From assembly GCF_000756815.1 (NCBI RefSeq), contig NZ_CCVW01000001.1, forward strand, positions 1,044,001 through 1,108,000: a DNA stretch of 64,000 nt, written 5' to 3'. Shown piece after piece: positions 1 to 64,000 of this stretch (within the stretch, counting starts at the first letter, position 1; every line of letters begins with the position of its first letter). The notes below the pieces were generated by a model that saw only the letters and a program-made list of their open reading frames with translations, searched no databases and was not told the DNA's origin. The position numbers and the translations under genes are program-made. The DNA comes from Legionella massiliensis. GTDB lineage: Bacteria; Pseudomonadota; Gammaproteobacteria; Legionellales; Legionellaceae.

Positions 1-1296
1 GATACTTATAATTTTATTAAGCAAATAAAAGATAAAGAGCTTGCTGCTCAATTAAAACAAGAATTAAAAAAGTTGGAAGCGAGCGCTAATGATCCTAGCT
101 TTATTCATTACTTGAGAGAAAAACAAGACGGACAGGAAAAAGATATTTTTGCTTTACGCAAAGAGTATGACCTCATGCAATTGAACAAAGTTGTCATTGG
201 TATTGAGGCGATAGACACTAAAATTAGTGAAGGCAAAGAAAAAGCTTATGCCGAAGATGTCAGTGCTCTGAATGCTATTCAAAGAATTCTAGCTGATATC
301 AAAAGAACTGCTAAAAAACAAGTACAAACCTTAAACTATCGTTATAGAGATAATTATCAGCACTTCCATGAACTGGCTCAAGAGTTTGCCACACATTACC
401 TACCATTTAATCAATCCAATGATCCGTTTAAAGGTTCTGATTTTTCGGGGTACTGCTGGGGGCATACTCACCAATATGGCAAGCTTATATCACAAGGTTT
501 GCTCGATCATTTGTCGACGGCTTCTAACAAAGATCTATATAAAACGTTTAGGCAGAATTGGACTTTTGCAGACATTCTTTTTAGACGGGTTGGTTGGTAT
601 TTTAAAGTTAATTTAGAAGCACAAATGCGGGCGGCTATTTGGAATGCTTTAAAAGATATGGATGACCAAACCACCTTCAATTTTAATTTTCTTATTAAGA
701 ATCACGGCTTTCACTCAACCAGTTTGAGAATGGTTGGTGAGGGAATGGAATATTATGAAAACAATTATGGAGTTGTAAGATTCAATACGCGAGAAGAGGC
801 TGTTAATTTTTTGGTTAGGCATTTGCTGCATGAAGCGAGTAATGTGTTTGGTGGTGAAGTTAGTTTCATTACCGTCTATAAGCTTCCCTATTCTAATGAT
901 CCAACTCAAGATCTGTTTGTTGACTTACCCCTGGCAAAGGTAAAAAAAGAGTCTAAATCAGAAGACCAGGTTGAACACCCTCAAGAACTGAAAACAGCCA
1001 TTCATGCTTTGCAAACTTATATTAATTGTTTACAGACAGAGGGAGCTACGAAGGGAAAAATCAAAGCAAATGAACTTAGATACTTGGTTGATGAATTAAA
1101 TTCGTTGCCAGTCGACGAAGTAAAGTCGCGCGTAGATGATATTCTTGCTAATAAAGAACATAGCCTTATGTTAAATAGGGGTACGGGATTATATTTCTTT
1201 ATGTCGGGCTTCAAGAGTCATAGCACAACAGAAAGTTTATTGCAGGACATTTCTAACGTGGTAGGAGTTAGTGACCCCCTCAATATAATGATTTAA
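1..1296 (+). CDS. Effector-like protein with possible papain-like (YopT/C58-like) protease core, 5' end outside window
   Basis: The frame is open from base 1, so the N-terminus lies outside the window; at least 431 codons are present. I do not recognise a named gene. The first 130 residues are charged and probably coiled coil. A G-Y-C-W-G-H motif (Cys codon 454-456) is followed by F-H-S-T (His codon 712-714) and E-N-N-Y-G-V (Asn codons 760-765) before a small beta/helix segment. This spacing resembles the Cys-His-Asp/Asn triad of C58/YopT-type cysteine proteases, though Asn in place of Asp makes it tentative. The protein is large, soluble and has no signal peptide, as expected for a Dot/Icm-type effector. 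Being an effector and being a protease are both inference. The gene converges with the GlcG-like gene downstream. Confidence 0.55.
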   Translation, partial: DTYNFIKQIKDKELAAQLKQELKKLEASANDPSFIHYLREKQDGQEKDIFALRKEYDLMQLNKVVIGIEAIDTKISEGKEKAYAEDVSALNAIQRILADIKRTAKKQVQTLNYRYRDNYQHFHELAQEFATHYLPFNQSNDPFKGSDFSGYCWGHTHQYGKLISQGLLDHLSTASNKDLYKTFRQNWTFADILFRRVGWYFKVNLEAQMRAAIWNALKDMDDQTTFNFNFLIKNHGFHSTSLRMVGEGMEYYENNYGVVRFNTREEAVNFLVRHLLHEASNVFGGEVSFITVYKLPYSNDPTQDLFVDLPLAKVKKESKSEDQVEHPQELKTAIHALQTYINCLQTEGATKGKIKANELRYLVDELNSLPVDEVKSRVDDILANKEHSLMLNRGTGLYFFMSGFKSHSTTESLLQDISNVVGVSDPLNIMI

Positions 1297-1358
1297 CCAA
1301 TAACAAAGCTAAATGAACTTATTGTCGGTAGTGATGAAAGAAAACCCCAATCGTTTAC

Positions 1359-1384
1359 ATATCTCTTCTAACAAGAAGAGATAT
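1359..1384. terminator. Perfect hairpin between convergent genes
   Basis: An 11-bp perfect inverted repeat (atatctcttct / agaagagatat) with an aaca loop sits midway between the stop codons of two convergent genes. The plus-strand side continues into tcctctttc, which is moderately T-rich. A bidirectional terminator is the simplest reading. Confidence 0.5.
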
Positions 1385-1438
1385 TCCTCTTTCATGTTCT
1401 GAGATAACAAACTGATTTCAATTAATTCTCCCCACCGC

Positions 1439-1858
1439 TTATAAGTAATCCTCAATAGCTTCTAATGCCGCTTTAGCACAAAGACCATCGAGCTCTGGGT
1501 TAGCTCCACTAATACCAATCGCGCCTAAATGTTGACCCTCTTTACTAATAATAGGTAAACCGCCCTCAAGCAAGACTATCCCGGGAACAGAGGAGTAGGG
1601 GGAATTATCAAACGATTTATTTCGTTCCGCTAAGTCCTTAGTGGAGACTGGCATACTAGCAGAAGTCATCGCTTTGAGTTGTGACATTCGCACACTTACG
1701 AAGCCATTACCATCCATTCGCCGAAAGAGTTTTAAGTTGCCGTGGTTATCGAGAATAGCAACAGCAATTTTCAAATGAAGCTCAGAAGCCGTTTCTTCAG
1801 CACGAGCAGCCATTAATTCTGCCATTTGCAATGAAAGCTCTTTAACAGAAAGTAGCAT
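1439..1858 (-). CDS. GlcG/HbpS family (DUF336) heme-binding-like protein
   Basis: This small protein of about 139 aa has the GlcG/HbpS fold pattern: an N-terminal helix, then A-I-L-D-N-H-G-N-L-K-L-F-R-R-M-D, a Lys/Ala/Ser-rich helix, and the G-G-L-P-I and G-A-I-G-I-S-G blocks. Family members bind heme or cobalamin breakdown products or act as accessory proteins; the exact ligand cannot be told here. I chose the ATG at 1858 rather than the one at 1903 because aagga lies 8-9 bases upstream of it and the resulting length matches the usual 130-140 aa. It stands alone, with no glycolate genes around it. Confidence 0.75.
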   Translation of the reverse strand: MLLSVKELSLQMAELMAARAEETASELHLKIAVAILDNHGNLKLFRRMDGNGFVSVRMSQLKAMTSASMPVSTKDLAERNKSFDNSPYSSVPGIVLLEGGLPIISKEGQHLGAIGISGANPELDGLCAKAALEAIEDYL

Positions 1859-2057
1859 AAAAGTCCCGTCCTTAACACCCAATCGTTGTAGTGAATATGC
1901 CATAACCAGAGATTAATGCAATTTACTGACAACAACTATTTTCGTTACTTTAGTAAGTGACCATAGTAAACCGCATTTGGCATATACAAATAATCTCCGA
2001 TTTATTATTAATGCGGGTTAAATGGATTAGTTCGAATGCCTTATCCTCAGATACTTA

Positions 2058-2589
2058 TCAAAGTGATTTCGCAATTGCAAAATCAGAGACAAACTGATTC
2101 TCTTTCTGATTCTTTTCATCAAAAAAGGTTTTAAGCAATTGATTCTGTGTATATGAAAAAGAGTAAATTTGCTCAAACTCATTTTCTTGTGATGAGATAC
2201 TATCTTCATTAGTACAAGCTTTTTGAAATATTTCTTCTAGCTGAGGGCGCTATTAATTTCTCCCAGCATAGTATTATTCTCATCTAAATAGCTTTGCAAG
2301 ATTTGTCGGCAATGCTGATTAGTAAAATCCCAGAATAAATCGGGATTTATAATATTTTCATCCCTCTTATTCATCTGCATATAATCCTGAATTAGCCTAA
2401 TCGATTTTTATTAATTGCACATCGATTTCAATCGTTTCCTCGAATGATCTTAAAATACGAAAATGGGCCTCGCTCATTTGCAGTATTAAGCAACCCATTA
2501 GTTCGTTCTCCTTGTTTTAACAGGTTTTTATTTTTCGAGTTAGCTATCGTTAACTTATTTAACCATTCAAGAAATTCACTATAGCTCAT
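2058..2589 (-). pseudogene. Decayed unknown gene with two frameshifts and a stop
   Basis: Three consecutive minus-strand pieces in different frames each read like protein. The first starts MSYSEFLEWLNKLTIAN (ATG at 2589, stop at 2428). The middle contains PDLFWDFTNQHCRQILQSYL. The last contains NEFEQIYSFSYTQNQLLKTF and ends at the TGA at 2058. The shifts fall near 2440-2470 and 2245. The composition is acidic and Gln/Asn-rich like neighbouring host genes, with no recognisable domain. It is most simply the relic of one host protein of about 170 aa; that it is a single gene is inference from the continuous coding character. Confidence 0.45.
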
Positions 2590-2845
2590 AATAGACTCAA
2601 TTTAAGTGTTTGATTCAGTATAAAATATGAATATTAAGAAAGTATTAACTGCAGCATTACTTAGATATGGATAGCTATCGCTATCAGCAGACAATAAGGT
2701 GGGTAGTCATTACCCTGATGGCGTTTTAGTGTAGCGGACAAAAAACCGCTTAAATATAGAACTCATTTTGTACTGATTTGTCATCAAATAGCACCATCAA
2801 CTCGGATAACAGTAATTGATTGATGTTTGAAATTTGTGATTCGCG
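2590..2845. other. Gene-free stretch upstream of the winged-helix gene
   Basis: No convincing reading frame is visible on either strand. It contains a small hairpin near 2735-2752 (agcgg / ccgct around an A-run). The segment is AT-rich and leads into the palindromic operator candidate of the next gene. Confidence 0.4.
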
Positions 2846-2862
2846 ATTCGCAAATTGCGAAT
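2846..2862. promoter_or_regulatory. Perfect 17-bp palindrome, candidate operator
   Basis: The sequence attcgcaaattgcgaat is a perfect inverted repeat with 8-bp arms around one base, preceded by a partial copy (gattcgc) at about 2838. It lies 42 bp before the ATG of a winged-helix protein and next to a TATA-rich segment (tatattttg). This is what an autoregulatory operator would look like; binding is not shown. Confidence 0.55.
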
Positions 2863-2904
2863 TCATGCTATATTTTGTTTATACCTCTAACCTGGCAGTG
2901 ACAA

Positions 2905-3483
2905 ATGCTAAAACCACAAGACATTGTGATACTGCTAAAAATTTTAGCAAGCAAACAACCTGAGCAGCTGCTTCAAAAAGATTTGGCGACATATCTTTGT
3001 ATGAGTGCTTCTGAAGTACATGAAGGGATGAAGCGCTTAGAGTTATCAGGCTTGCTAGGGCCGGTTTATCGCAAATTAGGAGATTTATTTTCAAATAAAA
3101 TTGTTCGAATGCCCATAAAAGCTGCTTGTGAAGAGTGCTTAATTATTGGAGTAAAATACTTTTTTCCAGGACAATTGGGATCTTATACGCGAGGAATTGC
3201 CACGAGTTATGCGGCTCCTTTGTTTAAAAAGCATATTATATTAGGTGACGATCCCATACCAGTATGGCCCTATTCTGAAGGAGAGCATCGAGGGTTAGCA
3301 TTAGAACCTTTGTATCGTTCAGTACCTCGGGCGATAGCTAAACATCCAGATCAACTATTTTACGAATTATTGATTCTGATCGACGCTATACGCATAGGGA
3401 GAGCAAGAGAGCGAAATATCGCAATTAAACTATTAAGAGAGAAGTTATGCTTCAAAGAAACCAACGGGCAACCTCAAATCTAA
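2905..3483 (+). CDS. Winged-helix regulator/antitoxin-like protein paired with a nucleotidyltransferase
   Basis: A 192-aa protein. Residues 1-65 form a helix-turn-helix of MarR/winged-helix type (L-L-Q-K-D-L-A-T-Y-L, then S-A-S-E-V-H-E-G-M-K-R-L). The C-terminal 120 residues are of unknown fold with a G-A-R-E-R-N-I-A-I-K-L-L-type tail. Its 3' end overlaps the start of an AbiEii-type nucleotidyltransferase gene by 37 bases, the gene order of abortive-infection type IV-like antitoxin/toxin pairs. A palindrome just upstream suggests self-repression. The partner gene is broken, so the regulator may now be an orphan. Toxin-antitoxin function is inferred from gene order. Confidence 0.6.
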   Translation: MLKPQDIVILLKILASKQPEQLLQKDLATYLCMSASEVHEGMKRLELSGLLGPVYRKLGDLFSNKIVRMPIKAACEECLIIGVKYFFPGQLGSYTRGIATSYAAPLFKKHIILGDDPIPVWPYSEGEHRGLALEPLYRSVPRAIAKHPDQLFYELLILIDAIRIGRARERNIAIKLLREKLCFKETNGQPQI

Positions 3484-3629
3484 AAATGCTGGAATTTGTC
3501 GCTCGCAAGCTTGGAGAGTTGAACAATGAGGTAGTCTATCTTGGTGGCTGTACTACCGCACTCTTTATCAATGATCCGCTTTCACTAGATGTTCGGCCAA
3601 CATTAACGGTTGTGCTGATGGCCGCTTAG
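3447..3629 (+). pseudogene. 5' fragment of AbiEii/AbiGii-type nucleotidyltransferase
   Basis: The first 50 residues match the start of the nucleotidyltransferase family: F-V-A-R-K-L-G, then V-V-Y-L-G-G-C-T-T-A-L-F and D-V-R-P-T-L. In intact members the next residues carry the catalytic D-x-D (R-P-T-x-D-V-D). Here the frame reads R-P-T-L-T-V-V-L-M-A-A and stops, so the active site is gone. The DNA switches directly into a metallophosphoesterase remnant at about 3605-3615, indicating a deletion fusion. Probably non-functional. Confidence 0.7.
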
Positions 3630-4074
3630 GCGATTATCAAAATAGCCCAGTATCGCTCAATGATAGCCGAATGATTGCTGTCTGTTCCAGGAAAAAATAC
3701 TTGGTCGCTTCCAGCTATTACAAAAAATGCAGGAGCTAGCTGACATAGAAGCTAGTGCTTTGAAAAATGATTTAACTCAAGCGGTTAAACAACAACCTCA
3801 AAAAATTATTGTGTTAACTCATGTACCCCCATTCAAAGAGGCTTCTCAGCATATGGGGTAGATGAATGATGATAATTATCTACCTTACTTTAGTTCTAAA
3901 GAGATAGGTGATGCATTGATGTCTTTTGCTGTTGATGAGCCCTCAATAGATTTTTTAGTTCTATGTGGGCACACACATAGTGAAGCTGAATATCAGCCAC
4001 GTGCTAATCTAATTGTGAAGGTTGGTAAAGCTGAATATAACAAGCCTGCGATACAAGAAATAATAACTATATAA
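3611..4074 (+). pseudogene. Broken metallophosphoesterase (calcineurin-like) gene
   Basis: The 5' part is missing. From 3611 one frame reads D-G-R-L-G-D-Y-Q-N-S-P, a second frame from 3727 reads M-Q-E-L-A-D-I-E-A and reaches I-V-L-T-H-V-P-P-F, then an in-frame TAG at 3859-3861 interrupts before D-D-N-Y-L-P-Y-F and V-L-C-G-H-T-H-S. The T-H-V-P-P and C-G-H-T-H-S motifs are metal-binding blocks of the calcineurin-like phosphoesterase fold. At least one frameshift (3660-3727), one nonsense codon and a missing N-terminal third make this a pseudogene. Only the last 70 residues remain as one open frame. Confidence 0.75.
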
Positions 4075-4199
4075 GATAGAGCAATTCCTTCGATGAAAAT
4101 GCTCTCATCCTTTTACAGAGCAGCTCTGGTCAACTTCTATTTCTTCATTTCACACCATTCCAGAACAAATATTTTGTATTGCTTATCTCTATATTGATA

Positions 4200-4424
4200 C
4201 TACTCATCTGCAATACCAAGGTAAATAACGGTGTCCTTGAATCGTCTAAAAGCACCTTTACCTTGCAAGGCAATCAAAAGATTTTCTTTGTGACGCTCAT
4301 CATTAAATGAAAAAGCAAAATCCTCCATCATTCTATACTCATCGACATCGTCTTGAGAGGGTAGTGTGGTAAAGTTTGTATTATCTTCTAAATAAGATTT
4401 AGCCAGTTGAACCATGTCATCCAC
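4200..4424 (-). CDS. Short UPF0158-family protein, probably truncated
   Basis: 74 aa with the UPF0158 core: L-P-S-Q-D-D-V-D-E-Y-R-M-M-E-D-F, then G-K-G-A-F-R-R-F-K-D and L-G-I. Full members are about twice as long and continue after this block, so both ends appear shortened here. Family function is unknown. It begins 6 bp downstream of the stop of the aminotransferase gene on the same strand and is probably co-transcribed with it. Whether it is still expressed as a stable protein is uncertain. Confidence 0.6.
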   Translation of the reverse strand: MDDMVQLAKSYLEDNTNFTTLPSQDDVDEYRMMEDFAFSFNDERHKENLLIALQGKGAFRRFKDTVIYLGIADE

Positions 4425-4430
4425 CTACTA

Positions 4431-5864
4431 TTATTTTAAATTGTCTTGAAGCATCTTAATATTTAAGAACAAATCAATTATTTCTGATGTAGACGTTGAG
4501 TAGGATACGCGCATCAGTAATGTTGATTTTTTCAATAAGGCATTTGAGTTACCGAGACTTAGCATATCTAATGGGAAAAGCAACGATTTAGATATTCTGT
4601 AAAATACTTCTGCCAAATCAATGCCTGTCATAATTTCTTTATTTAGGAAAAATTGTCCTCTAAAACTTGTAAAATCAATAATATGAAAAAAAGCTGCCTT
4701 TGGGTTATTGATTATGGAAATTCCGTTCAAACCATGTTTAATAAGATTTTTGTAGTTATTAACTCTCTTCTTTTCAAGAAGCTCATGAATTTTTTTTAAT
4801 TCACTAGTTTTAAGATCTTTTACACTATTTAAGCCATTAATCAAAACCAACATCAATTTAGAGTTGAAGTTGAGATGTTTTCTTTTTTCTTCTAAAAAGT
4901 GATTCCTTAGTTTATCGTTAGATTTTTTGAAAAAAAAATACAACACAAGTTGTGAATGTATAGATGGAAACATAAACTCACTAAAACTGCTTATTTCTAG
5001 TGATTTGATAAATTCTCTATCTGACACAATAGATGAGACTCTAAATCCTGGACCAGCAATTTTTGATAATCCAAACATCATAGCGCTTTGGAACCCAGCT
5101 CCACCTATTGGATAGGTTTTTTCGCCATTATTTAAGTATGTGAAATGATAAGCCAGATCATTAAGAACAAAAATTTTACTGTTTTCAGGCATTCTAAAGA
5201 TATTACTTAGTTCCAATGCTCTTTCTTTACTAGTAATTGTCCCAGTGGGATTATCTGGTGTGACATTATAATAAAGTATTGGATTCATATTTAGTTTTCT
5301 GGCTTTTTCAATTGCATCATTTATTTCTTTGGGGTGAACGCCATCATGGATTAGTATCTCTGAATTGGCAGAGAGAAATTTAACATTTGAAATATCTGGG
5401 ATCGTGTAAAAATAATTATTTGTAATAATACAAGGGGTTTTGTCAGGCTGCTCTCTCAGACTTTTGTCACGTAAGTATTTATAAATTGTATTAATAGAAG
5501 AATTTATTCCAGGAGCTATTGCTATATTCTCTTCAGTTAGTAACTTATCATCAGATGTTTTATATCCTATTGATTTTACGGTGGCTACTAATTCTTTTCT
5601 TATAAATTTTAGACCGTTGCAGTCTTCATATCTTGTCAAAGAAGAAGGATGTTTCATAAGATATTCATTGGCTTGTTCAACTGCAAACATGGGTGGCCTA
5701 CCGTATGGGTTTGCCCCGGCAGCTTCAATGCCTAGAAGTTCATGAGGCTCATCTTCTGTAATATTAAAATCGTCCCATAATACTTTAAATTTTCTCTCTA
5801 AATCGAACCTACTTACAGGTTGGTCAAGATTAATAATAGGGTTTAAAGTGTTTTTTTTATACAT
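4431..5864 (-). CDS. PLP-dependent class I/II aminotransferase-fold enzyme
   Basis: 477 aa of fold-type I. Visible features are G-A-N-P-Y-G-R-P-P near the N-terminus, N-x-x-P-D-N-P-T-G-T (ring-stacking loop with the conserved N-P-T-G), L-N-D-L-A-Y-H (Asp/Tyr for the cofactor pyridine and phenol) and G-L-S-K-I-A-G-P-G-F-R, where the Lys should carry PLP and the Arg contacts the phosphate. The substrate is unknown; the long N-terminal extension and the middle part resemble aspartate-type transaminase/decarboxylase relatives only loosely. Codon use is more AT-rich than in the neighbours, suggesting separate acquisition. It is followed immediately by the UPF0158 fragment. Confidence 0.8.
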   Translation of the reverse strand: MYKKNTLNPIINLDQPVSRFDLERKFKVLWDDFNITEDEPHELLGIEAAGANPYGRPPMFAVEQANEYLMKHPSSLTRYEDCNGLKFIRKELVATVKSIGYKTSDDKLLTEENIAIAPGINSSINTIYKYLRDKSLREQPDKTPCIITNNYFYTIPDISNVKFLSANSEILIHDGVHPKEINDAIEKARKLNMNPILYYNVTPDNPTGTITSKERALELSNIFRMPENSKIFVLNDLAYHFTYLNNGEKTYPIGGAGFQSAMMFGLSKIAGPGFRVSSIVSDREFIKSLEISSFSEFMFPSIHSQLVLYFFFKKSNDKLRNHFLEEKRKHLNFNSKLMLVLINGLNSVKDLKTSELKKIHELLEKKRVNNYKNLIKHGLNGISIINNPKAAFFHIIDFTSFRGQFFLNKEIMTGIDLAEVFYRISKSLLFPLDMLSLGNSNALLKKSTLLMRVSYSTSTSEIIDLFLNIKMLQDNLK

Positions 5865-5994
5865 TAAACAACTCCGTTTAAATATCTAAGATGCTTCAAG
5901 GACTTAAACATGAACGCGTTTGGGGACGTACATGTTTGAGTCTAAATTTGCAATGCTCTTATTACTAACTCATGTTAGACACATATTTTAGGGT

Positions 5995-6022
5995 GACCTT
6001 TCTACAATCGTGTAGAAAGGTC
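5995..6022. terminator. 12-bp perfect hairpin downstream of nucleosidase-like gene
   Basis: gacctttctaca and tgtagaaaggtc form a perfect 12-bp stem with a 4-base loop, 16 bp after the stop of the minus-strand gene. There is no T-run on either side, so it may act in transcript stability rather than as a classical terminator. Confidence 0.4.
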
Positions 6023-6038
6023 TAAGAAAGGGGCGGCT

Positions 6039-6974
6039 TTAGCGTAACGGGACATTGGAGTCTTTTGCTCTGCTTGTCATATTGGTTTGATCTCCATCTA
6101 TGAATGCAGAAGACGAAGATGGTTTTGCGAAAAACGACAAGTCGGAGTTCGATGATGGTGCAGAGACCTCTGATAATGTCTTGCCAGCAACAAAATCAAT
6201 TAAACGAGCTAAGCCTGATGATAATTTTGCGACCGTTTTTTCATGCGTACTGTTGTATTGTTTAGCCGATTTCTCTTGAAGCTTATAACCATTACAATTA
6301 CCCACCACTTTAATGAACATGACTGGAGTGTGAGAGGCAATTGCTACAGCAACACCTATAGCTTCCATATCCACATGACGGATTTCGCTGGTTAAAAGAG
6401 CCGCAGCTTCTTTTTTTCTCAGATAAAAAGAATCAGATGATCCCAGTGTTGCAATTTTGCAATCCAAAGATTTTGCTAGATAACTCGATGCAATAATACC
6501 GGCAGAAGTGGGACGTCTGGCAAAATTTTGCCACTTCTCATCGCCTGGGACGCGACGATCGAACGCGCAGACTTCATTGGCTATGACTAAATAGGGAAAT
6601 GCTGAATCATCCAAAAATTCATCCTCGCTTCCCACTACATATCCGGCTGTACCCGCATTGATAAACAGATCCGGTTGCAAGAAACTCCTTATCCTTTCAG
6701 CCATCAAAGAGGCATCGATGGTACCAACTCGATCAACTTCTTCAGGCCCTTTTCCGGTAATAACCACAATCAATTCAACCCCACTCTTCAGTCTTTCTCC
6801 AGAGGAATAAAGGCTATAACCAAATTCAGCGATCAGCGGATTGTCCTCAGGAAGCGTTTCCAAAAAATATCTGTCAGAATAGTCTGTTAAAAATGGACGT
6901 GCTTCGACTTCCATTGTGAACTGTAAGACAACCTTTTTGAGTGGTTTGGGACCTTCTTCAAATTTTTCGATCAT
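6039..6974 (-). CDS. Nucleoside phosphorylase/MTA-SAH nucleosidase-like protein
   Basis: 311 aa. Residues about 15-260 fit the purine nucleoside phosphorylase/nucleosidase superfamily: F-T-M-E-V-E-A-R-P at the start, I-N-A-G-T-A-G (phosphate/ribose loop), and H-V-D-M-E-A-I-G-V-A, in which the M-E pair binds ribose. The I-D-F-V-A-G helix ends the domain. The last 50 residues are Ser-rich and disordered, an extension not present in housekeeping MtnN. This suggests a specialised or secreted version, which is inference. An aggag site lies 10 bases before the ATG. Confidence 0.75.
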   Translation of the reverse strand: MIEKFEEGPKPLKKVVLQFTMEVEARPFLTDYSDRYFLETLPEDNPLIAEFGYSLYSSGERLKSGVELIVVITGKGPEEVDRVGTIDASLMAERIRSFLQPDLFINAGTAGYVVGSEDEFLDDSAFPYLVIANEVCAFDRRVPGDEKWQNFARRPTSAGIIASSYLAKSLDCKIATLGSSDSFYLRKKEAAALLTSEIRHVDMEAIGVAVAIASHTPVMFIKVVGNCNGYKLQEKSAKQYNSTHEKTVAKLSSGLARLIDFVAGKTLSEVSAPSSNSDLSFFAKPSSSSAFIDGDQTNMTSRAKDSNVPLR

Positions 6975-7363
6975 AATTTTGTACTCCTAAATAAAATTTT
7001 TCTGTACATGACAAAAAAACTGTCATGCTCGCGCAGGCAAGCAACCATTTTGCGTTCCGCATTGAAAGAAGTTGAAGTAACGCACTGATATACAATGAAA
7101 ATAACATAATCTCGATCGCTTGCATTTTCCGATGATGTTGATCACTCGGAACGAAGTGACGGGCTCAGAGAGCAACGGAACCGCTAGCTCATGAGCTTAA
7201 AGACCTGAATGCATAAACATGCATTTTTCTCCTTCAATCTAATTTGGAATTATCTCAATGCTAGCTGAATGAATAATTAATAAAGATGTTGGATTTTTGA
7301 TAGTTAGAATTAAAAAATAAGCAGAGCTAATTAAATATCTATAACTTTCTTCGCTTGGTTCAC
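6975..7363. other. Intergenic stretch without a gene
   Basis: No coding signal is seen. It contains the upstream region of the nucleosidase-like gene and a short hairpin (catgaca / tgtcatg) at about 7006-7026. The right end runs into the degenerate repeat described next. Confidence 0.35.
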
Positions 7364-7497
7364 CGAAACATTGGTTGATTTACCTGGATATTAATGATTA
7401 TGTCCTTAATGCACGTCCTTGGACGTAAAGCAGTAATGACTCGTCTTGAAGCATTTCCCTGCTAAGCGCTCTGACATTGAATTAGGGAAATGATTCA
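7364..7497 (-). repeat. Diverged repeat, copy 1 of 3
   Basis: On the minus strand this segment can be read as F-P-N-S-M-S-E-R-L-A-G-K, then decays with stops. It aligns in DNA with 43073-43258 (gaaacatcggttgattta and the ttttccctgctaa block) and less well with 47041-47190. It looks like the eroded 3' part of a gene that has been spread several times. The parent gene is not recognised. Confidence 0.55.
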
Positions 7498-7550
7498 ACC
7501 TTTATTAGAAAACGTGGTTTTTCGTTCTAATAACTTAGAGCATCAACTGA

Positions 7551-8150
7551 TGTGGTCAACCAAAATGTTACACCCCAGTTAAGCAACTTTCATTAAACAA
7601 TCGCTTTGTTTTTCAAATTGATTTGGACTTAAATATCCTAAATAAGAATGCAATCTGTAGCTGTTATAGAACATAGTGATGTAATTCAAAATATCCTGCT
7701 GAGCTTCCCATCGAGTTTGATAATTTCGCCATTGAACTCGTTCTTGCTTTAAACGACCAAAGAAGCTTTCAATAACACTATTATCCCAGCAGTCTCCTCT
7801 TTTACTCATACTGCCAATATAACCTTTACGCGTTAATAAGTTATGGTATTGGTAACTTGCGTACTGACTTTCTCTATCTGAATGAATAACGAGTCCTGCT
7901 GATGGCTTTCGCTGCCAAATAGCTCTATTCAGAGCATCACAGACTAATGTTGCTTTCATTCGAGAGCCCATACTCCAGCCCACTATTTTTCTTGAAAATA
8001 AATCCATAACAACCGCTAAATAAAGCCAGCCTTCCTGAGTCAAGACATAAGTGATATCGGATACGTAAGCTTTATTTGCTTCTTTAACATCAAACTGTCT
8101 ATTTAAAACGTTGTACTGGATGCAATTTTGCGTGCGTTGAGTAGTAGAAA
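7551..8150 (-). pseudogene. IS3-family transposase (OrfB), 5'-truncated
   Basis: The frame reads from about 8150 down to the stop at 7579 and covers the integrase (rve) core: S-D-I-T-Y-V, V-I-H-S-D-R-E-S-Q-Y-A and V-I-E-S-F-F-G-R-L-K, so the DDE acids are present. The front of the protein and the whole OrfA are missing, and no start codon remains for the full domain. The 3' end with tgtggtcaaccaaaatg at 7551 matches a second, shorter copy at 29265, which marks the element's end. Transposition-incompetent remnant. Confidence 0.85.
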
Positions 8151-8535
8151 GGTAACTTATTGATACAATATCGTATCGAGAAGCAGCGGACTATCTGAGT
8201 TTTTCTTCTGCCAGAATAGGCTTGTTATTGAACAATAAGAGCTGATTATCTGATGATTCTTAATTAGGGTAGTTCAGCAGCTCGAATACTCATGTACTTA
8301 CCACACCTCATCTTTTGCATGGTTTGGAACGAGGTCTATAATACATGTTGGGGTCGCGACTTGCCTTTCAGTTATAGTCAAATGACAAGACGCGATCCTC
8401 TTAAACGAGCCCTAGGATAATTAATGATGGTTGCAGGTTGCACCAAAATTGCGTTTCCTTATGTTATAAGCATCTTATAAAAAGCTTACCATAAGCTTAG
8501 AGGTTATCTTTTTCATAGGTTTATGCGGGGATAAT
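8151..8535. other. Gene-free stretch before the patatin gene
   Basis: No supported frame. It probably holds the broken left side of the IS3 insertion and the promoter of the patatin-like gene. No clear operator or riboswitch-like fold was recognised. Confidence 0.35.
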
Positions 8536-9492
8536 ATGGAAAGACCCAAAATAGGACTAGTACTTGGCAGCGGGTCAGCACGCGGCTGGGCACACATAGG
8601 CGTCATCCATGAGTTGGCAAACATGGGCATAAAACCAGATCTTGTTACAGGCTCATCCATAGGTGCTGTGGTCGCGGGGGCTTATGTATCAGGTCACCTC
8701 GACGAATTTGAAGAATGGATTTTCACACTTAGACGTGTGGATATTCTAAAATTATTAGATGTTCGCATAGCTGGTGGCGGTTTTATCCAGGGTAAACCTC
8801 TTATGATTGCCATCGAAAAACGAATTGGCAATCCTAATATCGAGGATCTGAAAGTTCCCTTTGGGTGTGTTGCAACATCGCTCTCGAATGGAAAAGAGCA
8901 CTGGTTGAGAGAAGGCTCCTTACTCGATGCTGTGCGAGCATCTATCGCTCTACCTGGAATTTTTGCACCTATTGCTTTAAAACAAGATATTATGCTGGAT
9001 GGTGGTCTAGTCAATCCTGTACCTATTTCACTAGCACGTGCTATGGGTGCCGATTACATCATTGCTGTTAATTTAAACAGTGATCTCGTCGGTAGACATT
9101 TCTCTTCACATCACAGCGATGTTGCAGCCGACAAACAAGAAAATAAAAAGAAATTGGAATATGCTGAAAAGAATGATCCAAACATTGCTAAGTGGGCGTC
9201 CATGTTGAAAGATAACTTCGATATTAGACTAGATTCATTTATTTCCTCACTGCGTAAAAAGAAAATCTTTGAACCAGGTCTCTTCGACGTGATCGCTGGA
9301 TCCATTAACATTATGCAGGATCGAATCACCAAGTCGCGCATGGCAGAGGATCCGCCCGACGTTCTCATCACACCGAAGCTTGGCTATATCGGTCTTATGG
9401 AATTCGATCGCGCTCAAGAAACTATTAGCGAAGGTCACGAAGCGACTCGTCGCATGAAAGTCAATCTGGAAAAGCTTAAGAATAAATCATAA
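8536..9492 (+). CDS. Patatin-like phospholipase of the RssA/YchK type
   Basis: 318 aa. The oxyanion loop G-S-G-S-A-R-G-W-A-H is at residues 11-20, the nucleophile elbow G-S-S-I-G at 39-43 (Ser41), and the catalytic Asp in D-G-G at 155-157, giving the Ser-Asp dyad of bacterial patatins. The length matches RssA-like proteins, which are cytosolic serine hydrolases of unclear physiological substrate. In Legionella several patatins are effectors, but this one lacks long extensions and looks like the housekeeping type. A gcgggg segment precedes the ATG. Confidence 0.85.
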   Translation: MERPKIGLVLGSGSARGWAHIGVIHELANMGIKPDLVTGSSIGAVVAGAYVSGHLDEFEEWIFTLRRVDILKLLDVRIAGGGFIQGKPLMIAIEKRIGNPNIEDLKVPFGCVATSLSNGKEHWLREGSLLDAVRASIALPGIFAPIALKQDIMLDGGLVNPVPISLARAMGADYIIAVNLNSDLVGRHFSSHHSDVAADKQENKKKLEYAEKNDPNIAKWASMLKDNFDIRLDSFISSLRKKKIFEPGLFDVIAGSINIMQDRITKSRMAEDPPDVLITPKLGYIGLMEFDRAQETISEGHEATRRMKVNLEKLKNKS

Positions 9493-9550
9493 TTTCTACT
9501 GCACAATTTGATTATTTATTTTGTATCATTGATTAGTGTAACTTTATCGT

Positions 9551-10651
9551 TTAGTTACTCTCCACCTTATTAACTAAAGACATATCCGTCTGCCCAAGTG
9601 TATACAGGTGGTTGAAATGTGCCTTTAAAGCAATCCTTAGTGTTGGATAACAATAATACTCCAACCCATATTCTTTAACGGTTTTCTGTACGATTCTTGC
9701 GATTTTAGGGTAATGAACGTGACAAATTGTTGGAAAAAAATGATGCTCTATTTGGTAATTTAAACCGCCAATAAACCAGGTTAATAGGCGGTTATTTGGT
9801 GAAAAATCGGAGGTGGTTTTTACTTGATGACTAGCCCAGTCATGTGCAATATTCCCACTGTTATCGGGTAATGGATAATCTGTATTTTCAATGACATGTG
9901 CGAGCTGGAATACAACCGCTAGAATGATTCCAGTTACAGCATGCATGACGATAAATCCTATTATCCACTGAAAAATATTAATATTTAGAATCATCATCGG
10001 TATAACAAGCATATAACTATAGTAAATAGCCTTTGAAATGATTAAAAACCTCAGCTCTTTCGTATATTGAGCTTTTGACTTAATTAGGCCCATTGAAAAA
10101 TATCGCTTTAGTTGGGCAAATTCTTTATGTAACACCCATATTAGAGTCGTCAAAGCGTACAAGAAAATGGCGTATAGGTGCTGAAATCTAAATATAGATT
10201 TTTGTTTATCATGAGGACAAAAACGCATAAACCCATAAGGGTTTAAATCCTCATCAACGTCATGAATATTTGTGAATCTATGATGAAGAACGTTATGCTG
10301 TAGCCGCCACCATATTGGATTACCACCTATTATCAGCACATATATTAACGTACCCCACCATTTATTAATCTTTGATGAGGAAGAAAACGATCCATGGATA
10401 CAGTCATGCATTACCCCCATACCCAAGCCCGCTATAGCTACTCCCATCGTTGCGGCAAGTAGAAGCATTGATATGGAATTAAGGTTATATGTTAATAAAA
10501 TACCATATGGGATAAATAGCAAAGCCAACAAAACAACACTTTTTATGACTATTTTTTTACCACCATATTTAGAGATACCTAAACGGCTAAAATAGTTATT
10601 TACTCTTTGTCTAAGTACACCATGCAGGTCTGCTTTAGGGAATTGAATCAT
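9551..10651 (-). CDS. Membrane fatty-acid desaturase
   Basis: 366 aa with the three His boxes of membrane front-end/acyl-lipid desaturases: H-D-C-I-H (82-86), H-N-V-L-H-H (119-124) and Q-I-E-H-H near residue 300. Four or more hydrophobic segments (about 36-60, 62-82, 150-170 and 205-255) place the di-iron centre on the cytoplasmic face. It introduces double bonds into membrane acyl chains, typically in response to cold. It lies downstream of an RRM protein gene and near two cold-shock genes, which supports a role in low-temperature adaptation. Regiospecificity cannot be read from sequence. Confidence 0.85.
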   Translation of the reverse strand: MIQFPKADLHGVLRQRVNNYFSRLGISKYGGKKIVIKSVVLLALLFIPYGILLTYNLNSISMLLLAATMGVAIAGLGMGVMHDCIHGSFSSSSKINKWWGTLIYVLIIGGNPIWWRLQHNVLHHRFTNIHDVDEDLNPYGFMRFCPHDKQKSIFRFQHLYAIFLYALTTLIWVLHKEFAQLKRYFSMGLIKSKAQYTKELRFLIISKAIYYSYMLVIPMMILNINIFQWIIGFIVMHAVTGIILAVVFQLAHVIENTDYPLPDNSGNIAHDWASHQVKTTSDFSPNNRLLTWFIGGLNYQIEHHFFPTICHVHYPKIARIVQKTVKEYGLEYYCYPTLRIALKAHFNHLYTLGQTDMSLVNKVESN

Positions 10652-10741
10652 AGTTTAACACTTATATTTTGACAAACGATTTCATTTGAACCAGTTTTTA
10701 CCTGAGTGTCAACATATTTAATAAAGATAGAGTATTACTCT

Positions 10742-11020
10742 TTACCATCGGTTTTGGTTACCTCGAAAATTCTCTTTTTTTCTTGCTGCGCTGACCCGGA
10801 TAGTTCTTTCTTTTAGTTCCATTCCATCCATATTTAAAGCTTTTACGGCACTTGAATTGGATGAAAAAGTAATAAATGCAAAGCCTTTTGATTCACCAGT
10901 ATATCTATCAATGATAATTTTAATATCATCAATAGAACCAAATTCTGAAAATGCCTCTATGAGCTCTGTTTCAGTTGTACACGATGATAAAGAACCGACA
11001 TATATTTTATTTTGTTTCGT
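10742..11020 (-). CDS. RRM-type RNA-binding protein, apparent ACG start codon
   Basis: An uninterrupted 92-codon frame encodes a single RNA recognition motif: RNP2 K-I-Y-V-G-S-L at residues 5-11 and RNP1 K-G-F-A-F-I-T-F in the middle, with a basic tail ending N-Q-N-R-W. No ATG, GTG or TTG exists before the domain. The codon placed correctly, 7 bases after aagg, is ACG (11018-11020); in-frame ATT and GTT precede it. Either translation starts at a rare codon or the start was lost by one ATG-to-ACG change while the frame stayed intact. Such small RRM proteins are RNA chaperones often induced by cold. Confidence 0.75.
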   Translation of the reverse strand, partial: TKQNKIYVGSLSSCTTETELIEAFSEFGSIDDIKIIIDRYTGESKGFAFITFSSNSSAVKALNMDGMELKERTIRVSAARKKENFRGNQNRW

Positions 11021-11070
11021 AATAACACCTTATGATTATTGGAGTGAAGAAAGGCGATGAAAATCCCATC

Positions 11071-11289
11071 CTAAACATATTCAGGGGTGTTTTTTGCATT
11101 AGCCTTTACGGTGGTTAAGAAGGTTTGGCGGCCTTGTTTATCAGAGTATGAATTAATTCCAATTAACTTTTGATTACATGAATTGCATAATCTGTAGTAG
11201 ATAAACTTTCCTTCGTTCGTTTTGTATTGTCCTTGTAAGGAAAAACTATCAGAAGTTTGTAAACAGTAATGGCATATTTTAGGGCTCAT
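11071..11289 (-). CDS. Small zinc-ribbon protein
   Basis: 72 aa with C-x2-C near the N-terminus (C-H-Y-C) and a second C-x2-C (C-N-S-C), consistent with a four-cysteine zinc ribbon. The rest is polar with no membrane segment. Function is unknown. It lies 50 bp upstream of the RRM gene on the same strand, so the two may be one transcript, suggesting an RNA-linked role. agga is 6 bases before the ATG. Confidence 0.6.
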   Translation of the reverse strand: MSPKICHYCLQTSDSFSLQGQYKTNEGKFIYYRLCNSCNQKLIGINSYSDKQGRQTFLTTVKANAKNTPEYV

Positions 11290-11894
11290 AACATTCCTAC
11301 CTTAACAGTCAGCTTCGAGTCAAAATGACTAAAAGGTAAGTGATTGCCTCATAATTATGAAAATTGAATCACATGTAATAGGCAAGTAAAAAAGAAGGGT
11401 GGATACAAAAATTTTTATCCACTTGGTTTAATTATATCATATTTCTAATATAAATAGTATTTGTCAATGAGTAAAAGGGGCATCTGCTGAAAATCTGAAT
11501 TGTCCGGATGAAGTGCTGAAGCGACAATTTCTGAAGTCGAGTTGCATCGAATACTTAAAAAAGAAAAATGCAAACAATACGCCTTCCTTAAAACAATTAT
11601 ATGAGCTAGCAGACTAATTGCGACCAAAATAATGTTAAATTTCAATTTAAAAAAAATTACGCAAAACCCATTTTTGAAACCATTGTAACGACCTCCCTCA
11701 GTATAAATATAATTTGCTATATTCAAATATAGGTGTTAATGTGCTTCTATGGCTTGAGAGAAAGCCGGTTTTGCACATTACTAATTCCACGTTGTTTACC
11801 TAATTTACGCGCTATTATCAATAAAACTATCTTTTTCATCTTCCTAAACAGCTTAATATTTAAGCATATTTATAATTTTTTTCAGGTATATGTT

Positions 11895-12104
11895 ATGTCA
11901 AAAACAACAGCTGGTACGGTTAAATGGTTTAATGAGTCTAAAGGTTTTGGTTTTATTGAACAAAGTACGGGGCCAGATGTTTTCGCCCATTTTAGCTCTA
12001 TAGTAAGTAGTGGCTTTAAAACATTAACAGAAGGTCAACGTGTAGAGTTCGTCGTAACTCAAGGTCAAAAAGGCCCTCAAGCTGAACAAATCGTTTGCTT
12101 ATAA
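11895..12104 (+). CDS. Cold-shock protein (CspA family)
   Basis: 69 aa, a complete cold-shock domain: G-T-V-K-W-F-N at the start, RNP1 K-G-F-G-F-I, RNP2 V-F-A-H-F, then V-E-F-V-V and the final G-P-Q-A-E-Q-I-V. It binds single-stranded nucleic acid as an RNA chaperone. I chose the internal ATG at 11895 because it gives the exact family length; the open frame extends upstream without homology. The upstream region is long and AT-rich, like the structured leaders of cold-induced csp mRNAs. Confidence 0.9.
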
Positions 12105-12135
12105 TTTTTTATAGTAACAAGCAACCTAGTGTCGT

Positions 12136-12161
12136 GAGCCCTGATGAAAAACGGGGCTTTA
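12136..12161 (+). terminator. Likely terminator after first cold-shock gene
   Basis: agccc and gggct form a GC-rich 5-bp stem around a tgatgaaaaacg loop, followed by ttaaa, about 30 bp after the stop codon. A weak rho-independent terminator or attenuator. Confidence 0.45.
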
Positions 12162-12401
12162 AACGATTTACTTTCGCACAAAATTTCTTTTCATCGCCTC
12201 TTAATCCTATAGCAATGAGTTGAATATTTTTTGTGTGGTAGTCATCTTATTGGGGTTACTGTATGGCGATTATGAATCTATGTTAGAAAGAAAATCTATT
12301 GAAACTGTTCTCTAACTATTCATTTTATCTTAAATTTTATTTGTATATATTTATTTTTAGCCAGTTTAGTCACTCCATCCTATAAGTATAAGGATAATAT
12401 T
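12162..12401 (+). promoter_or_regulatory. Long leader of the second cold-shock gene
   Basis: Some 240 bases without a gene separate the first terminator from the second cold-shock ATG. Long A/T-rich leaders are typical of cspA-family messages, where they act as RNA thermosensors. No cold-box consensus was confirmed by eye. aagga lies about 7 bases before the ATG. Confidence 0.35.
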
Positions 12402-12704
12402 ATGTCAAATATAAAGACAGGAACTGTTAAGTGGTTTAGCAAATCGAAAGGTTTTGGTTTTATTAAGCAGGACTCAGGAGCAGACGTATTTGCTCACTTT
12501 TCCTCGATCATAACCGATGGTTTTAAAACTCTTATTGAGGGGCAGAAAGTAGAGTTTGTTGTAATCGCTGGAGATAAGGGGCCTCAAGCAGATAATATAG
12601 TTATAAGAAATTCATTAAGTAGTCCTCGCTATCCTTCTGCCAATGGGAGCTACTTCTCTAGGGCTCAAATGTATTTAAGACGATTTTTCAATATGTCTAA
12701 CTAA
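12402..12704 (+). CDS. Cold-shock protein with 30-residue C-terminal extension
   Basis: 100 aa. Residues 1-68 form a cold-shock domain nearly parallel to the upstream paralogue (T-V-K-W-F-S, K-G-F-G-F-I, V-F-A-H-F). Unlike the 69-aa sister it continues with a Ser/Arg-rich tail ending Y-L-R-R-F-F-N-M. The tail may add RNA contacts or may be read-through of a lost stop. The two paralogues probably arose by tandem duplication. Confidence 0.85.
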
Positions 12705-12838
12705 TAGCAACTTAATCGCTATTTTTAAAAAATAGAAATGCTATGAAGTAATAGTATGGACCCTGCCACTTTAACGAGGCTTCATAAAGAGCCAGAATGA
12801 GAGTGTTTAGTTTCATTCAAAAAAGTGGAGGATCCATA

Positions 12839-13864
12839 ATGAATAATATTAAAGTATTAGGAATAGATTTAGCAAAAAATGTTTTCCAGCTTCATGGTAC
12901 AGACAGTAATGGAAAAGGTGTTTTGCGTAAACGATTGAGTCGTGAAAAACTAGTTGAATTTATGGCAAATTTATCACCCTGTCTTGTTGGCGTTGAAGCC
13001 TGTGGAGGAGCTCATTATTGGTCTCGATTATTTGTTGAAATGGGCCATACAGTAAAAATGATGTCACCACAATTTGTAAAACCTTATGTAAAGTCCAATA
13101 AAAATGATGCAAAGGATGCTGAGGCAATATCGGAGGCTGTAACACGGCCGACAATGCGTTTTGTACCAATAAAGAATATGACACAACAGGATGTATTATT
13201 ACTCCACCGAGCTAAAGAGCTTGCGGTCAAACAAAGAACCGCTCAAGCGAATCAAATTCGTGGTTTTTTAGCAGAATATGGAATTATTATTGCTCAAGGT
13301 ATTCAGCGTCTTGTGCAACTACCTGAAATACTAGATGCTAATGAAGATAAGATAAGCTCATGTTCAAAGAAAATATTTTTACAGTTACACGAACAACTTA
13401 AACTTTATGATGAGCAGGCCAAGTACTACGATAAAGAGATACGTGAACAAGCAAAAACTGATCCCCGCTGTGTAGCAATTCAAAGCATAGAAGGCATTGG
13501 ACCTATAACAGCCTCGGCAATAGTAGCTACAATTGGTGATCCCACTGTTTTTAAAAATGGCAGAGAGGTAGCTGCCTGGCTGGGTTTAGTGCCTCGACAG
13601 AATTCCAGTGGCAACAAGATTGTTTTAGGCTCTATCACAAAAAGAGGAGATCGTTATATAAGGACATTGCTGATTCATGGCGCACGCACAGTCATAAAAA
13701 CATGCGGGAACAAAAAGGATAAAAAAAGCCAGTGGGTAATAGAGAAAAAGCTTCGTATTGGTTTTAACAAAACGGCAGTAGCATTAGCCAATAAAAATGC
13801 ACGTACAATTTGGGCGATGTTGGCGACAGGCGAGTCTTATCGTAAGCCATTGGCAATTGCATAA
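12839..13864 (+). CDS. IS110/IS1111-family DEDD transposase
   Basis: 341 aa from the ATG at 12839, which is preceded by gtggaggatcc. The N-terminal RuvC-like DEDD domain shows G-I-D-L-A-K-N, V-G-V-E-A-C and K-N-D-A-K-D-A-E; the C-terminal Transposase_20 domain shows S-I-E-G-I-G-P-I-T-A, A-A-W-L-G-L-V-P, then S-G-N-K and T-K-R-G-D. The Ser within the second domain is the likely nucleophile region. It looks intact. In this family target and donor choice is guided by a non-coding RNA made from the same element. Confidence 0.92.
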   Translation: MNNIKVLGIDLAKNVFQLHGTDSNGKGVLRKRLSREKLVEFMANLSPCLVGVEACGGAHYWSRLFVEMGHTVKMMSPQFVKPYVKSNKNDAKDAEAISEAVTRPTMRFVPIKNMTQQDVLLLHRAKELAVKQRTAQANQIRGFLAEYGIIIAQGIQRLVQLPEILDANEDKISSCSKKIFLQLHEQLKLYDEQAKYYDKEIREQAKTDPRCVAIQSIEGIGPITASAIVATIGDPTVFKNGREVAAWLGLVPRQNSSGNKIVLGSITKRGDRYIRTLLIHGARTVIKTCGNKKDKKSQWVIEKKLRIGFNKTAVALANKNARTIWAMLATGESYRKPLAIA

Positions 13865-14205
13865 TGAACTCATAAATAAAATTTATTAATCAAATTATAG
13901 TTTCACTTAATATTACTGAATGTAAAAAGTACATTCAGCAATATTAAGCGATGTAAGTAAAACAAGAAGTTACTTTGTTCTGGAGATTGCTAAAGGTAGA
14001 CAAAATTGATAGCAAAATAGGTAAGACCAGCTCTTTCAAAACCTGTATTAGACCAAGATCGTTTTCAAGATCGTTGACGTGATGAGGAGAAAGAGCGCGA
14101 ATACTATCAGGGTTAGAGTGATTTATAACACTTATTAAAAACCGAATATATGACTGCATCTCAACCTATTTTTGTTAAAAATTGAAATTTACCTCTTGCG
14201 GTGCC
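13865..14205 (+). ncRNA. Candidate seekRNA/bridge RNA region of the IS1111 element
   Basis: IS1111-type elements encode their guide RNA between the transposase stop and the right end, and this 341-bp interval has no plausible gene. It begins with a strong imperfect hairpin at about 13906-13944 (ctgaatgt / acattcag flanked by taatatt / aatatta), which could be the first stem. The exact RNA ends and guide loops were not determined. The assignment rests on element architecture plus the hairpin. Confidence 0.5.
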
Positions 14206-14348
14206 TGGCAGGGTCCATATATGGTCTAATAGATCTATTAAACCGCTTCATTATCCATTAGGCTTTTTGCTTGACGACATGCCAAGAATTTCGGCTCTGT
14301 CGAAAATTTTTTGGATAATTGACGCTGCCCTGTCTACTTCTAACATCT

Positions 14349-14379
14349 CAAATGCTCCTCAATTTTTTTGGAGCATTTG
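14349..14379. terminator. 10-bp perfect hairpin
   Basis: caaatgctcc and ggagcatttg form a perfect stem with an 11-base loop containing a T-run. It lies 46 bp after the stop codon of the minus-strand HAD gene. It may be its terminator, although the T-run sits in the loop rather than after the stem. Confidence 0.4.
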
Positions 14380-14424
14380 ATCATGACGCACTCTTTAATT
14401 CAATTCATATTTCGTGGGGATACA

Positions 14425-15447
14425 TCAGTTCCGGAACCATAAACAAGATCTATCTTGTTGTTCTTCCTGGGAATCTTTTATTGTCTTAATTTCATCACCA
14501 ATAATTTCCTTCAATCGACCTTGTTTTAGCGCCTGCATTTCATCTTCCGTCATCACTTCGCCATCGTCACCTTGCAAGATTTTAATTGCTTTTTTTGCAG
14601 CAGAAATCTTTGTTGTGGCACTATTTATGGGTGTAAAGATTTCAGCCCATTTGCTTTTATACTCAGACTTTGATGTTTGTCGCTCTCTTTCACGGTCGAC
14701 GATATATTGGTTCAATTTTGCAATAGGATCATTTTCTAATTGTTTTTTAATTTCAGGATCGCGCGGATCGGCTTCATTACCATATTTTTCTTTAAACTTG
14801 GTGAGGGGGCAGCTATAGGAACCTGAGACAATCATGCAGGTCGGCTTATTGGGAAAATCAGTATCAATAACCTCTTTGAGGTTTCTCTGGCTATCATCAT
14901 AATAGTCAATAACAAAATCGCTTGTGCCCATTAATTGGGGTAAATGATTTATAAGCTCCTGGCATTGTTCAACTTTTCCTTGAGGGTAAAAGTCACCAGG
15001 GCTTTTTCTCTCATCCTGCCCCAAAGCCGCCCTAATTTTTTCAACTTCTGTGCGTACTTCAAGATTAAAACTTGCAATGTCGACTTGATCACCCTTTGAG
15101 CTAGCCTCTTCTTTTAAGCGCTCTTCAAAATCTTTCAAGCGGCTCTCATAATACTCAGTAGGGTTACCGAAAAAGCGATCAACAGAGGTAGATACCTTTA
15201 TTGGTTTGCCTAAAATAGTGCTAAGTGCCTGAACAGCATCGGGGGTATTGATTATCTCTTCTTTTGCAGGTACTTGTTCCGCTAAGATATATGGGCGAGA
15301 AACTTGTCCTACTTGCAAAAATTTGCTTCGTTGGGTAAACAAGATAACTTCGTCATAAGCTTTCAGTTGTTCCACTAAGGCCTGATTCAGCTTACCATTC
15401 TCAACCAAACAGCCATCAATATCTACAAAAGCGACTTTCTTAGGCAT
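14425..15447 (-). CDS. HAD-domain protein, candidate Dot/Icm effector
   Basis: 340 aa from the ATG at 15447, which has ggagg 6 bases upstream. The N-terminus shows HAD motif I, A-F-V-D-I-D-G-C-L-V (two Asp for phosphoryl transfer), followed by a motif-II-like I-L-F-T-Q-R-S. Between them and F-V-I-D-Y-Y-D-D-S (probable motif IV with acidic metal ligands) lies a Glu/Lys-rich insertion. The C-terminal third is helical and highly charged, ending close to a Glu/Gln-rich stretch, a pattern common in Legionella translocated substrates. Effector status is inference. The gene stands alone between the IS1111 and IS6 elements. Confidence 0.65.
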   Translation of the reverse strand: MPKKVAFVDIDGCLVENGKLNQALVEQLKAYDEVILFTQRSKFLQVGQVSRPYILAEQVPAKEEIINTPDAVQALSTILGKPIKVSTSVDRFFGNPTEYYESRLKDFEERLKEEASSKGDQVDIASFNLEVRTEVEKIRAALGQDERKSPGDFYPQGKVEQCQELINHLPQLMGTSDFVIDYYDDSQRNLKEVIDTDFPNKPTCMIVSGSYSCPLTKFKEKYGNEADPRDPEIKKQLENDPIAKLNQYIVDRERERQTSKSEYKSKWAEIFTPINSATTKISAAKKAIKILQGDDGEVMTEDEMQALKQGRLKEIIGDEIKTIKDSQEEQQDRSCLWFRN

Positions 15448-15639
15448 AAGGCCTCCTGACGGTTTCCTTATATTTGTTGTGTTTATTATAGGCAAGATTA
15501 TATTAAGAAATGATTAAGGGGCGCGACAAACAACGGAATTAAAAGATACTCGGGGTTTGGAGTCCAATGGAGCGGAAACGGGCTGCGTTGCAAAAAATTA
15601 ACTTTCCTATACTTACCTAATTAATGCTGGGGGTAAGAT

Positions 15640-16002
15640 ATGGATAAATACCAACCAAGGGATTTCAAATGGCGCCATTTTCATGGCGAAGTGATTATGC
15701 AATGCGTACGCTGGTACTGTAAATATGGAATCAGCTATCGTGATCTAGAAGAAATGATGAAGGAACGCGGGTTAGAAATAGCTCACACTACTGTGTATCG
15801 CTGGGTTCAGCACTATGCGCCAGAACTGAAGAAACGGCTGGAGTGGTATAAAAAGCGTTATTCCAACAGATGGCACCTGGATGAAACTTACATCAGGGTA
15901 AAAGGAGAATGGAAATACCTATACCGTGCAATTGATGAGCGAGGGAATACGATTGATTTCTACCTATCTGAAGTTTTGCTCAAAGTTTATGTAAATTTTT
16001 GA
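15640..16002 (+). pseudogene. IS6-family transposase, 3'-truncated
   Basis: The first 110 codons match the IS6/IS26 family: F-K-W-R-H-F, I-S-Y-R-D-L-E-E-M-M, T-V-Y-R-W-V, and W-H-L-D-E-T-Y-I with the first DDE aspartate. After Y-L-S-E the frame enters foreign sequence and stops, so the second Asp and the Glu are lost. Inactive. Confidence 0.85.
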
Positions 16003-16012
16003 ATGTAATTTA

Positions 16013-16050
16013 CACATGACCCTTTTTCGCTAAGGTCCCGGCCGGAGGTC
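16013..16050. repeat. 38-bp interspersed repeat, copy A
   Basis: The segment around ccctttttcgctaagg through ggccggaggtc recurs at 26229-26266 with about four changes. It is inside the IS6 remnant here and in an intergenic region there, so it is probably the end of another mobile element. Confidence 0.5.
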
Positions 16051-16135
16051 TATTAATAGGCAGTTTGGTTTATATAGCTGATTTATGTCTAAAATTTAGA
16101 TTCTAGCGTTCATAATATTTTTTGCAACGCAGCCT

Positions 16136-17680
16136 TCATAATGACAAACTGATAAATTTGGCATGGCTCTGTGATAAGATCTCAAACGACTTTAAGATTT
16201 GATCCGGTGTGTGAATAGCGGTGATAAAAAATCGTAACCGGGCTGAATTTTCAGGAACAGCAGGATATATAATCGGTTTAACATTTAATCCATGCTCAAA
16301 GCATTGTCTAGATACATGGATACATTTTTGGGAATTTCCCAAAATAATGGGTAAAATTGGCGTATTCTCATTTAATCCTATATCAAAACCATAATGAATT
16401 GCGGTCTTTCTCGCTAATTGACTTAATTCTTTCAATTGTTTTACCCGCTCATTTTCTTTGCCCATCACTTTAATGGATGCTAATGCAGCTGCTGCATTAG
16501 CCGGGCAAAGTCCTGCAGAAAATACAAAGCCAGGGCAGGTATACTTTAAATATTCAATTAACTCTTTTTTACCAGCAATATATCCACCGCAACTAGCCAA
16601 AGATTTACTTAAAGTACCCATCCATATATCTACATCGAAGGGGTTGATTCCATAGTGTTCACCAATACCTTTACCACTTTCTCCCAGAACTCCGATAGAA
16701 TGAGCTTCGTCTATCATGATCCAGGCAGCATGGCGATTTTTTACTTCGATAAATTTATCAAGCGGAGGGATGTCCCCATCCATGCTATAGACCCCTTCGA
16801 TAACAATTAATACTCTTCTATAAAAACTCCGCTCTCGATTTAAAATATTATCAAGAGCTTGCCAATCATTGTGGGGGAAACTTATACGTCTCGCATTAGA
16901 GTATTCCGCACCTAACACAAGGCTATTATGTGCTAGTTCATCATGTAAAACTAAATCACCTGGCCCATATAAATGGGCAATGGTCATTACATTAGTAGCA
17001 TGCCCACACGTAAAAACTACAGCGTCTTCAACACCTAACAACTTTGCTAACTCCCACTCAAGCTCTTGATGAATTATTTTTTGTCCCGAAACAAGTCGGC
17101 TCGCAGAAACAGAAGTTCCATATTGTCTAATTGCGTCGCAACTTGCAGAAACAACTTCGGGATGGGCCGCTAAACCTAAATAGTTGTATGACGTAAAATT
17201 AAGGTATTCTTTTGAATTGATAATACAAGTACTTCCAGATACCCCTTCTTGAGCATCAAAAAAAATATCATTGCCCAACGTTACTTGCATATTTTTTAGC
17301 TCAAGGTAAGGAGAGTATTTTTCAAAATCCGTATAATTTTCTGCGCTTCTCTTCTTCTCTATTTTTTTATGATTTATGTTAGAAAACACATTAAATTTAC
17401 TGAAATCAGACTCGTATTTTTGCTCGTTAATGCATGTAAATAGATAGTTGGCAATTTCTTTAATATTTTCAAAATTAATAATCAGGTCATTATCAATTTT
17501 AATTTGAAGAACATCTTCAACATTTGCAAGAAAGTGTTGGATCTGTAATGAATCAAGAGCAAAGTTTTCTAATGGTAAATACACATCGATATTGTTCTTA
17601 GGTTGGTGTAGAACCTGCGCTATATTTTTTTGTAAAAAATCTTCAATTTCACTCACAGTGCAGTCAGATTCAATTGGCAT
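16136..17680 (-). CDS. Acyl carrier protein fused to alpha-oxoamine synthase
   Basis: 514 aa. Residues 1-85 form an acyl carrier protein domain with the phosphopantetheine Ser44 in L-D-S-L. Residues about 125-510 are a fold-type I alpha-oxoamine synthase (BioF/SPT family): G-T-S-x-S-A-S-R near 189-195, D-E-A-H-S-I-G at 324-330 and the PLP lysine K359 in T-L-S-K-S. Family enzymes condense an acyl thioester with an amino acid, losing CO2, to give an alpha-aminoketone. The fused carrier should present the acyl chain directly. The preceding gene is a fatty acyl-AMP ligase overlapping by 11 bp, so the pair probably loads and condenses a fatty acid. The amino acid could be Ser, Gly or Ala; unknown. 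Confidence 0.85.
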   Translation of the reverse strand: MPIESDCTVSEIEDFLQKNIAQVLHQPKNNIDVYLPLENFALDSLQIQHFLANVEDVLQIKIDNDLIINFENIKEIANYLFTCINEQKYESDFSKFNVFSNINHKKIEKKRSAENYTDFEKYSPYLELKNMQVTLGNDIFFDAQEGVSGSTCIINSKEYLNFTSYNYLGLAAHPEVVSASCDAIRQYGTSVSASRLVSGQKIIHQELEWELAKLLGVEDAVVFTCGHATNVMTIAHLYGPGDLVLHDELAHNSLVLGAEYSNARRISFPHNDWQALDNILNRERSFYRRVLIVIEGVYSMDGDIPPLDKFIEVKNRHAAWIMIDEAHSIGVLGESGKGIGEHYGINPFDVDIWMGTLSKSLASCGGYIAGKKELIEYLKYTCPGFVFSAGLCPANAAAALASIKVMGKENERVKQLKELSQLARKTAIHYGFDIGLNENTPILPIILGNSQKCIHVSRQCFEHGLNVKPIIYPAVPENSARLRFFITAIHTPDQILKSFEILSQSHAKFISLSL

Positions 17681-19481
17681 TACCCTCTCCTAATTCCCAT
17701 GAGTAAATTACATTTAGTGTATTTTCTGACACCATTTTCTTAATGATATTTCTTCGCAATTTACCACTAGTAGTTTTAGGAATTTTCTTAGGTGGCAGTA
17801 AAGCAACAAAATGCGGTATTAAGCCAAAACTAGAATTAATATTAGTTCTAATTTTATTTACAATATCTTCTAATTCATCTCGAGGGCAAATTCGTTTAAT
17901 TTCAGCAACGATTGCCAATTGTTCAGAAGTATTAGCATTTACTGAAAAAGCTGCAATACATCCGGTTTTTAACCGAGAATCTAAAGAGCCAATAAGGATT
18001 TCAATATCATAGGGATAGTGATTTTTTCCATTAACTATAATGAGTTCCTTAATTCGTCCAGTAATGAATAAATCTCCTTTATATAAAAATCCCAAATCTC
18101 CAGTTCTTAAATATGAAATTGTATCCGAGTCTTTTAAATAGGCTTTAAAGTACTCTTTTGTTGCTTCGTAGTTTTCCCAATAACCCGAGGTTACACTGGG
18201 CCCGCTGAGCCAAATTTCCCCTATTTCTCCTTCTCCACATATTTTATGTGGGGCTTCAGATACTATACAAAGGTTTGTCATCGGTTTTCCACACCCGACT
18301 AAGACAGTTTTAGCATCATCGCTCAGTTCCACCTGATTCTTTTGTAAAGAGTTAATATCAACATTGAGTACTTTGGGGAGATCTGATTCATTTTTATTTC
18401 CACTAACAAATACTGTAGACTCAGCTAAACCATAAATTGGATAAAAAGCTTTTTTTTTGAATCCATATTTGCCAAATTTATTAAAAAAATTATTTAACGT
18501 TTTATGATATATATGCTCCGCTCCATTATAGGCAACTCGCCAGGAATCCAAGCGAAAATTCTCTTCGATAAGCTGTTCATCGATTCTTTTTTCACAAATT
18601 TCATAGGAAAAATTTGGGCCTCCACTAAGGTTTGCTTCAAAATCAGAAATGGCCTTTAGCCACAAATAGGGATGTCTGAGGAATGAAACAGGCGACATCA
18701 TAAAAATACTAAAGCCAGCATACACAGGGAAGAGTAAGTTACCAATTAGCCCCATATCATGATACGGGGGTAACCAAGAAACCATACGTTCATGATTTGT
18801 CTCACCTATCGTTTTATAAACCAAACCCAAATTATCTAGCAAATTTTCATGACGTACGATAACACCTTTCGGCATTGAGGTTGATCCTGAGGTATATTGT
18901 AAATAACACATATCAGAACCTTTAATGGATATAGGTTTATATGAATTTGCCATATTAGAGGTTGACTTTTTAATGTCAATCCAGCGAACCCCCTGAAAAT
19001 CCCATTCCAATAGCTCGGTCATTTTAAATGAAAATGTATTTAAAAAATTTCGAATTAAGGGAAGGGACGCAATATTTTTAATAAACCCGAGTTTCTTAAT
19101 TTTTTGAATAATTTCAGTATTCGATAAAATAATCGCCGGTTTTGCATTATTAATAATGGCTTCTAATTTTTCCACAGTACTTTTATCAAAGGGTGGATAA
19201 GCTGGAACTGCAAGCACTCCTGCAAATACACAGGCCCAGAATGTGACGATATAGTCTAGTCCTGGAGTAAAAATCAGTAAAACTCTTTCTCCTGGTTTAG
19301 TTTGCTGCTGGAGTAAAGCAGATAGGCTATTAATTTTTTGGAGAAGCTCGTCGTAGGTAATTTGTTCGTTGTCTTCAAATTTACCCGTTGGTGAGAAATA
19401 ATATAAAGGTTTAGATTGATTTAACTGACATCTATCCAAAAACATCTCAACAACATTTTCAAATTTATTTTTTGCATTCAT
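17670..19481 (-). CDS. Fatty acyl-AMP ligase (FAAL-type adenylating enzyme)
   Basis: 603 aa of the ANL superfamily. The P-loop motif Y-T-S-G-S-T-S-M-P-K-G is at about 196-206, followed by W-L-P-P-Y-H-D-M-G-L (FAAL/ACS motif), Y-G-L-A-E-S-T-V-F near 360, R-T-G-D-L-G-F and a C-terminal lysine region P-K-T-T-S-G-K-L-R-R. FAALs activate a free fatty acid as acyl-AMP and hand it to a carrier protein rather than CoA. The downstream gene starts with a carrier domain, overlapping by 11 bp, so that carrier is the likely acceptor. This gene is first in the operon. Confidence 0.88.
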   Translation of the reverse strand: MNAKNKFENVVEMFLDRCQLNQSKPLYYFSPTGKFEDNEQITYDELLQKINSLSALLQQQTKPGERVLLIFTPGLDYIVTFWACVFAGVLAVPAYPPFDKSTVEKLEAIINNAKPAIILSNTEIIQKIKKLGFIKNIASLPLIRNFLNTFSFKMTELLEWDFQGVRWIDIKKSTSNMANSYKPISIKGSDMCYLQYTSGSTSMPKGVIVRHENLLDNLGLVYKTIGETNHERMVSWLPPYHDMGLIGNLLFPVYAGFSIFMMSPVSFLRHPYLWLKAISDFEANLSGGPNFSYEICEKRIDEQLIEENFRLDSWRVAYNGAEHIYHKTLNNFFNKFGKYGFKKKAFYPIYGLAESTVFVSGNKNESDLPKVLNVDINSLQKNQVELSDDAKTVLVGCGKPMTNLCIVSEAPHKICGEGEIGEIWLSGPSVTSGYWENYEATKEYFKAYLKDSDTISYLRTGDLGFLYKGDLFITGRIKELIIVNGKNHYPYDIEILIGSLDSRLKTGCIAAFSVNANTSEQLAIVAEIKRICPRDELEDIVNKIRTNINSSFGLIPHFVALLPPKKIPKTTSGKLRRNIIKKMVSENTLNVIYSWELGEGNAN

Positions 19482-19641
19482 TTAAATAATAATTTCCTGA
19501 GGATCAAATTTTTTTAGAACTCATTGTTTAACTTTTAAACTATAAGTTTAGTATTGTTCTAATTTTTCGCAAATCAAATTGTTTAAAGGATCCGGGGCAA
19601 AGGAGAGGTGCAGTATGCTGCGAGACCATAAAAATGAAGTT

Positions 19642-19843
19642 TGTAGGGGATCTGTGGAAGAAGTGACAAAAATGCTCGTTTTAGAAAAACATTAATTTTA
19701 TCATAATGTTATACACACAAAAACATGATAAAAATCAGCCTAAATTAACTTTAATTTATTCATATAGTATTTAAATGTCACAAAAGTTGTGTGGTTTTTT
19801 ATAGAACGAACATTCTTGTCACTTCTTCCACAGAACCCCTACA
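19642..19843. repeat. MITE-like element with about 41-bp terminal inverted repeats
   Basis: Both ends read TGTAGGGG, then TCTGTGGAAGAAGTGACAA and on to TCGTT, with about four mismatches over 41 bp in inverted orientation. The 202-bp element is AT-rich inside and has no coding capacity. Structure typical of a non-autonomous transposable element; the parent transposase is unknown. Confidence 0.75.
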
Positions 19844-19885
19844 TAGTTTTGAAGGATGGTTTGAGTATGAAGGAGTACAAATGAT

Positions 19886-20050
19886 CTTGCCTCGAAATTC
19901 CGGACACCAACTTTATGCTACTAACTGAAATTCATCCGGTGTCTGATATCCCAGAGTAGAATGTAGTCGCTGCCGATTATAAAACACCTCAATGTAATCG
20001 AATACAAGTAATTGAGTTTCTGCTCTGGTTTTAAATTTCTCTCCATAAAG
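19886..20050 (-). pseudogene. 3' fragment of a second IS3-family transposase
   Basis: The minus strand reads F-D-Y-I-E-V-F-Y-N-R-Q-R-L-H-S-T-L-G-Y and ends D-E-F-Q-L-V-A, the conserved C-terminus of IS3 OrfB. The tip sequence tgtccggaatttcgagg follows and matches, as inverted repeat, the tip at 24311-24327 near an OrfA fragment. It differs from the IS3 copies at 7551 and 29265. Confidence 0.8.
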
Positions 20051-20056
20051 GCCTAG

Positions 20057-20292
20057 TGTGTACGTCTTCCCTATTTTCGGATTAGATTTTAGACCATTAA
20101 TAAAACTATTAGTCTAAGAATTATTTAATAGTGGTTACTAATTACCATTAGTATTGATGAGAGCCACTAGCAATATGTAATTCAATAACAATGTTGATCA
20201 AATCCAAAACATTTAATGTTATTAATGCCAACTATTTAAGGCTAAAGGGAACTAATCTTGTCCGAAAACAGGTGCACGTACACACTAGGCCT
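20057..20292. repeat. MITE-like repeat, copy A
   Basis: The ends are inverted copies of each other: ggcctagtgtgtacgt at 20057 and acgtacacactaggcc at the right, each followed inward by a cctgttttcgga-type segment. Much of the body is found again in inverted orientation at 22335-22545 (ccctttagccttaaa and beyond). The two copies flank the glycosyltransferase gene. Confidence 0.7.
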
Positions 20293-20475
20293 AAATGCTA
20301 TCGCTTAATAGCTAGGTGGTGATTCTTAACTGCTTACATTTGACTTTAAATCAATCGTTAGTGCGTTAAGGCTAGCAAAAAAATGAATTGGCTATTTCTT
20401 AAATTTCATTGCCCCTTCATACGTACTTAATTTGATTACTACAAAATTAGCTGAAACCAACAAGCGTGAGCTAAT

Positions 20476-21984
20476 ATGAAAAACCTCAAATTAACACAAG
20501 TGCCGGATACTAATTCATTTAACATTTTCGGGCCAGATCCTTTCAAACTACTACAAGTGGAAGGAAAACAAGAAGCTTTGCCCGATTTACCTGAATTACT
20601 CAATTTACATCAAACCGGCGTTCAGATAATGCCGTCAAATGGTTATGAACATAATAACCATTTAATTCCTAACCATTCTCATTTTATTTATCAAGTTAAT
20701 CCTTTGCGAAACCCAGATCATCTGCAAACCATTGCACGTTTTAAAAGACTATATGAGAGTTATAATGTTATCCTGTGGGTTAACTTTTATTGCTATTCCG
20801 CAGAAGAATTACATCATCTAAAAGAAACTTGTATTCAAAATCAAGTTCATCTTATGGACTGCGCCGTAATAGATGGTTATATGGGCGAAGTTGAGCCTAT
20901 GTATAAATTAGAATTACTTCGTGGAAATTACGCAGCTTCAACAGATACCTTTCGCATAGAATTGCTAAGCAGATGGGGCGGTTGGTATATGGATACTGAT
21001 GTGCTCTCGCTTGATGATCCCGAAAGACTTATCGATGTAGTATCTCCCACTGGTCTATACCTACATAAGGGCCCGGTTAAATTTATTGAGCGGAATATAC
21101 ATCCGTTGCACCATAAACATAAAAAAAGTGATGATACCGGTATTATATGTTCCTTCGATGAATCTGATGATGAGGACGATTTAGATGCAAAATTTAAATA
21201 TGATCTAATACAAAATAATCAAAATAATGATTTTATTATGGCTACTCGCCGTCATCAGTTTATCGAAAAAGTTAAAGCACAAATCGTAGAGAATTATAAG
21301 ACTTCTGCGAAGGATCTTTTTGGAGAAGAAGAATTAAAGAAATATCGCGAATTAGCAGAATATAGTTATTCTCAGTTGAATGACCGCTATGGTTTATCCA
21401 CCTCTGATTTTGTTTTAAACTGGACTATATTCTGCACAGGTCCAACCGTATTTAGAAATATTCATCATGAAGATTCTGACCTAAATTATCACGGAACACC
21501 TAAAAATGAAGGACCTGTACCTCTAGATTTTTTTCATTTTGCATGTGAAATAAGCTGGAAGAATCAATTAAATAAAAAAGATACACAAATTGCTGATGAA
21601 GATGCAATAAAAATAGCGATTACTGGATTATTGATTGATTTACTACGAGAACCACGCTATTTAAGATTGGATAGATATGCTCCACTTTTGACAGAAGCTC
21701 GAGCTTATACAGTGCTTAAAACCATAGACCAATATTATCCTGATTCTTTTGCAAAAGTGAGAAAAATCTATTCCTGTGGATATGATAATGTATTTGCTGA
21801 ATTAAAAGCAGAAAATAGCCATTTTCTGCCTGAATATCCAAAACCAAGCCAGAGTGTGGGTTCAATATCAGGACATATCAGTCCTTTCTTTTCACCTAAG
21901 CCAGTTAATAAATCGATGGATAAATCAGCGGAAGAAGCTAAGGTCCATGTATCAACGTCGAGTGTCTCTTGCACAAGACAGTAA
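20476..21984 (+). CDS. DXD-type glycosyltransferase, candidate effector
   Basis: 502 aa. The core has the GT-A sugar-binding pattern of the TcdA/TcdB and Gly_transf_sug group: F-R-I-E-L-L-S-R-W-G-G-W-Y-M-D-T-D-V, with the metal-binding D-T-D at 173-175 and the upstream helix that contacts UDP. A conserved W-type C-terminal segment is less clear. The last 60 residues are Ser/Pro-rich with S-S-V-S near the end, and there is no signal peptide or membrane segment. Such soluble glycosyltransferases in Legionella (SetA and Lgt groups) are injected into host cells; assignment here is inference. Flanking inverted repeats suggest transfer as a unit. Confidence 0.75.
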   Translation: MKNLKLTQVPDTNSFNIFGPDPFKLLQVEGKQEALPDLPELLNLHQTGVQIMPSNGYEHNNHLIPNHSHFIYQVNPLRNPDHLQTIARFKRLYESYNVILWVNFYCYSAEELHHLKETCIQNQVHLMDCAVIDGYMGEVEPMYKLELLRGNYAASTDTFRIELLSRWGGWYMDTDVLSLDDPERLIDVVSPTGLYLHKGPVKFIERNIHPLHHKHKKSDDTGIICSFDESDDEDDLDAKFKYDLIQNNQNNDFIMATRRHQFIEKVKAQIVENYKTSAKDLFGEEELKKYRELAEYSYSQLNDRYGLSTSDFVLNWTIFCTGPTVFRNIHHEDSDLNYHGTPKNEGPVPLDFFHFACEISWKNQLNKKDTQIADEDAIKIAITGLLIDLLREPRYLRLDRYAPLLTEARAYTVLKTIDQYYPDSFAKVRKIYSCGYDNVFAELKAENSHFLPEYPKPSQSVGSISGHISPFFSPKPVNKSMDKSAEEAKVHVSTSSVSCTRQ

Positions 21985-22003
21985 TTCAATCAGACACCAC
22001 AAT

Positions 22004-22333
22004 TGGGCCTGGGACTAAAGATCGTCGGTTTTTCCGCCATTTGAAGGCTGATTTTTAATTATAGATTCAGCCCAGGCGCGGGATAAATGTTCATACCAAA
22101 AGAAAAAAATATAAGCGCTTAATCAATTTCACATTAAATCTTATTTTTATTAATTACTTGATAATAAACAAAATTATTAAATTACAAATTTTTTAAAATG
22201 TTTAAAATTAGCCAAAAAATTGTATTTTTAATAACGACATTATCTTATTGATTATATTGTATTAATTAAAAAATAACTCTCAAAAAATGCTTCCAGATGT
22301 CGGCAAAACCGACGATCTTTAGTCCCAGGCCGA
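22004..22333. repeat. Palindromic-ended element of about 330 bp
   Basis: Left end ggcctgggactaaagatcg continues tcggtttt; the right end is its inverted copy (cgacgatctttagtcccagg). Terminal repeats are about 40 bp with few mismatches, and the inside is very AT-rich without a gene. Third MITE-like family in this segment. The left terminus lies only 20 bp after the glycosyltransferase stop and may act as its terminator. Confidence 0.7.
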
Positions 22334-22334
22334 C

Positions 22335-22545
22335 AAGATTAGTTCCCTTTAGCCTTAAAAAGTTGGAACTAAACACTTGGAATGTTTTTGATTTGACTAA
22401 CAACCTTGTTTACATAGATATTGCCATTGGTTTTCATCAATATTACTGGCAATTAATAACCATTATTAAACAATATTTAGGTTTATAGCTTTACCAATAG
22501 CCTGAAATCTTGTCCGAAAACAGGTGTTACGTACACACCAGGCCT
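22335..22545. repeat. MITE-like repeat, copy B, inverted to copy A
   Basis: acaagattagttcccttt and the following 150 bp match copy A (20057-20292) in reverse orientation; the right tip tgtccgaaaacaggtg then acgtacacac is the shared terminus. The left tip is missing because it abuts the preceding palindromic element. Confidence 0.7.
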
Positions 22546-22627
22546 AACACTATAATAAGTAAATTCTTCAGCAGCTCTTCGTGGTATATTTATAAAAAAA
22601 CCGAATGTATTGTGCAGTGCTGTGCAT

Positions 22628-23572
22628 ATGACAAAACAATTAGATAATAGCTATGAAAATGATTTCGATGAAATTCATCAGATGATTATGGCTGCAAATC
22701 TAAGGTTTGGCAGCAAGTAAATAGTGCACTTATCACATTATATTGGGATATTGGTTCTTACATTAGTAAAAAACGAAAGCAGGTGGTTGGGGGCAGGGCG
22801 TTGTTGAGGAACTAGCGCAATATATTTCTACTAAAAGTGTATCGTTTCAATGATTTTCCGCCAGAAATATTTGGAGAATGAAGAAATTTTATGAAACTTA
22901 TTTGCCCTATCCAAAACTGTCAGCACTGTTGACAGAAATCGGATGGTCTAACCATCTTCATATTCTTTCCAAAACAAAGACAATTAATACCTAATACTTG
23001 CGTCAAAACATAATTACTCTTCCAGGGAGTTTGCACGTCTTATTGATAGCTCATCGTATGAGCGAACGGTTTTAGCAGATCAGAAGCTGTCAACAGTGTT
23101 GACAGAATTTCCGGAAAATGCGTTTGGTGTTTTTAAGGATAGCTATGTTTTTGAGTTTTTAAATTTACCTGATGATCACTTAGAAAGTGATTTACGGCGA
23201 GCATTAGTGAAAAACTTAAAAAAAATTTTTATTGGAGTTAGGACCTGATTTCACCTTGATGGGAGAAGAGTATCCTATCCAGGTTGGAAATAAAGATTTA
23301 GAATAGATTGGCTCATGTTCCATCGTGGATTGAATACAATTTGTGCGATAGAGCTCAAAATTTCAGAATTTCATCCCTCACATATAGGCCAGTTACAATT
23401 TTATTTAGAAGCTTTAGATCGTGATATACGAAAGCCTCATGAAAATCCAAGTATAGGGATGCTAATTTGTAAAAGTAAAGATGATGAGGTGGTAAAGTAT
23501 GCTATGAATCGCAATATGTCTCCAACTATGATTGCTGAATATGAAACGAAATTTGTTAATAAAAAACTTTAA
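22628..23572 (+). pseudogene. Decayed YhcG-type PDDEXK nuclease (DUF1016)
   Basis: Successive pieces in shifted frames give the YhcG order: an N-terminal domain (Q-V-N-S-A-L-I-T-L-Y-W-D-I-G), a middle region (R-M-K-K-F-Y-E-T-Y and L-L-T-E-I-G-W-S-N-H-L), and the C-terminal nuclease with I-D-W-L-M-F-H-R and A-I-E-L-K-I. The last 85 codons (23315-23572) are an open frame that includes the E-x-K motif. At least four frameshifts or stops make it non-functional. These nucleases are linked with mobile-element and restriction clusters. Confidence 0.8.
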
Positions 23573-24198
23573 GGGGTCTTGTCTCATCTATACCAGGTAT
23601 AGGCGGATTGCTCGTTGAATATATGGATTTTTACCTTCCGAATTCTTTAGCCAACAGAAGAGATCTTTTTTTACAAGAGGTGGCTAATAGGCTAAATGAG
23701 TTAAAAGAGCAATCTATTGTTGATATTGAGTCATTAAGCAGTAACGAGTTATTTAGCACAATTATATATAATGCAATTAAAGAGTCACTTACTATTCATG
23801 AAAATGAGAAACGAGAGTATTTAAAAAACGCGGTGATTAATACTGCCCTTGAGATAAATATAACTGATGAACTACAGCTACGTTTTATTAGTGTAATCTC
23901 TTCGTTAACTCAATCTCACATTCAATTACTGAAATTATTTGAAGAAAGAGATGTTAGTAAAATTAAGTCGTATGAGAGCTTATTTGCCCTGTGTGAGTTT
24001 CCTGGCAATAAAGATGAGTTTAGAATGTTTTGTCATGATTTATTATCTCACAGCCTTATAAATATTAGTGTAGACTTTGATGACTTTGAAGATGTTGCAG
24101 CCTCTACAAAAATTATTGCTGATCAGTCTGAAGAAGAGGCGCCTTATATCAGAATTACAAGTATTGGATATGAATTTCTTCGCTATATCGGGACATAA
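23573..24198 (+). pseudogene. 5'-truncated unknown protein gene
   Basis: An open frame of about 200 codons follows directly on the nuclease relic. It reads S-S-I-P-G-I-G-G-L-L-V-E-Y, then F-Y-L-P-N-S-L-A-N-R-R, then a long helical region and ends R-I-T-S-I-G-Y-E-F-L-R-Y-I. No normal ATG lies before the conserved part; TTG at 23608 or ATG at 23623 are only possible starts. The I-P-G-I-G-G segment looks like the interior of a larger protein, so I regard it as beheaded. Function is unknown. Confidence 0.5.
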
Positions 24199-24273
24199 AG
24201 ACTTATTGCCTTGCTCAAGGAGCTCTACTGCTTTTATTTTAAATTCTTTTGTGTAGCTGTTCTTGCTCATCAT
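24198..24273 (-). pseudogene. N-terminal fragment of IS3 OrfA with element tip
   Basis: The first 24 codons read M-S-K-N-S-Y-T-K-E-F-K-I-K-A-V-E-L-L-E, the helix-turn-helix start of IS3-family OrfA, with aggag before the ATG. At about 24198 the sequence changes to the gene on the other strand. The tip tgtccggtaaatcgagg at 24311-24327 pairs with the tip of the 19886 fragment, so these are two ends of the same IS type. Confidence 0.7.
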
Positions 24274-24405
24274 TACTCCTGGTTTCTGGGATTATACCCA
24301 TTAAACAAGATGTCCGGTAAATCGAGGTAGGTTCAGTTTGACAATGATGGTTATTTTAGTGACCATTAAAATTATGGTGGATTTTCTTCATTCAAAAATA
24401 CAAAT

Positions 24406-24900
24406 GAATTTAGCTATATTGCCCTTCTATCGGCTGTTCCTATTTTATTGAGTAATTAACGATGGATTTTTATAAAAAAATTGGATTGGGGGGCATTAGC
24501 TTTTTTCGCAAGCACTTTTATTCTTATGAAAAGTGTATGGGATAGTGGATTTTTTCAAGCGAATATGAACCATTTTCACATTTCTGTGGCACATATTGCA
24601 GTTGTTTTTTTAATAAGCATTATTCTTAGACAGTTTATTTCAAATGTTCTATTGGTCGCCTTGTACTTGCCTCTATTAATGCCTCATTCACCTTCTAATT
24701 TGAGCTTATTATCTTTAGCGGTGGGTAGCACCATTGCTGGTAATATATCTATTTTAGGTGTGGCTTCGAATATCATTATTATCCAAAATAGTGAAAAAGG
24801 TGGGATTAAAGGATTCGGCTTTTTTGAGTTTATAAAAATGGGCGTCCCACTAACATTAATCAATCTTTTAATCTATGCTTATTTCCTTCAAGGAGACTGA
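24406..24900 (+). pseudogene. C-terminal part of an anion/ArsB-type permease with nonsense codon
   Basis: From about 24406 the frame reads Y-I-A-L-L-S-A-V-P-I-L-L-S-N, then an in-frame TAA (24457-24459), then R-W-I-F-I-K-K-L-D-W-G-A-L and on to the stop at 24900. Four hydrophobic segments and G-S-T-I-A-G-N-I-S-I-L-G-V-A-S-N-I-I resemble the last transport repeat of ArsB/SLC13 permeases (G-N-x-S-x-x-G-x-x-x-N). The front is absent. The stop is 0 bp from the next ATG, suggesting a former operon with the MFS gene. Confidence 0.65.
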
Positions 24901-26130
24901 ATGAAAAACTCACTACCATTTAGCCGTAGTTTGCTTGCATTAAGTCTAATGATATTTTTCATTGCCGATATTCAAGGAGGCATTGGTCCAATTCTCTCTA
25001 TTTATTTACGATCCAAGTTAGGATGGGACCCAAGCCAAGTTGGTATGGCGTTAGCTACAACGGGTATTGCTGGTGTATTATTTCAAATACCTAGTGGAAT
25101 AATAGTTGATGTCATTCGATTTAAGCGGTCACTGATAGCCTTTGCATGTATCTGTATTATTTTAAGCTGCACCATTTTGTTAAGCCAAACCTCTTTATAT
25201 CTCATTATTGCAGCGCAATCTCTTGTTGGTTTGGCCTCTAGTCTGATTCCACCTTCAATTGCAGCAATATCATTGGGGTTAGTAGGGAAAGACTTATTTC
25301 CCAAGAGAGTCAGCATTAATGAATCCATCGTTCATACTGGAACCGTCATTGCTATTATAATCATAGGATTATTAGCCCAATTATACGGGCATTCATGGAT
25401 AATATATGGCACCATCCTGTTTTCAATCTTGTCATTAATTCCTATCTCATTTATTAATGCAAATGAAATAAACTATTCTGCTGCTAGAGAGTTACCCCTT
25501 ATACAAAATGGAATTGATGAAGCACATGCTACACCCGTTAGCTTCTTACAGCTTGCAAAATCAAAACCAATTCTGATTTTTTTTAGTGCCGTAATTGTTT
25601 TTCATTTTACTAATGCAGCACAATTACCGCTAGTTGGCCAAGAGCTTGCGAAAATCAACCCTGATAATGATTCTATTTTTATGGCAGGTTGCATTATCTT
25701 GGCGCAAATCGTTATGGTTATAGTTGCTTTTTCTTTAGGATTCATAATAAATAAAATAGGCCGTAAGCCCATTTTTTTATTTGCATTTATCTTTTTAATT
25801 TTACGATCTTTATTATTTTCTATAACAGAAAACTCCTTTTACCTACTCCTTATCCAATTACTAGACGGTATCAGTGCCGGAATTTTTGGAGTAGTAGCGG
25901 TGATTATAGTTTCTGATTTAGCAAGTGGAACAGGGAGGTTTAATTTTTTATTAGGTGTTCTTGGATTATGCGTAGGAATCGGTTCATCACTTAGTAACAT
26001 TATTGCCGGATTCATAACAAAAATTTATGGGTTCCATGTGGGATTTATTTCACTATCTGTTATTGCCACAATTGGATTATTCACTTATACATTTGCATTG
26101 CAAGAAACTAGGGTACTGAGTGATAAATGA
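24901..26130 (+). CDS. MFS transporter
   Basis: 409 aa with twelve predicted membrane segments. The loop 2-3 signature region reads F-Q-I-P-S-G-I-I-V-D-V-I-R-F-K-R, and the matching second-half loop reads L-G-F-I-I-N-K-I-G-R-K-P. N-terminal D-I-Q-G-G-I-G-P motif suggests the drug/sugar-efflux type. The substrate is unknown. It starts immediately at the stop of the broken permease gene, with aaggag 5 bases upstream of the ATG. Confidence 0.85.
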   Translation: MKNSLPFSRSLLALSLMIFFIADIQGGIGPILSIYLRSKLGWDPSQVGMALATTGIAGVLFQIPSGIIVDVIRFKRSLIAFACICIILSCTILLSQTSLYLIIAAQSLVGLASSLIPPSIAAISLGLVGKDLFPKRVSINESIVHTGTVIAIIIIGLLAQLYGHSWIIYGTILFSILSLIPISFINANEINYSAARELPLIQNGIDEAHATPVSFLQLAKSKPILIFFSAVIVFHFTNAAQLPLVGQELAKINPDNDSIFMAGCIILAQIVMVIVAFSLGFIINKIGRKPIFLFAFIFLILRSLLFSITENSFYLLLIQLLDGISAGIFGVVAVIIVSDLASGTGRFNFLLGVLGLCVGIGSSLSNIIAGFITKIYGFHVGFISLSVIATIGLFTYTFALQETRVLSDK

Positions 26131-26528
26131 TTGACCATTACTATTGGTTTTCGAGTTTAATTATATCTCATTGCCAGTTTGGGCTGGATATGCGGGAAAA
26201 CCCTATTGAGTCAATGGAGATGCTCTCTACATAACCCTTTTTCGCTTAGCTCCCAGCCGGAGGTCAACATAGCCTATGGTGCTTGCAATTATGTCTTGAT
26301 CATCTGTCGACTCTCCAGTATTGACCATGGATGAGAGTCTTTTAGCAATGAGCATCTGGATTTCACTGTCAAACCGCGGGAAGTAGACCACTCTCTATTC
26401 TAAATTAAAAAATCTGCTAAGATGTTACTTATCTTTTAACCCTATTTGGGCATAGTTATACCAATTTTTGTAAAGATAAGTTTCTCACGAAGAGCTCTAT
26501 GACCTCTCATTCACTAGGAGAATTTGGT
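26131..26528. other. Intergenic region with interspersed repeat
   Basis: No gene is seen. The 38-bp repeat related to 16013-16050 lies at 26229-26266. The remainder is the upstream region of the next gene, with agaagagct and aggag near its start. Confidence 0.4.
26229..26266. repeat. 38-bp interspersed repeat, copy B
   Basis: Reads ccctttttcgcttag then ccggaggtc, matching 16013-16050 at about 34 of 38 positions. Neither copy is bounded by visible inverted repeats. Probably the tip of an otherwise deleted mobile element. Confidence 0.5.
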
Positions 26529-27866
26529 ATGCAGCAAAAAAGAGAGATTAACAGTGCAACACGTTTATTTACTAAAGTTGATGCTCTAATTGACCCTGTG
26601 CTTCAAACCATCCCTGAAAACCCCAAATTTTTTCTTAATAGCGATAAACAATTGCGATTATTTGACAAAGATACATTAGCGGGCATGAGAGCTTCTACCC
26701 GGGATTGTCGTTCTTTAATTGTTGTCATCGATACTAGTGGGCCAACAGGTATTGGATACATCCTTACAGCCTTACCTGAAAATAGTGAACAAGCAGTTAA
26801 CGCAGGGGATGAATTACTTAAGGCATGGCATGCTAAATTTCCTATGGCTAAATATTTAGACGCGGAAGAAGAACAGGATAGACAACTAGAATTATATTTT
26901 CATGAACGTAAACTAGCTACGATTGACCAGCTTTTTGATCAATGGGTTTGGGAGGCACTTCCCGAAGAAGTTCGTCAAATCCCTGTGATAGAAAAACAAC
27001 TTTATGAATGCTACGATGATCTTGCTAATCTGACAGAAACCGAAGACGATGAAAATATTCAGGCTGAAATAACGCTACTCCAAGAGCAACTTGATGCAGC
27101 GAAGAGTATTCGAGCTACCCTTAGTCTTGTTGAGACAAAAGCAAAAGCCTTTATACACGCACAAGTGGCGGTGGCTATAGCTGTTGCTGAGCAAAAGAAA
27201 TGGAGTGAATTACTGAATTTTGATCAAGATGATCCAGAGCACATTTTAAATGATGAACAGTTTTTGGCACTTGTCTTCCAAGCCGTTGATGCACTAGCAG
27301 CTCGCAATTATGCTCGCCTTGGTAAAGATGAATTGGGACCACTAGGAAAGCATTTGGAAGAGCGCAGAGAATTACAAAATGAAAAACGTTCAAATGCTGA
27401 AGGTAGTTTGCGCACTCTCGCAACGCTGGAGGGGGAAACACATCAACTCTCGTTAACTGAAATTAGGGATCCAATCAATCGCACCCTCTTTATCGATACT
27501 ATTACAAGTAGATGTGGCAAGAAATTTCGCGATATTATTGTGGGTGCTTGTCTATTGGTAGAACAAGCATTGCCTACGGCTATAAAAGAATTTATTGATC
27601 AGAAAATGGAAACAGATAATGCTTACCCAGCCAAAGCAAAGAAGACATATTATCAATTCAGTAGAAACAGATTGAAATTACCCCCAGAACAAATGGAAGT
27701 CCTCGCGGATTTTGGTCTTCATTGTTCATTGCTTAGTATAGATATTGGAAGGGTAAGTCCTAATCTAGAGAGGTTTGGTTTGCTCAAAAGAACCAGAAGT
27801 TTAGATGATCTGGCCGATTTAGAAAGCAGCAAGTCAGCCAAGTTTTTGAACTCAACAACACCATAA
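26529..27866 (+). CDS. Unknown soluble helical protein, possible effector
   Basis: 445 aa from the ATG at 26529; aggag lies 8 bases upstream, which I prefer to the ATG at 26499. There is no signal peptide or membrane segment. Residues about 150-215 are Glu/Gln-rich and probably coiled coil. Ala-rich helices follow, and the end is polar with L-D-D-L-A-D-L-E-S-S-K. No known domain is recognised. The size, solubility and acidic/Ser tail fit a Legionella substrate, but this is weak inference. Confidence 0.7.
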   Translation: MQQKREINSATRLFTKVDALIDPVLQTIPENPKFFLNSDKQLRLFDKDTLAGMRASTRDCRSLIVVIDTSGPTGIGYILTALPENSEQAVNAGDELLKAWHAKFPMAKYLDAEEEQDRQLELYFHERKLATIDQLFDQWVWEALPEEVRQIPVIEKQLYECYDDLANLTETEDDENIQAEITLLQEQLDAAKSIRATLSLVETKAKAFIHAQVAVAIAVAEQKKWSELLNFDQDDPEHILNDEQFLALVFQAVDALAARNYARLGKDELGPLGKHLEERRELQNEKRSNAEGSLRTLATLEGETHQLSLTEIRDPINRTLFIDTITSRCGKKFRDIIVGACLLVEQALPTAIKEFIDQKMETDNAYPAKAKKTYYQFSRNRLKLPPEQMEVLADFGLHCSLLSIDIGRVSPNLERFGLLKRTRSLDDLADLESSKSAKFLNSTTP

Positions 27867-28020
27867 TCTAAGAGGATGGTAAAAGAAGGCTATCACTACC
27901 CTCCTTAGTGATTTTTCCTTTATTTTTAAGAGCCCCTAACAGATTTTCTTCTTTAGCATGCTGAATAACCGGCTTATTTGAGAGGTAATAATGATTCAGT
28001 GAAGAGGCCTGAGTTGGTTT

Positions 28021-28209
28021 CTAACCATTTTCTCGGGCAAACTTTATGCCCCGAATAAAATATTCACATGCTAGTTGGGCATCATTAATTGATAAGAATC
28101 CGTCTGTTTCCATTAAAACGTCTGAGTTTGCCCTTACTATTCCTATGTAAAAGGTTTTACCTAAAGTCTTATTTTCTTCAATTAAAATTTCATGCCAAAA
28201 ATTGATCAA
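28021..28209 (-). CDS. Small hypothetical protein, TTG start
   Basis: 62 aa. A TTG start at 28209 follows ggagag at 5-base spacing, and no ATG would give a comparable frame. The protein reads F-Y-I-G-I-V-R-A-N-S-D-V-L-M-E-T and A-C-E-Y-F-I-R-G-I-K-F-A, a compact alpha/beta pattern without membrane segments. No family is recognised. It lies just after a frameshifted short reading frame. Confidence 0.5.
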   Translation of the reverse strand: MINFWHEILIEENKTLGKTFYIGIVRANSDVLMETDGFLSINDAQLACEYFIRGIKFARENG

Positions 28210-28221
28210 CTTAACTCTCCA

Positions 28222-28348
28222 TCAAACTAGTTTCTGTTTTTGGCCAATTATAAAACCCACGGCACGCTCAAAAGCTGATGAAGTGATGGAGTTAAAGCTC
28301 TGCCAGTCGGGTTATATGGCTTTTCGTTAACCGTAATCGTTTTAGCAT
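28222..28348 (-). pseudogene. Short frameshifted reading frame
   Basis: An ATG at 28348 reads M-L-K-R-L-R-L-T-K-S-H-I-T-R-L-A-E-L and stops; one frame over, the DNA continues P-D-W-Q-S-F-N-S-I-T-S-S-A-F-E-R-A and ends 13 bases before the next gene's TTG. The two parts together would make about 42 residues. The coding look is good but no family is recognised, so this is tentative. Confidence 0.3.
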
Positions 28349-28617
28349 AAACAAGTTCTAGTTAGCTTTAAATTGTGTTAATTCAATGCATCTCGATTTC
28401 CTAATTCACTGTGCTGTTGCCAGGAAACTTACAATAAAAAATGTCATAAATTAAAAGATCGCGGGTTATAGATATTAAAAGCAAGGATACAATGTTTATG
28501 ACACCTAAACCACAATGAAGAAAAGCAACAGATTTCTCGAAATAGATGACGTCGGAGAATTTACGGCTTTTAAGCAAACTAAGTACCAAACCGTAAATTC
28601 TGTGACAAATGGGGGCG

Positions 28618-29127
28618 TTACCCCATCTTGAAGGCTTGTTTTGACTCCTTTATCGACTCCAATATTGACTCCTTATTCGTCTGCGCCATGGTCAATACGG
28701 CTTTAATTCTCTCATCTCCCCAATATCCCATTGCCATGTCATCTGCATAGGGTGTATTAGGTTCTGTTTCTGGGTGTTTAAATTTGAGTTCCGCACGATA
28801 AAATTCCCGGTGAACTGCAGTAAAAAACCTACCTCCGACACTCTCCAGGCTAATCTTAGAAGAAAAAAGCCAGTAGTTTTTAAGATCAGCACGGATCTCT
28901 TTCATCTTTTTAAGGGCAACTTCTGGATGTACCGGAGGATTATCCAGTATTTCAGACATTTCGAGCAGTTTTCGATAGAGCTCTTCTGCCTTCGGTATGT
29001 ATGCAGGAGCCTTCGCAAAAAGAAATAAATTCTCATTTATTGCATTTGAAAAGGTAGTGCATTTTTGGCTTAACCTTTTTTGTGTATCTCTAATTAATTC
29101 TCTTACGCTATTTTCTTCAGCAGCCAT
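28618..29127 (-). CDS. Hypothetical helical protein
   Basis: 169 aa, soluble, mostly helical and charged (R-D-T-Q-K-R-L-S-Q-K, E-E-L-Y-R-K-L-L-E-M). A conserved-looking central part reads G-G-R-F-F-T-A-V-H-R-E-F-Y, and the end has D-D-M-A-M-G-Y-W-G-D-E-R-I-K. No domain is recognised. gagagtagg precedes the ATG. Host-type Legionella accessory protein by composition; function is unknown. Confidence 0.55.
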   Translation of the reverse strand: MAAEENSVRELIRDTQKRLSQKCTTFSNAINENLFLFAKAPAYIPKAEELYRKLLEMSEILDNPPVHPEVALKKMKEIRADLKNYWLFSSKISLESVGGRFFTAVHREFYRAELKFKHPETEPNTPYADDMAMGYWGDERIKAVLTMAQTNKESILESIKESKQAFKMG

Positions 29128-29264
29128 GACCTACTCTCTTTGTTTATTGTGTGACCTGGATTATAGTAGAGCAATTCTTAAGTGATTATTAAAACTTCTT
29201 CTCATTTATTAAAGTGAAGTATTACGAAAAAATGATAGGCCTAGCTGCGTACAGGTGTTTGTGA

Positions 29265-29637
29265 TGTGGTCAACCAAAATGTTACACCCCAGTTAAGCAA
29301 CTTTCGTTAAACAATCGCTTTGTTTTTCAAATTGATTTGGACTTAAATATCCTAAATAAGAATACAATCTGTGGCTGTTATAGAACATAGTGATGTAATT
29401 CAAAATATCCTGCTGAGCTTCCCATCGAGTTTGATAATTTCGCCATTGAACTCGTTCTTGCTTTAAACGACCAAAGAAGCTTTCAATAACACTATTATCC
29501 CAGCAGTCTCCTCTTTTACTCATACTGCCAATATAACCTTTACTCGTTAATAGGGTACGGTATTGGTAACTTGCGTACTAACTTCCTCTATCTGAATGAA
29601 TAACGAGTCCTGCTGATGGCTTTCGCTGCCAAATTGT
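29265..29637 (-). pseudogene. Second copy of IS3-family transposase end, truncated
   Basis: Nearly identical to 7551-7925, with the same tip (tgtggtcaaccaaaatg) and the same C-terminal frame M-S-K-R-G-D-C-W-D-N-S-V-I-E-S-F. The similarity stops abruptly at about 29637, where an ISL3 transposase fragment begins. Only the last catalytic Glu region remains. Confidence 0.85.
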
Positions 29638-29639
29638 GT

Positions 29640-29695
29640 CGGTTTACTAAAAACAACGGCATTACGGAAGGGTTCCATCGAAAGATGAAGCTAAT
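29640..29695 (+). pseudogene. 56-bp ISL3 transposase scar
   Basis: cggtttactaaaaacaac and the following bases match the ISL3 transposase codons at 39349-39404 (F-T-K-N-N-G-I-T-E-G-F-H-R-K-M-K) with one change. It is joined directly to the sequence that follows the integrase stop codon at the other island end. This is a deletion scar of the arrangement ISL3-integrase-att seen intact at 38.2-40.1 kb. Confidence 0.75.
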
Positions 29696-29970
29696 TTATG
29701 AGGTTGTGTTATTTGTGCCCCACAAAATCCCCACAATGGGTTTTAGGGCTTTAAGATAATCAGTTGTATATTATTGAATTTAAAGGACTTTGTTGGTGGC
29801 CCACTAGGACTTGAACCTAGGACCAACGGATTATGAGTCATCTTTATCAATTTTAACCACTTGATTTTATTATAAATAATCCCGCGGGTTTTTACTACAA
29901 ATGGCGTATTGTGTCGTACGACGTAGTACTCAAATACGACGATCTCCCGAAGGGGATTTTAATCCAGTTT
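29696..29970. repeat. Island direct repeat (left copy) with tRNA-Met 3' half
   Basis: About 275 bp match 39804-40079 at a constant offset of 10108 bp, apart from few substitutions and small indels. On the minus strand bases 29839-29794 read gactcataatccgttggtcc through to the CCA end, the 3' half of a tRNA-Met(CAU) from the anticodon onward, the usual att core for tRNA-specific integrases. The right part has several gtcgtac/tacgac words that may be recombinase arm sites. No 5' half of the tRNA is present, so it is not a functional tRNA gene. Confidence 0.75.
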
Positions 29971-30061
29971 ATTCTGTAAAGGGAATTTGTTTTAGCTTAT
30001 TAAGTACATACTTTCTGTCTTTGTTATAAGGTTCTAAAAATTGATCAAATAAATTTAAATA

Positions 30062-30535
30062 TTATGATGCAGCCGGTGATAGCCCATTGGTTAAATTTAA
30101 AATTTGTTGATGTTGTTGTGCTAGATCCTTCCAAGGCCAGATGGGTTCGTGATGAAAAACTCGATTGCGTAGAAAGCGAATTCGATTAAGCTCTCGTGAT
30201 AAGAAAGCACGAGTTCTTTGCCTTTTAGGTAGATACTGAAAAGTTCCTTTGAGTAATTTTGGCCATAAAACCTGGCTATGCTCATAACGTATATCAAATA
30301 GAGAAGTCCAGAACCCGAAAGATAACTCTGCAACAATACGACCTGCTTCTATTGATTTGTTCCTCTTTCTTAAGTCATCTATTACCTGGCTTATTTGTTT
30401 TCTCTCTCTAGGGTGCAAAAATGGTAAATCAAACCAATGTTCTGTATCAAAATTATCACTAATTGCTTGGTGCAATGAGTTACGAAAACTGATTTCTAAA
30501 ATTTGTAATGCGGGATAAAGAGACTGGCTTAATTT
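30062..30535 (-). pseudogene. Abi-like protein (Abi_2 family), N-terminally truncated
   Basis: About 155 codons with the C-terminal half of Abi_2-type abortive-infection proteins: S-L-Y-P-A-L-Q-I-L-E-I-S-F-R-N, W-F-D-L-P-F-L, R-I-V-A-E-L-S-F-G-F-W-T-S-L-F and R-N-R-V-F-H-H-E-P-I. The R-N-R-x-x-H-H-E motif is the HEPN-like RNase signature. A TGA just before the conserved segment removes the normal start; a TTG at 30475 is a possible internal start. Upstream DNA has similar words in other frames. Originally phage defence cargo; probably inactive now. Confidence 0.75.
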
Positions 30536-30755
30536 AAGATTTCATGAGTATGTTACAAGAGCATTCATTTTACTTTGGTTACAAGTTACATGATTTAGAT
30601 AACCCTCTAAACGCTCTTGAGAAAAGATAATAGATCAAGGAAATCAGGATATAGCAATGAGCTATGTTTTAATGTATCTTCCATGTCAGCCAGTTGTTTA
30701 CCTAAGTTTATCGTAGGTAATGGCACAATATTTTAACCGGGCAGGGACAAAGCGC

Positions 30756-33700
30756 ATGAAGATTGTTCGGATGTATCTAGCGGTTTTATTATTTCTTTTT
30801 TTCCATGTATTACATGCGGCATCTGATCCTGTTAGATGGTCTTATTCCCCTGCCACGGGCTTTGCAGTAACTAACGTGGGTAAGAGTTCTGTAGTAACTT
30901 ATACCTTTACTAACATGCTTCCTTTTCCAGCTTTTATTGCGGTGGATGTTAATAGGCGAGACATTTTTTCTACTCAGGATTCTTGTACGGGTTTACTTAT
31001 ATTACCCCGCTCAAGTTGTACGGTTAGTATCACATTTACCCCTCAAGTTGCAGATCTCTATTATCTCCAAGTTAGTTATATCTATCACTATAATCGCATT
31101 AATTTACCTGCTATACCTGCAATTGCCGCTCCTATTGAGACATTTGTGGTTACTCCCGGCGGAGACAACAATGAATCAATCTTCCCAAATGCATCTCAAC
31201 TGGTTAAGTATAATTATCCTCAAAGTTTCTTTGTGGTTGCTAATCAAGGCCATACCTTGACTAAAATAGTAGAAGGCACCTGTCCTATAGGCTCCTGGGC
31301 GGGTGATGTCTATACTACAGGTCCTATTACCAGCTCTTGTTCAGTTTTTTTTCGTGCTTTTCTCGACGTCTTTACTGTTTCTGCTACTCATGACGATCAC
31401 GTAGCAGCTACACCTCCAGCACAGGATGTCTTTTATGGTGCAAACGCTCACATCAATGTGGTTCCAGATGCAGGCTATATTGCGCTGATTAAGAATGATA
31501 CTTGTGGTGGTAGTTTAGCTGGCTCTACTTATACCACAGGAAAAGTAACAGCTAATTGTGTAGTGAACTTTATTTCCAGTTTGGAAAGCATTGTGGCGAA
31601 AAGCGGTACACCGCAAACTACTGTGGTCACTAAGGCGTTTGGCCAACCTCTGGTTGTCCAAGTCACTGATAGTAATAATAATCCTGTGCCTAATCAGCTT
31701 GTAACCTTTACTGTCCCAAGTAGCGGAGCCAGCGCAGTTCTATCGGCAATGACGGGTACAACCGACAATAATGGGATTGTTTCCGTCACTGCTACGGCGA
31801 ATGGCACAGCAGGGAGTTATCAGATCACAGCTGCAATTGCAGGTATTTCTGCTCCAGCTGTCTTTAGCTTTACTAACAATCCAGGTGCGCCCGCTAGAAT
31901 TAAAGCGAAGGGTGGTACGCCGCAAGCTACGACTGTCACGCAGCCGTTTGGTAGTCCTTTAGTTGTCCTGGTCACTGATAGTTATGATAATCCTGTACCT
32001 AATCAGAGTGTCATCTTTACTCTCCCCAGCAGTGGCGCCAGTGCAACACTGTCATCACTCACAGCTACAACCGATAGTAGTGGCTATGCCTCAGTAACTG
32101 CGACAGCCAATACCACTGCAGGGTTTTATGTAGTATCAGCCAAAGTGAGCGGTTTCAATGTCAGTACCGCGGCTTATTTTAGCCTGACCAATACAGCAGG
32201 AACAGCGGCCGCTATTGCTGTAAAAAGTGGCTCTGGCCAGTCTACGACAGTGGGCACAGCCTTTCCTGATGCATTGATAGCGACGGTCACGGATACGTTT
32301 GGCAATCCGGTGCCCTTTGCGATAGTGAACTTTACAGCCCCAGGCAGTTTGGCTAGTGCAAAATTGTCATCAGACACCGTTATAACTGATATTAAGGGCC
32401 ATGCTTCTGTCACGGCGACAGCTAGTGATACACCAGGGGAGTATGCGGTAGTAGCCACAGTGAACGGAACCAGTGCTACGACTAATTTTGACCTGAGTAA
32501 TACAGCAGGCGCGCCGGCCAATATTACTGTGAACAGTGGTACTCCCCAGTCTGCGACGGTGGGCACACAATTTACTCAGCCTTTGGAAGCGAAGGTCACG
32601 GATGCTTTTGGTAATCCGGTGCCCTATGCGAAGGTGACCTTTACAGCGCCAGCTCCTAATAGTGGTGCTGGTGCAACGCTGTCATCGTCAACCATGGTGG
32701 GTACAATAACAACAATCACGGCTACAACCGATAGTAATGGCCTGGCTTCAGTCACGGCGACAGCCAATACAAAAGCAGGGAGTTATGGAGTATCAGCCAC
32801 AGTGGGTGGCGTCGGTGCCGCAGCTTATTTTACCCTGACCAATACAGCAGGGGCGCCAGCCGATATTGCTGTAAAAAGTGGTTTTGCCCAGTCTACGAAA
32901 GTGGACACGGCCTTTGCCCGGGCATTAGAAGTGAAGGTCACGGACGCTTATAATAATCCGGTGCCCAATGCGTCGGTGACCTTTGCGGCCCCTGGCGGTA
33001 TTAATGTTGCTAGTGCAATGCTGTTATCGTCATCAACCACGGGTACAACAATCACGGTTACAACCGGTAACGATGGCCTGGTTTCAGTCGCGGCAAAAGC
33101 CAATACTGTCGAAGGGGTTTATCAAGTAGAGGCCAAGGTAACTGCAACTAGTATCCAGACTTATTTTTACCTGAGCAATACAGCAAGCAAGGCGACTGCG
33201 ATTACTACGATCAGTGGCTCGCCCCAGTCTGCGACGGTGGGTACACCATTTGCTAATTCATTGGTAGCGAAGGTCACGGACACTTTTGGTAATCCGGTGC
33301 GCCATGCGATAGTGATCTTTACAGTTCCTGGTACTGGGGCTAGTGCAACACTGTCATCAACCACGGCTACTACCGATATTAATGGCTTAGCTTCAGTAAC
33401 TGCGGCAGCCAATAACATTGAAGGAGCTTATCAAGCAAAGGCTATAATGAGTGGAGTCAGTGCTGAGGCTCATTTTGCCCTGACCAATAATCCAGGGACG
33501 CCGACCATTATTACCGTGGTCAGTGGCTCTGGTCAATCTGCGACAGTGGGTACAGCCTTTACTCATCCATTGAAAGCGAAGGTCACGGATACGTTTGGTA
33601 ATGCGGTGCCCGGTGCGACGGTGACCTTTACAGCCCCGAGCGGTGGTGCTAGCGCAACATTATCATCGATGGGTACAACAGTCACAGCTACAACCGATAG

Positions 33701-36566
33701 CAGTGGCCATGTTTCGGTCACGGCGACAGCCAATCACACACCAGGGGGGTATGCAGTAACAGCCACGGTGAATGAATCCGGTGCTACGACTAATTTTGGC
33801 CTGAGCAATGCAGTAGGCACGCCGGCTGCCATCACCGTCAGCGGTGGTTCTAACCAAATGGTGGTGGTGGGCAACCCCTTTCCCCTGGATTTGGAAGCGA
33901 CAGTCACCGACACTTTTGGTAATGTGGTGCCTAATGTGACGGTGACCTTTACAGCCCCTAACGGTGGTGCTAGTGCAGCATTGTCACCAAACGGAGCTAC
34001 AACAACTACAGCTACGACCGATGCTGGTGGTGTGGCTTCAATCTCGGCAGTAGCCAATGATAAAGCAGGAGGCTACGGAATATCAGCCACAGTGGATGGC
34101 CTCAGTGCCTCACCTGGTTTTACTCTGACCAATAACGCAGGGGCGCCGGCCGATATTACTGTCAGCGGTGGTTTTGTCCAGTCTACGAAAGTGGGCACAG
34201 CCTTTGCTCATCCATTAAAAGCGAGGGTCACGGACTCTTTTGGTAATGCAGTGTCCGGTGTCACGGTGAGCTTTACAGCCCCTAGCGGTAGTAATGTTGC
34301 TACTGCAACGCTGACACCAACCGCACCCACAACCGATTCTGATGGTTACGCTTCAGTGGCGGCAACGGCTAATACCGTCGAAGGGATTTATCGAGTAGAA
34401 GCCAAAGTAACTGGTGTCAATACCGCGGCTTATTTTTACTTAGCCAACATAGCGGAGACGCCGAATACTATTACCATAGAAAGTGGCTCTGGCCAGTCTG
34501 CGACGGTGAATACAGCATTTGGTCAGCCATTGGTAGTAAAGGTCACGGACGCTTCGAGTAATCCGGTGCCTCTAGCGACAGTGAGCTTTACAATCCCTAG
34601 CAGTGGGGCCAGTGCCACGCTGTCGTCAATGTCAGTAAGAACCGGCCTTGATGGCAGGGCGTCAGTCACGGCAGTAGCCAATAGCACAGCCGGAGGACCT
34701 TATCCGGTGACGGCAGAGGTTGATTCATTGTCTACGCCGTTCCAATTAACCAATTTGCCGGTGATGTATCTAGTATCGGCTTATCCTTCTGATGGTAATG
34801 AATCTATAAGCCCTCCTACACAGAACGTAGTAGCAGGGGATACAACCAGTTTTACTGTTAACGCAAGCCCGGGCTACGACCTCAATCTAGGTGGTGTAAC
34901 AGGCAATTGTCCACAAGGTTCCTGGTCAACGACGTCAACAACGACGAATACCTGGACTTCAGATGCCATCGAGAGCGCTTGCTCAGTTTACTTTAGCGCA
35001 ACACAAATCCATTATCCGGTAACAGTATCGCTTACGGGTCTTCTCCCTCCCCCTCCTTCTGGTCCCGCTTACACGGTTACGGTAGAGAATAGTATTAATG
35101 GAAATGCGGGAGAGCAGTTGGTTTTTTCTGACAATATTTCACAAACATTTCAAACGGAATTAGTATATGGGGATACCTTCAGCGTCACTGTGACTCAGTC
35201 GCCAGTACCGGTAGAAAATTGTTTCATTACAAATGGGACAGGTTCGGGGACGGCTGGGACAAATCCTCCAGATCTTACTATTAAAGTTACGGCTGTGTGT
35301 ACCTTAGCTCTGCCTTACTATGAATCTTTTGGAAACTCAGTGACAGATTTACCTTGGACATCACCGGGGCCTTCTACTACCGAACCACCTAGCCCTAATA
35401 TTAATTCTGCCTGTTTAACTGCGTCAACAACGGAAGGAAGTACTAACGCTCTTGGTCGTTGTACAAGTTTAACTGGCAGCACATGTAATGCTAATTATGG
35501 ATGTGGTGGGTATACTGGATCTCCACCAACGCTACCAGATACATCAGGGCCAGTGCCACCATCACCACCAGGGCCACCAGGGAATGGTTCTTTGCGATTA
35601 ACTGATGCCGCTGGTAGTCAAGCAGGCGGTATTGTTTTTACATACCCATTCCCAACCACTACAAATGGAGTTTCTCCAATTCCAGGAATTGCAATCCAAT
35701 TTACAGCCTACTCTTATGGCGAAGTGGGATCACCGCTGGTGAATGGTGCGGACGGTTTCTCTTTCTTCTTACTTGATGGATCGGAGAACGGAGGACTACC
35801 TAGTACGCTCGGTCCGACTGGTGCAGGCTTAGGATATGGTAATGGTACAAATTTTCCAGGTGATGGAATTGAGTTTGGCTACGTTGGAATTGGCTTTGAC
35901 GAATTTGGTAACTTTGCGAAGGGAAATGTAGGCCAGCCGCCGACTCCTAATATGATTGCAATAAGAGGGCCAACTTCTGCTGATAATCAATTGATTACTA
36001 GCGTAGATGCGTCACTTCCATATATCTTATATTATAATAACTCCTCTGCGGACTCTACTTCTAGAAGCCAGATAGTTGATGTAAGTACCGGTCGCAATGT
36101 GTATAGAGTAGAAATCTCGTCCAGCAACCCCCCACTAGCTACAGTCTATCGTAATAATTCAGCGGTTATTACAGCATATAGTCTACCTACTGGTGCTTTG
36201 CCTGATGCAGTCTATCTTGGATTTGCAGCGAGCACAGGAGATGACTGGAATATTCATGAGATTACTGACCTGATAGTGGATAATTATGGTTACTTTCATA
36301 ACATACTTGTTACTCTAAGTGGCTTTAATGGTACGGGAGCGGTTACAGTGACGAATGCAATGCGAACCTATAACGTAGATACGTTGCAACTGAGCGCTAA
36401 TTCTAGTGCAAGTGTTGCTTTGCCTTCTGCTCTGCCAACGGGCTTTGCTTATAACGTAACTGTATCCACAACCTCGGGTCAAAACTGTACTGCTACTTCG
36501 TCTACTGGTACTTTGTCGGGAACAATGCCAAATGGAGATGTACAAATAAGTATCAATTGTAGTTGA
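30756..36566 (+). CDS. Giant secreted Ig-repeat protein with L-type-lectin-like domain
   Basis: 1936 aa from the ATG at 30756, chosen because it gives a clear signal peptide (M-K-I-V-R-M-Y-L-A-V-L-L-F-L-F-F-H-V-L-H-A-A). Layout: N-terminal domain with paired cysteines (30840-31130), two InlB/bacterial-repeat-like segments (to about 31580), ten tandem Big_1/invasin-like repeats of about 104 aa (31585-34760), another bacterial-repeat part, then a legume-lectin-like domain (about 35580-36290) with D-G-F-S-F-F-L-L-D-G and G-I-G-F-D-E-F-G-N-F. The fold is that of carbohydrate-binding adhesins. No LPXTG, autotransporter barrel or clear RTX export signal is visible, so the anchor is unknown. Role in attachment is inference. 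Confidence 0.85.
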   Translation: MKIVRMYLAVLLFLFFHVLHAASDPVRWSYSPATGFAVTNVGKSSVVTYTFTNMLPFPAFIAVDVNRRDIFSTQDSCTGLLILPRSSCTVSITFTPQVADLYYLQVSYIYHYNRINLPAIPAIAAPIETFVVTPGGDNNESIFPNASQLVKYNYPQSFFVVANQGHTLTKIVEGTCPIGSWAGDVYTTGPITSSCSVFFRAFLDVFTVSATHDDHVAATPPAQDVFYGANAHINVVPDAGYIALIKNDTCGGSLAGSTYTTGKVTANCVVNFISSLESIVAKSGTPQTTVVTKAFGQPLVVQVTDSNNNPVPNQLVTFTVPSSGASAVLSAMTGTTDNNGIVSVTATANGTAGSYQITAAIAGISAPAVFSFTNNPGAPARIKAKGGTPQATTVTQPFGSPLVVLVTDSYDNPVPNQSVIFTLPSSGASATLSSLTATTDSSGYASVTATANTTAGFYVVSAKVSGFNVSTAAYFSLTNTAGTAAAIAVKSGSGQSTTVGTAFPDALIATVTDTFGNPVPFAIVNFTAPGSLASAKLSSDTVITDIKGHASVTATASDTPGEYAVVATVNGTSATTNFDLSNTAGAPANITVNSGTPQSATVGTQFTQPLEAKVTDAFGNPVPYAKVTFTAPAPNSGAGATLSSSTMVGTITTITATTDSNGLASVTATANTKAGSYGVSATVGGVGAAAYFTLTNTAGAPADIAVKSGFAQSTKVDTAFARALEVKVTDAYNNPVPNASVTFAAPGGINVASAMLLSSSTTGTTITVTTGNDGLVSVAAKANTVEGVYQVEAKVTATSIQTYFYLSNTASKATAITTISGSPQSATVGTPFANSLVAKVTDTFGNPVRHAIVIFTVPGTGASATLSSTTATTDINGLASVTAAANNIEGAYQAKAIMSGVSAEAHFALTNNPGTPTIITVVSGSGQSATVGTAFTHPLKAKVTDTFGNAVPGATVTFTAPSGGASATLSSMGTTVTATTDSSGHVSVTATANHTPGGYAVTATVNESGATTNFGLSNAVGTPAAITVSGGSNQMVVVGNPFPLDLEATVTDTFGNVVPNVTVTFTAPNGGASAALSPNGATTTTATTDAGGVASISAVANDKAGGYGISATVDGLSASPGFTLTNNAGAPADITVSGGFVQSTKVGTAFAHPLKARVTDSFGNAVSGVTVSFTAPSGSNVATATLTPTAPTTDSDGYASVAATANTVEGIYRVEAKVTGVNTAAYFYLANIAETPNTITIESGSGQSATVNTAFGQPLVVKVTDASSNPVPLATVSFTIPSSGASATLSSMSVRTGLDGRASVTAVANSTAGGPYPVTAEVDSLSTPFQLTNLPVMYLVSAYPSDGNESISPPTQNVVAGDTTSFTVNASPGYDLNLGGVTGNCPQGSWSTTSTTTNTWTSDAIESACSVYFSATQIHYPVTVSLTGLLPPPPSGPAYTVTVENSINGNAGEQLVFSDNISQTFQTELVYGDTFSVTVTQSPVPVENCFITNGTGSGTAGTNPPDLTIKVTAVCTLALPYYESFGNSVTDLPWTSPGPSTTEPPSPNINSACLTASTTEGSTNALGRCTSLTGSTCNANYGCGGYTGSPPTLPDTSGPVPPSPPGPPGNGSLRLTDAAGSQAGGIVFTYPFPTTTNGVSPIPGIAIQFTAYSYGEVGSPLVNGADGFSFFLLDGSENGGLPSTLGPTGAGLGYGNGTNFPGDGIEFGYVGIGFDEFGNFAKGNVGQPPTPNMIAIRGPTSADNQLITSVDASLPYILYYNNSSADSTSRSQIVDVSTGRNVYRVEISSSNPPLATVYRNNSAVITAYSLPTGALPDAVYLGFAASTGDDWNIHEITDLIVDNYGYFHNILVTLSGFNGTGAVTVTNAMRTYNVDTLQLSANSSASVALPSALPTGFAYNVTVSTTSGQNCTATSSTGTLSGTMPNGDVQISINCS
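31585..34760 (+). repeat. Ten tandem Ig-like repeats of about 312 bp
   Basis: Each unit has S-G-x-x-Q-S-x-T-V-G-T-x-F, V-T-D-x-F-G-N-P-V-P, V-T-F-T-A-P, T-T-D-x-x-G-x-A-S-V-T-A and closes with L-T-N-T-A-G. DNA identity among the central units is high in short blocks such as gcgaaggtcacggat, so recombination between units could change repeat number. The block is visibly richer in G and C than its flanks. Confidence 0.85.
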
Positions 36567-36664
36567 TATAAGAAGGATAGGCGATCTTAGGCAGACTAAC
36601 GTAGGCTTGTCAGCCCAGTCTACGCTCTGTCAGCTATTTTTTGCTTGATTATCTGCGCCATAAA

Positions 36665-36835
36665 TCAATACTTTCCTAAAAGCCGCTTTTTCCATTCTTC
36701 ATATTTGCGGCGGAATATTTGCTCTGGGCGTGCTCTAAAGGACGAGGTATCAAAAAAATATTCAGCTCCTTCAGGGGATTGCTCAGAAAAATAATAATTA
36801 AAAATACAACATCTTGGCGAATCTCATAAAACAGG
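36665..36835 (-). pseudogene. C-terminal remnant of an unknown gene
   Basis: The minus strand reads N-Y-Y-F-S-E-Q-S-P-E-G-A-E-Y-F-F-D and R-A-R-P-E-Q-I-F-R-R-K-Y-E-E-W and stops at 36665. No start codon exists and the frame is lost at about 36835, 60 bp from the IS1 end. Probably a gene cut by the IS1 insertion or a linked deletion. Family is not recognised. Confidence 0.45.
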
Positions 36836-36894
36836 ATTTAGGGCGTGCCGGGAAGCGCTGTTTGTTTCCATAACCAACAAGCGATTAAATAAGC

Positions 36895-37400
36895 GGTGGT
36901 GCATCAAAATTGTTGATCACACATTTCTAGCGAACTCAAATAGATTGATAAACAAACCAATAGCAGTGTCATGCATGAGTTCGGATTTAGAAAAGCAGAT
37001 TGTTTTTCTAGCTAATCTTTTGATACGGGTACGGAAGGTTAAAATCTTACGCTCTATTTTTTGAGTATTACGCTTCCCCTCTTCATGTTGCTCAAAGGGC
37101 AATAATCGGTGAGCGCCCAGTCCATCAGTAAAATATTGAGTTATATTGAATGGTTCCAACAGGTGTTGTAATTGTTTGCAGGTCTTATCTGTTCGGTCTC
37201 CAAATGTATAAGCAAGTATTTCGCTACTGTAATGATTCAAAGCAAGCCATAACCACCGCTGATTTGACTTATCACGTACGAAAGACCATTGCTCATCAAG
37301 TTCTAACGCAACAGGTAAGAGTAAAATGGGTTGTTGCTTTAGCTCCGTATTGGTGGCTAACAGTTTTTCCCAATTCACTTTCTAATCGAACTTATCATAT
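36895..37400 (-). mobile_element. IS1-family element, partial
   Basis: The right tip ggtggtgcatcaaaattg at 36895 resembles the IS1 terminal repeat. The InsB part of the transposase is complete (36917-37378), but the InsA frame and the other tip are not found, so the element is 5'-truncated. Confidence 0.65.
36917..37378 (-). pseudogene. IS1-family transposase InsB part
   Basis: 153 codons closely follow IS1 InsB: D-E-Q-W-S-F-V, R-W-L-W-L-A-L, Y-F-T-D-G-L-G-A, G-K-R-N-T-Q-K-I-E-R-K and R-L-A-R-K-T-I-C-F-S-K-S. In active IS1 this region is made by a -1 frameshift from insA; insA is absent here. The catalytic D-D-E residues are present in this part. Unlikely to be mobile on its own. Confidence 0.85.
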
Positions 37401-37421
37401 AAATGATTGATTTATTATTGA

Positions 37422-37589
37422 GATAATAAACAAAAAGATAATTATAAAGACATTGCCAATCAATTAGAGGAAATATGGTACTATTTTATAAATAAAATTA
37501 CATTAAGAAGCGGTGAGGAAATTTCCTTTGACCAAAATAGCATCACTATAATTGTTGGGCCTAAATCAAAAAACATCTATGAGGAGTGA
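37422..37589 (+). pseudogene. N-terminal remnant of a P-loop ATPase
   Basis: A frame without a proper start reads L-E-E-I-W-Y-Y-F-I-N-K-I-T-L-R-S-G-E-E-I, then I-T-I-I-V-G-P-K-S-K-N and stops. The part before the stop resembles the N-terminus of AAA/SMC-type ATPases up to the Walker A loop (I-V-G-P-N-x-x-G-K-S), which here is broken. The stop overlaps the ribosome-binding site of the VOC gene. Confidence 0.5.
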
Positions 37590-37592
37590 ATA

Positions 37593-37988
37593 ATGCAAAT
37601 TAAAAGGATAGATCACCTTGTTATTACTGTTAAAGATATCAATACATCAGTTAACTTCTACACAACAATTCTCAATATGCAAGAGCTTACTCTGCGAGGA
37701 AAAAATGTTGAGATAAAAGCATTACGTTTTGGCGATCAACGTCTACACATTCATTTAGCGGGCAAAGAAGTTGAACCTAAAGCTTTGAAAGCTACACCTG
37801 GGTCAACTGATATTTGTCTTGTTACAGATACTGCAATAACAGAGGTAGTAAAGCATCTTATCAAACATAATATTACTATCGAAAAGGAACCCACGATAAT
37901 ATCAGGAACCTTAGGAGAAATGGAGTCTGTTTGGTTTCGCGATCCAGATGGAAATTTGATTGAAGTTGCACATTACAAAATAGATTAA
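37593..37988 (+). CDS. VOC-superfamily (glyoxalase-like) protein
   Basis: 131 aa with the paired beta-alpha-beta-beta-beta units of the vicinal-oxygen-chelate fold: I-D-H-L-V-I-T-V-K-D at the start (metal His), L-H-I-H-L-A-G in the middle, and F-R-D-P-D-G-N-L-I-E-V-A at the end (metal Glu). This matches small dioxygenase/glyoxalase/fosfomycin-resistance-like VOC proteins; the substrate is unknown. gaggag lies about 7 bases before the ATG. Resistance function would be speculation. Confidence 0.85.
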   Translation: MQIKRIDHLVITVKDINTSVNFYTTILNMQELTLRGKNVEIKALRFGDQRLHIHLAGKEVEPKALKATPGSTDICLVTDTAITEVVKHLIKHNITIEKEPTIISGTLGEMESVWFRDPDGNLIEVAHYKID

Positions 37989-38217
37989 TTTTTTTCATTA
38001 TCTTACCTGTAGTCTACAGTTACCAGTGAATTTGAGAGGATACCAAAAATATTTACTAAAGGTTCAGCGGATTGTTTCTGCAAATTTGCATAAATTAAGT
38101 AATGATGACTGGGGAGCGGAGAGGATTAAATAAGGAGTTGAAGTAACGCTCAGATTCCATCTATTGGTGAAATACATCCAAGTACAATAATTACTCAGAG
38201 GCTATGTTTGGCTCAAC
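37989..38217. other. Gene-free stretch left of ISL3
   Basis: No supported frame was found on either strand. The last bases (ggctatgtttggctc) directly precede the ISL3 terminal repeat and may be part of its end. Confidence 0.3.
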
Positions 38218-39488
38218 CCCAAAAGAAGGGGCACTTTAATCAAGTTAGTATAGACTAACTCTTTGATTTTACGGTCAAAAGGAAGATTAAAATGCCCAAG
38301 AAAGATTGTATCCTAAATTTACCGGGATATTCTATTAAAAAGGTGAGTGGTGAGAGCCCTGTTTATATCGAAGTAAGTTATCGTTGTGTTGTTCGTTGCA
38401 TTCATTGTGGCAATAAAAAATTACGTATAAAGGATAGTTTTATAAGACGTGTCCGTCATGAGTCGATTGGCTTGGGTCGTAGCTATTTATGCATTAAGGC
38501 TCATAAATATTATTGTGGTGATTGTGGCCGTTATTTTAATCAGCGCTTTCCTGGAATAGGTAAACACCAAAGGGCGACCGAGAGCTTACGCAAACAAGTA
38601 TTTCATTATCACAGCAAAGGGGTAAGTCAAAAGGACTTGTCACGCGATTTAAAGCTTGGAAAATCGACAGTCGAACGTTGGTATCATTATGGTTATGAAC
38701 TTCGCTCCAAGAAGATTGCTACCCGCTCTTGTCCGAGAATACTAGGGCTTGATGAACATTCATTTAATAGGAAAGTGGGCTATGCCACCACGTTTTGTGA
38801 TTTAGCGAAACATAAAATATTTGATGTGGTTGAAGGGCGTTCAGAAAAGGATTTGGAGAGTTATTTAGCGACCTTAGAGGGAAAAGAAAAGGTACAGGTG
38901 GTTTGTATTGATTTAAGCTCAAGTTACCGCAAATTAATCAGGCGCTACTTTCCCAACGCCATGATAGTCGCTGACCGCTTTCATGTGATTCGTTTATTGA
39001 ACCAGATGAGCCTTCAGACTTATCATCAAATTGACCCAGACATGAAATATCAGCGAGGTCTTCTGGCCGCACTGAGAACCAATCCGAGTAATCTCAACCT
39101 AAAACGATTAAATAAAAGAGAACGTTATTTGCAGCAACAGCCTATCATTGCTGCTATCTATTATTTTAAACAGCGATTACATCGGCTACTCATGCGAAAA
39201 CATCGCACCGCAAAGCAGTGTTCGCGTTTAATACCTCTCTTTCTGAAACTGGTTTCCAGTCTGAAAGAAAGCCCTTTTGAGCCTCTTAAAACTCTGGGTA
39301 GAACATTATACCAATGGCGTGAAGAAGTGGTTAGAATGTGGCGGTTTACTAAAAACAACGGCATTACGGAAGGCTTCCATCGAAAGATGAAGCTAATTCA
39401 ACGGCGTGCTTACGGATTTAGAAATTTTGAAAACTATAGGTTAAGGGTTAAAGTTTTGTGTTCTTGATTCGTGCCCCCGGAAATGGGG
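38218..39488 (+). mobile_element. ISL3-family element inserted in an integrase gene
   Basis: The left tip ccccaaaagaaggggcac (38218) and the complement of the right tip at 39471-39488 share 12 of 18 bases, consistent with ISL3 imperfect terminal repeats. The transposase fills the inside. The right tip lies within an open frame of a tyrosine recombinase, whose front part is missing. Boundaries are approximate. Confidence 0.65.
38292..39467 (+). CDS. ISL3-family transposase
   Basis: 391 aa. N-terminal zinc finger with C-I-H-C and C-G-D-C, a helix-turn-helix (G-V-S-Q-K-D-L-S-R-D-L), and the DDE domain with G-L-D-E-H-S-F, A-D-R-F-H-V and G-I-T-E-G-F-H-R-K-M-K. The length is near that of compact ISL3 transposases. 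It appears intact. The last 50 codons are the source of the scar at 29640. Confidence 0.9.
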   Translation: MPKKDCILNLPGYSIKKVSGESPVYIEVSYRCVVRCIHCGNKKLRIKDSFIRRVRHESIGLGRSYLCIKAHKYYCGDCGRYFNQRFPGIGKHQRATESLRKQVFHYHSKGVSQKDLSRDLKLGKSTVERWYHYGYELRSKKIATRSCPRILGLDEHSFNRKVGYATTFCDLAKHKIFDVVEGRSEKDLESYLATLEGKEKVQVVCIDLSSSYRKLIRRYFPNAMIVADRFHVIRLLNQMSLQTYHQIDPDMKYQRGLLAALRTNPSNLNLKRLNKRERYLQQQPIIAAIYYFKQRLHRLLMRKHRTAKQCSRLIPLFLKLVSSLKESPFEPLKTLGRTLYQWREEVVRMWRFTKNNGITEGFHRKMKLIQRRAYGFRNFENYRLRVKVLCS

Positions 39489-39809
39489 ATGAGCCTAAAT
39501 AATACAGGCTGGAAAGAGGCTCGTAAGGAAGCTGGTTTGGAATTTGTGCGAGTACATGATTTAAAACATACCTTTGGCAGGCGATTGCGTTCTGTTGGGG
39601 TGAGTTTTGAAGATCGGCAAGATCTGTTAGGTCACCGCTCAGGTCGTATTACGACGCACTATTCATCAGCGGAACTGCAAAATCTGTATGAAGCTGGGAA
39701 TAAGGTTTGCGAAAAACAGAAAAGTGGTGTGGTACTCACTTTGCTCCGCAATCCAAATAATAGGAAAGAAAAGGTAGTTACACAAAACCATAAGGTCGTA
39801 AGTTTATGA
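39489..39809 (+). pseudogene. Tyrosine recombinase (phage integrase), N-terminally removed by ISL3
   Basis: The remaining C-terminal part reads L-N-N-T-G-W-K-E-A-R-K-E-A-G, then V-R-V-H-D-L-K-H-T-F-G-R-R-L (H-x-L-x-H/R motif with the catalytic His), L-L-G-H-R-S-G and T-T-H-Y-S-S-A-E, where H and the Tyr in H-Y-S complete the site. The first catalytic Arg and the arm-binding domain are lost. The stop codon marks the beginning of the island's direct repeat, 93 bp before the tRNA-Met 3' end, the normal place of an integrase next to its att site. Confidence 0.85.
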
Positions 39810-40079
39810 GATTGTGTTGTTTGTGCCCCACAAAATCCCCACAATGGGTTTTAGGGCTTTAAGATAATCAGTTGTATGTTATTGAATTTAAAGGACTTTG
39901 TTGGTGGGCCCACTAGGACTTGAACCTAGGACCAACGGATTATGAGTCATGCTTAACAATTTTAACCACTTGATTTTATTATAAATTTTGCCGCGGGTTT
40001 TTCCTACAAATGGCGTACTGTGTCGTACGATGTCGTACTCAAATACGACGATCTCCCGAAGGGGGATTTTAATCCAAGT
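39804..40079. repeat. Island direct repeat (right copy) with tRNA-Met 3' half
   Basis: Matches 29696-29970. The tRNA-Met 3' half occupies 39948-39902 on the minus strand; one extra base changes the acceptor end (gggcccacca instead of gggccacca). The right part holds tgtcgtacga, tgtcgtactc and aaatacgacg words, direct and inverted, as expected for recombinase arm or excisionase sites. It separates the older island on the left from the conjugative element on the right. Confidence 0.75.
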
Positions 40080-40122
40080 TATACTGAATTGAAAGTTGGT
40101 TTTAGTATATTGAGCATAAATA

Positions 40123-40959
40123 TTACATTCCATTTCTAGCTGATTTAATGTCAAAGAGATTGATCTGATTAATCTTATCCTTATGAATGATAATGGTTAG
40201 TTTTGCTGGATATTTAAATCTCATCTCGCTGATTCGAAATGTCCAGAGCATGATTTTTAAAAGATCTTCATCACTAATATTCTTGTGCCCTTTGATTCGG
40301 GTTATGCCCGAGCCAAAAATTGTAGTTGATACATTTTGTTGGGCATAAACTCTATTAACTTTGTCCCAGAAGGTAATCAGAAATTCTAAATACTCAGGCA
40401 TAGTTAGGTTTGCTTTGTTGTTACTATCAAATTTTGAGAATGCTGTTAGAAGGTAATCTTCATATACACATATTGTTCCAATATGATACTGAGTGGTTTT
40501 TCCAGATTTTCTGGGTACATTGGTTGCTAAAATCTCGTTTTCGTCAAATTCATAAGTTTGAATATATTCATCGAGTTCTATGGGGCTGCTGTTCAGATGT
40601 TTGTTGATAAAAATGCCATTAAGTGACTTTTGCGCAATCACTTTATCATCAACCAACGTATCAAAATATTCATTGAACGCAATTACTTTGAATCCTTGTT
40701 GATGAAAAATATCTCCAACTTTGATATTTACGGCACTCCCTTCGATGTTTAAGTTTATATCTTGAAGGCTGTTGGCTCGATACCAAATAGCAATGTAAAG
40801 GATAGGTAACAATATCAAAAATGCTATACCATATTTAATGCGGCATTCGGTAGGTATATCAACAAAAATAACAATTGTTGTAATGACCATAGATATAACA
40901 GATATCTTTTCTAAAAATTTTCTTAATACACGTGTATCAGTGATTTTAACCTTTGTCAT
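40123..40959 (-). CDS. thsA: Thoeris-type ThsA: two membrane helices plus macro-like domain
   Basis: 278 aa. Two hydrophobic helices at about 18-34 and 42-60 are followed by a soluble domain (75-275) with V-G-D-I-F, V-I-A-F-N-E-Y-F-D-T near 92-101, G-S-G-I-T-R-I-K-G and L-T-I-I-I-H-K-D-K-I-N-Q-I-N-L-F-D-I. This matches the DUF6430/macro-like sensor found in type II Thoeris ThsA, in which an ADP-ribose-type signal bound by the macro domain triggers membrane damage. The preceding gene, 22 bp upstream on the same strand, is a TIR protein, the required partner. The pair lies against the island att site, a common place for defence cargo. Signal identity is from known family work, not from this sequence. 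Confidence 0.75.
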   Translation of the reverse strand: MTKVKITDTRVLRKFLEKISVISMVITTIVIFVDIPTECRIKYGIAFLILLPILYIAIWYRANSLQDINLNIEGSAVNIKVGDIFHQQGFKVIAFNEYFDTLVDDKVIAQKSLNGIFINKHLNSSPIELDEYIQTYEFDENEILATNVPRKSGKTTQYHIGTICVYEDYLLTAFSKFDSNNKANLTMPEYLEFLITFWDKVNRVYAQQNVSTTIFGSGITRIKGHKNISDEDLLKIMLWTFRISEMRFKYPAKLTIIIHKDKINQINLFDIKSARNGM

Positions 40960-40981
40960 TTTTATTTCTAGGCCTTCCGAC

Positions 40982-41545
40982 TTAAGTTTTATAGATGTAG
41001 ATGTCCGCTTCTTTTTGGGTAGAAAACATGAAGCCCTGATTTGTTAGAGCTTGGCGAATTACTTCTTTGTCCATGGGAATATGGAGTGTGGGAACATTTT
41101 TTATTGAGTTCTTAAATATAGGTAATTTGTCCCATAAATTTTTTACGTCTTGTTTAAGATAACCATTAGTCAATAGGCTTGCTTTGGAATTGTAATCAGG
41201 ATAAACAACAATCACCGGTAGTTTTTGATCGTTTATCCCATAGTCGATTTCTTCTCTAAGTGCATTAGAGTTGGTCGTTGTTGAACTGAGAAATAAAATA
41301 ATGTTCTTTGATACTCGAAGCCGTTCTCTTAACCGTGGCTTCAATGTTAGTTCCCAACTACTACCGTCGCGGACATTGTATGTCTTGTCATGTGAGTCAA
41401 TGAAAGGGAAAGTAGCGTCTGAGCCCTTCCATAATCTTATGAGATTGTAGTAATAGAAGTCTTTTGTTGCATGCGCTCCTAATGAGCTGGTACTAAAAGG
41501 CTCAGCGACATAGAAGGCACAATAGTTTCCATTCCTAACTGACAT
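40982..41545 (-). CDS. thsB: Thoeris-type ThsB: TIR-like signal-producing protein
   Basis: 187 aa. The fold pattern is that of the DUF1863/ThsB TIR-like group: C-A-F-Y-V-A-E-P-F strand A, a K-D-F-Y-Y-Y-N-L-I-R-L-W helix, S-K-N-I-I-L-F-L-S-S strand, then S-N-A-L-R-E-E-I-D-Y-G with the likely catalytic Glu98 or Glu99, and P-V-I-V-V-Y-P strand. In Thoeris, ThsB senses phage and uses NAD+ to make a cyclic or conjugated ADPR signal. It is first in a two-gene leftward operon with the macro protein. aggtgag precedes the ATG. ArdA is encoded upstream on the same strand. Confidence 0.8.
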   Translation of the reverse strand: MSVRNGNYCAFYVAEPFSTSSLGAHATKDFYYYNLIRLWKGSDATFPFIDSHDKTYNVRDGSSWELTLKPRLRERLRVSKNIILFLSSTTTNSNALREEIDYGINDQKLPVIVVYPDYNSKASLLTNGYLKQDVKNLWDKLPIFKNSIKNVPTLHIPMDKEVIRQALTNQGFMFSTQKEADIYIYKT

Positions 41546-41696
41546 TCACTCACCTATTATTTATTAATCTGTTCCAATTTTTATTGGTTATTTTTATGAA
41601 AAATGATTGTCGGATAAATTACATCTTAATTCAATCAATAAATGACTACACTACCTTAATTTTTATCTTTTTTGTTGTATGTGGGTGTTGCTGTGT

Positions 41697-41715
41697 AAGC
41701 CCTCAAAGAGGGCTT
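41697..41715. terminator. Hairpin at the ardA stop
   Basis: aagccctc and gagggctt form a perfect 8-bp stem with a 3-base loop, overlapping the ardA stop codon. No T-run follows on the minus strand, so it may weaken rather than end transcription toward the Thoeris genes. Confidence 0.45.
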
Positions 41716-42220
41716 AATAGTTTGAAAAAACATGAGTCTGTCCATTATGCTCAACCGAACAATAATCATTGATAAAAAGATCCCGGGCAAAAGCCTCAAA
41801 ATCAAAATAGCAGATCAAACTATCCGGCATTTGATGGGCATAACAGTCATCAAATAATTGCCTGGCAAAATCAACCTCTGAATCATAGCAACCCTGGTAA
41901 TGATCCTCCAACATGGTTTGTGCATCATCCACTGAATAATCACAGAGAAGGGCTAAGCCTAGTTCCCCATGTTCTTGAATAAATGAGGCATACTCCACAA
42001 TGTTGCTTATTCCTTCATATTCATGGATTTTTATGCTGCCGAATCCCTCGTAATCATGTATGGCGTATTCCTCAGCCTTGGGTTCTGGGCTGTTATCTAG
42101 CATTTCCCAGATTTCTTTCATGATGTTATCTTCGCTTTGAGTAGCATCTATCCATACACCATGCAGGATGGCGTTGTTGTAAGAGGCTAAGCAGGCGACA
42201 TAAATTGAAGGGGTGTCCAT
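41714..42220 (-). CDS. ardA: Antirestriction protein ArdA
   Basis: 168 aa, very acidic, with the ArdA pattern: S-I-Y-V-A-C-L-A-S-Y-N at the start, H-G-V-W-I-D-A, H-D-Y-E-G-F, and repeated Asp/Glu-rich helices. ArdA is a DNA mimic that blocks type I restriction enzymes and protects incoming conjugative DNA. aaggag is 8 bases before the ATG. Lying between ssb and the Thoeris genes, it belongs to the leading region of the conjugative element. Confidence 0.9.
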   Translation of the reverse strand: MDTPSIYVACLASYNNAILHGVWIDATQSEDNIMKEIWEMLDNSPEPKAEEYAIHDYEGFGSIKIHEYEGISNIVEYASFIQEHGELGLALLCDYSVDDAQTMLEDHYQGCYDSEVDFARQLFDDCYAHQMPDSLICYFDFEAFARDLFINDYCSVEHNGQTHVFSNY

Positions 42221-42285
42221 GGGATTATCTCCTTATGTGAATGGAGCAATCCCACACGGGAGCTTGCTCCCATGATTGGGTTTGA

Positions 42286-42708
42286 CTAATACGGAATTTC
42301 TTCTGAATCCGGTTGCAATATTTCACGCATCTGAGCCATGTGTTCTTCTGCGGTTTTGTTACTGGATTCGTCAGCTGATTTTGATGAGTTGAGAAGCTGA
42401 ATGTGGCTAACAACAATGCTTAAGGCTTGGCGCGTTTTGCCCTCATTGTCAGTCCATTGATTGGAACGCAATTTACCTTCGAGGTAGACTTGCGAACCTT
42501 TCTTTAAATATTCAGCGATCTTCGTCAGCTTGCCAAAAAGCACCAGCTGATGCCATTCCACTCTGGTTTGCCATTCATCATTCTGTTTGAATGACTCATT
42601 AGTAGCCAAAGTAGCAGTGACAAAAGATTGTCCGTCTTTTCCGGCGATGCTTTTAGGATCAGCACCGAGATTACCTATTAATTGAACGCGATTTAAAGAT
42701 GCGGTCAT
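42286..42708 (-). CDS. ssb: Single-stranded DNA-binding protein of the element
   Basis: 140 aa. The OB fold shows L-N-R-V-Q-L-I-G-N-L-G-A-D-P, W-H-Q-L-V-L-F-G-K-L and G-S-Q-V-Y-L-E-G-K-L. The C-terminal linker is shorter than that of chromosomal SSB and the acidic tip is S-E-E-I-P-Y in place of D-D-D-I-P-F. It coats transferred single strands during conjugation. aggag precedes the ATG. Confidence 0.92.
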   Translation of the reverse strand: MTASLNRVQLIGNLGADPKSIAGKDGQSFVTATLATNESFKQNDEWQTRVEWHQLVLFGKLTKIAEYLKKGSQVYLEGKLRSNQWTDNEGKTRQALSIVVSHIQLLNSSKSADESSNKTAEEHMAQMREILQPDSEEIPY

Positions 42709-42808
42709 TTTATTCTCCTGTTATTGTTGATGTGGGGGGTCATAACATAAAAACACCCGCATAGGCAGATGGTTTTCTGTTATGCGGATAAGGCTTTAAT
42801 TACTTCAA

Positions 42809-43003
42809 TTAACAAGCGATTCGCTGAGTATCGAACTGTTTGACAAAGGAAATTAGAGATTCCAATTTGTTTAAACTTAGCTCTGCTTGCTGGATGTCAT
42901 GGGTGCTAATTTGAAGCCGGTGTCGGCTTAAATCATTCACACAACAATTCAGCTCAAAGAGCAAATGTTCAATCTCAAGTTGTACTGGTTCCTGTTGTTG
43001 CAT
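42809..43003 (-). CDS. Small helical hypothetical protein
   Basis: 64 aa, two amphipathic helices (V-Q-L-E-I-E-H-L-L-F-E-L and Q-A-E-L-S-L-N-K-L-E-S-L). aaggag lies 6 bases before the ATG, and the gene is in line with ssb and ardA, about 100 bp upstream of ssb. Function is unknown; probably a small accessory of the mobile element. Confidence 0.55.
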   Translation of the reverse strand: MQQQEPVQLEIEHLLFELNCCVNDLSRHRLQISTHDIQQAELSLNKLESLISFVKQFDTQRIAC

Positions 43004-43072
43004 GGTGGCTCCTTGGGGTAGGGAGGATTAGCCCCAAAAAGGACTGTTCATCCCAATTGGGTTATGCAAAAA

Positions 43073-43258
43073 AGATCACCGAAACATCGGTTGATTTACC
43101 TGGTTATTAATGATGATGTGCTTGAAGCACTCCTCGGGCGTAAAGCCGTAAAACATCTCTTGATGGGTTTTCCCTGCTAAACGCTTTGCCATGGAATTAG
43201 GGGAACAAGATGGCATATCACAAGACCTGGTGGTTTCGTCAGAATTACACTGACTCAT
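43073..43258 (-). repeat. Diverged repeat, copy 2 of 3, with short open frame
   Basis: The best-preserved copy of a repeat also found at 7364-7497 and 47041-47190. Its minus strand encodes C-D-M-P-S-C-S-P-N-S-M-A-K-R-L-A-G-K, then E-M-F-Y-G-F-T-P-E-E-C in a 60-codon frame. The recurring peptide suggests that this was coding sequence of a widespread mobile gene, but I do not recognise its family. Confidence 0.5.
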
Positions 43259-43341
43259 CAGTTGTGTTGCTTTCAGATTATCAAGCCAGGATTGTAAATC
43301 AAGAGTTTTTTCTTGTTGATATTAAATGAACGCAAATGAAA

Positions 43342-43881
43342 CTATTGTTCTCTTTTAATACGATAGAGGACGTGATTCGATAGTCGGTGATTCAGTGGCA
43401 GTTTGGGATGGGCGAAAGAGCCATTTATATCATGCGCCATACCAATTTTTTCCATAACTTTTCTTGAGCGTAGATTGTCTGGTACTGTGAATGCAACTAT
43501 TTCGTTGAGCTTCAGTTGATTAAAGCCATAATCTAAGGAAGCCAAAGCACCCTCTGTTGCATATCCATATCCCCAGTGTTGCGAGCCTAAACGCCAACCA
43601 ATTTCAACGGCAGGTGAAAAATGGGCAGGTTTATCAAAATAATTAAGACCTATAAAACCTATTAGTTCGCCCGTGTTTTGTAATTCAACTGCCCATAACA
43701 TGTAATGACGGGTTTCTAACTGTGCATTTTGATGCCGCATGAATTCATTTATTTGCTCCTCGGACATGCTACCGGGCAAAAACTCCAGTACCTTTTCATC
43801 CTGGTTTATTTGAAAAAATGGTTTGCTATCTTGTTCATGCCAGGGTCGTAAGATTAACCGGGAGGTTTTGATAATGTGCAT
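43342..43881 (-). CDS. GNAT acetyltransferase, RimJ/RimL-like
   Basis: 179 aa. The acetyl-CoA fold shows T-S-R-L-I-L-R-P-W at the start, E-I-G-W-R-L (motif strand 4), W-G-Y-G-Y-A-T-E-G (pyrophosphate loop) and V-P-D-N-L-R-S-R-K-V-M-E-K-I-G-M. This fits N-terminal-protein or small-molecule acetyltransferases of the RimJ/RimL group. The substrate is unknown. It lies 15 bp after a second GNAT gene on the same strand. Confidence 0.85.
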   Translation of the reverse strand: MHIIKTSRLILRPWHEQDSKPFFQINQDEKVLEFLPGSMSEEQINEFMRHQNAQLETRHYMLWAVELQNTGELIGFIGLNYFDKPAHFSPAVEIGWRLGSQHWGYGYATEGALASLDYGFNQLKLNEIVAFTVPDNLRSRKVMEKIGMAHDINGSFAHPKLPLNHRLSNHVLYRIKREQ

Positions 43882-43896
43882 GTTATTTAACTCCAG

Positions 43897-44406
43897 TTAC
43901 TGGTTTGTTAACCAATCTTCAAAGGTTAGGGCAAAACGAAAATGATCTTGCCAGATGCCATTGATTTTCAAATATCGGGGTGAAAATCCTTCTTTGATAA
44001 ACCCGTTCTTCTTTGCAAGTTGTATTGATGCAGTATTTGTTGGTTGAATGTTGGCCTCAATTCGATGAAGATCAAGGGTTGTGAATATTTCTTTAAGAAC
44101 CAATTTAAGTGCTTCACTCATTAATCCTTTTCCAGCAGACTCCGCAGTGGCGTAATACCCCAAATAAGCACTTTTAAATACGCCTCGCATGATACCGCTA
44201 ATATTAAAAACACCGATAATCTGCTGGTCATCATTCCAGGCAAAATAGTATTGTTCACTTTCTTGATCGCCCTTATTCAAGTAAAGTCGAAATTCTTCGG
44301 CGGTTGTTGGGGCTGTTATAAAAGGAAAATGAAAATCGCGGCTTTTTTTCATTGCTGAAATAAAAGCTGTTTCATCTTGGGGAGATGGTTCGCGAAGTAC
44401 AATCAT
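43897..44406 (-). CDS. GNAT acetyltransferase
   Basis: 169 aa with L-G-Y-Y-A-T-A-E-S-A-G-K-G-L-M-S-E-A (motif A, acetyl-CoA loop) and A-N-I-Q-P-T-N-T-A-S-I-Q-L-A-K-K-N-G-F. Related to the RimJ/RimL group but clearly different from the next gene, so not a fresh duplication. The two likely share a transcript. The substrate is unknown. Confidence 0.85.
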   Translation of the reverse strand: MIVLREPSPQDETAFISAMKKSRDFHFPFITAPTTAEEFRLYLNKGDQESEQYYFAWNDDQQIIGVFNISGIMRGVFKSAYLGYYATAESAGKGLMSEALKLVLKEIFTTLDLHRIEANIQPTNTASIQLAKKNGFIKEGFSPRYLKINGIWQDHFRFALTFEDWLTNQ

Positions 44407-44489
44407 GTCATTCTCATTGGCTAAATTATTTAGCCAGATATTATATCATGGTTAAAACAATATTTTATTTTAATAGGGCTAAGGAATTG

Positions 44490-45023
44490 ATGAACCAATT
44501 TTACATATTAACTGGAGCACCAGGCAGCGGAAAAACATCTATGTTAGCTGAATTAGCAAAGCGGGGTTTCCCTGTTATTGATGAGCCTGCCAGACGAGTT
44601 TTAGCGCAACAAAGGCTCATTGATGGAGAGGGCGTTTATGACAAAAATCCCTTTTTGTTTAAAGAGTTGATGTTATCACGAATGCTTTATGACTATGAGA
44701 ACGCCCCTAAATATGATTTGGTTTTTTTTGACAGAGGTCTTCCTGACCTTATTGCTTATAGTAAGTGTTTTGGTTTAGATATTGGTTCTGAGCTAAAGGC
44801 CAGTCGTATAAATCAATATAATTCAACAGTGTTTTTTGCTCCAGCATGGGAACGGATTTATATCAATGACGAGGAGCGACAGATCTCTTTTGAAGCGGCT
44901 CAGGTATTTGAAAATGATTTAAGACAAGCGTATTCAGAATTAGGATATCAATTGGTTGATATTCCTTTAACAACTGTTTCGGACAGGGTAAATTTTATCT
45001 TGAAAACTATTCAGGGTGTTTGA
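44490..45023 (+). CDS. AAA_28-type P-loop ATPase/kinase-like protein
   Basis: 177 aa from the ATG at 44490 (aagga 5-9 bases upstream), chosen because the conserved region begins there. Walker A G-A-P-G-S-G-K-T-S is at residues 8-16, V-I-D-E-P-A-R near 28-34, and F-F-D-R-G-L-P-D in the Walker B position. This matches small nucleotide-kinase-like proteins (AAA_28). The substrate is unknown. It is the only rightward gene in this part and is divergent from the acetyltransferases. Confidence 0.8.
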   Translation: MNQFYILTGAPGSGKTSMLAELAKRGFPVIDEPARRVLAQQRLIDGEGVYDKNPFLFKELMLSRMLYDYENAPKYDLVFFDRGLPDLIAYSKCFGLDIGSELKASRINQYNSTVFFAPAWERIYINDEERQISFEAAQVFENDLRQAYSELGYQLVDIPLTTVSDRVNFILKTIQGV

Positions 45024-45085
45024 ATTACAATTTATATTTTATCAGAGTTCAAATGGGTATCGACGACTTTAAAAAGCATAGATTG

Positions 45086-45985
45086 TCAGCCCAAGTAGAT
45101 CTTCGTTATACTCAGTCTGGAATGCCCAAGTTCTTGGCTAATCAGTTCTCTAGCGGTTCTATCCCAATATTTTTCAAGGGGATTAAGTTCTTTGTAAACT
45201 CTACCCCCTTGTATCGGACATATAAGCCCTTTACCAGCTTTGTCATAGGATTTAGTTATTTCCTGATATCTTCTCTGAGCATAGGCGTGGCGAAGCCCAT
45301 GGCATTTGCTTAAGCCCATTTTTTCTATTACTTCATGATAGTGTGCCAAATGATTTTTATAAGTCCTTTCTTTAGGAATGAGGGATTGTCCGGGAGGAAC
45401 CTGTTTTATTGCATTGAGTAGCCATTGCCGTTGTTGTTCATTGGTGAGTTTAATATCGCGGCCAATTCCCCCTTTTGTCCAGCTGGGCTTAATAGCCAGT
45501 TTATTTCCTTGCCAGGCATCACTGAGTACGATTTTCATGGATTCTTCACGGCGAAGGCCAAATAGGGATTGAGCTTCCAGAGATAAACGGATCATCGGGT
45601 CTGGGCATTTGGAGAAATCGACGTTGTTGATTGCTTTATTGTACAGAGGAATATAATTACGTTTGTTGATTTGGTAGCTGTCGTTGCCTTGCTTTACCAG
45701 CTCTGGCTTGTCTAGTACAGAGGCTACTTTTCGCAGTTTAGCCATGTAATTTTTAATTGTTGCAGGGTTTTTATTCTGGGCTTTCCAATGTTCAACCAGG
45801 ATATGGATGTGTTTCGGCTTTAATCCTTTAATGTGTGTGACCATGTAGCCTAGTTCATGTAAATCTTTGACGCAGCGATTCAGCATGTGTTTCATATCTG
45901 CCCGGCTGGCGTGGGAGTAGTTTTGGATTTTCTTAATACATTCATTGATTGAGTACTGGGCATTTTTAAGTTTGGACTTACTCAT
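45086..45985 (-). CDS. Tyrosine recombinase, ICE 'integrase domain' type
   Basis: 299 aa from the ATG at 45985, which has ggagg 6-10 bases upstream. The N-terminal part (1-95) is a SAM-like core-binding domain. The catalytic residues are R145 in L-R-R-E-E, H229 and R232 in H-G-L-R-H-A, H288 in L-G-H-S-R and Y297, three residues from the end. All are present. It matches the Integrase_1 group found on integrating conjugative elements rather than classical phage Int. Its 5' end overlaps the next gene by 8 bp, so the two are translationally coupled. Confidence 0.8.
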   Translation of the reverse strand: MSKSKLKNAQYSINECIKKIQNYSHASRADMKHMLNRCVKDLHELGYMVTHIKGLKPKHIHILVEHWKAQNKNPATIKNYMAKLRKVASVLDKPELVKQGNDSYQINKRNYIPLYNKAINNVDFSKCPDPMIRLSLEAQSLFGLRREESMKIVLSDAWQGNKLAIKPSWTKGGIGRDIKLTNEQQRQWLLNAIKQVPPGQSLIPKERTYKNHLAHYHEVIEKMGLSKCHGLRHAYAQRRYQEITKSYDKAGKGLICPIQGGRVYKELNPLEKYWDRTARELISQELGHSRLSITKIYLG

Positions 45986-46787
45986 TGAGATACCTCCATA
46001 AAGAATCCCGGGATTTGATGCCCATTTCGCCGCGTATAACCCAATAGGCTTCATATTTTCCCAATAGGGGTAAAAGATACGGAGCCATTTGTTTTGCATA
46101 GAGATAGCGGTAGGCTTTGTTAATTGGTAGAGCATGTTTTTTTAACGCCTTACGCCAGGCGACTTTAGTGTCTTCGTAATCGTTAAATTCAGCAATGGAT
46201 TTACCCTCAGTCAGCTTTTTGATTTCATCCAGGATGGCTTTTTGCACTTCAAATCTGATAGGGATTGTTCGGTCTAGAGAATTGAACGCGATATTTCTGG
46301 TTATCCAGATGCCGTCCTCTTGGATGTTAATTTCAGGTTTTATATAAATCGCTTCTTGAAAGGTCAGGCCAAATTCTGTTTGTAATGCCATGATGAGGCG
46401 TGGTATGGGATTGTCCCATAATTGCCAGTGGTCGTGCTGGATTTTGAGTTTTCTTTTGCGTTTCTTGGTAACTTTGCTGAGTTGCAGGGATTTATTGTCG
46501 ATATTGGGAATGAGGCAATCTATGCTGGTTAGATAATGCCTGACAATAGTCATGTGATTCATAATAGTGCTTGCACGAATTTTACTCTTTTTCCAATGAG
46601 CTACCAATTGGTGGATATGGTGTGCTTGGATATTTTTCCAGGAAGATGGCACATCACCAAGGGTATATAGATCATCGATCATTTTACGAATGACGTATGC
46701 CCTTTGTTTTTTGATTTTGTAGCTGCCTTGATTGCCTAACTTTAAATATTGATTGGTAGTTTGTCTTAAGCTGTATTTTCTCATCAT
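45978..46787 (-). CDS. Degenerate tyrosine-recombinase paralogue
   Basis: 269 aa. The N-terminus matches the core-binding domain of the downstream recombinase (A-H-H-I-H-Q-L-V-A-H-W-K-K-S, A-S-T-I-M-N-H-M). In place of L-R-R-E-E it has L-T-F-Q-E-A, so the first catalytic Arg is missing, and no clear H-x-x-R or H-x-x-Y follows. It may be a DNA-binding regulatory partner of the active recombinase. Gene order and the 8-bp overlap support joint work. Confidence 0.7.
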   Translation of the reverse strand: MMRKYSLRQTTNQYLKLGNQGSYKIKKQRAYVIRKMIDDLYTLGDVPSSWKNIQAHHIHQLVAHWKKSKIRASTIMNHMTIVRHYLTSIDCLIPNIDNKSLQLSKVTKKRKRKLKIQHDHWQLWDNPIPRLIMALQTEFGLTFQEAIYIKPEINIQEDGIWITRNIAFNSLDRTIPIRFEVQKAILDEIKKLTEGKSIAEFNDYEDTKVAWRKALKKHALPINKAYRYLYAKQMAPYLLPLLGKYEAYWVIRGEMGIKSRDSLWRYLNE

Positions 46788-47040
46788 CCCATCCGATAAA
46801 AATTTATTTGCCCTGTCTTTGGTTTAGTGTTGAACGAGCGGCTCACTCAAAGATGAAACCTGGCCTAAGCCATTAAGCTCGAAGTGGGGGACAAATCAAT
46901 CGTTATAAGGCAAACGATATCGCCGATTTACAACAGTTTTTTAGTGCTTATTTCCTCCTTTTTTTGATGATTAATAAAAACGACAAGACAATGGCTCTTG
47001 TCATACAAGTCCATGGTCAAATTGAAATAAATTGACTTAA

Positions 47041-47190
47041 ACTCCCGAGAGAGTTGCCCTGTCGGATGACAGAGATTCCTAGATGGTTTTCCCTACTGAA
47101 CGTCCAGCCACGGGGTTAGGGAATGAAGTGGCTTAGCATAAGACGTCGGTTAACGTTTCGCCGGAGTTTCACCAGCTCTTCAGTCATGCT
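47041..47190 (-). repeat. Diverged repeat, copy 3 of 3
   Basis: The minus strand reads T-S-F-P-N-P-V-A-G-R-S-V-G-K-T with stops, parallel to S-P-N-S-M-A-K-R-L-A-G-K-T at 43073-43258. DNA shares the gttttccctactgaacg and ggttagggaa blocks. More eroded than copy 2. Confidence 0.45.
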
Positions 47191-47241
47191 TGATTCCAAA
47201 TTAGCAAAGCGGTGCTTGCTTCGCAAGGGATTTTGGAAAGA

Positions 47242-47358
47242 ATTTTGTCCAATCCCGATTGGCGGGATCGGACAAAATGCTGAAATGTGTTGATTTTACG
47301 CGGTAAAATCAAGGTGATTTTTCTGCGTCACTGCTGGGAAATTTGCAGTGACGCAGAA
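47242..47358. promoter_or_regulatory. Three consecutive inverted repeats, possible oriT/oriV or control site
   Basis: 47242-47278: 16-bp arms (attttgtccaatcccg / cgggatcggacaaaat) with one mismatch. 47290-47312: ttgattttac / gtaaaatcaa, perfect 10-bp arms around gcg. 47321-47358: ttctgcgtcactgc / gcagtgacgcagaa, perfect 14-bp arms. Three such hairpins in 117 bp are far above chance. They may form a relaxase or replication initiator recognition site, or terminators and operators between divergent genes. Confidence 0.55.
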
Positions 47359-47435
47359 TTGTAAAATTTAAGCTTGTCGTTTTATAGGTATTATAGAAGT
47401 GTCTATAATTGAAAGAAAAACAGGAGTATTACCTA

Positions 47436-48185
47436 ATGATAGAGGAAAAATATCATGATTTTAAATATGGGGCAGTATTTAAATTTGCTCATGATATACA
47501 AGAGCAAATAATAAATCAGAATTTGGATTGCATAATAGATTTAGCATCTGATCTTGAAAAACAAATTACGAAGCCGCAAAAGAATACAATTTTACATGAT
47601 GTTATTGAATATCATATTAATGATTATTTTAGCGTTGTTTATTTTAACCCATATTTTGATGTTCACAGCATAGATGATATTGAGATTTTTGAGGACAATG
47701 AGGTGATAAATCTTTTCGAAGAATATCAAATAAAATATTTGACTATTAAACAGTATTTGAAAAAGCATCCCGGAGATTATTTCACGTATGGCTATGAATA
47801 TTTGCGAGGAATATTAGAAGACAAATTATCGCCGATTTTAAAAGTCGAAGTTTTTAATTTATTATTTGATGATCGAAACCTGATGAAAGAATTCAATATT
47901 TTAATTGCTGGTGAATTGGATGAAAGAGTTACAAGATGCAAATCTTGGCCTAAATGGTTAGTGCGGGCTTTATATTGTCGTGAAAAGGGGCTTTGTGCCT
48001 TATGCCAAAAAGACTTAAGTCATTTATTACACACAAAAAATAAACCTGCTATTGATCATATAGTGCCTATAGCTTTAAAAGGTGTGAATGACCCAACAAA
48101 CCTCCAAATGTTATGTGATAAATGTAATGGAAACAAAAGTGATATTCATATCACTACTTCTAATTACAGGCCACTCTATTGGTAA
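47436..48185 (+). CDS. HNH endonuclease domain protein
   Basis: 249 aa from the ATG at 47436; caggag is about 9 bases upstream. Residues 1-170 are acidic and of unknown fold. The C-terminal HNH module shows C-A-L-C, A-I-D-H-I-V-P-I (catalytic His), N-L-Q-M-L-C and K-C-N-G-N-K, with four Cys for structural zinc. Such fused HNH proteins act in phage or plasmid exclusion. It is rightward and converges with traD, 4 bp from it. Defence function is inference. Confidence 0.8.
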   Translation: MIEEKYHDFKYGAVFKFAHDIQEQIINQNLDCIIDLASDLEKQITKPQKNTILHDVIEYHINDYFSVVYFNPYFDVHSIDDIEIFEDNEVINLFEEYQIKYLTIKQYLKKHPGDYFTYGYEYLRGILEDKLSPILKVEVFNLLFDDRNLMKEFNILIAGELDERVTRCKSWPKWLVRALYCREKGLCALCQKDLSHLLHTKNKPAIDHIVPIALKGVNDPTNLQMLCDKCNGNKSDIHITTSNYRPLYW

Positions 48186-48188
48186 TAC

Positions 48189-50144
48189 TCATGTTTGTCT
48201 AATTAATTTTGTATTCAGTGGAATGGGGATACGGATCTTATAAATTTCTCCGCCATTTACTATTATGAAAGCCTGTCCCTTTGGTAAGGAAATTATGTCA
48301 TCCACCCCAATCATAGGCACAGAAGAAGTCTGAACCCGATCCTCATTGGTTGTATTAAAATAAACCCCATCGTCCCCATGCGGCGTATCATTCACCATAG
48401 AGACCTGGGTATGTCCAACAACGCCAACTTGAGGCAGCACTTTAACCAGTAAATTAGCTGTTTCCTCATTTTTTACGCGCAGCATAATCAGGGTATTAAA
48501 ATTCCCTTCAGATACCTCAGCTTTAGCCCTGGAACCTAGTGCAACTTCCATATCCTGGATAGTCTGAGCATAAGCGGTGACCTGAAATCCAGCACCACCT
48601 GCCTTATTAAGAATCTTTACAAATGAATCTTGGATAATCTCTGACAACTCATCGCAATGCAGATTTAAAGTGTATCGTGCGTTGGGTTCTTTATAGATCT
48701 TACCAGCTGTAGACACCAGATCAGACAAAAAGGCTTTTCCTACTGCTTGGGCAATATTGGGATTGGTTAGGCTATCTAAGCCGATATAAAGCACTTTCTT
48801 ATTTTTAATTACATCCATCAGTTCAATTTCACCAGGTTGAGCTTTTGACGATAAGATTTTTGAGGCATTGCTTTTATTGATTTCAGAAAGTACAGGACCA
48901 ACACTGGCCGTGATTTTGTCGTAATAGTGCTTATCCATAATGGCTGCATCGTATAGGTCTATTAAGATTTGGTCGTGTAGGGCTTCTGCATTGTTGTTTT
49001 TGATGGTTTTGTTGATGTGGTCTTTGACATATTGCACGACTGCCTGGTGGCGTTCCATTGGGGATTTTGTCTTATTATTTTTGCCTATTTTACTATCATG
49101 TTCCTCGATGATTTCATCTATCTCTTGATGGTAGTTTGGGTAGTGGTTAGGAAGAATTTTATCAGCATAGGACATTAATAATTGTTCTAATCGGCTGATA
49201 TAGAAAGCAATTGTTTGGTAGGTAATGGGTTGTCCCATTTCTTCTAGGCATATAGCAACGATATTTACGTATTTCCAGGCGAAGGCTGCGAACTGTTTTC
49301 CTTCACCTTCTGCGGAGATTGCATCGGTGATCCTTGTTGCAACTTCGCTGATTTGGTCGAAATTCTTTAAAGGGTTGTATTGTGCCGATTGCTCTGGAAA
49401 TCCTAAGTGTACGATTTTGAAATCTTCTGTCCGGCCTGAAACCTTACAGGCTGCCATCATGTCTCTAACCAGGTCTTGATCTCCTTTGGGATCTACAACG
49501 ATAACAGCATCACCATTACGGATGTCTTGGTTAATTAGAATGCTGGCCAAACGTGTTTTTCCTACTCTGGTTGTACCAACAACGAAGGTGTGGCCTACAC
49601 GTACATCTTGAGGTATGTATACAGGTTTATCTTCTTCACCCACGCCATGCAAGAATGGACTGCCACCAACAGGCGGATCAGGTCTAAATGGGTTTAGTTT
49701 TGAATTGGTATTAAGCCATTTGGCTAATTTCGTGTGTTCATGTTTTTGGCAAAATCTTCTGGCAAACTGGTAGCAATAGTTTCTTTGCATGAACTTTTCA
49801 TTTTTGACTTGTTTAATTTGATGCAGCTTTTGAGTGTGGCTTGGTCGCCAGCGAAAGCCCTTGCCCAGGAACAACCAGTTTTTTGATAAGGGTATTTCTG
49901 TGGTTGATAGGGCATAGGTGGGCATTGCTAATAATCTTCTGTGATAGCGCTTTACTTTAATTGCCTGCCAGGCTCGATAAATTCCAGGGATCAATAATGC
50001 GAGTGCAGCATATAATCCCATGGTTTGGGTTAGTAAAAATAAATGCGGTTGGGTATATGCCAGCATGGCGAGAGACAAACATGTAATGGCTGACCAGGCT
50101 TCTGTTGGTTCTCTTAATAGGTTATTAATGGGGTAATTGCTCAT
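48189..50144 (-). CDS. traD: Conjugative coupling factor TraD (SXT/TOL type)
   Basis: 651 aa. N-terminal hydrophobic segments (about 20-60) anchor the protein. Walker A G-T-T-R-V-G-K-T-R is near residue 193, V-I-V-V-D-P-K-G-D near 217 (Walker B-like block), and D-E-L-S-E near 496 is a further ATPase motif. It pumps the relaxase-bound strand into the type IV secretion channel. The family is the TraD group of GI-type integrative elements. It is the last gene of the leftward tra operon, overlapping the preceding gene by 4 bp. Confidence 0.9.
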   Translation of the reverse strand: MSNYPINNLLREPTEAWSAITCLSLAMLAYTQPHLFLLTQTMGLYAALALLIPGIYRAWQAIKVKRYHRRLLAMPTYALSTTEIPLSKNWLFLGKGFRWRPSHTQKLHQIKQVKNEKFMQRNYCYQFARRFCQKHEHTKLAKWLNTNSKLNPFRPDPPVGGSPFLHGVGEEDKPVYIPQDVRVGHTFVVGTTRVGKTRLASILINQDIRNGDAVIVVDPKGDQDLVRDMMAACKVSGRTEDFKIVHLGFPEQSAQYNPLKNFDQISEVATRITDAISAEGEGKQFAAFAWKYVNIVAICLEEMGQPITYQTIAFYISRLEQLLMSYADKILPNHYPNYHQEIDEIIEEHDSKIGKNNKTKSPMERHQAVVQYVKDHINKTIKNNNAEALHDQILIDLYDAAIMDKHYYDKITASVGPVLSEINKSNASKILSSKAQPGEIELMDVIKNKKVLYIGLDSLTNPNIAQAVGKAFLSDLVSTAGKIYKEPNARYTLNLHCDELSEIIQDSFVKILNKAGGAGFQVTAYAQTIQDMEVALGSRAKAEVSEGNFNTLIMLRVKNEETANLLVKVLPQVGVVGHTQVSMVNDTPHGDDGVYFNTTNEDRVQTSSVPMIGVDDIISLPKGQAFIIVNGGEIYKIRIPIPLNTKLIRQT

Positions 50145-50470
50145 AATCGGCTCCCAATCATCAAAGCATCAATAAATACAAAAATAGCCAGCAAATACCA
50201 ACGCGCTTTTAAGGCAGTATTCAGCTGCTCTGTGGTCAGCTGGTGTTGTTTCTGTAGGCGTGAAATTAGTCTTGGCCATAATAGGGCAAGGGCTAAATAC
50301 AGCACACCATGAAGGCCAATAAACCAGGGTTGGATAGTAGTGAAAGTGCTTTGCCAGCGAGTAAGCAGATTGCTATTAATGAGCCAAGGAGCAATCGCTA
50401 ATAAGGCAATGATTGGTAAAACGGTTTGAATTAATACTATAATGGATGAACGGATGTAATGTTTAATCAT
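50141..50470 (-). CDS. Integral membrane protein of the transfer operon
   Basis: 109 aa with three hydrophobic stretches (about 8-30, 48-66 and 88-106). It sits immediately before traD with ATGA overlap, a position often taken by a small membrane partner of TraD in GI-type systems. ggagc lies 9 bases before the ATG. Function is unknown. Confidence 0.7.
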   Translation of the reverse strand: MIKHYIRSSIIVLIQTVLPIIALLAIAPWLINSNLLTRWQSTFTTIQPWFIGLHGVLYLALALLWPRLISRLQKQHQLTTEQLNTALKARWYLLAIFVFIDALMIGSRL

Positions 50471-50484
50471 AGGGATAGCTCCAA

Positions 50485-50649
50485 ATGAGAAAGGTATTTC
50501 GGTTGTTGGCGGTCGTTCTTGATGCTATTGTCGGCGTGGCAGAGAATAAACCTGCTAAACGCTACTTGACTGTTTATGAGGCTCAAGAAAAATTTGATAA
50601 GGGTTTGATTAGTATTCGTGAATACAATGAATCCCTTGAGTCTAAATAA
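50485..50649 (+). CDS. 54-aa SHOCT-like protein encoded against the tra operon
   Basis: The only plus-strand frame with coding character in this gap: M-R-K-V-F-R-L-L-A-V-V, a short linker, then Y-E-A-Q-E-K-F-D-K-G-L-I-S-I-R-E-Y-N-E, which looks like a SHOCT-type helical hairpin. It ends 5 bp before the TraG-like gene's stop, convergent with it, and begins 14 bp outside the membrane gene. A weak aggga is 10 bases before the ATG. Function is unknown; the compact fit between two opposite genes argues that it is real. Confidence 0.5.
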   Translation: MRKVFRLLAVVLDAIVGVAENKPAKRYLTVYEAQEKFDKGLISIREYNESLESK

Positions 50650-50654
50650 GGTCT

Positions 50655-52208
50655 TCATCGAAGACCTCCTGAAATTACTTTAGCGCCGGCTTGGGCGACT
50701 TGCATACCTGATTGGCTTACGTTATCGCTATGACGTTCAGAACCACTGACTAAATCCATAAGACCCGCCCCAGCATCACCGCCAAAATGACTTGATAACC
50801 TTAGCAATAATACCGGTGCAACAAAGTAAAACATCACAGCCATATTCTTCATAGCAGAAATTGCTTCATTTTCCCCTAAAGGATCAAGGACTGATCGTTC
50901 AAGAAACCCGACTAAATGCCACAGGTACTGAAGAAAAATAGCCATGACAAATAAGGCGCACAAACTGCCTAATGCCCTGGGGCTGTAGCAACTTAATGAC
51001 AGAACCATTGGGGTGAGAATGATCAGAAAGAACATGAAAAACGCCTGCATGACGGGCAGAGTTTGCATGATGGCTTCTCGTTTCAATGGGGTAGATGTCC
51101 AGGATTTTGTCCATTGCCCGACATTGACCAAACTATGGGTAATTGCAGATGCAACTTTGCCATTGTTATTGTCCATCAGGTTTTGTACTGAGCTTGCCTG
51201 CATGTCTTTGCTTTCTTGCAGGAGCATCTTGGCTATAAAATCTTCTGCGCTGATCTCTGCTTTCCAGGCTTTGGGATGTTTCGCTTTATACTGCCTAACT
51301 CTATCCAGCATGGCGTAGTAATTTAAGTGTTTGTTAAAAACACTGGCTTGGTTAGACACATCAACCAGATCAGATTTGATTTTAAGCCACCATTGTTGAC
51401 AGCTAGGGTAGCCGTCTTCAGGTAATTGTTCTGGTGGTATATCGCCACGGTTGGCTGCTTTTTCAAGATTGCGGTTAGGGGCTTGATTAAAAGTAAATCC
51501 TGGCACAGGTTGGCGTGCATGGAGTTTGCTGTAATACATTTTTTGCAGAATTTTAGAACCCATCCAGTTTAGATCATCTTCACCGCCATAGCGTTTTAGC
51601 ATGGGATCTAATTCACTGGCTTCATGCTTTTCACTGTTGAATTGGGTTCTCGCTTCAATAAAACATTGCCTATGAAAATCCAAGGCTTGTTTGCGTATAT
51701 TCTGTGGCAGATAGGTTGATATCAAATCGCCTTGAATGGATTGGAGACTGTCGGTACAACCCGTTACCTTCATGAGACTGTAAGTAAAGCTCGACATAAA
51801 GTTCTGGATGATGGAAAAGCCTATAGGAATTTTGACCTGGTTAGTTAGCAGATCTGCAAAGGCCTCATCATAGGTTGTTCCACTGTCGCCAATCACGGCT
51901 GTGGTTGGATTCTTCAATCCACATAGGGGTTTAAATTGCAGGGCTTTGGTTTCCAGTGGTACACAGGGGTAGACAAAAAAACTGCATATCAGGAAAGTGA
52001 TTGCCAATTCATACAGGAAATTATTTAAAGCATGTTCAACTGCATAGAACGCGCTAGCTGGATTGAGCACGTTCTTAAGAAAGCGACAACCAATGGCCAA
52101 AAAGCCAAGGTACAACAGCCCTGTTTGCCACAGGGCGTTGAATAGAACCTCGTACTGTTGCCAACCTAGATAGGTGGTGTAGAGGGATAAAGGATTAAAG
52201 ACAATCAT
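50655..52208 (-). CDS. traG: TraG N-terminal-like mating-pair protein
   Basis: 517 aa. Hydrophobic segments lie near residues 15-45, 68-90, 370-400, 405-425 and 440-465, the rest being periplasmic. The pattern and position match the TraG-N family protein of GI-type elements, involved in mating-pair formation or stabilisation and entry exclusion. The C-terminus is Gly/Ser-rich. It lies 3 bp after the preceding gene's stop. Confidence 0.82.
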   Translation of the reverse strand: MIVFNPLSLYTTYLGWQQYEVLFNALWQTGLLYLGFLAIGCRFLKNVLNPASAFYAVEHALNNFLYELAITFLICSFFVYPCVPLETKALQFKPLCGLKNPTTAVIGDSGTTYDEAFADLLTNQVKIPIGFSIIQNFMSSFTYSLMKVTGCTDSLQSIQGDLISTYLPQNIRKQALDFHRQCFIEARTQFNSEKHEASELDPMLKRYGGEDDLNWMGSKILQKMYYSKLHARQPVPGFTFNQAPNRNLEKAANRGDIPPEQLPEDGYPSCQQWWLKIKSDLVDVSNQASVFNKHLNYYAMLDRVRQYKAKHPKAWKAEISAEDFIAKMLLQESKDMQASSVQNLMDNNNGKVASAITHSLVNVGQWTKSWTSTPLKREAIMQTLPVMQAFFMFFLIILTPMVLSLSCYSPRALGSLCALFVMAIFLQYLWHLVGFLERSVLDPLGENEAISAMKNMAVMFYFVAPVLLLRLSSHFGGDAGAGLMDLVSGSERHSDNVSQSGMQVAQAGAKVISGGLR

Positions 52209-52210
52209 GA

Positions 52211-53578
52211 TTATGCCCCTTTATTTTCTTTAACGTAGATTGCGCCGTTTTTAACGGCAGGCTGTTCGTGATCCTGGCCTGGTATATTTTGGCTTTGGGC
52301 TTGATGGCGTATATCCATGATGGTTCCCAGGGTTTCGGTCATCATTTTTTTACGGACATCGTTTTCAAAGGACAAGGAGTGAATGTCATCATCCAGCTTT
52401 TTCAGGGCAAATAAGACCATATTCATTGCAGGCTTTAAATTCTGTACCTCTTGAACTTGTAATCCTGCCTGTAAGATACGGCGCATCATCATGGCCTTAT
52501 CCAGCATGTTTTGCACTGCGATTTCCTCAGCCAGTTTTGAGACGGTAAGCATCTGTTCTTCACGGGGTAGATGCTGAATGGTGATAATCACTTCATCGGT
52601 GATCAGTAAATTAGATGCACTGACTTTTCTAAGATTCTCTTCGGTCAGAGTCCAGGTACCATTGACCAAATTCCATAAAGCCTTGGCTATGTTCTGACTA
52701 CAGGTATTGGCGTTCGCACAGCTTTGTAATAAGGTCGACAAACCTATTCCTGCTTTAGCATCATGATTTTGCTTGTTCTCACTGCTGCTGACCTGAATAT
52801 CGCCAAGAACTTTCACTGCCCAATTCGCTGCATCGGTAGGCGTTGGCCAGCTTTGTGTCATGGGGATCTGGGTACTTGGTTTTTCTATAGAATCTAAAGG
52901 TTTTCTCTCTAACAGAATGTTGTAGCCAGCAATGACCACATCATTGATTACCTTGATAGGCCTTTGAAACTTACCGCCAGCATTGCCTTTTTCACTGCCA
53001 ATCCAGGGTAAGCCGTAATCATCGCGTTTCTGGGCAATACTCTTGGCCGTTTCAGTGACATCAACATTTTCCTTCTTAGCCCGCTTGTAGGCTTCCAACC
53101 AGCCTTGACTGTCTGAGACGGAGAGCATGCCTTCCATGGGTGATTGATTTTGTTCCAGGGATTGTTTGACCTCCTGGCAATCTTTAACTTTCAGGGAAAA
53201 CTCATTCTGGGCGCTTGATGCCGCGTTTTGCAAAACATTATAAAGCCCAGGCATGGATTGCTGGAGTTTATAAAGTGGAAACCCTGCAACAGAACCTTTT
53301 AAGTTATCAATAACACCGCCGGGGATATTGATCGCCGATTTTTTTAAATCCTGAAATGTATTGGTTATGGACACAGCAGGATTAAATCCGCTACAGGAAA
53401 AACCCAGACGGCCATCGACATCTGCCCCGATTCTCAAGGTCTGATCTTTATTGACTGGAGGGACGAATAAATTTGAAGTTCCTCCCAATTCATAATAGTA
53501 ATCCGACTGAGTGGGCATGAAGCTTCCGGCAAAGGTTAAGCTTGGAATGAGTAAGGGTATTAGTAATATTTTTTTCAT
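52211..53578 (-). CDS. Integrating conjugative element protein, PFL_4711-like (TraH-like)
   Basis: 455 aa with a signal peptide (M-K-K-I-L-L-I-P-L-L-I-P-S-L-T-F-A). The mature protein has paired cysteines (F-S-C-S-G-F, K-D-C-Q-E), a coiled-coil rear half and an acidic end. In GI-type elements this position and size fit the PFL_4711 (TIGR03755) family, thought to be the TraH counterpart in the periplasm or outer membrane. Preceded by the TraU-like gene at a 9-bp gap. Confidence 0.8.
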   Translation of the reverse strand: MKKILLIPLLIPSLTFAGSFMPTQSDYYYELGGTSNLFVPPVNKDQTLRIGADVDGRLGFSCSGFNPAVSITNTFQDLKKSAINIPGGVIDNLKGSVAGFPLYKLQQSMPGLYNVLQNAASSAQNEFSLKVKDCQEVKQSLEQNQSPMEGMLSVSDSQGWLEAYKRAKKENVDVTETAKSIAQKRDDYGLPWIGSEKGNAGGKFQRPIKVINDVVIAGYNILLERKPLDSIEKPSTQIPMTQSWPTPTDAANWAVKVLGDIQVSSSENKQNHDAKAGIGLSTLLQSCANANTCSQNIAKALWNLVNGTWTLTEENLRKVSASNLLITDEVIITIQHLPREEQMLTVSKLAEEIAVQNMLDKAMMMRRILQAGLQVQEVQNLKPAMNMVLFALKKLDDDIHSLSFENDVRKKMMTETLGTIMDIRHQAQSQNIPGQDHEQPAVKNGAIYVKENKGA

Positions 53579-53587
53579 AGCATCGTC

Positions 53588-54640
53588 CTATCGTTTTTGA
53601 GGGTGTCCAACTTTGGGAAATGATAAATAGTGAATCAGCTTACCGCGGTGCTGAATGCAGCCACGGTATTTACGCCACAAGACAAAGACATAATTACCAT
53701 TGCCAGCTTTTTCATCATCCAAACCGTAATCACCGGGATCGCCAGGATGGATCGTGCGGTTGAGGGGGTATACTTCCTGCCAGATCACTTTTTGATTTTT
53801 GGGGTCATAAATGGCATTGGCCACCACACAATTTTTACCGCAAGAATTGGTGGTAGATTTAGTCACATGCAAAGGGTTTTTGTTGGTAACAATATCGGCT
53901 GCATGCATGGCAGCAACAACAGAGGCGCGATAATTATAAGGTTGAGTCACTCGCATCAGTCTTGGGATTTCAAAGCCCCAATGTTGAAATGTGGTGCCAA
54001 TTGGTGTGACCAAAAGATAAGGATGGGTTCCCATATAAAGAACTTCCGCAGCCTCAGTCCTATCCATTACTGCATCAGCCTCAGCTAGATAATAAGGCCG
54101 GCCAAACCCCGTTTCAGGTTTATGCGATAAGTATGGGATACGATAGAGTCCAGCAGGGCTTCCAATCACATCAACGATACGGGCGCGATCATCATTCATA
54201 TGCTGATCTGTTGTTTGACCGCTGTCATTGCCGAAGCCAAGCTCAGATCCTGTCGCTGCTTTATAGGCTTGTTGGTAAACCGTCCTTGAAGCCGAGTTCT
54301 CATAAATTGCCCGAGCTTCTAACCAGGGGTTTTCCTCTGGCTTATTACTAACGGTAATAATCAAATCAGGCAAGAACTGTTCAACAGCAGGGGTGATAAC
54401 CAGTTTTGGCGGTAAGTGACCAACCGCCCAGGTGCAGGAACCAATGACTTTGTAATGGCTGTTGTGAAATAATTTTTCGAGAACTCGGGCTGCAATCGTA
54501 AAGCTATTCGTAGGGTTTGGCGGGCTAGTGCTTTCCAGGGCATAAGATAAATTAGTCATAAAAGTAAACCCTGTTATCAGACTGAGCCTTAGGTTGTTCG
54601 AGCTTTTTAGCCATGATTTCAGCGGCTTCAAGGACATCAT
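53588..54640 (-). CDS. Integrating conjugative element protein, PFL_4710-like (TraU-like)
   Basis: 350 aa from 54640 (ggag 8 bases upstream). The signal peptide (L-R-L-S-L-I-T-G-F-T-F-M-T-N-L-S-Y-A) is only complete with this start, although the start lies 89 bp inside the ATPase gene. The mature protein has several cysteines (S-C-T-W-A, S-C-G-K-N-C) and W-R-K-Y-R-G-C near the end, typical of TraU-like secreted components. It belongs to the outer part of the transfer machine. Confidence 0.8.
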   Translation of the reverse strand: MMSLKPLKSWLKSSNNLRLSLITGFTFMTNLSYALESTSPPNPTNSFTIAARVLEKLFHNSHYKVIGSCTWAVGHLPPKLVITPAVEQFLPDLIITVSNKPEENPWLEARAIYENSASRTVYQQAYKAATGSELGFGNDSGQTTDQHMNDDRARIVDVIGSPAGLYRIPYLSHKPETGFGRPYYLAEADAVMDRTEAAEVLYMGTHPYLLVTPIGTTFQHWGFEIPRLMRVTQPYNYRASVVAAMHAADIVTNKNPLHVTKSTTNSCGKNCVVANAIYDPKNQKVIWQEVYPLNRTIHPGDPGDYGLDDEKAGNGNYVFVLWRKYRGCIQHRGKLIHYLSFPKVGHPQKR

Positions 54641-57314
54641 ATTCTTTCTCCAAAACGTGGCGTTGTGCTTTTTCTGATTTTTCCGTCATCAAAAGGGCGA
54701 GCAGGTAGCGAGGTGGAATAACTCTAAATAAGCCCTGATACCTTGAGCCCAATAAAACGGCTTCTGCATACAATCCTTTTTGTGAATCAATATCGCGGAT
54801 TAGGGTTTCTTGCTGAGGGGTTAGGGATTTAAACCGTTTCACATCAGAGATTTCCTTTTCATCAAGGCCTAATAAAATCCAGGTTTCAATCAAGGATAAA
54901 ATTTTGGTAGCTTTCTCAGAGTTCATGTCAGTGACGTTTTGAGTAATCGCAACCAGCCAAAGCCCGAGTTTTCTTGCGACCTTGGCAACCAACAAACACA
55001 CAGTCACCACGGAAGGGATTTGAAATTGCAAATGGGACTCATCAATAAAAAGGAAGGTTGGTCGGTTATCGTTTTGGGTGGCCTCTGCCATGGCTAAAAT
55101 TCTGGGAAGCAAGGACACCATAACCAAAGCCAGTTTTCCGGTATCATCTTTAATGGCTGAAATATCGATATGAAAGATATCAAAGTCACCCAAGGGTTCG
55201 GTCGGTACATTGAAAAAGCGGGATTTGGCACTGTTAATGACATAACTATTTAATCGGTCATGCAGATCAAGAATACGGTCTTTCTTGCGTGGGACTGCTT
55301 CCTTATCCAACCGTCTTTTAAAAGCGGCTACCACATGCTCCGTCAGCATTTGCGGGATGTCATTATTAAACGAGGTAAGGATGGCATCGATTAAGACTTC
55401 AATTAATAGCGTTTCATCCGCCAGGGTAAATTGCTCTTCTTCCTGGGAATTGGCTTCAGTAATCATGGTGCGCAAAGCCAAGGCGAGCTCAGCTAGAAAG
55501 GAACGTGAACCATCACCACAGGAAAATTCTTCTGAGTTAGCTGGCTCTTTGAGGTTTTCTTTTAAAGCCATTATTTTCTGAGCAATGGAGGTTGCTTGCT
55601 CGGTACTTAGATTATCCGTGATTTCAGGAATAGCCTTATAGGCCTCGCAAAATGGGTTTAAGGGAACGGCTTCTTCTTTCTTATTGCTCAACAATAGCTG
55701 TTTGGTTTTTTTACCATGTGCTTTGGCATGAATGAGCATGCGATCAAAAGAATTACCCATTTCAAAAAGCACCACTCGGGCATTTTTCATTGCCAATAAT
55801 GATTGAATCATCCACCCGGTCAAAACCGATTTGCCACCACCAGAGTTGGCGAACAAGGCACAATGTGAATTTTGGCTGATAAAGTCATGGTGCAGTAAAT
55901 CAAAGAACACAGGTTCACCCAGCCGATTAAAAAAGGGAAAGCAGGGTAGATGCCTTGCACCTTGGTTACGGCCATAAACGGGAAGCAAAGCTGCGAGTTC
56001 AGTGGCATACATCAGGCGGTCAAAGCATAGGTATTTACGGGCATAGTGAGGATCAAAATTAAAGGGCAGGGCATTGAGCCAGGAGTTAAGAGGGTGAATA
56101 TCATAGGAGGAGTGAATTAATGGCATTTTGGCATCATTGAAAATCGCATGCAGGTTTTTTTCTATAACTTGTGATTCTTGTTCATCTTTAGCCTGATAGA
56201 TGACAGCCTGATTGACCCAGAAAAGCCGATTGCCCACGCTTAGTTCATTACGGGCGGTCTTAATGTCATCTCTGACTTCTTGCGGTTTCAGGCTGGTTCC
56301 AACAATCCCTTTTTCCAAACGGGTCAAATGGGCATCGAGGCTTTCATCATGACTAAATACAACCTGAATGGTATAAATGCTGCCCTCAGGTAAGGTATCT
56401 AAAAGGGCATATCGGTGCTTAGGATTGGCCTGCTGCCTTTCTCTCGAAACCAAACCAATTAGAGGCGCTTCTTTTAGACCATCTACATACAGGATTTTTT
56501 GTTTTATCCCTTCAAGGACAAATCCTTGCTCATCGCTTTCTGGCGGAAAAAAGAAAACATTTTGCGCCAGATTAAAACCAGCAGGGATGGGATTGGGGTA
56601 GGGATATTGCTCAAGTATTTTATCCGCAGATTGAGGGTTAAACCAATGAACCCACCATTGGTAATAATCCTGCCCGCTCAGTCTTTTAAGTTCTAGTCCA
56701 GGTGAGCGGAGTTTACTTTCTATTTGGCTAATGACTTCCTGATGCTCTTGCAGGGCTTGTTCTCGGCTTAGATTAGTTTGATGGAGATTGCGGTAAAACA
56801 GTACCCGAGTTCTGCGCCTTCTTCCTCGATAGGGTGAGCCTGTTTTGGGGTCTATGAAAAGCCCCTCAGGCCGCGTCATTTTGTTATAGAGATCTTGCAG
56901 GCGTTTTAAATAATCTTGAGTTAAAGGTGTATCGATCAGGGCTGGTGAGACATAATTTTTTATATGTTCGATAACTGGGGTTAGGCAGTATTCATCCTGA
57001 ACATACATTTGCATCACCCAAGGAGCAGTAGAATGTAAGGGAACAACAGCAGCAAAGGTATCACGTATTTTATGAAAGACGGCTTCCAGGTATTCAGGCG
57101 AAGCAGCTTCAGCAGGAATATCGCCTAATTCAAAACCAGAACCTATGCTTTTCCCGTCGGCAAATAAAAAGACCTGCTCTTGCTCGTCAAAATCAACAAT
57201 AGCCAGTCTGTCGGCTAAAGAGGGCAGGGGATTTGCATAACGCTTTTTGATGTCTTGTTCGGTGATAGCCTGGGGATTCGACTCCCCAAGCAACCAGTTG
57301 ATTAATGACTTCAT
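54552..57314 (-). CDS. Conjugative transfer ATPase, PFL_4706-like (TraC/VirB4-like)
   Basis: 920 aa. Walker A F-A-N-S-G-G-G-K-S-V-L is at about residue 490 and Walker B F-L-F-I-D-E-S-H at about 760. The N-terminal 400 residues are the VirB4-type cover domain. It energises pilus assembly and channel function at the inner membrane. It is the largest protein of the operon, followed by the TraU-like gene whose start lies inside it. Preceded by a lipoprotein gene at a 9-bp gap. Confidence 0.92.
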   Translation of the reverse strand: MKSLINWLLGESNPQAITEQDIKKRYANPLPSLADRLAIVDFDEQEQVFLFADGKSIGSGFELGDIPAEAASPEYLEAVFHKIRDTFAAVVPLHSTAPWVMQMYVQDEYCLTPVIEHIKNYVSPALIDTPLTQDYLKRLQDLYNKMTRPEGLFIDPKTGSPYRGRRRRTRVLFYRNLHQTNLSREQALQEHQEVISQIESKLRSPGLELKRLSGQDYYQWWVHWFNPQSADKILEQYPYPNPIPAGFNLAQNVFFFPPESDEQGFVLEGIKQKILYVDGLKEAPLIGLVSRERQQANPKHRYALLDTLPEGSIYTIQVVFSHDESLDAHLTRLEKGIVGTSLKPQEVRDDIKTARNELSVGNRLFWVNQAVIYQAKDEQESQVIEKNLHAIFNDAKMPLIHSSYDIHPLNSWLNALPFNFDPHYARKYLCFDRLMYATELAALLPVYGRNQGARHLPCFPFFNRLGEPVFFDLLHHDFISQNSHCALFANSGGGKSVLTGWMIQSLLAMKNARVVLFEMGNSFDRMLIHAKAHGKKTKQLLLSNKKEEAVPLNPFCEAYKAIPEITDNLSTEQATSIAQKIMALKENLKEPANSEEFSCGDGSRSFLAELALALRTMITEANSQEEEQFTLADETLLIEVLIDAILTSFNNDIPQMLTEHVVAAFKRRLDKEAVPRKKDRILDLHDRLNSYVINSAKSRFFNVPTEPLGDFDIFHIDISAIKDDTGKLALVMVSLLPRILAMAEATQNDNRPTFLFIDESHLQFQIPSVVTVCLLVAKVARKLGLWLVAITQNVTDMNSEKATKILSLIETWILLGLDEKEISDVKRFKSLTPQQETLIRDIDSQKGLYAEAVLLGSRYQGLFRVIPPRYLLALLMTEKSEKAQRHVLEKEYDVLEAAEIMAKKLEQPKAQSDNRVYFYD

Positions 57315-57323
57315 CGCTTCTCC

Positions 57324-57671
57324 TTAATACAATTCTGAGGCCAGGGCATACTGGTTTTGTTTATAGAGAAAAAAACGTGTGGTATAGGCAGGTTTAATCA
57401 ATTGTTCATCGCCCAGTTGAGCCACATGCGCAAAGACATGAATTGGAACTTCAGGATTTGGCAGCGATTTAAACTCCTCTCCAGATTCCCCCAATTTCAC
57501 CTCATGAAAGACAGGCTTATATAAAGGCTCTTGTTGGCTTTGCTGATTAAGCTGGCTGACCGTTAAGCCTTGCTCAGGAATTGCGCTTTGAGACATTCTC
57601 GCCGTGGAGCAGGCGCTTAATGCCAAATTAGCGCAAAGAATTATCATAATTTTTTTGTTGATGGTAACCAT
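57324..57671 (-). CDS. Conjugative transfer lipoprotein, PFL_4705-like
   Basis: 115 aa with a lipoprotein signal L-A-L-S-A-C (lipobox Cys21) and a short proline/Gln-rich mature part. It is in the position of VirB7/TraV-like lipoproteins that stabilise the outer-membrane core. gggaggg precedes the ATG by about 9 bases. The start overlaps the TraB-like gene's end by 44 bp. Confidence 0.8.
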   Translation of the reverse strand: MVTINKKIMIILCANLALSACSTARMSQSAIPEQGLTVSQLNQQSQQEPLYKPVFHEVKLGESGEEFKSLPNPEVPIHVFAHVAQLGDEQLIKPAYTTRFFLYKQNQYALASELY

Positions 57672-58887
57672 AATCTAATACCCTCCCGTGGTGTTCTTTA
57701 TCAATGGCTATGGTTTGACTGAAATGTAAACTTAAGTGGTTAGGAATAAATCCAGACGGAGCGCGAAGGCTGGCTGGTACAAAGACCATGTCAAAGCTTC
57801 CTTCAATCCGCTTTTCCAGCCAGTCTGATACTTTCTGACTGCCTTCATTAATGGCACCTCCGGCAGCATAATGAGCCATATCGCCAGTCGGTGTGGTGAT
57901 AGCAGTACCACCTTCAGCCTGGTAGCTCATTTGCCATTTTGAAAGGGCAGTGCCTGCACCTTGTATACCGCCAGCAACCATCAGAGTGCTTAATACTCTC
58001 GGGGCATTGGTGATGTATTGCCCTTTGATGCAGGGATTGCCAAATTGAGTCGTGAGATATCCGATGCTGTCGTTATTGACTAATTCGGCAGAACTTTTCA
58101 TCTGTTCCTGGCCAACGGTTACGAAATGTCCATCTTCGAAGACAAATAAGGCTGAGGTGACGTAAGCTCTGACGCAGCTGATGTTGTCGAGAAAAGAACC
58201 TACTCCAATTGCATAACCGCTGATTTTCATGCCGGTAATTTCTGGGGGCAATTGCATGCCATTCGCAGTCATTAAATCCCCACGGCTGACGATGGCCGAG
58301 AAAGGAAATAAGGGTTGCATCAGTTTACCTTCAACTGGCACCTCACCTATTAGAGCAGAGAGCAAAGTTACTTTACTAAAATCGCTTCCTGCTGGAATGG
58401 TATAGAAAGGGGTTTTGGTCGGTTCTTCCTCTTTGGTTGGGGATTCATTATCCATAAATAAATTGGTTTTCAGCGAAGCTTTATCAAGCAGGGCATCCAG
58501 ATCTTTAATTTGCCCTCCTTTGGCTACAGGACTGCCATCCATTGGATAGGTTTCGGTTTTATTGTTTGTCAGTGAAGATATTTGCTCTTTAAGGGCTTGT
58601 ATTTCGTCTTGCCAAACATGGCTTGCTTCTGGTTTAGGGTTTTTTAATTGTTTTTGCAGGGATTTATTTTCCTTATTGATTTGATCAAGCTTCTTTTCCG
58701 TCTCTATTAATCGGGCGGAAACATCTCTGATGTTGTCATTAAACTGACTGGTGATAGCCTCGCCGAAGTTATTGGGATTAGTCGGATTATCATTGGCTGG
58801 AGTAGTATGACGGCTGTTCATCAGAATCATGATGACAGCAAAGACTACAGAGCCAGCCAGGATTTTAATGCCATGGTTTTTATTCAT
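57628..58887 (-). CDS. TraB/VirB10-like inner membrane protein, PFL_4704-like
   Basis: 419 aa. One membrane helix at 8-24, a coiled coil at about 50-120, then a beta-rich C-terminal domain with Y-L-T-T-Q-F and A-G-G-I-Q-G-A-G. VirB10/TraB proteins span both membranes and link ATPases to the outer core. ggaggt lies before the ATG. It overlaps the TraK-like gene's stop by 4 bp. Confidence 0.85.
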   Translation of the reverse strand: MNKNHGIKILAGSVVFAVIMILMNSRHTTPANDNPTNPNNFGEAITSQFNDNIRDVSARLIETEKKLDQINKENKSLQKQLKNPKPEASHVWQDEIQALKEQISSLTNNKTETYPMDGSPVAKGGQIKDLDALLDKASLKTNLFMDNESPTKEEEPTKTPFYTIPAGSDFSKVTLLSALIGEVPVEGKLMQPLFPFSAIVSRGDLMTANGMQLPPEITGMKISGYAIGVGSFLDNISCVRAYVTSALFVFEDGHFVTVGQEQMKSSAELVNNDSIGYLTTQFGNPCIKGQYITNAPRVLSTLMVAGGIQGAGTALSKWQMSYQAEGGTAITTPTGDMAHYAAGGAINEGSQKVSDWLEKRIEGSFDMVFVPASLRAPSGFIPNHLSLHFSQTIAIDKEHHGRVLDYGYHQQKNYDNSLR

Positions 58888-59660
58888 CGCTGGTACCTCC
58901 TATGGGCGGAAAGGGCTTCTACAAAGGGCTTATCAGAGACAACAAAGAGGGTGGTGCTCTCATGCTGATTGCGTTCAGGCAGGGTGCTCTTGGGGAAAAA
59001 ACTTGCTGTTTGCCACTGCCCAATGATCTTGGAAAAATGTAGTTGCAGGGGTTTATTCAGCAAATTTTTGAGCTCGACTGCCGTCACGTAAAGATTACCC
59101 CCACGCCAGGAGGCTAGAGGACGAGCCTCAACGCTGGCCTCATAAAATAAGGGAATGATTTTATTGGTTTGCATAGGTGTGCGATAAATCCCCTCAGGAA
59201 TTTCTCTCACTCTTTCTGGTGAATACAAGGCCTGGATGGCAAAGCGAGTGAGTTGAATGGCGTTGTATTCATACTGATTAATATTTTGTGATGGAGATAA
59301 TTTAGGATTATCAATCAAGATCTCGATAGGCGTTGTATTCTTGGCAGCCTCATCAGCCTTAAGATTTAAAATAATAACCTCGCCTTCTGGCAGAAGCTGG
59401 GCTATTAAACGCGAATCTTTAAAGGGTTCCTTGGCCTTAAGATAAAGGCTGTCTTTGACCTTTAAAACTTCCAGATTGGCATTTAATTGCTGATCTATGA
59501 TTTTGATGGGCTGAGGAAATTGCACTAAACGCTCTTGATTAATGGGCAACTCAATGGCAAGAGGAACCTTTTCCCAAACCAAATGTTCACTTGCCAAGGC
59601 ATGGCTCAATTGCGTTAAGGCAAGACCAAAGGCAAGCAGGGTAAATTTAACGTATTTCAT
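58884..59660 (-). CDS. TraK/VirB9-like periplasmic protein, PFL_4703-like
   Basis: 258 aa from the ATG at 59660 (ggagg 6 bases upstream), giving a proper signal peptide K-F-T-L-L-A-F-G-L-A-L-T-Q-L-S-H-A-L-A. The mature part is beta-rich (L-V-W-E-K-V-P-L, F-P-Q-P-I-K-I), as in TraK-like secretin-interacting proteins (TIGR03749). It forms the outer-membrane core with the lipoprotein and the TraB-like protein. Confidence 0.82.
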   Translation of the reverse strand: MKYVKFTLLAFGLALTQLSHALASEHLVWEKVPLAIELPINQERLVQFPQPIKIIDQQLNANLEVLKVKDSLYLKAKEPFKDSRLIAQLLPEGEVIILNLKADEAAKNTTPIEILIDNPKLSPSQNINQYEYNAIQLTRFAIQALYSPERVREIPEGIYRTPMQTNKIIPLFYEASVEARPLASWRGGNLYVTAVELKNLLNKPLQLHFSKIIGQWQTASFFPKSTLPERNQHESTTLFVVSDKPFVEALSAHRRYQR

Positions 59661-60303
59661 GGTGTTCCTCCGTGTCGACCAGTAAATCTTGTAAGCGTTC
59701 CTCAGGGCGGGTGTACCCATCGAGCGCTAATTGAAAGGGGTTATGTAGACGGGATAAATTGACTTTGACTACCCGCAAATGGAAACTAACCACTTTGTCG
59801 GCAATGACCATCGCCGAGTTGTCCTTCAGCCTTTGGGTGATCCTTAAAACCAATTGCACTTCCCAGGTATCAGGACCAATTTTTTGAATGTCTTGAGGCT
59901 CCATGAAACGATAAAGGCTTGCGACTTGAGTGCGATCAAACAACTGGGCATTTTTATAAGCTGCCAGGGTTTGATGAAGTAGTTGTTCGTGTCTCGGGGT
60001 AAAGTAATAATGAAAGGCTCTAATATTTTGGGTGAATTCGTCTTTGCCTTTATTTGTCCAGCTATAAAGGCTAGGCATTAATGAACTCACAAATCCTTGA
60101 ACATACTCATTAGGCACTTCGCTGGCTTTCATGAGTCCACCATTAGCCGTCATGTTAGGGGTTAGCCAGAATTCATAGCGTTTGGGCAGGGTCATTAAGG
60201 TTATAATCAAGGCCAGCATTATCACTGACAACAGGCCTATAAAAGCCAGTAGTAATCGATTGTGGTGATGCAGGTTGTCTATTTTCTTCCAGTAGTTAAA
60301 CAT
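59647..60303 (-). CDS. TraE/VirB5-8-like bitopic protein (TIGR03746 type)
   Basis: 218 aa from the ATG at 60303 (ggagag upstream). One membrane helix at about 20-40 is followed by a periplasmic domain with W-L-T-P-N-M and W-E-V-Q-L-V-L-R-I-T-Q-R. The arrangement equals VirB8/TraE. It overlaps the preceding gene by 8 bp. Confidence 0.82.
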   Translation of the reverse strand: MFNYWKKIDNLHHHNRLLLAFIGLLSVIMLALIITLMTLPKRYEFWLTPNMTANGGLMKASEVPNEYVQGFVSSLMPSLYSWTNKGKDEFTQNIRAFHYYFTPRHEQLLHQTLAAYKNAQLFDRTQVASLYRFMEPQDIQKIGPDTWEVQLVLRITQRLKDNSAMVIADKVVSFHLRVVKVNLSRLHNPFQLALDGYTRPEERLQDLLVDTEEHHEIR

Positions 60304-60658
60304 GAGGCTCTCCAACAGATTTATTCTTTTGCCATCGACCCTGATAATGAATCCAGGGTGATTGTTTGAACCTTAATCGCACCATCCATAGAATTGTTTT
60401 CTTCATGACATAACCATAGGGTTTACCTGCTTTTACGCGGGCAACAACTTTAGGCCAGATGGTAATGGAGAGAATGAACCCCACCACAAAACCGATGCAG
60501 CCTGAGGCCAGCGAAAACCCAATCAAAAGTCCAAAAAGGACAAATAACAGGGCGGTAACTGGTGTTGTAGTGATGACTATCCAAAACAATTCCCTCAGAC
60601 TTAAGCCTTTCCAGGCTGGGAAGTCATGCGACAGATGGCGCGAAGAAGGCTGACTCAT
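60296..60658 (-). CDS. TraL-like membrane protein (DUF3487/TIGR03750)
   Basis: 120 aa with two central membrane helices (about 30-50 and 52-74), an N-terminal polar tail and a basic C-terminus ending in a T-V-type strand. Position and size match the DUF3487 protein of GI-type clusters. aggaggtg lies 5-9 bases before the ATG. Confidence 0.8.
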   Translation of the reverse strand: MSQPSSRHLSHDFPAWKGLSLRELFWIVITTTPVTALLFVLFGLLIGFSLASGCIGFVVGFILSITIWPKVVARVKAGKPYGYVMKKTILWMVRLRFKQSPWIHYQGRWQKNKSVGEPHV

Positions 60659-60669
60659 CGTTTCACCTC

Positions 60670-61035
60670 CTATATTTTAAATTTGGTAATCATGGTGTAG
60701 CCCACATAACCAGAAGCAATGCTGATGGCCAAATAGGTGATACCCATTACCGCAAAAGTCCCAAAGGCCACCATGGAGCCTTCGTTCTTTTTAGACTCCT
60801 CTATGCCGTGCTGCACGGTGGTAATGAACTTGATAAAGGTCACCACAGCAGTGATGAACAGCAATAAGCCCAAGCCTTGTTTGACATAGTTTCCAGTCAC
60901 CGACATCATGTTTTTCGAACCATCGCCGATGTTGTCGGCATCGGAAATTTTCGGGAACCAGTTATCAGCCAGCAAGACTGGGGCATAAAGCAGGTTGACT
61001 GCACCAAGATAAATTGAACGAAGCATTGATTTCAT
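60670..61035 (-). CDS. Small membrane protein (DUF2976/TIGR03745), pilin-like
   Basis: 121 aa with a signal-like start (L-R-S-I-Y-L-G-A-V-N-L-L-Y-A-P-V) and two membrane helices. Such proteins occupy the pilin position in GI-type T4SS operons. aaggag is 7 bases before the ATG. Whether it is the pilus subunit is inference. Confidence 0.78.
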   Translation of the reverse strand: MKSMLRSIYLGAVNLLYAPVLLADNWFPKISDADNIGDGSKNMMSVTGNYVKQGLGLLLFITAVVTFIKFITTVQHGIEESKKNEGSMVAFGTFAVMGITYLAISIASGYVGYTMITKFKI

Positions 61036-61298
61036 GTTGTCTCCTTAACGAATAAAATCAGAATAAAAAGCATCAAGCCAATCACTAATCGGACTAGCCT
61101 TGAACCCAGGCGCAGCATATATCCATGCTGCTGTTTTTCTTCATCGCCCATCATGTGGTTTACAGACCACATCACCGCTAATATCACCAAAGCGATGGCG
61201 ATAAAGCGGATACTGCCGGAAAAGACCTGTGCCGTGATGTTGTTGCTGGCCTGTTTAAAGGTGGTGGCAAATAGTCTGGCGATTTCGTCTTTACTCAT
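61032..61298 (-). CDS. Small membrane protein (DUF3262/TIGR03758)
   Basis: 88 aa with two hydrophobic helices (about 28-46 and 68-84). Adjacent to the pilin-like gene with a 4-bp overlap; the pair is constant in GI-type systems. Function is unknown within the channel or pilus base. Confidence 0.78.
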   Translation of the reverse strand: MSKDEIARLFATTFKQASNNITAQVFSGSIRFIAIALVILAVMWSVNHMMGDEEKQQHGYMLRLGSRLVRLVIGLMLFILILFVKETT

Positions 61299-61624
61299 TA
61301 GGGTTTCCTCACAAAGTCCATTTCTAGGGGTTTAATCTTGCGAGGAGCAATGATTGGCTGGTTGATGTAATCAATCAGCTCATTGCGGATATTTAATAAA
61401 TCTTCCCTAACCCCTGCATGATGCTGACCTTGAGCATCTTCAAATCCCTCAATTTGCAATTGGATTCTGGTGTTAGGGGTGAGTTGGGTTTGTGCTTCAT
61501 CCAGTAAAGGCATGATGGCGTTAATTTGGTTAATGATGCGTACCAGGGTTTCGTTTAAATCTGGGTTATTTGCCCAGCTGTTGAGGCTTAGAATCATCAG
61601 GGTTAAGTAAAGCAATCGTTTCAT
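61298..61624 (-). CDS. RAQPRD-family secreted protein
   Basis: 108 aa with a signal peptide (L-Y-L-T-L-M-I-L-S-L-N-S-W-A). The conserved helical hairpin ends L-N-I-R-N-E-L-I-D-Y-I-N, followed by I-A-P-R, the position of the R-A-Q-P-R-D motif, here degenerate. TIGR01690 proteins are always found in these operons; function is unknown. Directly follows the previous gene. Confidence 0.75.
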   Translation of the reverse strand: MKRLLYLTLMILSLNSWANNPDLNETLVRIINQINAIMPLLDEAQTQLTPNTRIQLQIEGFEDAQGQHHAGVREDLLNIRNELIDYINQPIIAPRKIKPLEMDFVRKP

Positions 61625-61633
61625 GGTTTCTCC

Positions 61634-62266
61634 CTATAAATACTTTTTAAAGCGGCTGGCGGTCATTGCCACCATTAAACCCATAGCTAAGCTGATGGGA
61701 ACAAAGACATAAGCCGGTGTAATGCTAACTGGCACCGCAAGCCAAAGCATCAGCAAGATAACCAGCAGTTTTTTCAAATAATGATTAAGGCGGTGAAAAA
61801 TATAAGAAGACTCTCGGCCTAAACAGGCGGTGCGAATAGCTCTTTGATTAAGCCCGTCAACCAGGCCTGCCGTCATGGTTAATGCAAATAGAGGCAGGGC
61901 AGCGAATAGGATAATTAATTTGATCAAAAGGCATTGGCTGGCGAGTACAACCAGTTGTATAAATTGTTGTATTTTTACCAGAAGATCGGCTGCAAATTCA
62001 TTGAGGGTGAATTTATTCAAGTAGGGGATGATTAGAAGCCAGCTTGGTTTGGCTTCAAGAGGCAGAGCCGCAAGTAGTGAGCCTTGGTAAACCGGTGTAA
62101 TCGCTTCTCTTTGGGTATTTACTAAGGCAGTTACAGTATCGAGGGCAGCAGGATAGCCATAGAGCAGCCATTGGCTGATAGCCCATAGAATGAGAGCCAA
62201 CCAGCCCAGAAATAAAACCAGGAACAGTTGCAGGGTTAATTGCCGGGAATATTGTTTTACTGCCAT
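61634..62266 (-). CDS. DUF4400/TIGR03747 membrane protein
   Basis: 210 aa with four hydrophobic segments (about 12-30, 100-125, 160-178 and 183-200) and a periplasmic loop with E-A-K-P-S-W-L-L. It matches DUF4400 proteins of integrating elements. Its start overlaps the previous gene by 10 bp. Role is unknown. Confidence 0.78.
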   Translation of the reverse strand: MAVKQYSRQLTLQLFLVLFLGWLALILWAISQWLLYGYPAALDTVTALVNTQREAITPVYQGSLLAALPLEAKPSWLLIIPYLNKFTLNEFAADLLVKIQQFIQLVVLASQCLLIKLIILFAALPLFALTMTAGLVDGLNQRAIRTACLGRESSYIFHRLNHYLKKLLVILLMLWLAVPVSITPAYVFVPISLAMGLMVAMTASRFKKYL

Positions 62267-62688
62267 ACAGCCCCCTCAGCAATGATCAAGGGGTAATGGT
62301 GCTCTTTTATAAAGTCCAACAGGGGATCAATATTGACTGGCAGCAAAGGTAATTTGAATTTGTTCTGTAATGCAACTATGGTTTGAAAATCGTTGACATT
62401 TGTGATGAATCCCAACGCTTGCATAGATTTTAATTCTTCTTGGTGAGCTTCTAACCATTGGTAGGAAAGCCTGTCCGCCCCTATGATAAATAGGTTCATA
62501 TTCAATAAGTTTTTCGGGATATCTTTGCGGGTTACTTTACCGACAGTAGCCTTGCTCTTGGCTGGAACTCCGATTGGGCTTGATAAGTTGAGCTTCATGG
62601 CATTATCAGATTGAGCCACTGTTAAGGGGATGACATTCATGCAATGGGCATGGAAAGAAACGATTAATAAGAGCAAAATTCGCAACAT
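62257..62688 (-). CDS. Integrating conjugative element protein PFL_4695-like
   Basis: 143 aa from the ATG at 62688, coupled to the upstream stop by ATGA. A signal peptide (L-R-I-L-L-L-L-I-V-S-F-H-A-H-C) is followed by a compact domain with N-L-F-I-I-G-A-D and L-Y-Q-type pattern L-S-Y-Q-W-L. Corresponds to TIGR03765; function is unknown. Confidence 0.75.
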   Translation of the reverse strand: MLRILLLLIVSFHAHCMNVIPLTVAQSDNAMKLNLSSPIGVPAKSKATVGKVTRKDIPKNLLNMNLFIIGADRLSYQWLEAHQEELKSMQALGFITNVNDFQTIVALQNKFKLPLLPVNIDPLLDFIKEHHYPLIIAEGAVWQ

Positions 62689-63509
62689 CAAAATCTCCCC
62701 AAATCGACAATCTGAGAAGTCTTGCCATTGGATAACAGCAGCAAGGGCGTTTGTTTTTTATCGAGTTTTAATGCTTCAAATTGTTGCTGGCCTGGATTTA
62801 GGGTTATTTGATGGCTATTTACCAGGCTGATTGGGATTTGATGCCGATTTGCCCATAGCTGGATTGCAGCTTTATTCATATCCAGAAAAAATAGGTTTAA
62901 TTGGGTGTTAGGTTTGCGGTTTATGGCATCAATCAGCTGCATGAGGATGGTGGTAACTGGATCGTCAGGGCTTATAAAGAAATACAGTACCTCGCCTTCT
63001 TTAAGTTCAATGGGATGGTGGGCATAAGGGGAGTAGGGCGAGGGATCAAAATCGCCAACCACAGGGACATCTTTAAATAACTGATTGTAGGCCTTGTAAA
63101 AGGCATTATTCCAGGCAATGTTTTGTGCCACTTTCTGGGCTTCTTGTTGGGCTGCCAGTTCGGCAAAATGATTGCGTTCAGAGTCATTTCTGGCATTAAG
63201 TCCAAGGATATCGACAGGGGTCATGCGCAGTTCTTTATAATAAATACCGCTCCTGCTTTGCATTAATTGCAGATAGCGTTTTTCTTCTGATTCATTTAGC
63301 CCCCAAACTAAAGCTTCTTGTTTTTGTGCTTCATTCAGTTGAAATTCTTTACTATTAATCACTTCATCCTGAAGTTCAGTCAGTCCTGCCTTAGCCAAGG
63401 CATTGTCTGCCGTTTGCATAGACGGGTTTACCAGGCCTGGAATATATAATCCTGCCATGGCTTGCTGGCCTAGTAATAGGCCTAAGGTGAGGGTGGTCAG
63501 CCTATTCAT
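62688..63509 (-). CDS. Integrating conjugative element protein PFL_4693-like (TIGR03759)
   Basis: 273 aa. A signal peptide (L-T-L-G-L-L-L-G-Q-Q-A-M-A) precedes W-G-L-N-E-S-E-E-K-R-Y, M-T-P-V-D-I-L-G-L-N-A-R and R-N-H-F-A-E-L-A, the diagnostic blocks of TIGR03759. The C-terminal half resembles a thioredoxin-like fold without C-x-x-C. It is periplasmic. Confidence 0.8.
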   Translation of the reverse strand: MNRLTTLTLGLLLGQQAMAGLYIPGLVNPSMQTADNALAKAGLTELQDEVINSKEFQLNEAQKQEALVWGLNESEEKRYLQLMQSRSGIYYKELRMTPVDILGLNARNDSERNHFAELAAQQEAQKVAQNIAWNNAFYKAYNQLFKDVPVVGDFDPSPYSPYAHHPIELKEGEVLYFFISPDDPVTTILMQLIDAINRKPNTQLNLFFLDMNKAAIQLWANRHQIPISLVNSHQITLNPGQQQFEALKLDKKQTPLLLLSNGKTSQIVDLGRF

Positions 63510-64000
63510 TGCCCACCTCTTGTTGAGTCAAGTGAATCAGGACATGGGCTTTCTCTACATTCTCAAATTCGATGGTTTGCTTGGCAAAATTGATATCCAG
63601 AATTTTCCATCCGGCCAAGGAATCTCCTTTCTCAAGGGCTTTAGTTTTATAATCGTAAGCAACCGAAGCGACTGAAACTTCCTGTATGCTGTCTATGCTT
63701 AAAACTTTAAAAGGAAGAGCGCTTGCAGGCAGCATTTTAACTGGCTGCTTTTGGCTATCTAAATGCTTCAGTAATTCCTGGATGCCATCGAGTTGGCTTT
63801 TAATGGCGGCTTGTTCAGTTGAAAACAATTCACCTAATTGATGGTCGTCCTTGTTTTGCATTTGCTGGATAAAGTCCCCCAGCTGTTTGATATGGTCAGT
63901 AATGGGGGAAAGATCAGGCTGTTGGGTAGGTTTATTTAATTGCGACTCAATGGTTGTCAGTTTTTGTTCCAGGCCATTTAGGTTGTTATTAGAGGATGAA
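63502..64000 (-). CDS. Coiled-coil pilus/transfer protein, 5' end outside window
   Basis: The frame is open to base 64000, so the start lies beyond the window. The visible part begins with an Asn/Ser-rich run and a coiled coil (L-E-Q-K-L-T-T-I-E-S-Q-L), then a small beta domain with V-A-Y-D-Y-K-T-K-A-L-E-K-G-D-S-L-A-G-W, which resembles PilP-like domains that bind secretins. It overlaps the TIGR03759 gene by 8 bp. Probably links inner membrane and outer pore; inference. Confidence 0.6.
   Translation of the reverse strand, partial: SSSNNNLNGLEQKLTTIESQLNKPTQQPDLSPITDHIKQLGDFIQQMQNKDDHQLGELFSTEQAAIKSQLDGIQELLKHLDSQKQPVKMLPASALPFKVLSIDSIQEVSVASVAYDYKTKALEKGDSLAGWKILDINFAKQTIEFENVEKAHVLIHLTQQEVGNE

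What the first reader, a model, noticed from the sequence alone, without database searches (positions are those of the whole stretch)
40123..41545. Type II Thoeris-like defence pair at the island border
A TIR-like gene and a gene with two membrane helices plus a macro-like domain lie 22 bp apart on one strand, about 40 bp from the tRNA-Met direct repeat. The domains are seen in sequence; that this combination is type II Thoeris, with an ADPR-type signal opening a membrane effector, is established for the family. Placement behind ardA suggests the element carries both counter-restriction and anti-phage tools. The effector domain looks divergent enough to be worth testing.
Basis: partly seen in the sequence, partly recalled or inferred. 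Interest (0 to 1): 0.75.

Follow-up and report, generated by a model that had tools for sequence, protein, structure and literature searches.

The report
Type II Thoeris pair on mobile element
Two neighbouring genes at one end of a mobile DNA element look like an ordinary copy of a known bacterial anti-virus alarm, in which one protein makes a small signal molecule and the other disrupts the membrane when it binds that signal.

Summary
On the minus strand, 40982-41545 encodes a 187-aa ThsB (TIR) and, 22 bp downstream, 40123-40959 a 278-aa ThsA with two N-terminal hydrophobic helices and a macro domain. Both match curated Thoeris families strongly (PADLOC ThsA 3e-126, ThsB 3e-76; Pfam PF20016, PF08937). 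Solved ThsA macro domains are 68-69% identical, a solved TIR protein 60%. The ligand-binding residues reported for E. coli ThsA sit at the same numbers here. ThsB neighbours ThsA in 74 of 80 homologous genome loci. This is a conventional type II (TM-macro) Thoeris, not a divergent one.

Context correction: the pair is terminal cargo of a ~55-kb conjugative element running from the repeat at 39.9 kb to an intact tRNA-Met outside the window, not of the 10-kb segment between the two in-window repeats. In nine related copies (eight genomes) the backbone is conserved up to ardA, then stops, and other cargo follows; one carries a CBASS-like cyclase/membrane-effector pair beside the same tRNA-Met piece. 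The slot may be a defence-exchange site. Activity was not tested.

The parts
40982..41545 (-). thsB: TIR-domain protein, 187 aa; candidate active-site Tyr8 and catalytic Glu99
   Evidence: PF08937 E 3.6e-26; PADLOC ThsB1 2.7e-76; 3hyn E 2.6e-74, 9uv0 1.2e-71, 8v6t 8.1e-08; model pLDDT 85.8, Foldseek 3hyn TM 0.91/0.92
40123..40959 (-). thsA: two N-terminal membrane helices plus C-terminal ThsA macro domain, 278 aa
   Evidence: PF20016 E 2.3e-64 over residues 77-259; PADLOC ThsA1 3.1e-126 over 1-278; 8v6s E 2.6e-99, 8v6q 3e-96; model pLDDT 80.4, Foldseek 8v6q TM 0.71/0.91
39902..40069 (.). attachment-site repeat holding the 3' end of a tRNA-Met gene; inferred left end of the 55-kb element
   Evidence: a 42-nt core is also exact at C1:1139229-1139270 inside an intact tRNA-Met
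41714..42220 (-). ardA antirestriction gene, conserved element backbone next to the cargo slot
   Evidence: PF07275 E 2.8e-41; continuous homology with 9 related element copies stops at 41696-41710
42286..42708 (-). single-strand binding protein gene, element backbone
   Evidence: PF00436 E 4.4e-28; TIGR00621 above its cut-off
39471..39809 (+). C-terminal piece of a tyrosine integrase left of the attachment repeat, next to an ISL3 transposase gene (38292-39467)
   Evidence: PF00589 E 2.7e-08, PF01610 E 1.8e-60; window 39545-39948 is 72.5% identical to the 3' end and flank of the element's own integrase gene

Best explanation
A complete type II (TM-macro) Thoeris anti-phage system, carried as terminal cargo of an integrative conjugative element. 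Inferred mechanism, by family: phage infection is sensed by or through the TIR protein ThsB; ThsB uses NAD+ to make an ADP-ribose-type signal (histidine-ADPR in the characterised type II system); the signal binds the macro domain of ThsA; ThsA oligomerises in the inner membrane through its two N-terminal helices and perturbs it, stopping the infected cell before phage release. Shown here: genes, domains, predicted folds, conserved ligand-site residues, gene neighbourhood and element context. Not shown here: activity, the identity of the signal, the phage trigger.
For: Family models. The closest solved structures are ThsA macro domains and ThsB/TIR proteins; the models recover them first. Window ThsA carries D83, N96, D100, L113, N114, R150, K154, S175, S217, G218, T220, H259 and K262, the residues that Shi et al. 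2024 (PMC11204291, Results section read) report in the EcThsA ADPR site or supporting its loop; across 77 of 80 homologous loci N96, D100, N114, G218 and T220 are invariant. ThsB Tyr8 and Glu99 are invariant in 53 of 53 ThsB with at least 40% identity and 140 aligned residues, out of 74 ThsB found. ThsB neighbours ThsA in 74 of 80 genome loci and 10 of 11 viral-contig loci; thsB comes first, as here, in 56 of the 74. His-ADPR, oligomerisation and membrane damage by type II ThsA: passages of PMC12847820 and PMC12948488 citing Sabonis 2025; Sabonis 2025 itself was not seen.
Against: No test of expression, phage protection, NADase activity or signal. Two of the six dimer-dimer interface residues mutated in EcThsA differ here (position 182 is K, 250 is Y). 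Model confidence falls below 50 at ThsA 100-105 and 276-278 and at ThsB 14-25 and 56-60. EcThsB2, the solved relative with the active-site tyrosine, showed no NADase activity in vitro, so the chemistry of tyrosine-type ThsB is open in that paper. Promoter-like sites are no more than chance (5 found, 8.8 expected). NCBIfam has no match to either protein. The 80 loci were found with two ThsA peptide patterns and are the closer homologues, so the neighbour count says nothing on distant ThsA.
Confidence: 0.95

Rival explanations
1. The pair is a genuine Thoeris by descent but is silent or decayed in this host.
For: No promoter signal above chance; ThsA occurs in only 3 of 143 genomes searched in the family, own genome included, the other two at 26-30% identity, so it was probably acquired and could be unused.
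Against: Both frames are intact and near full length against their models; ligand-site residues and the candidate catalytic residues are kept.
Confidence: 0.12
2. The genes mainly serve the conjugative element, for example by excluding competing phages or elements, rather than the cell.
For: They lie inside the element at its end, beside ardA; the slot holds different cargo in 9 related copies; homologues are found on 82 plasmid records, 61 of them predicted conjugative.
Against: Thoeris systems are described as protecting bacteria from phages (abstract of PMC11204291). This rival concerns who benefits rather than mechanism.
Confidence: 0.25
3. A different TIR/macro two-gene system, such as a macro-domain ADP-ribose hydrolase with a TIR partner, only resembling Thoeris.
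For: TIR and macro domains occur in other NAD-related systems (general knowledge).
Against: ThsA-specific Pfam and PADLOC models match; generic macro domains are far weaker in the fold search, E 1.3e-05 at best against 1.7e-31. EcThsA had no deacetylase or glycohydrolase activity.
Confidence: 0.02

Closest known systems
Thoeris of Escherichia coli CFT073 (EcThsA, EcThsB1, EcThsB2; PDB 8v6q, 8v6r, 8v6t; PMC11204291)
   Same: TM-macro ThsA with the same residue numbering, 68-69% identity over the solved macro domain, same ligand-site residues
   Different: One ThsB here instead of two; this ThsB is 25% identical to EcThsB2 in the structural match
ThsA of Pseudomonas corrugata (PcThsA, PDB 8v6s with imidazole adenine dinucleotide)
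   Same: Best sequence match in the PDB, E 2.6e-99; 69% identity
   Different: No functional difference seen; compared over the macro domain only
ThsA macro domain of PDB 8r66 ('in complex with signaling molecule', released 2025; that it is the Bacillus system with His-ADPR is recalled)
   Same: Same family and fold, E 1.1e-46, 42% identity
   Different: More distant than the E. coli and Pseudomonas ThsA
PDB 3hyn (Eubacterium rectale putative signal transduction protein) and 9uv0 (putative cADPR synthase ThsB)
   Same: 60% identity to 3hyn over the whole ThsB, TM 0.91/0.92; 9uv0 E 1.2e-71
   Different: 3hyn's title names no tested function

Membership tests
Thoeris type II (TM-macro ThsA plus ThsB) | ThsA with N-terminal transmembrane helices | tested here: met
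   Two hydrophobic stretches within residues 14-39 and 39-63; helices 9-32 and 37-63 in the model. Membrane insertion itself not tested
Thoeris type II (TM-macro ThsA plus ThsB) | ThsA-type macro domain with the ADPR-binding cleft | tested here: met
   PF20016 E 2.3e-64; Foldseek 8v6q TM by target 0.91; D83, L113, N114, S175, S217, G218, T220, H259, K262 all present (residue list)
Thoeris type II (TM-macro ThsA plus ThsB) | Adjacent ThsB with TIR fold and catalytic glutamate | tested here: met
   PF08937 E 3.6e-26; Foldseek 3hyn TM 0.91/0.92; Glu99 aligns with a glutamate of EcThsB2 taken to be its E89, and is invariant in 53 of 53
Thoeris type II (TM-macro ThsA plus ThsB) | The two genes are conserved neighbours | tested here: met
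   74 of 80 genome loci, 10 of 11 viral-contig loci. Misses: L053, L062, L069, L076, L086, L087 and viral L091; in L062, L069, L076, L086, L091 the contig ends at or within 120 bp of thsA, in L053 243 bp after it; L087 holds a partial ThsA
ThsB subfamilies with active-site tyrosine (Shi et al. 2024) | Tyrosine beside the catalytic glutamate, found only with TM-macro ThsA | tested here: inconclusive
   Tyr8 lies in the matching N-terminal strand by alignment with homologues and is invariant in 53 of 53; EcThsB2 itself was not in that alignment and the Tyr-Glu distance was not measured
Thoeris type II (TM-macro ThsA plus ThsB) | ThsB makes His-ADPR or another ADPR-type signal on infection | not testable with these tools
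   Needs biochemistry
Thoeris type II (TM-macro ThsA plus ThsB) | Protects cells against phage by abortive infection | not testable with these tools
   Needs phage challenge
Thoeris type I (SIR2-SLOG ThsA) | SIR2 and SLOG domains in ThsA | tested here: not met
   Only ThsA_Macro passes its Pfam cut-off

The most novel reading that the evidence does not exclude
The slot between ardA and the attachment site is an exchange point for signalling-type, membrane-targeting abortive defences on this group of conjugative elements: a TIR/TM-macro Thoeris pair here, and a CBASS-like cyclase/one-helix membrane-effector pair (L124) in the same slot beside the same tRNA-Met piece, while the backbone up to ardA stays nearly constant.
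Probability: 0.45. Interest if true: 0.4.

Novelty: new member of a known kind. Interest (0 to 1): 0.22.

Why it matters
It adds one intact, conventional type II Thoeris to a conjugative element in a bacterial family where ThsA looks rare (3 of 143 genomes), and shows that the element end next to ardA takes different cargo in relatives, in one case another nucleotide-signal defence. That makes the slot a simple place to look for further defence genes. The Thoeris pair alone would not surprise a specialist.

Tried and rejected
Rejected: that the effector is divergent (68-69% identity to two solved ThsA); that the two in-window repeats bound the Thoeris element (a third copy in an intact tRNA-Met lies outside the window); type I Thoeris (no SIR2 or SLOG match).

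Led nowhere: NCBIfam gave no match for either Thoeris protein; promoter scan no better than shuffles; the phage records held one relative, 38% identical over 82% of ThsA; searches for Legionella with 'integrative conjugative element' and 'tRNA-Met', and with 'anti-phage defense systems' and 'DefenseFinder', gave 0 papers. 'Thoeris' with 'Legionella' gave 4 papers, 3 listed, judged from the listing only as not about a Legionella Thoeris. No tool names the host; Legionella or a close relative is inferred from a Legionella adelaidensis record matching transfer genes at 73.5% and 4 Legionella records among 81 hits to the flank.

Not taken further: ThsA and ThsB trees; chemistry of the tyrosine-type active site; the HerA/methylase/helicase cassette elsewhere on the element. 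Rows dropped: of 22 match rows, the own genome and 12 shorter ones (nine near-full-length used), ThsA statistics used 77 of 80 loci (under 200 aligned residues dropped) and ThsB statistics 53 of 74 (under 40% identity or 140 aligned residues dropped). Of 52 slot ORFs listed, 30 were given to PADLOC and 13 to Pfam.

Full report
What is there. On the minus strand two ORFs lie 22 bp apart, 41545-40982 (187 aa) and 40959-40123 (278 aa). The first is a TIR protein of the ThsB family: PF08937 E 3.6e-26, PADLOC ThsB1 2.7e-76. The second is ThsA: PF20016 E 2.3e-64 over residues 77-259, PADLOC ThsA1 3.1e-126 over 1-278. One match to each was found in the 4.38-Mb genome.

Structure relatives. By sequence the PDB entries nearest ThsA are 8v6s (E 2.6e-99), 8v6q (3e-96), 9uuz (7.2e-48) and 8r66 (1.1e-46), all named ThsA; nearest ThsB are 3hyn (2.6e-74), 9uv0 (1.2e-71) and 8v6t (8.1e-08). 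AlphaFold2 models from alignments of 39 and 38 sequences reached mean pLDDT 80.4 and 85.8. Foldseek against the PDB ranks EcThsA first for ThsA (E 1.7e-31, TM by target 0.91, 69% identity), with generic macro domains from E 1.3e-05, and for ThsB 3hyn (E 2.0e-24, TM 0.91/0.92, 60% identity), then EcThsB2 (E 1.2e-05).

Residues. Shi et al. 2024 (PMC11204291; abstract and Results section read) place ADPR in EcThsA among D83, L113, N114, S175, S217, G218, T220, H259 and K262, with D100, N96, R150 and K154 holding a loop. The window ThsA has every one at the same number. Among 77 of 80 homologous loci N96, D100, N114, G218, T220 and R221 are invariant. Of six interface residues mutated in that study, Q207, I219, R221 and K249 are kept; positions 182 and 250 are K and Y here. 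In ThsB, Glu99 aligns with a glutamate of EcThsB2 and Tyr8 with the N-terminal tyrosine of homologues of that type; both are invariant in 53 of 53 ThsB with at least 40% identity.

Are the two neighbours elsewhere? One scan of the genome collection with a ThsA alignment returned 80 loci (82 relatives, 80 kept), by their record titles from several phyla. A ThsB profile built from four sequences, the window's included, finds ThsB in 74 of the 80, and in 10 of 11 viral-contig loci (viral loci). In the 74, thsB is first in 56, thsA first in 17 and one pair is on opposite strands (start codons chosen by rule). Of the seven misses five have the contig end at or within 120 bp of thsA, L053 has 243 bp after it, and L087 is a partial ThsA. 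The scan favours close homologues (51% identity or more), so distant ThsA are not covered.

Element context. A 42-nt piece of the 3' end of tRNA-Met occurs three times in the genome: at window 39903 (exact), at C1:1139229 (exact) and at window 29794 (3 mismatches). Only the copy at C1:1139229 lies in an intact tRNA-Met, C1:1139228-1139304. An integrase gene (375 aa, PF00589) ends about 90 bp from it. I infer that the element carrying Thoeris runs from about 39.9 kb to that tRNA-Met, about 55 kb. Conjugation genes are indicated at least at 50.4-55.5 kb, where a Legionella adelaidensis record annotated with integrating conjugative element proteins matches at 73.5%. Thoeris sits at the end opposite the integrase. 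The 10-kb stretch between the two in-window repeats is a neighbouring segment with a C-terminal integrase piece beside an ISL3 transposase gene.

The slot. In 13 of 22 genomes of the genus, own included, ssb-ardA sequence or part of it is found. I took the nine near-full-length matches outside the own genome, from eight genomes. In 9 of 9 the continuous homology with the window stops at 41696-41710, between ardA and thsB, and a tRNA gene (Pro in 4, Thr in 2) or the same tRNA-Met piece (L117, L118, L124) follows after about 2.6-9.3 kb of other genes. That these tRNA genes are the element ends was not tested, and L122 and L123 show the same ORF layout, so they may not be independent. Neither PF20016 nor PF08937 was found in these eight genomes (the positive control for PF20016 is the own genome).

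In L124 the gene pair nearest the tRNA-Met piece is a CBASS-like cyclase (PADLOC 2.4e-80) and a one-helix effector (1.5e-79), with an Mrr-type restriction domain also in the slot. L119, L120 and L121 hold proteins with partial matches to MkoA (E about 1e-40 over part of the profile), and two L117 proteins match mad3 weakly, one of them an ABC transporter by Pfam. Others hold a GHKL-type ATPase, a translesion polymerase, an EamA transporter and unassigned genes. So the slot is not defence-only; 30 of 52 slot ORFs were scanned with PADLOC. G+C of thsBA is 34.6%, against 42.2% for ssb-ardA and 43.3% for 48-64 kb, but 35.9% for the first 24 kb of the window: the pair differs from the element backbone, not from the host-like DNA.

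Mechanism. Shown here: genes, domains, folds, conserved sites, neighbourhood and context. [quoted passage not shown] type II ThsB makes His-ADPR, which drives ThsA oligomerisation and membrane damage (passages in PMC12847820 and PMC12948488, citing Sabonis 2025, not seen). Inferred: that this pair does the same.

Verdict. It is a new member of a known kind, not divergent. The one thing of wider interest is the cargo slot.

Noticed in passing
   Followed up: partly
L102:2423-16950 and L103:268-9174 (own genome, beyond the window end, same element): Large cassette: type I methylase and specificity subunits, HerA-like ATPase, Ser/Thr kinase, a 1435-aa protein with no Pfam or PADLOC match at the thresholds used, PD-(D/E)XK and UvrD-like helicase proteins, a Schlafen AlbA_2 protein. 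No single named system was apparent from the PADLOC matches; may be a defence cassette worth its own look.
   Followed up: partly
30720-36566: 1948-aa protein with many repeats of roughly 105 residues (300-nt DNA repeat families), Ig-like by appearance, in the 10-kb segment between the two in-window tRNA-Met pieces.
   Followed up: no
38292-39809: ISL3-family transposase gene directly beside a C-terminal integrase piece, left of the attachment repeat.
   Followed up: no
47409-48185: Protein, HNH-like by appearance, with a weak match to PtuB (E 4.4e-07, residues 185-251); no partner was looked for.
   Followed up: no
30062-30475: 137-aa ORF with a match to PD-T4-5 (E 3.3e-12).
   Followed up: no
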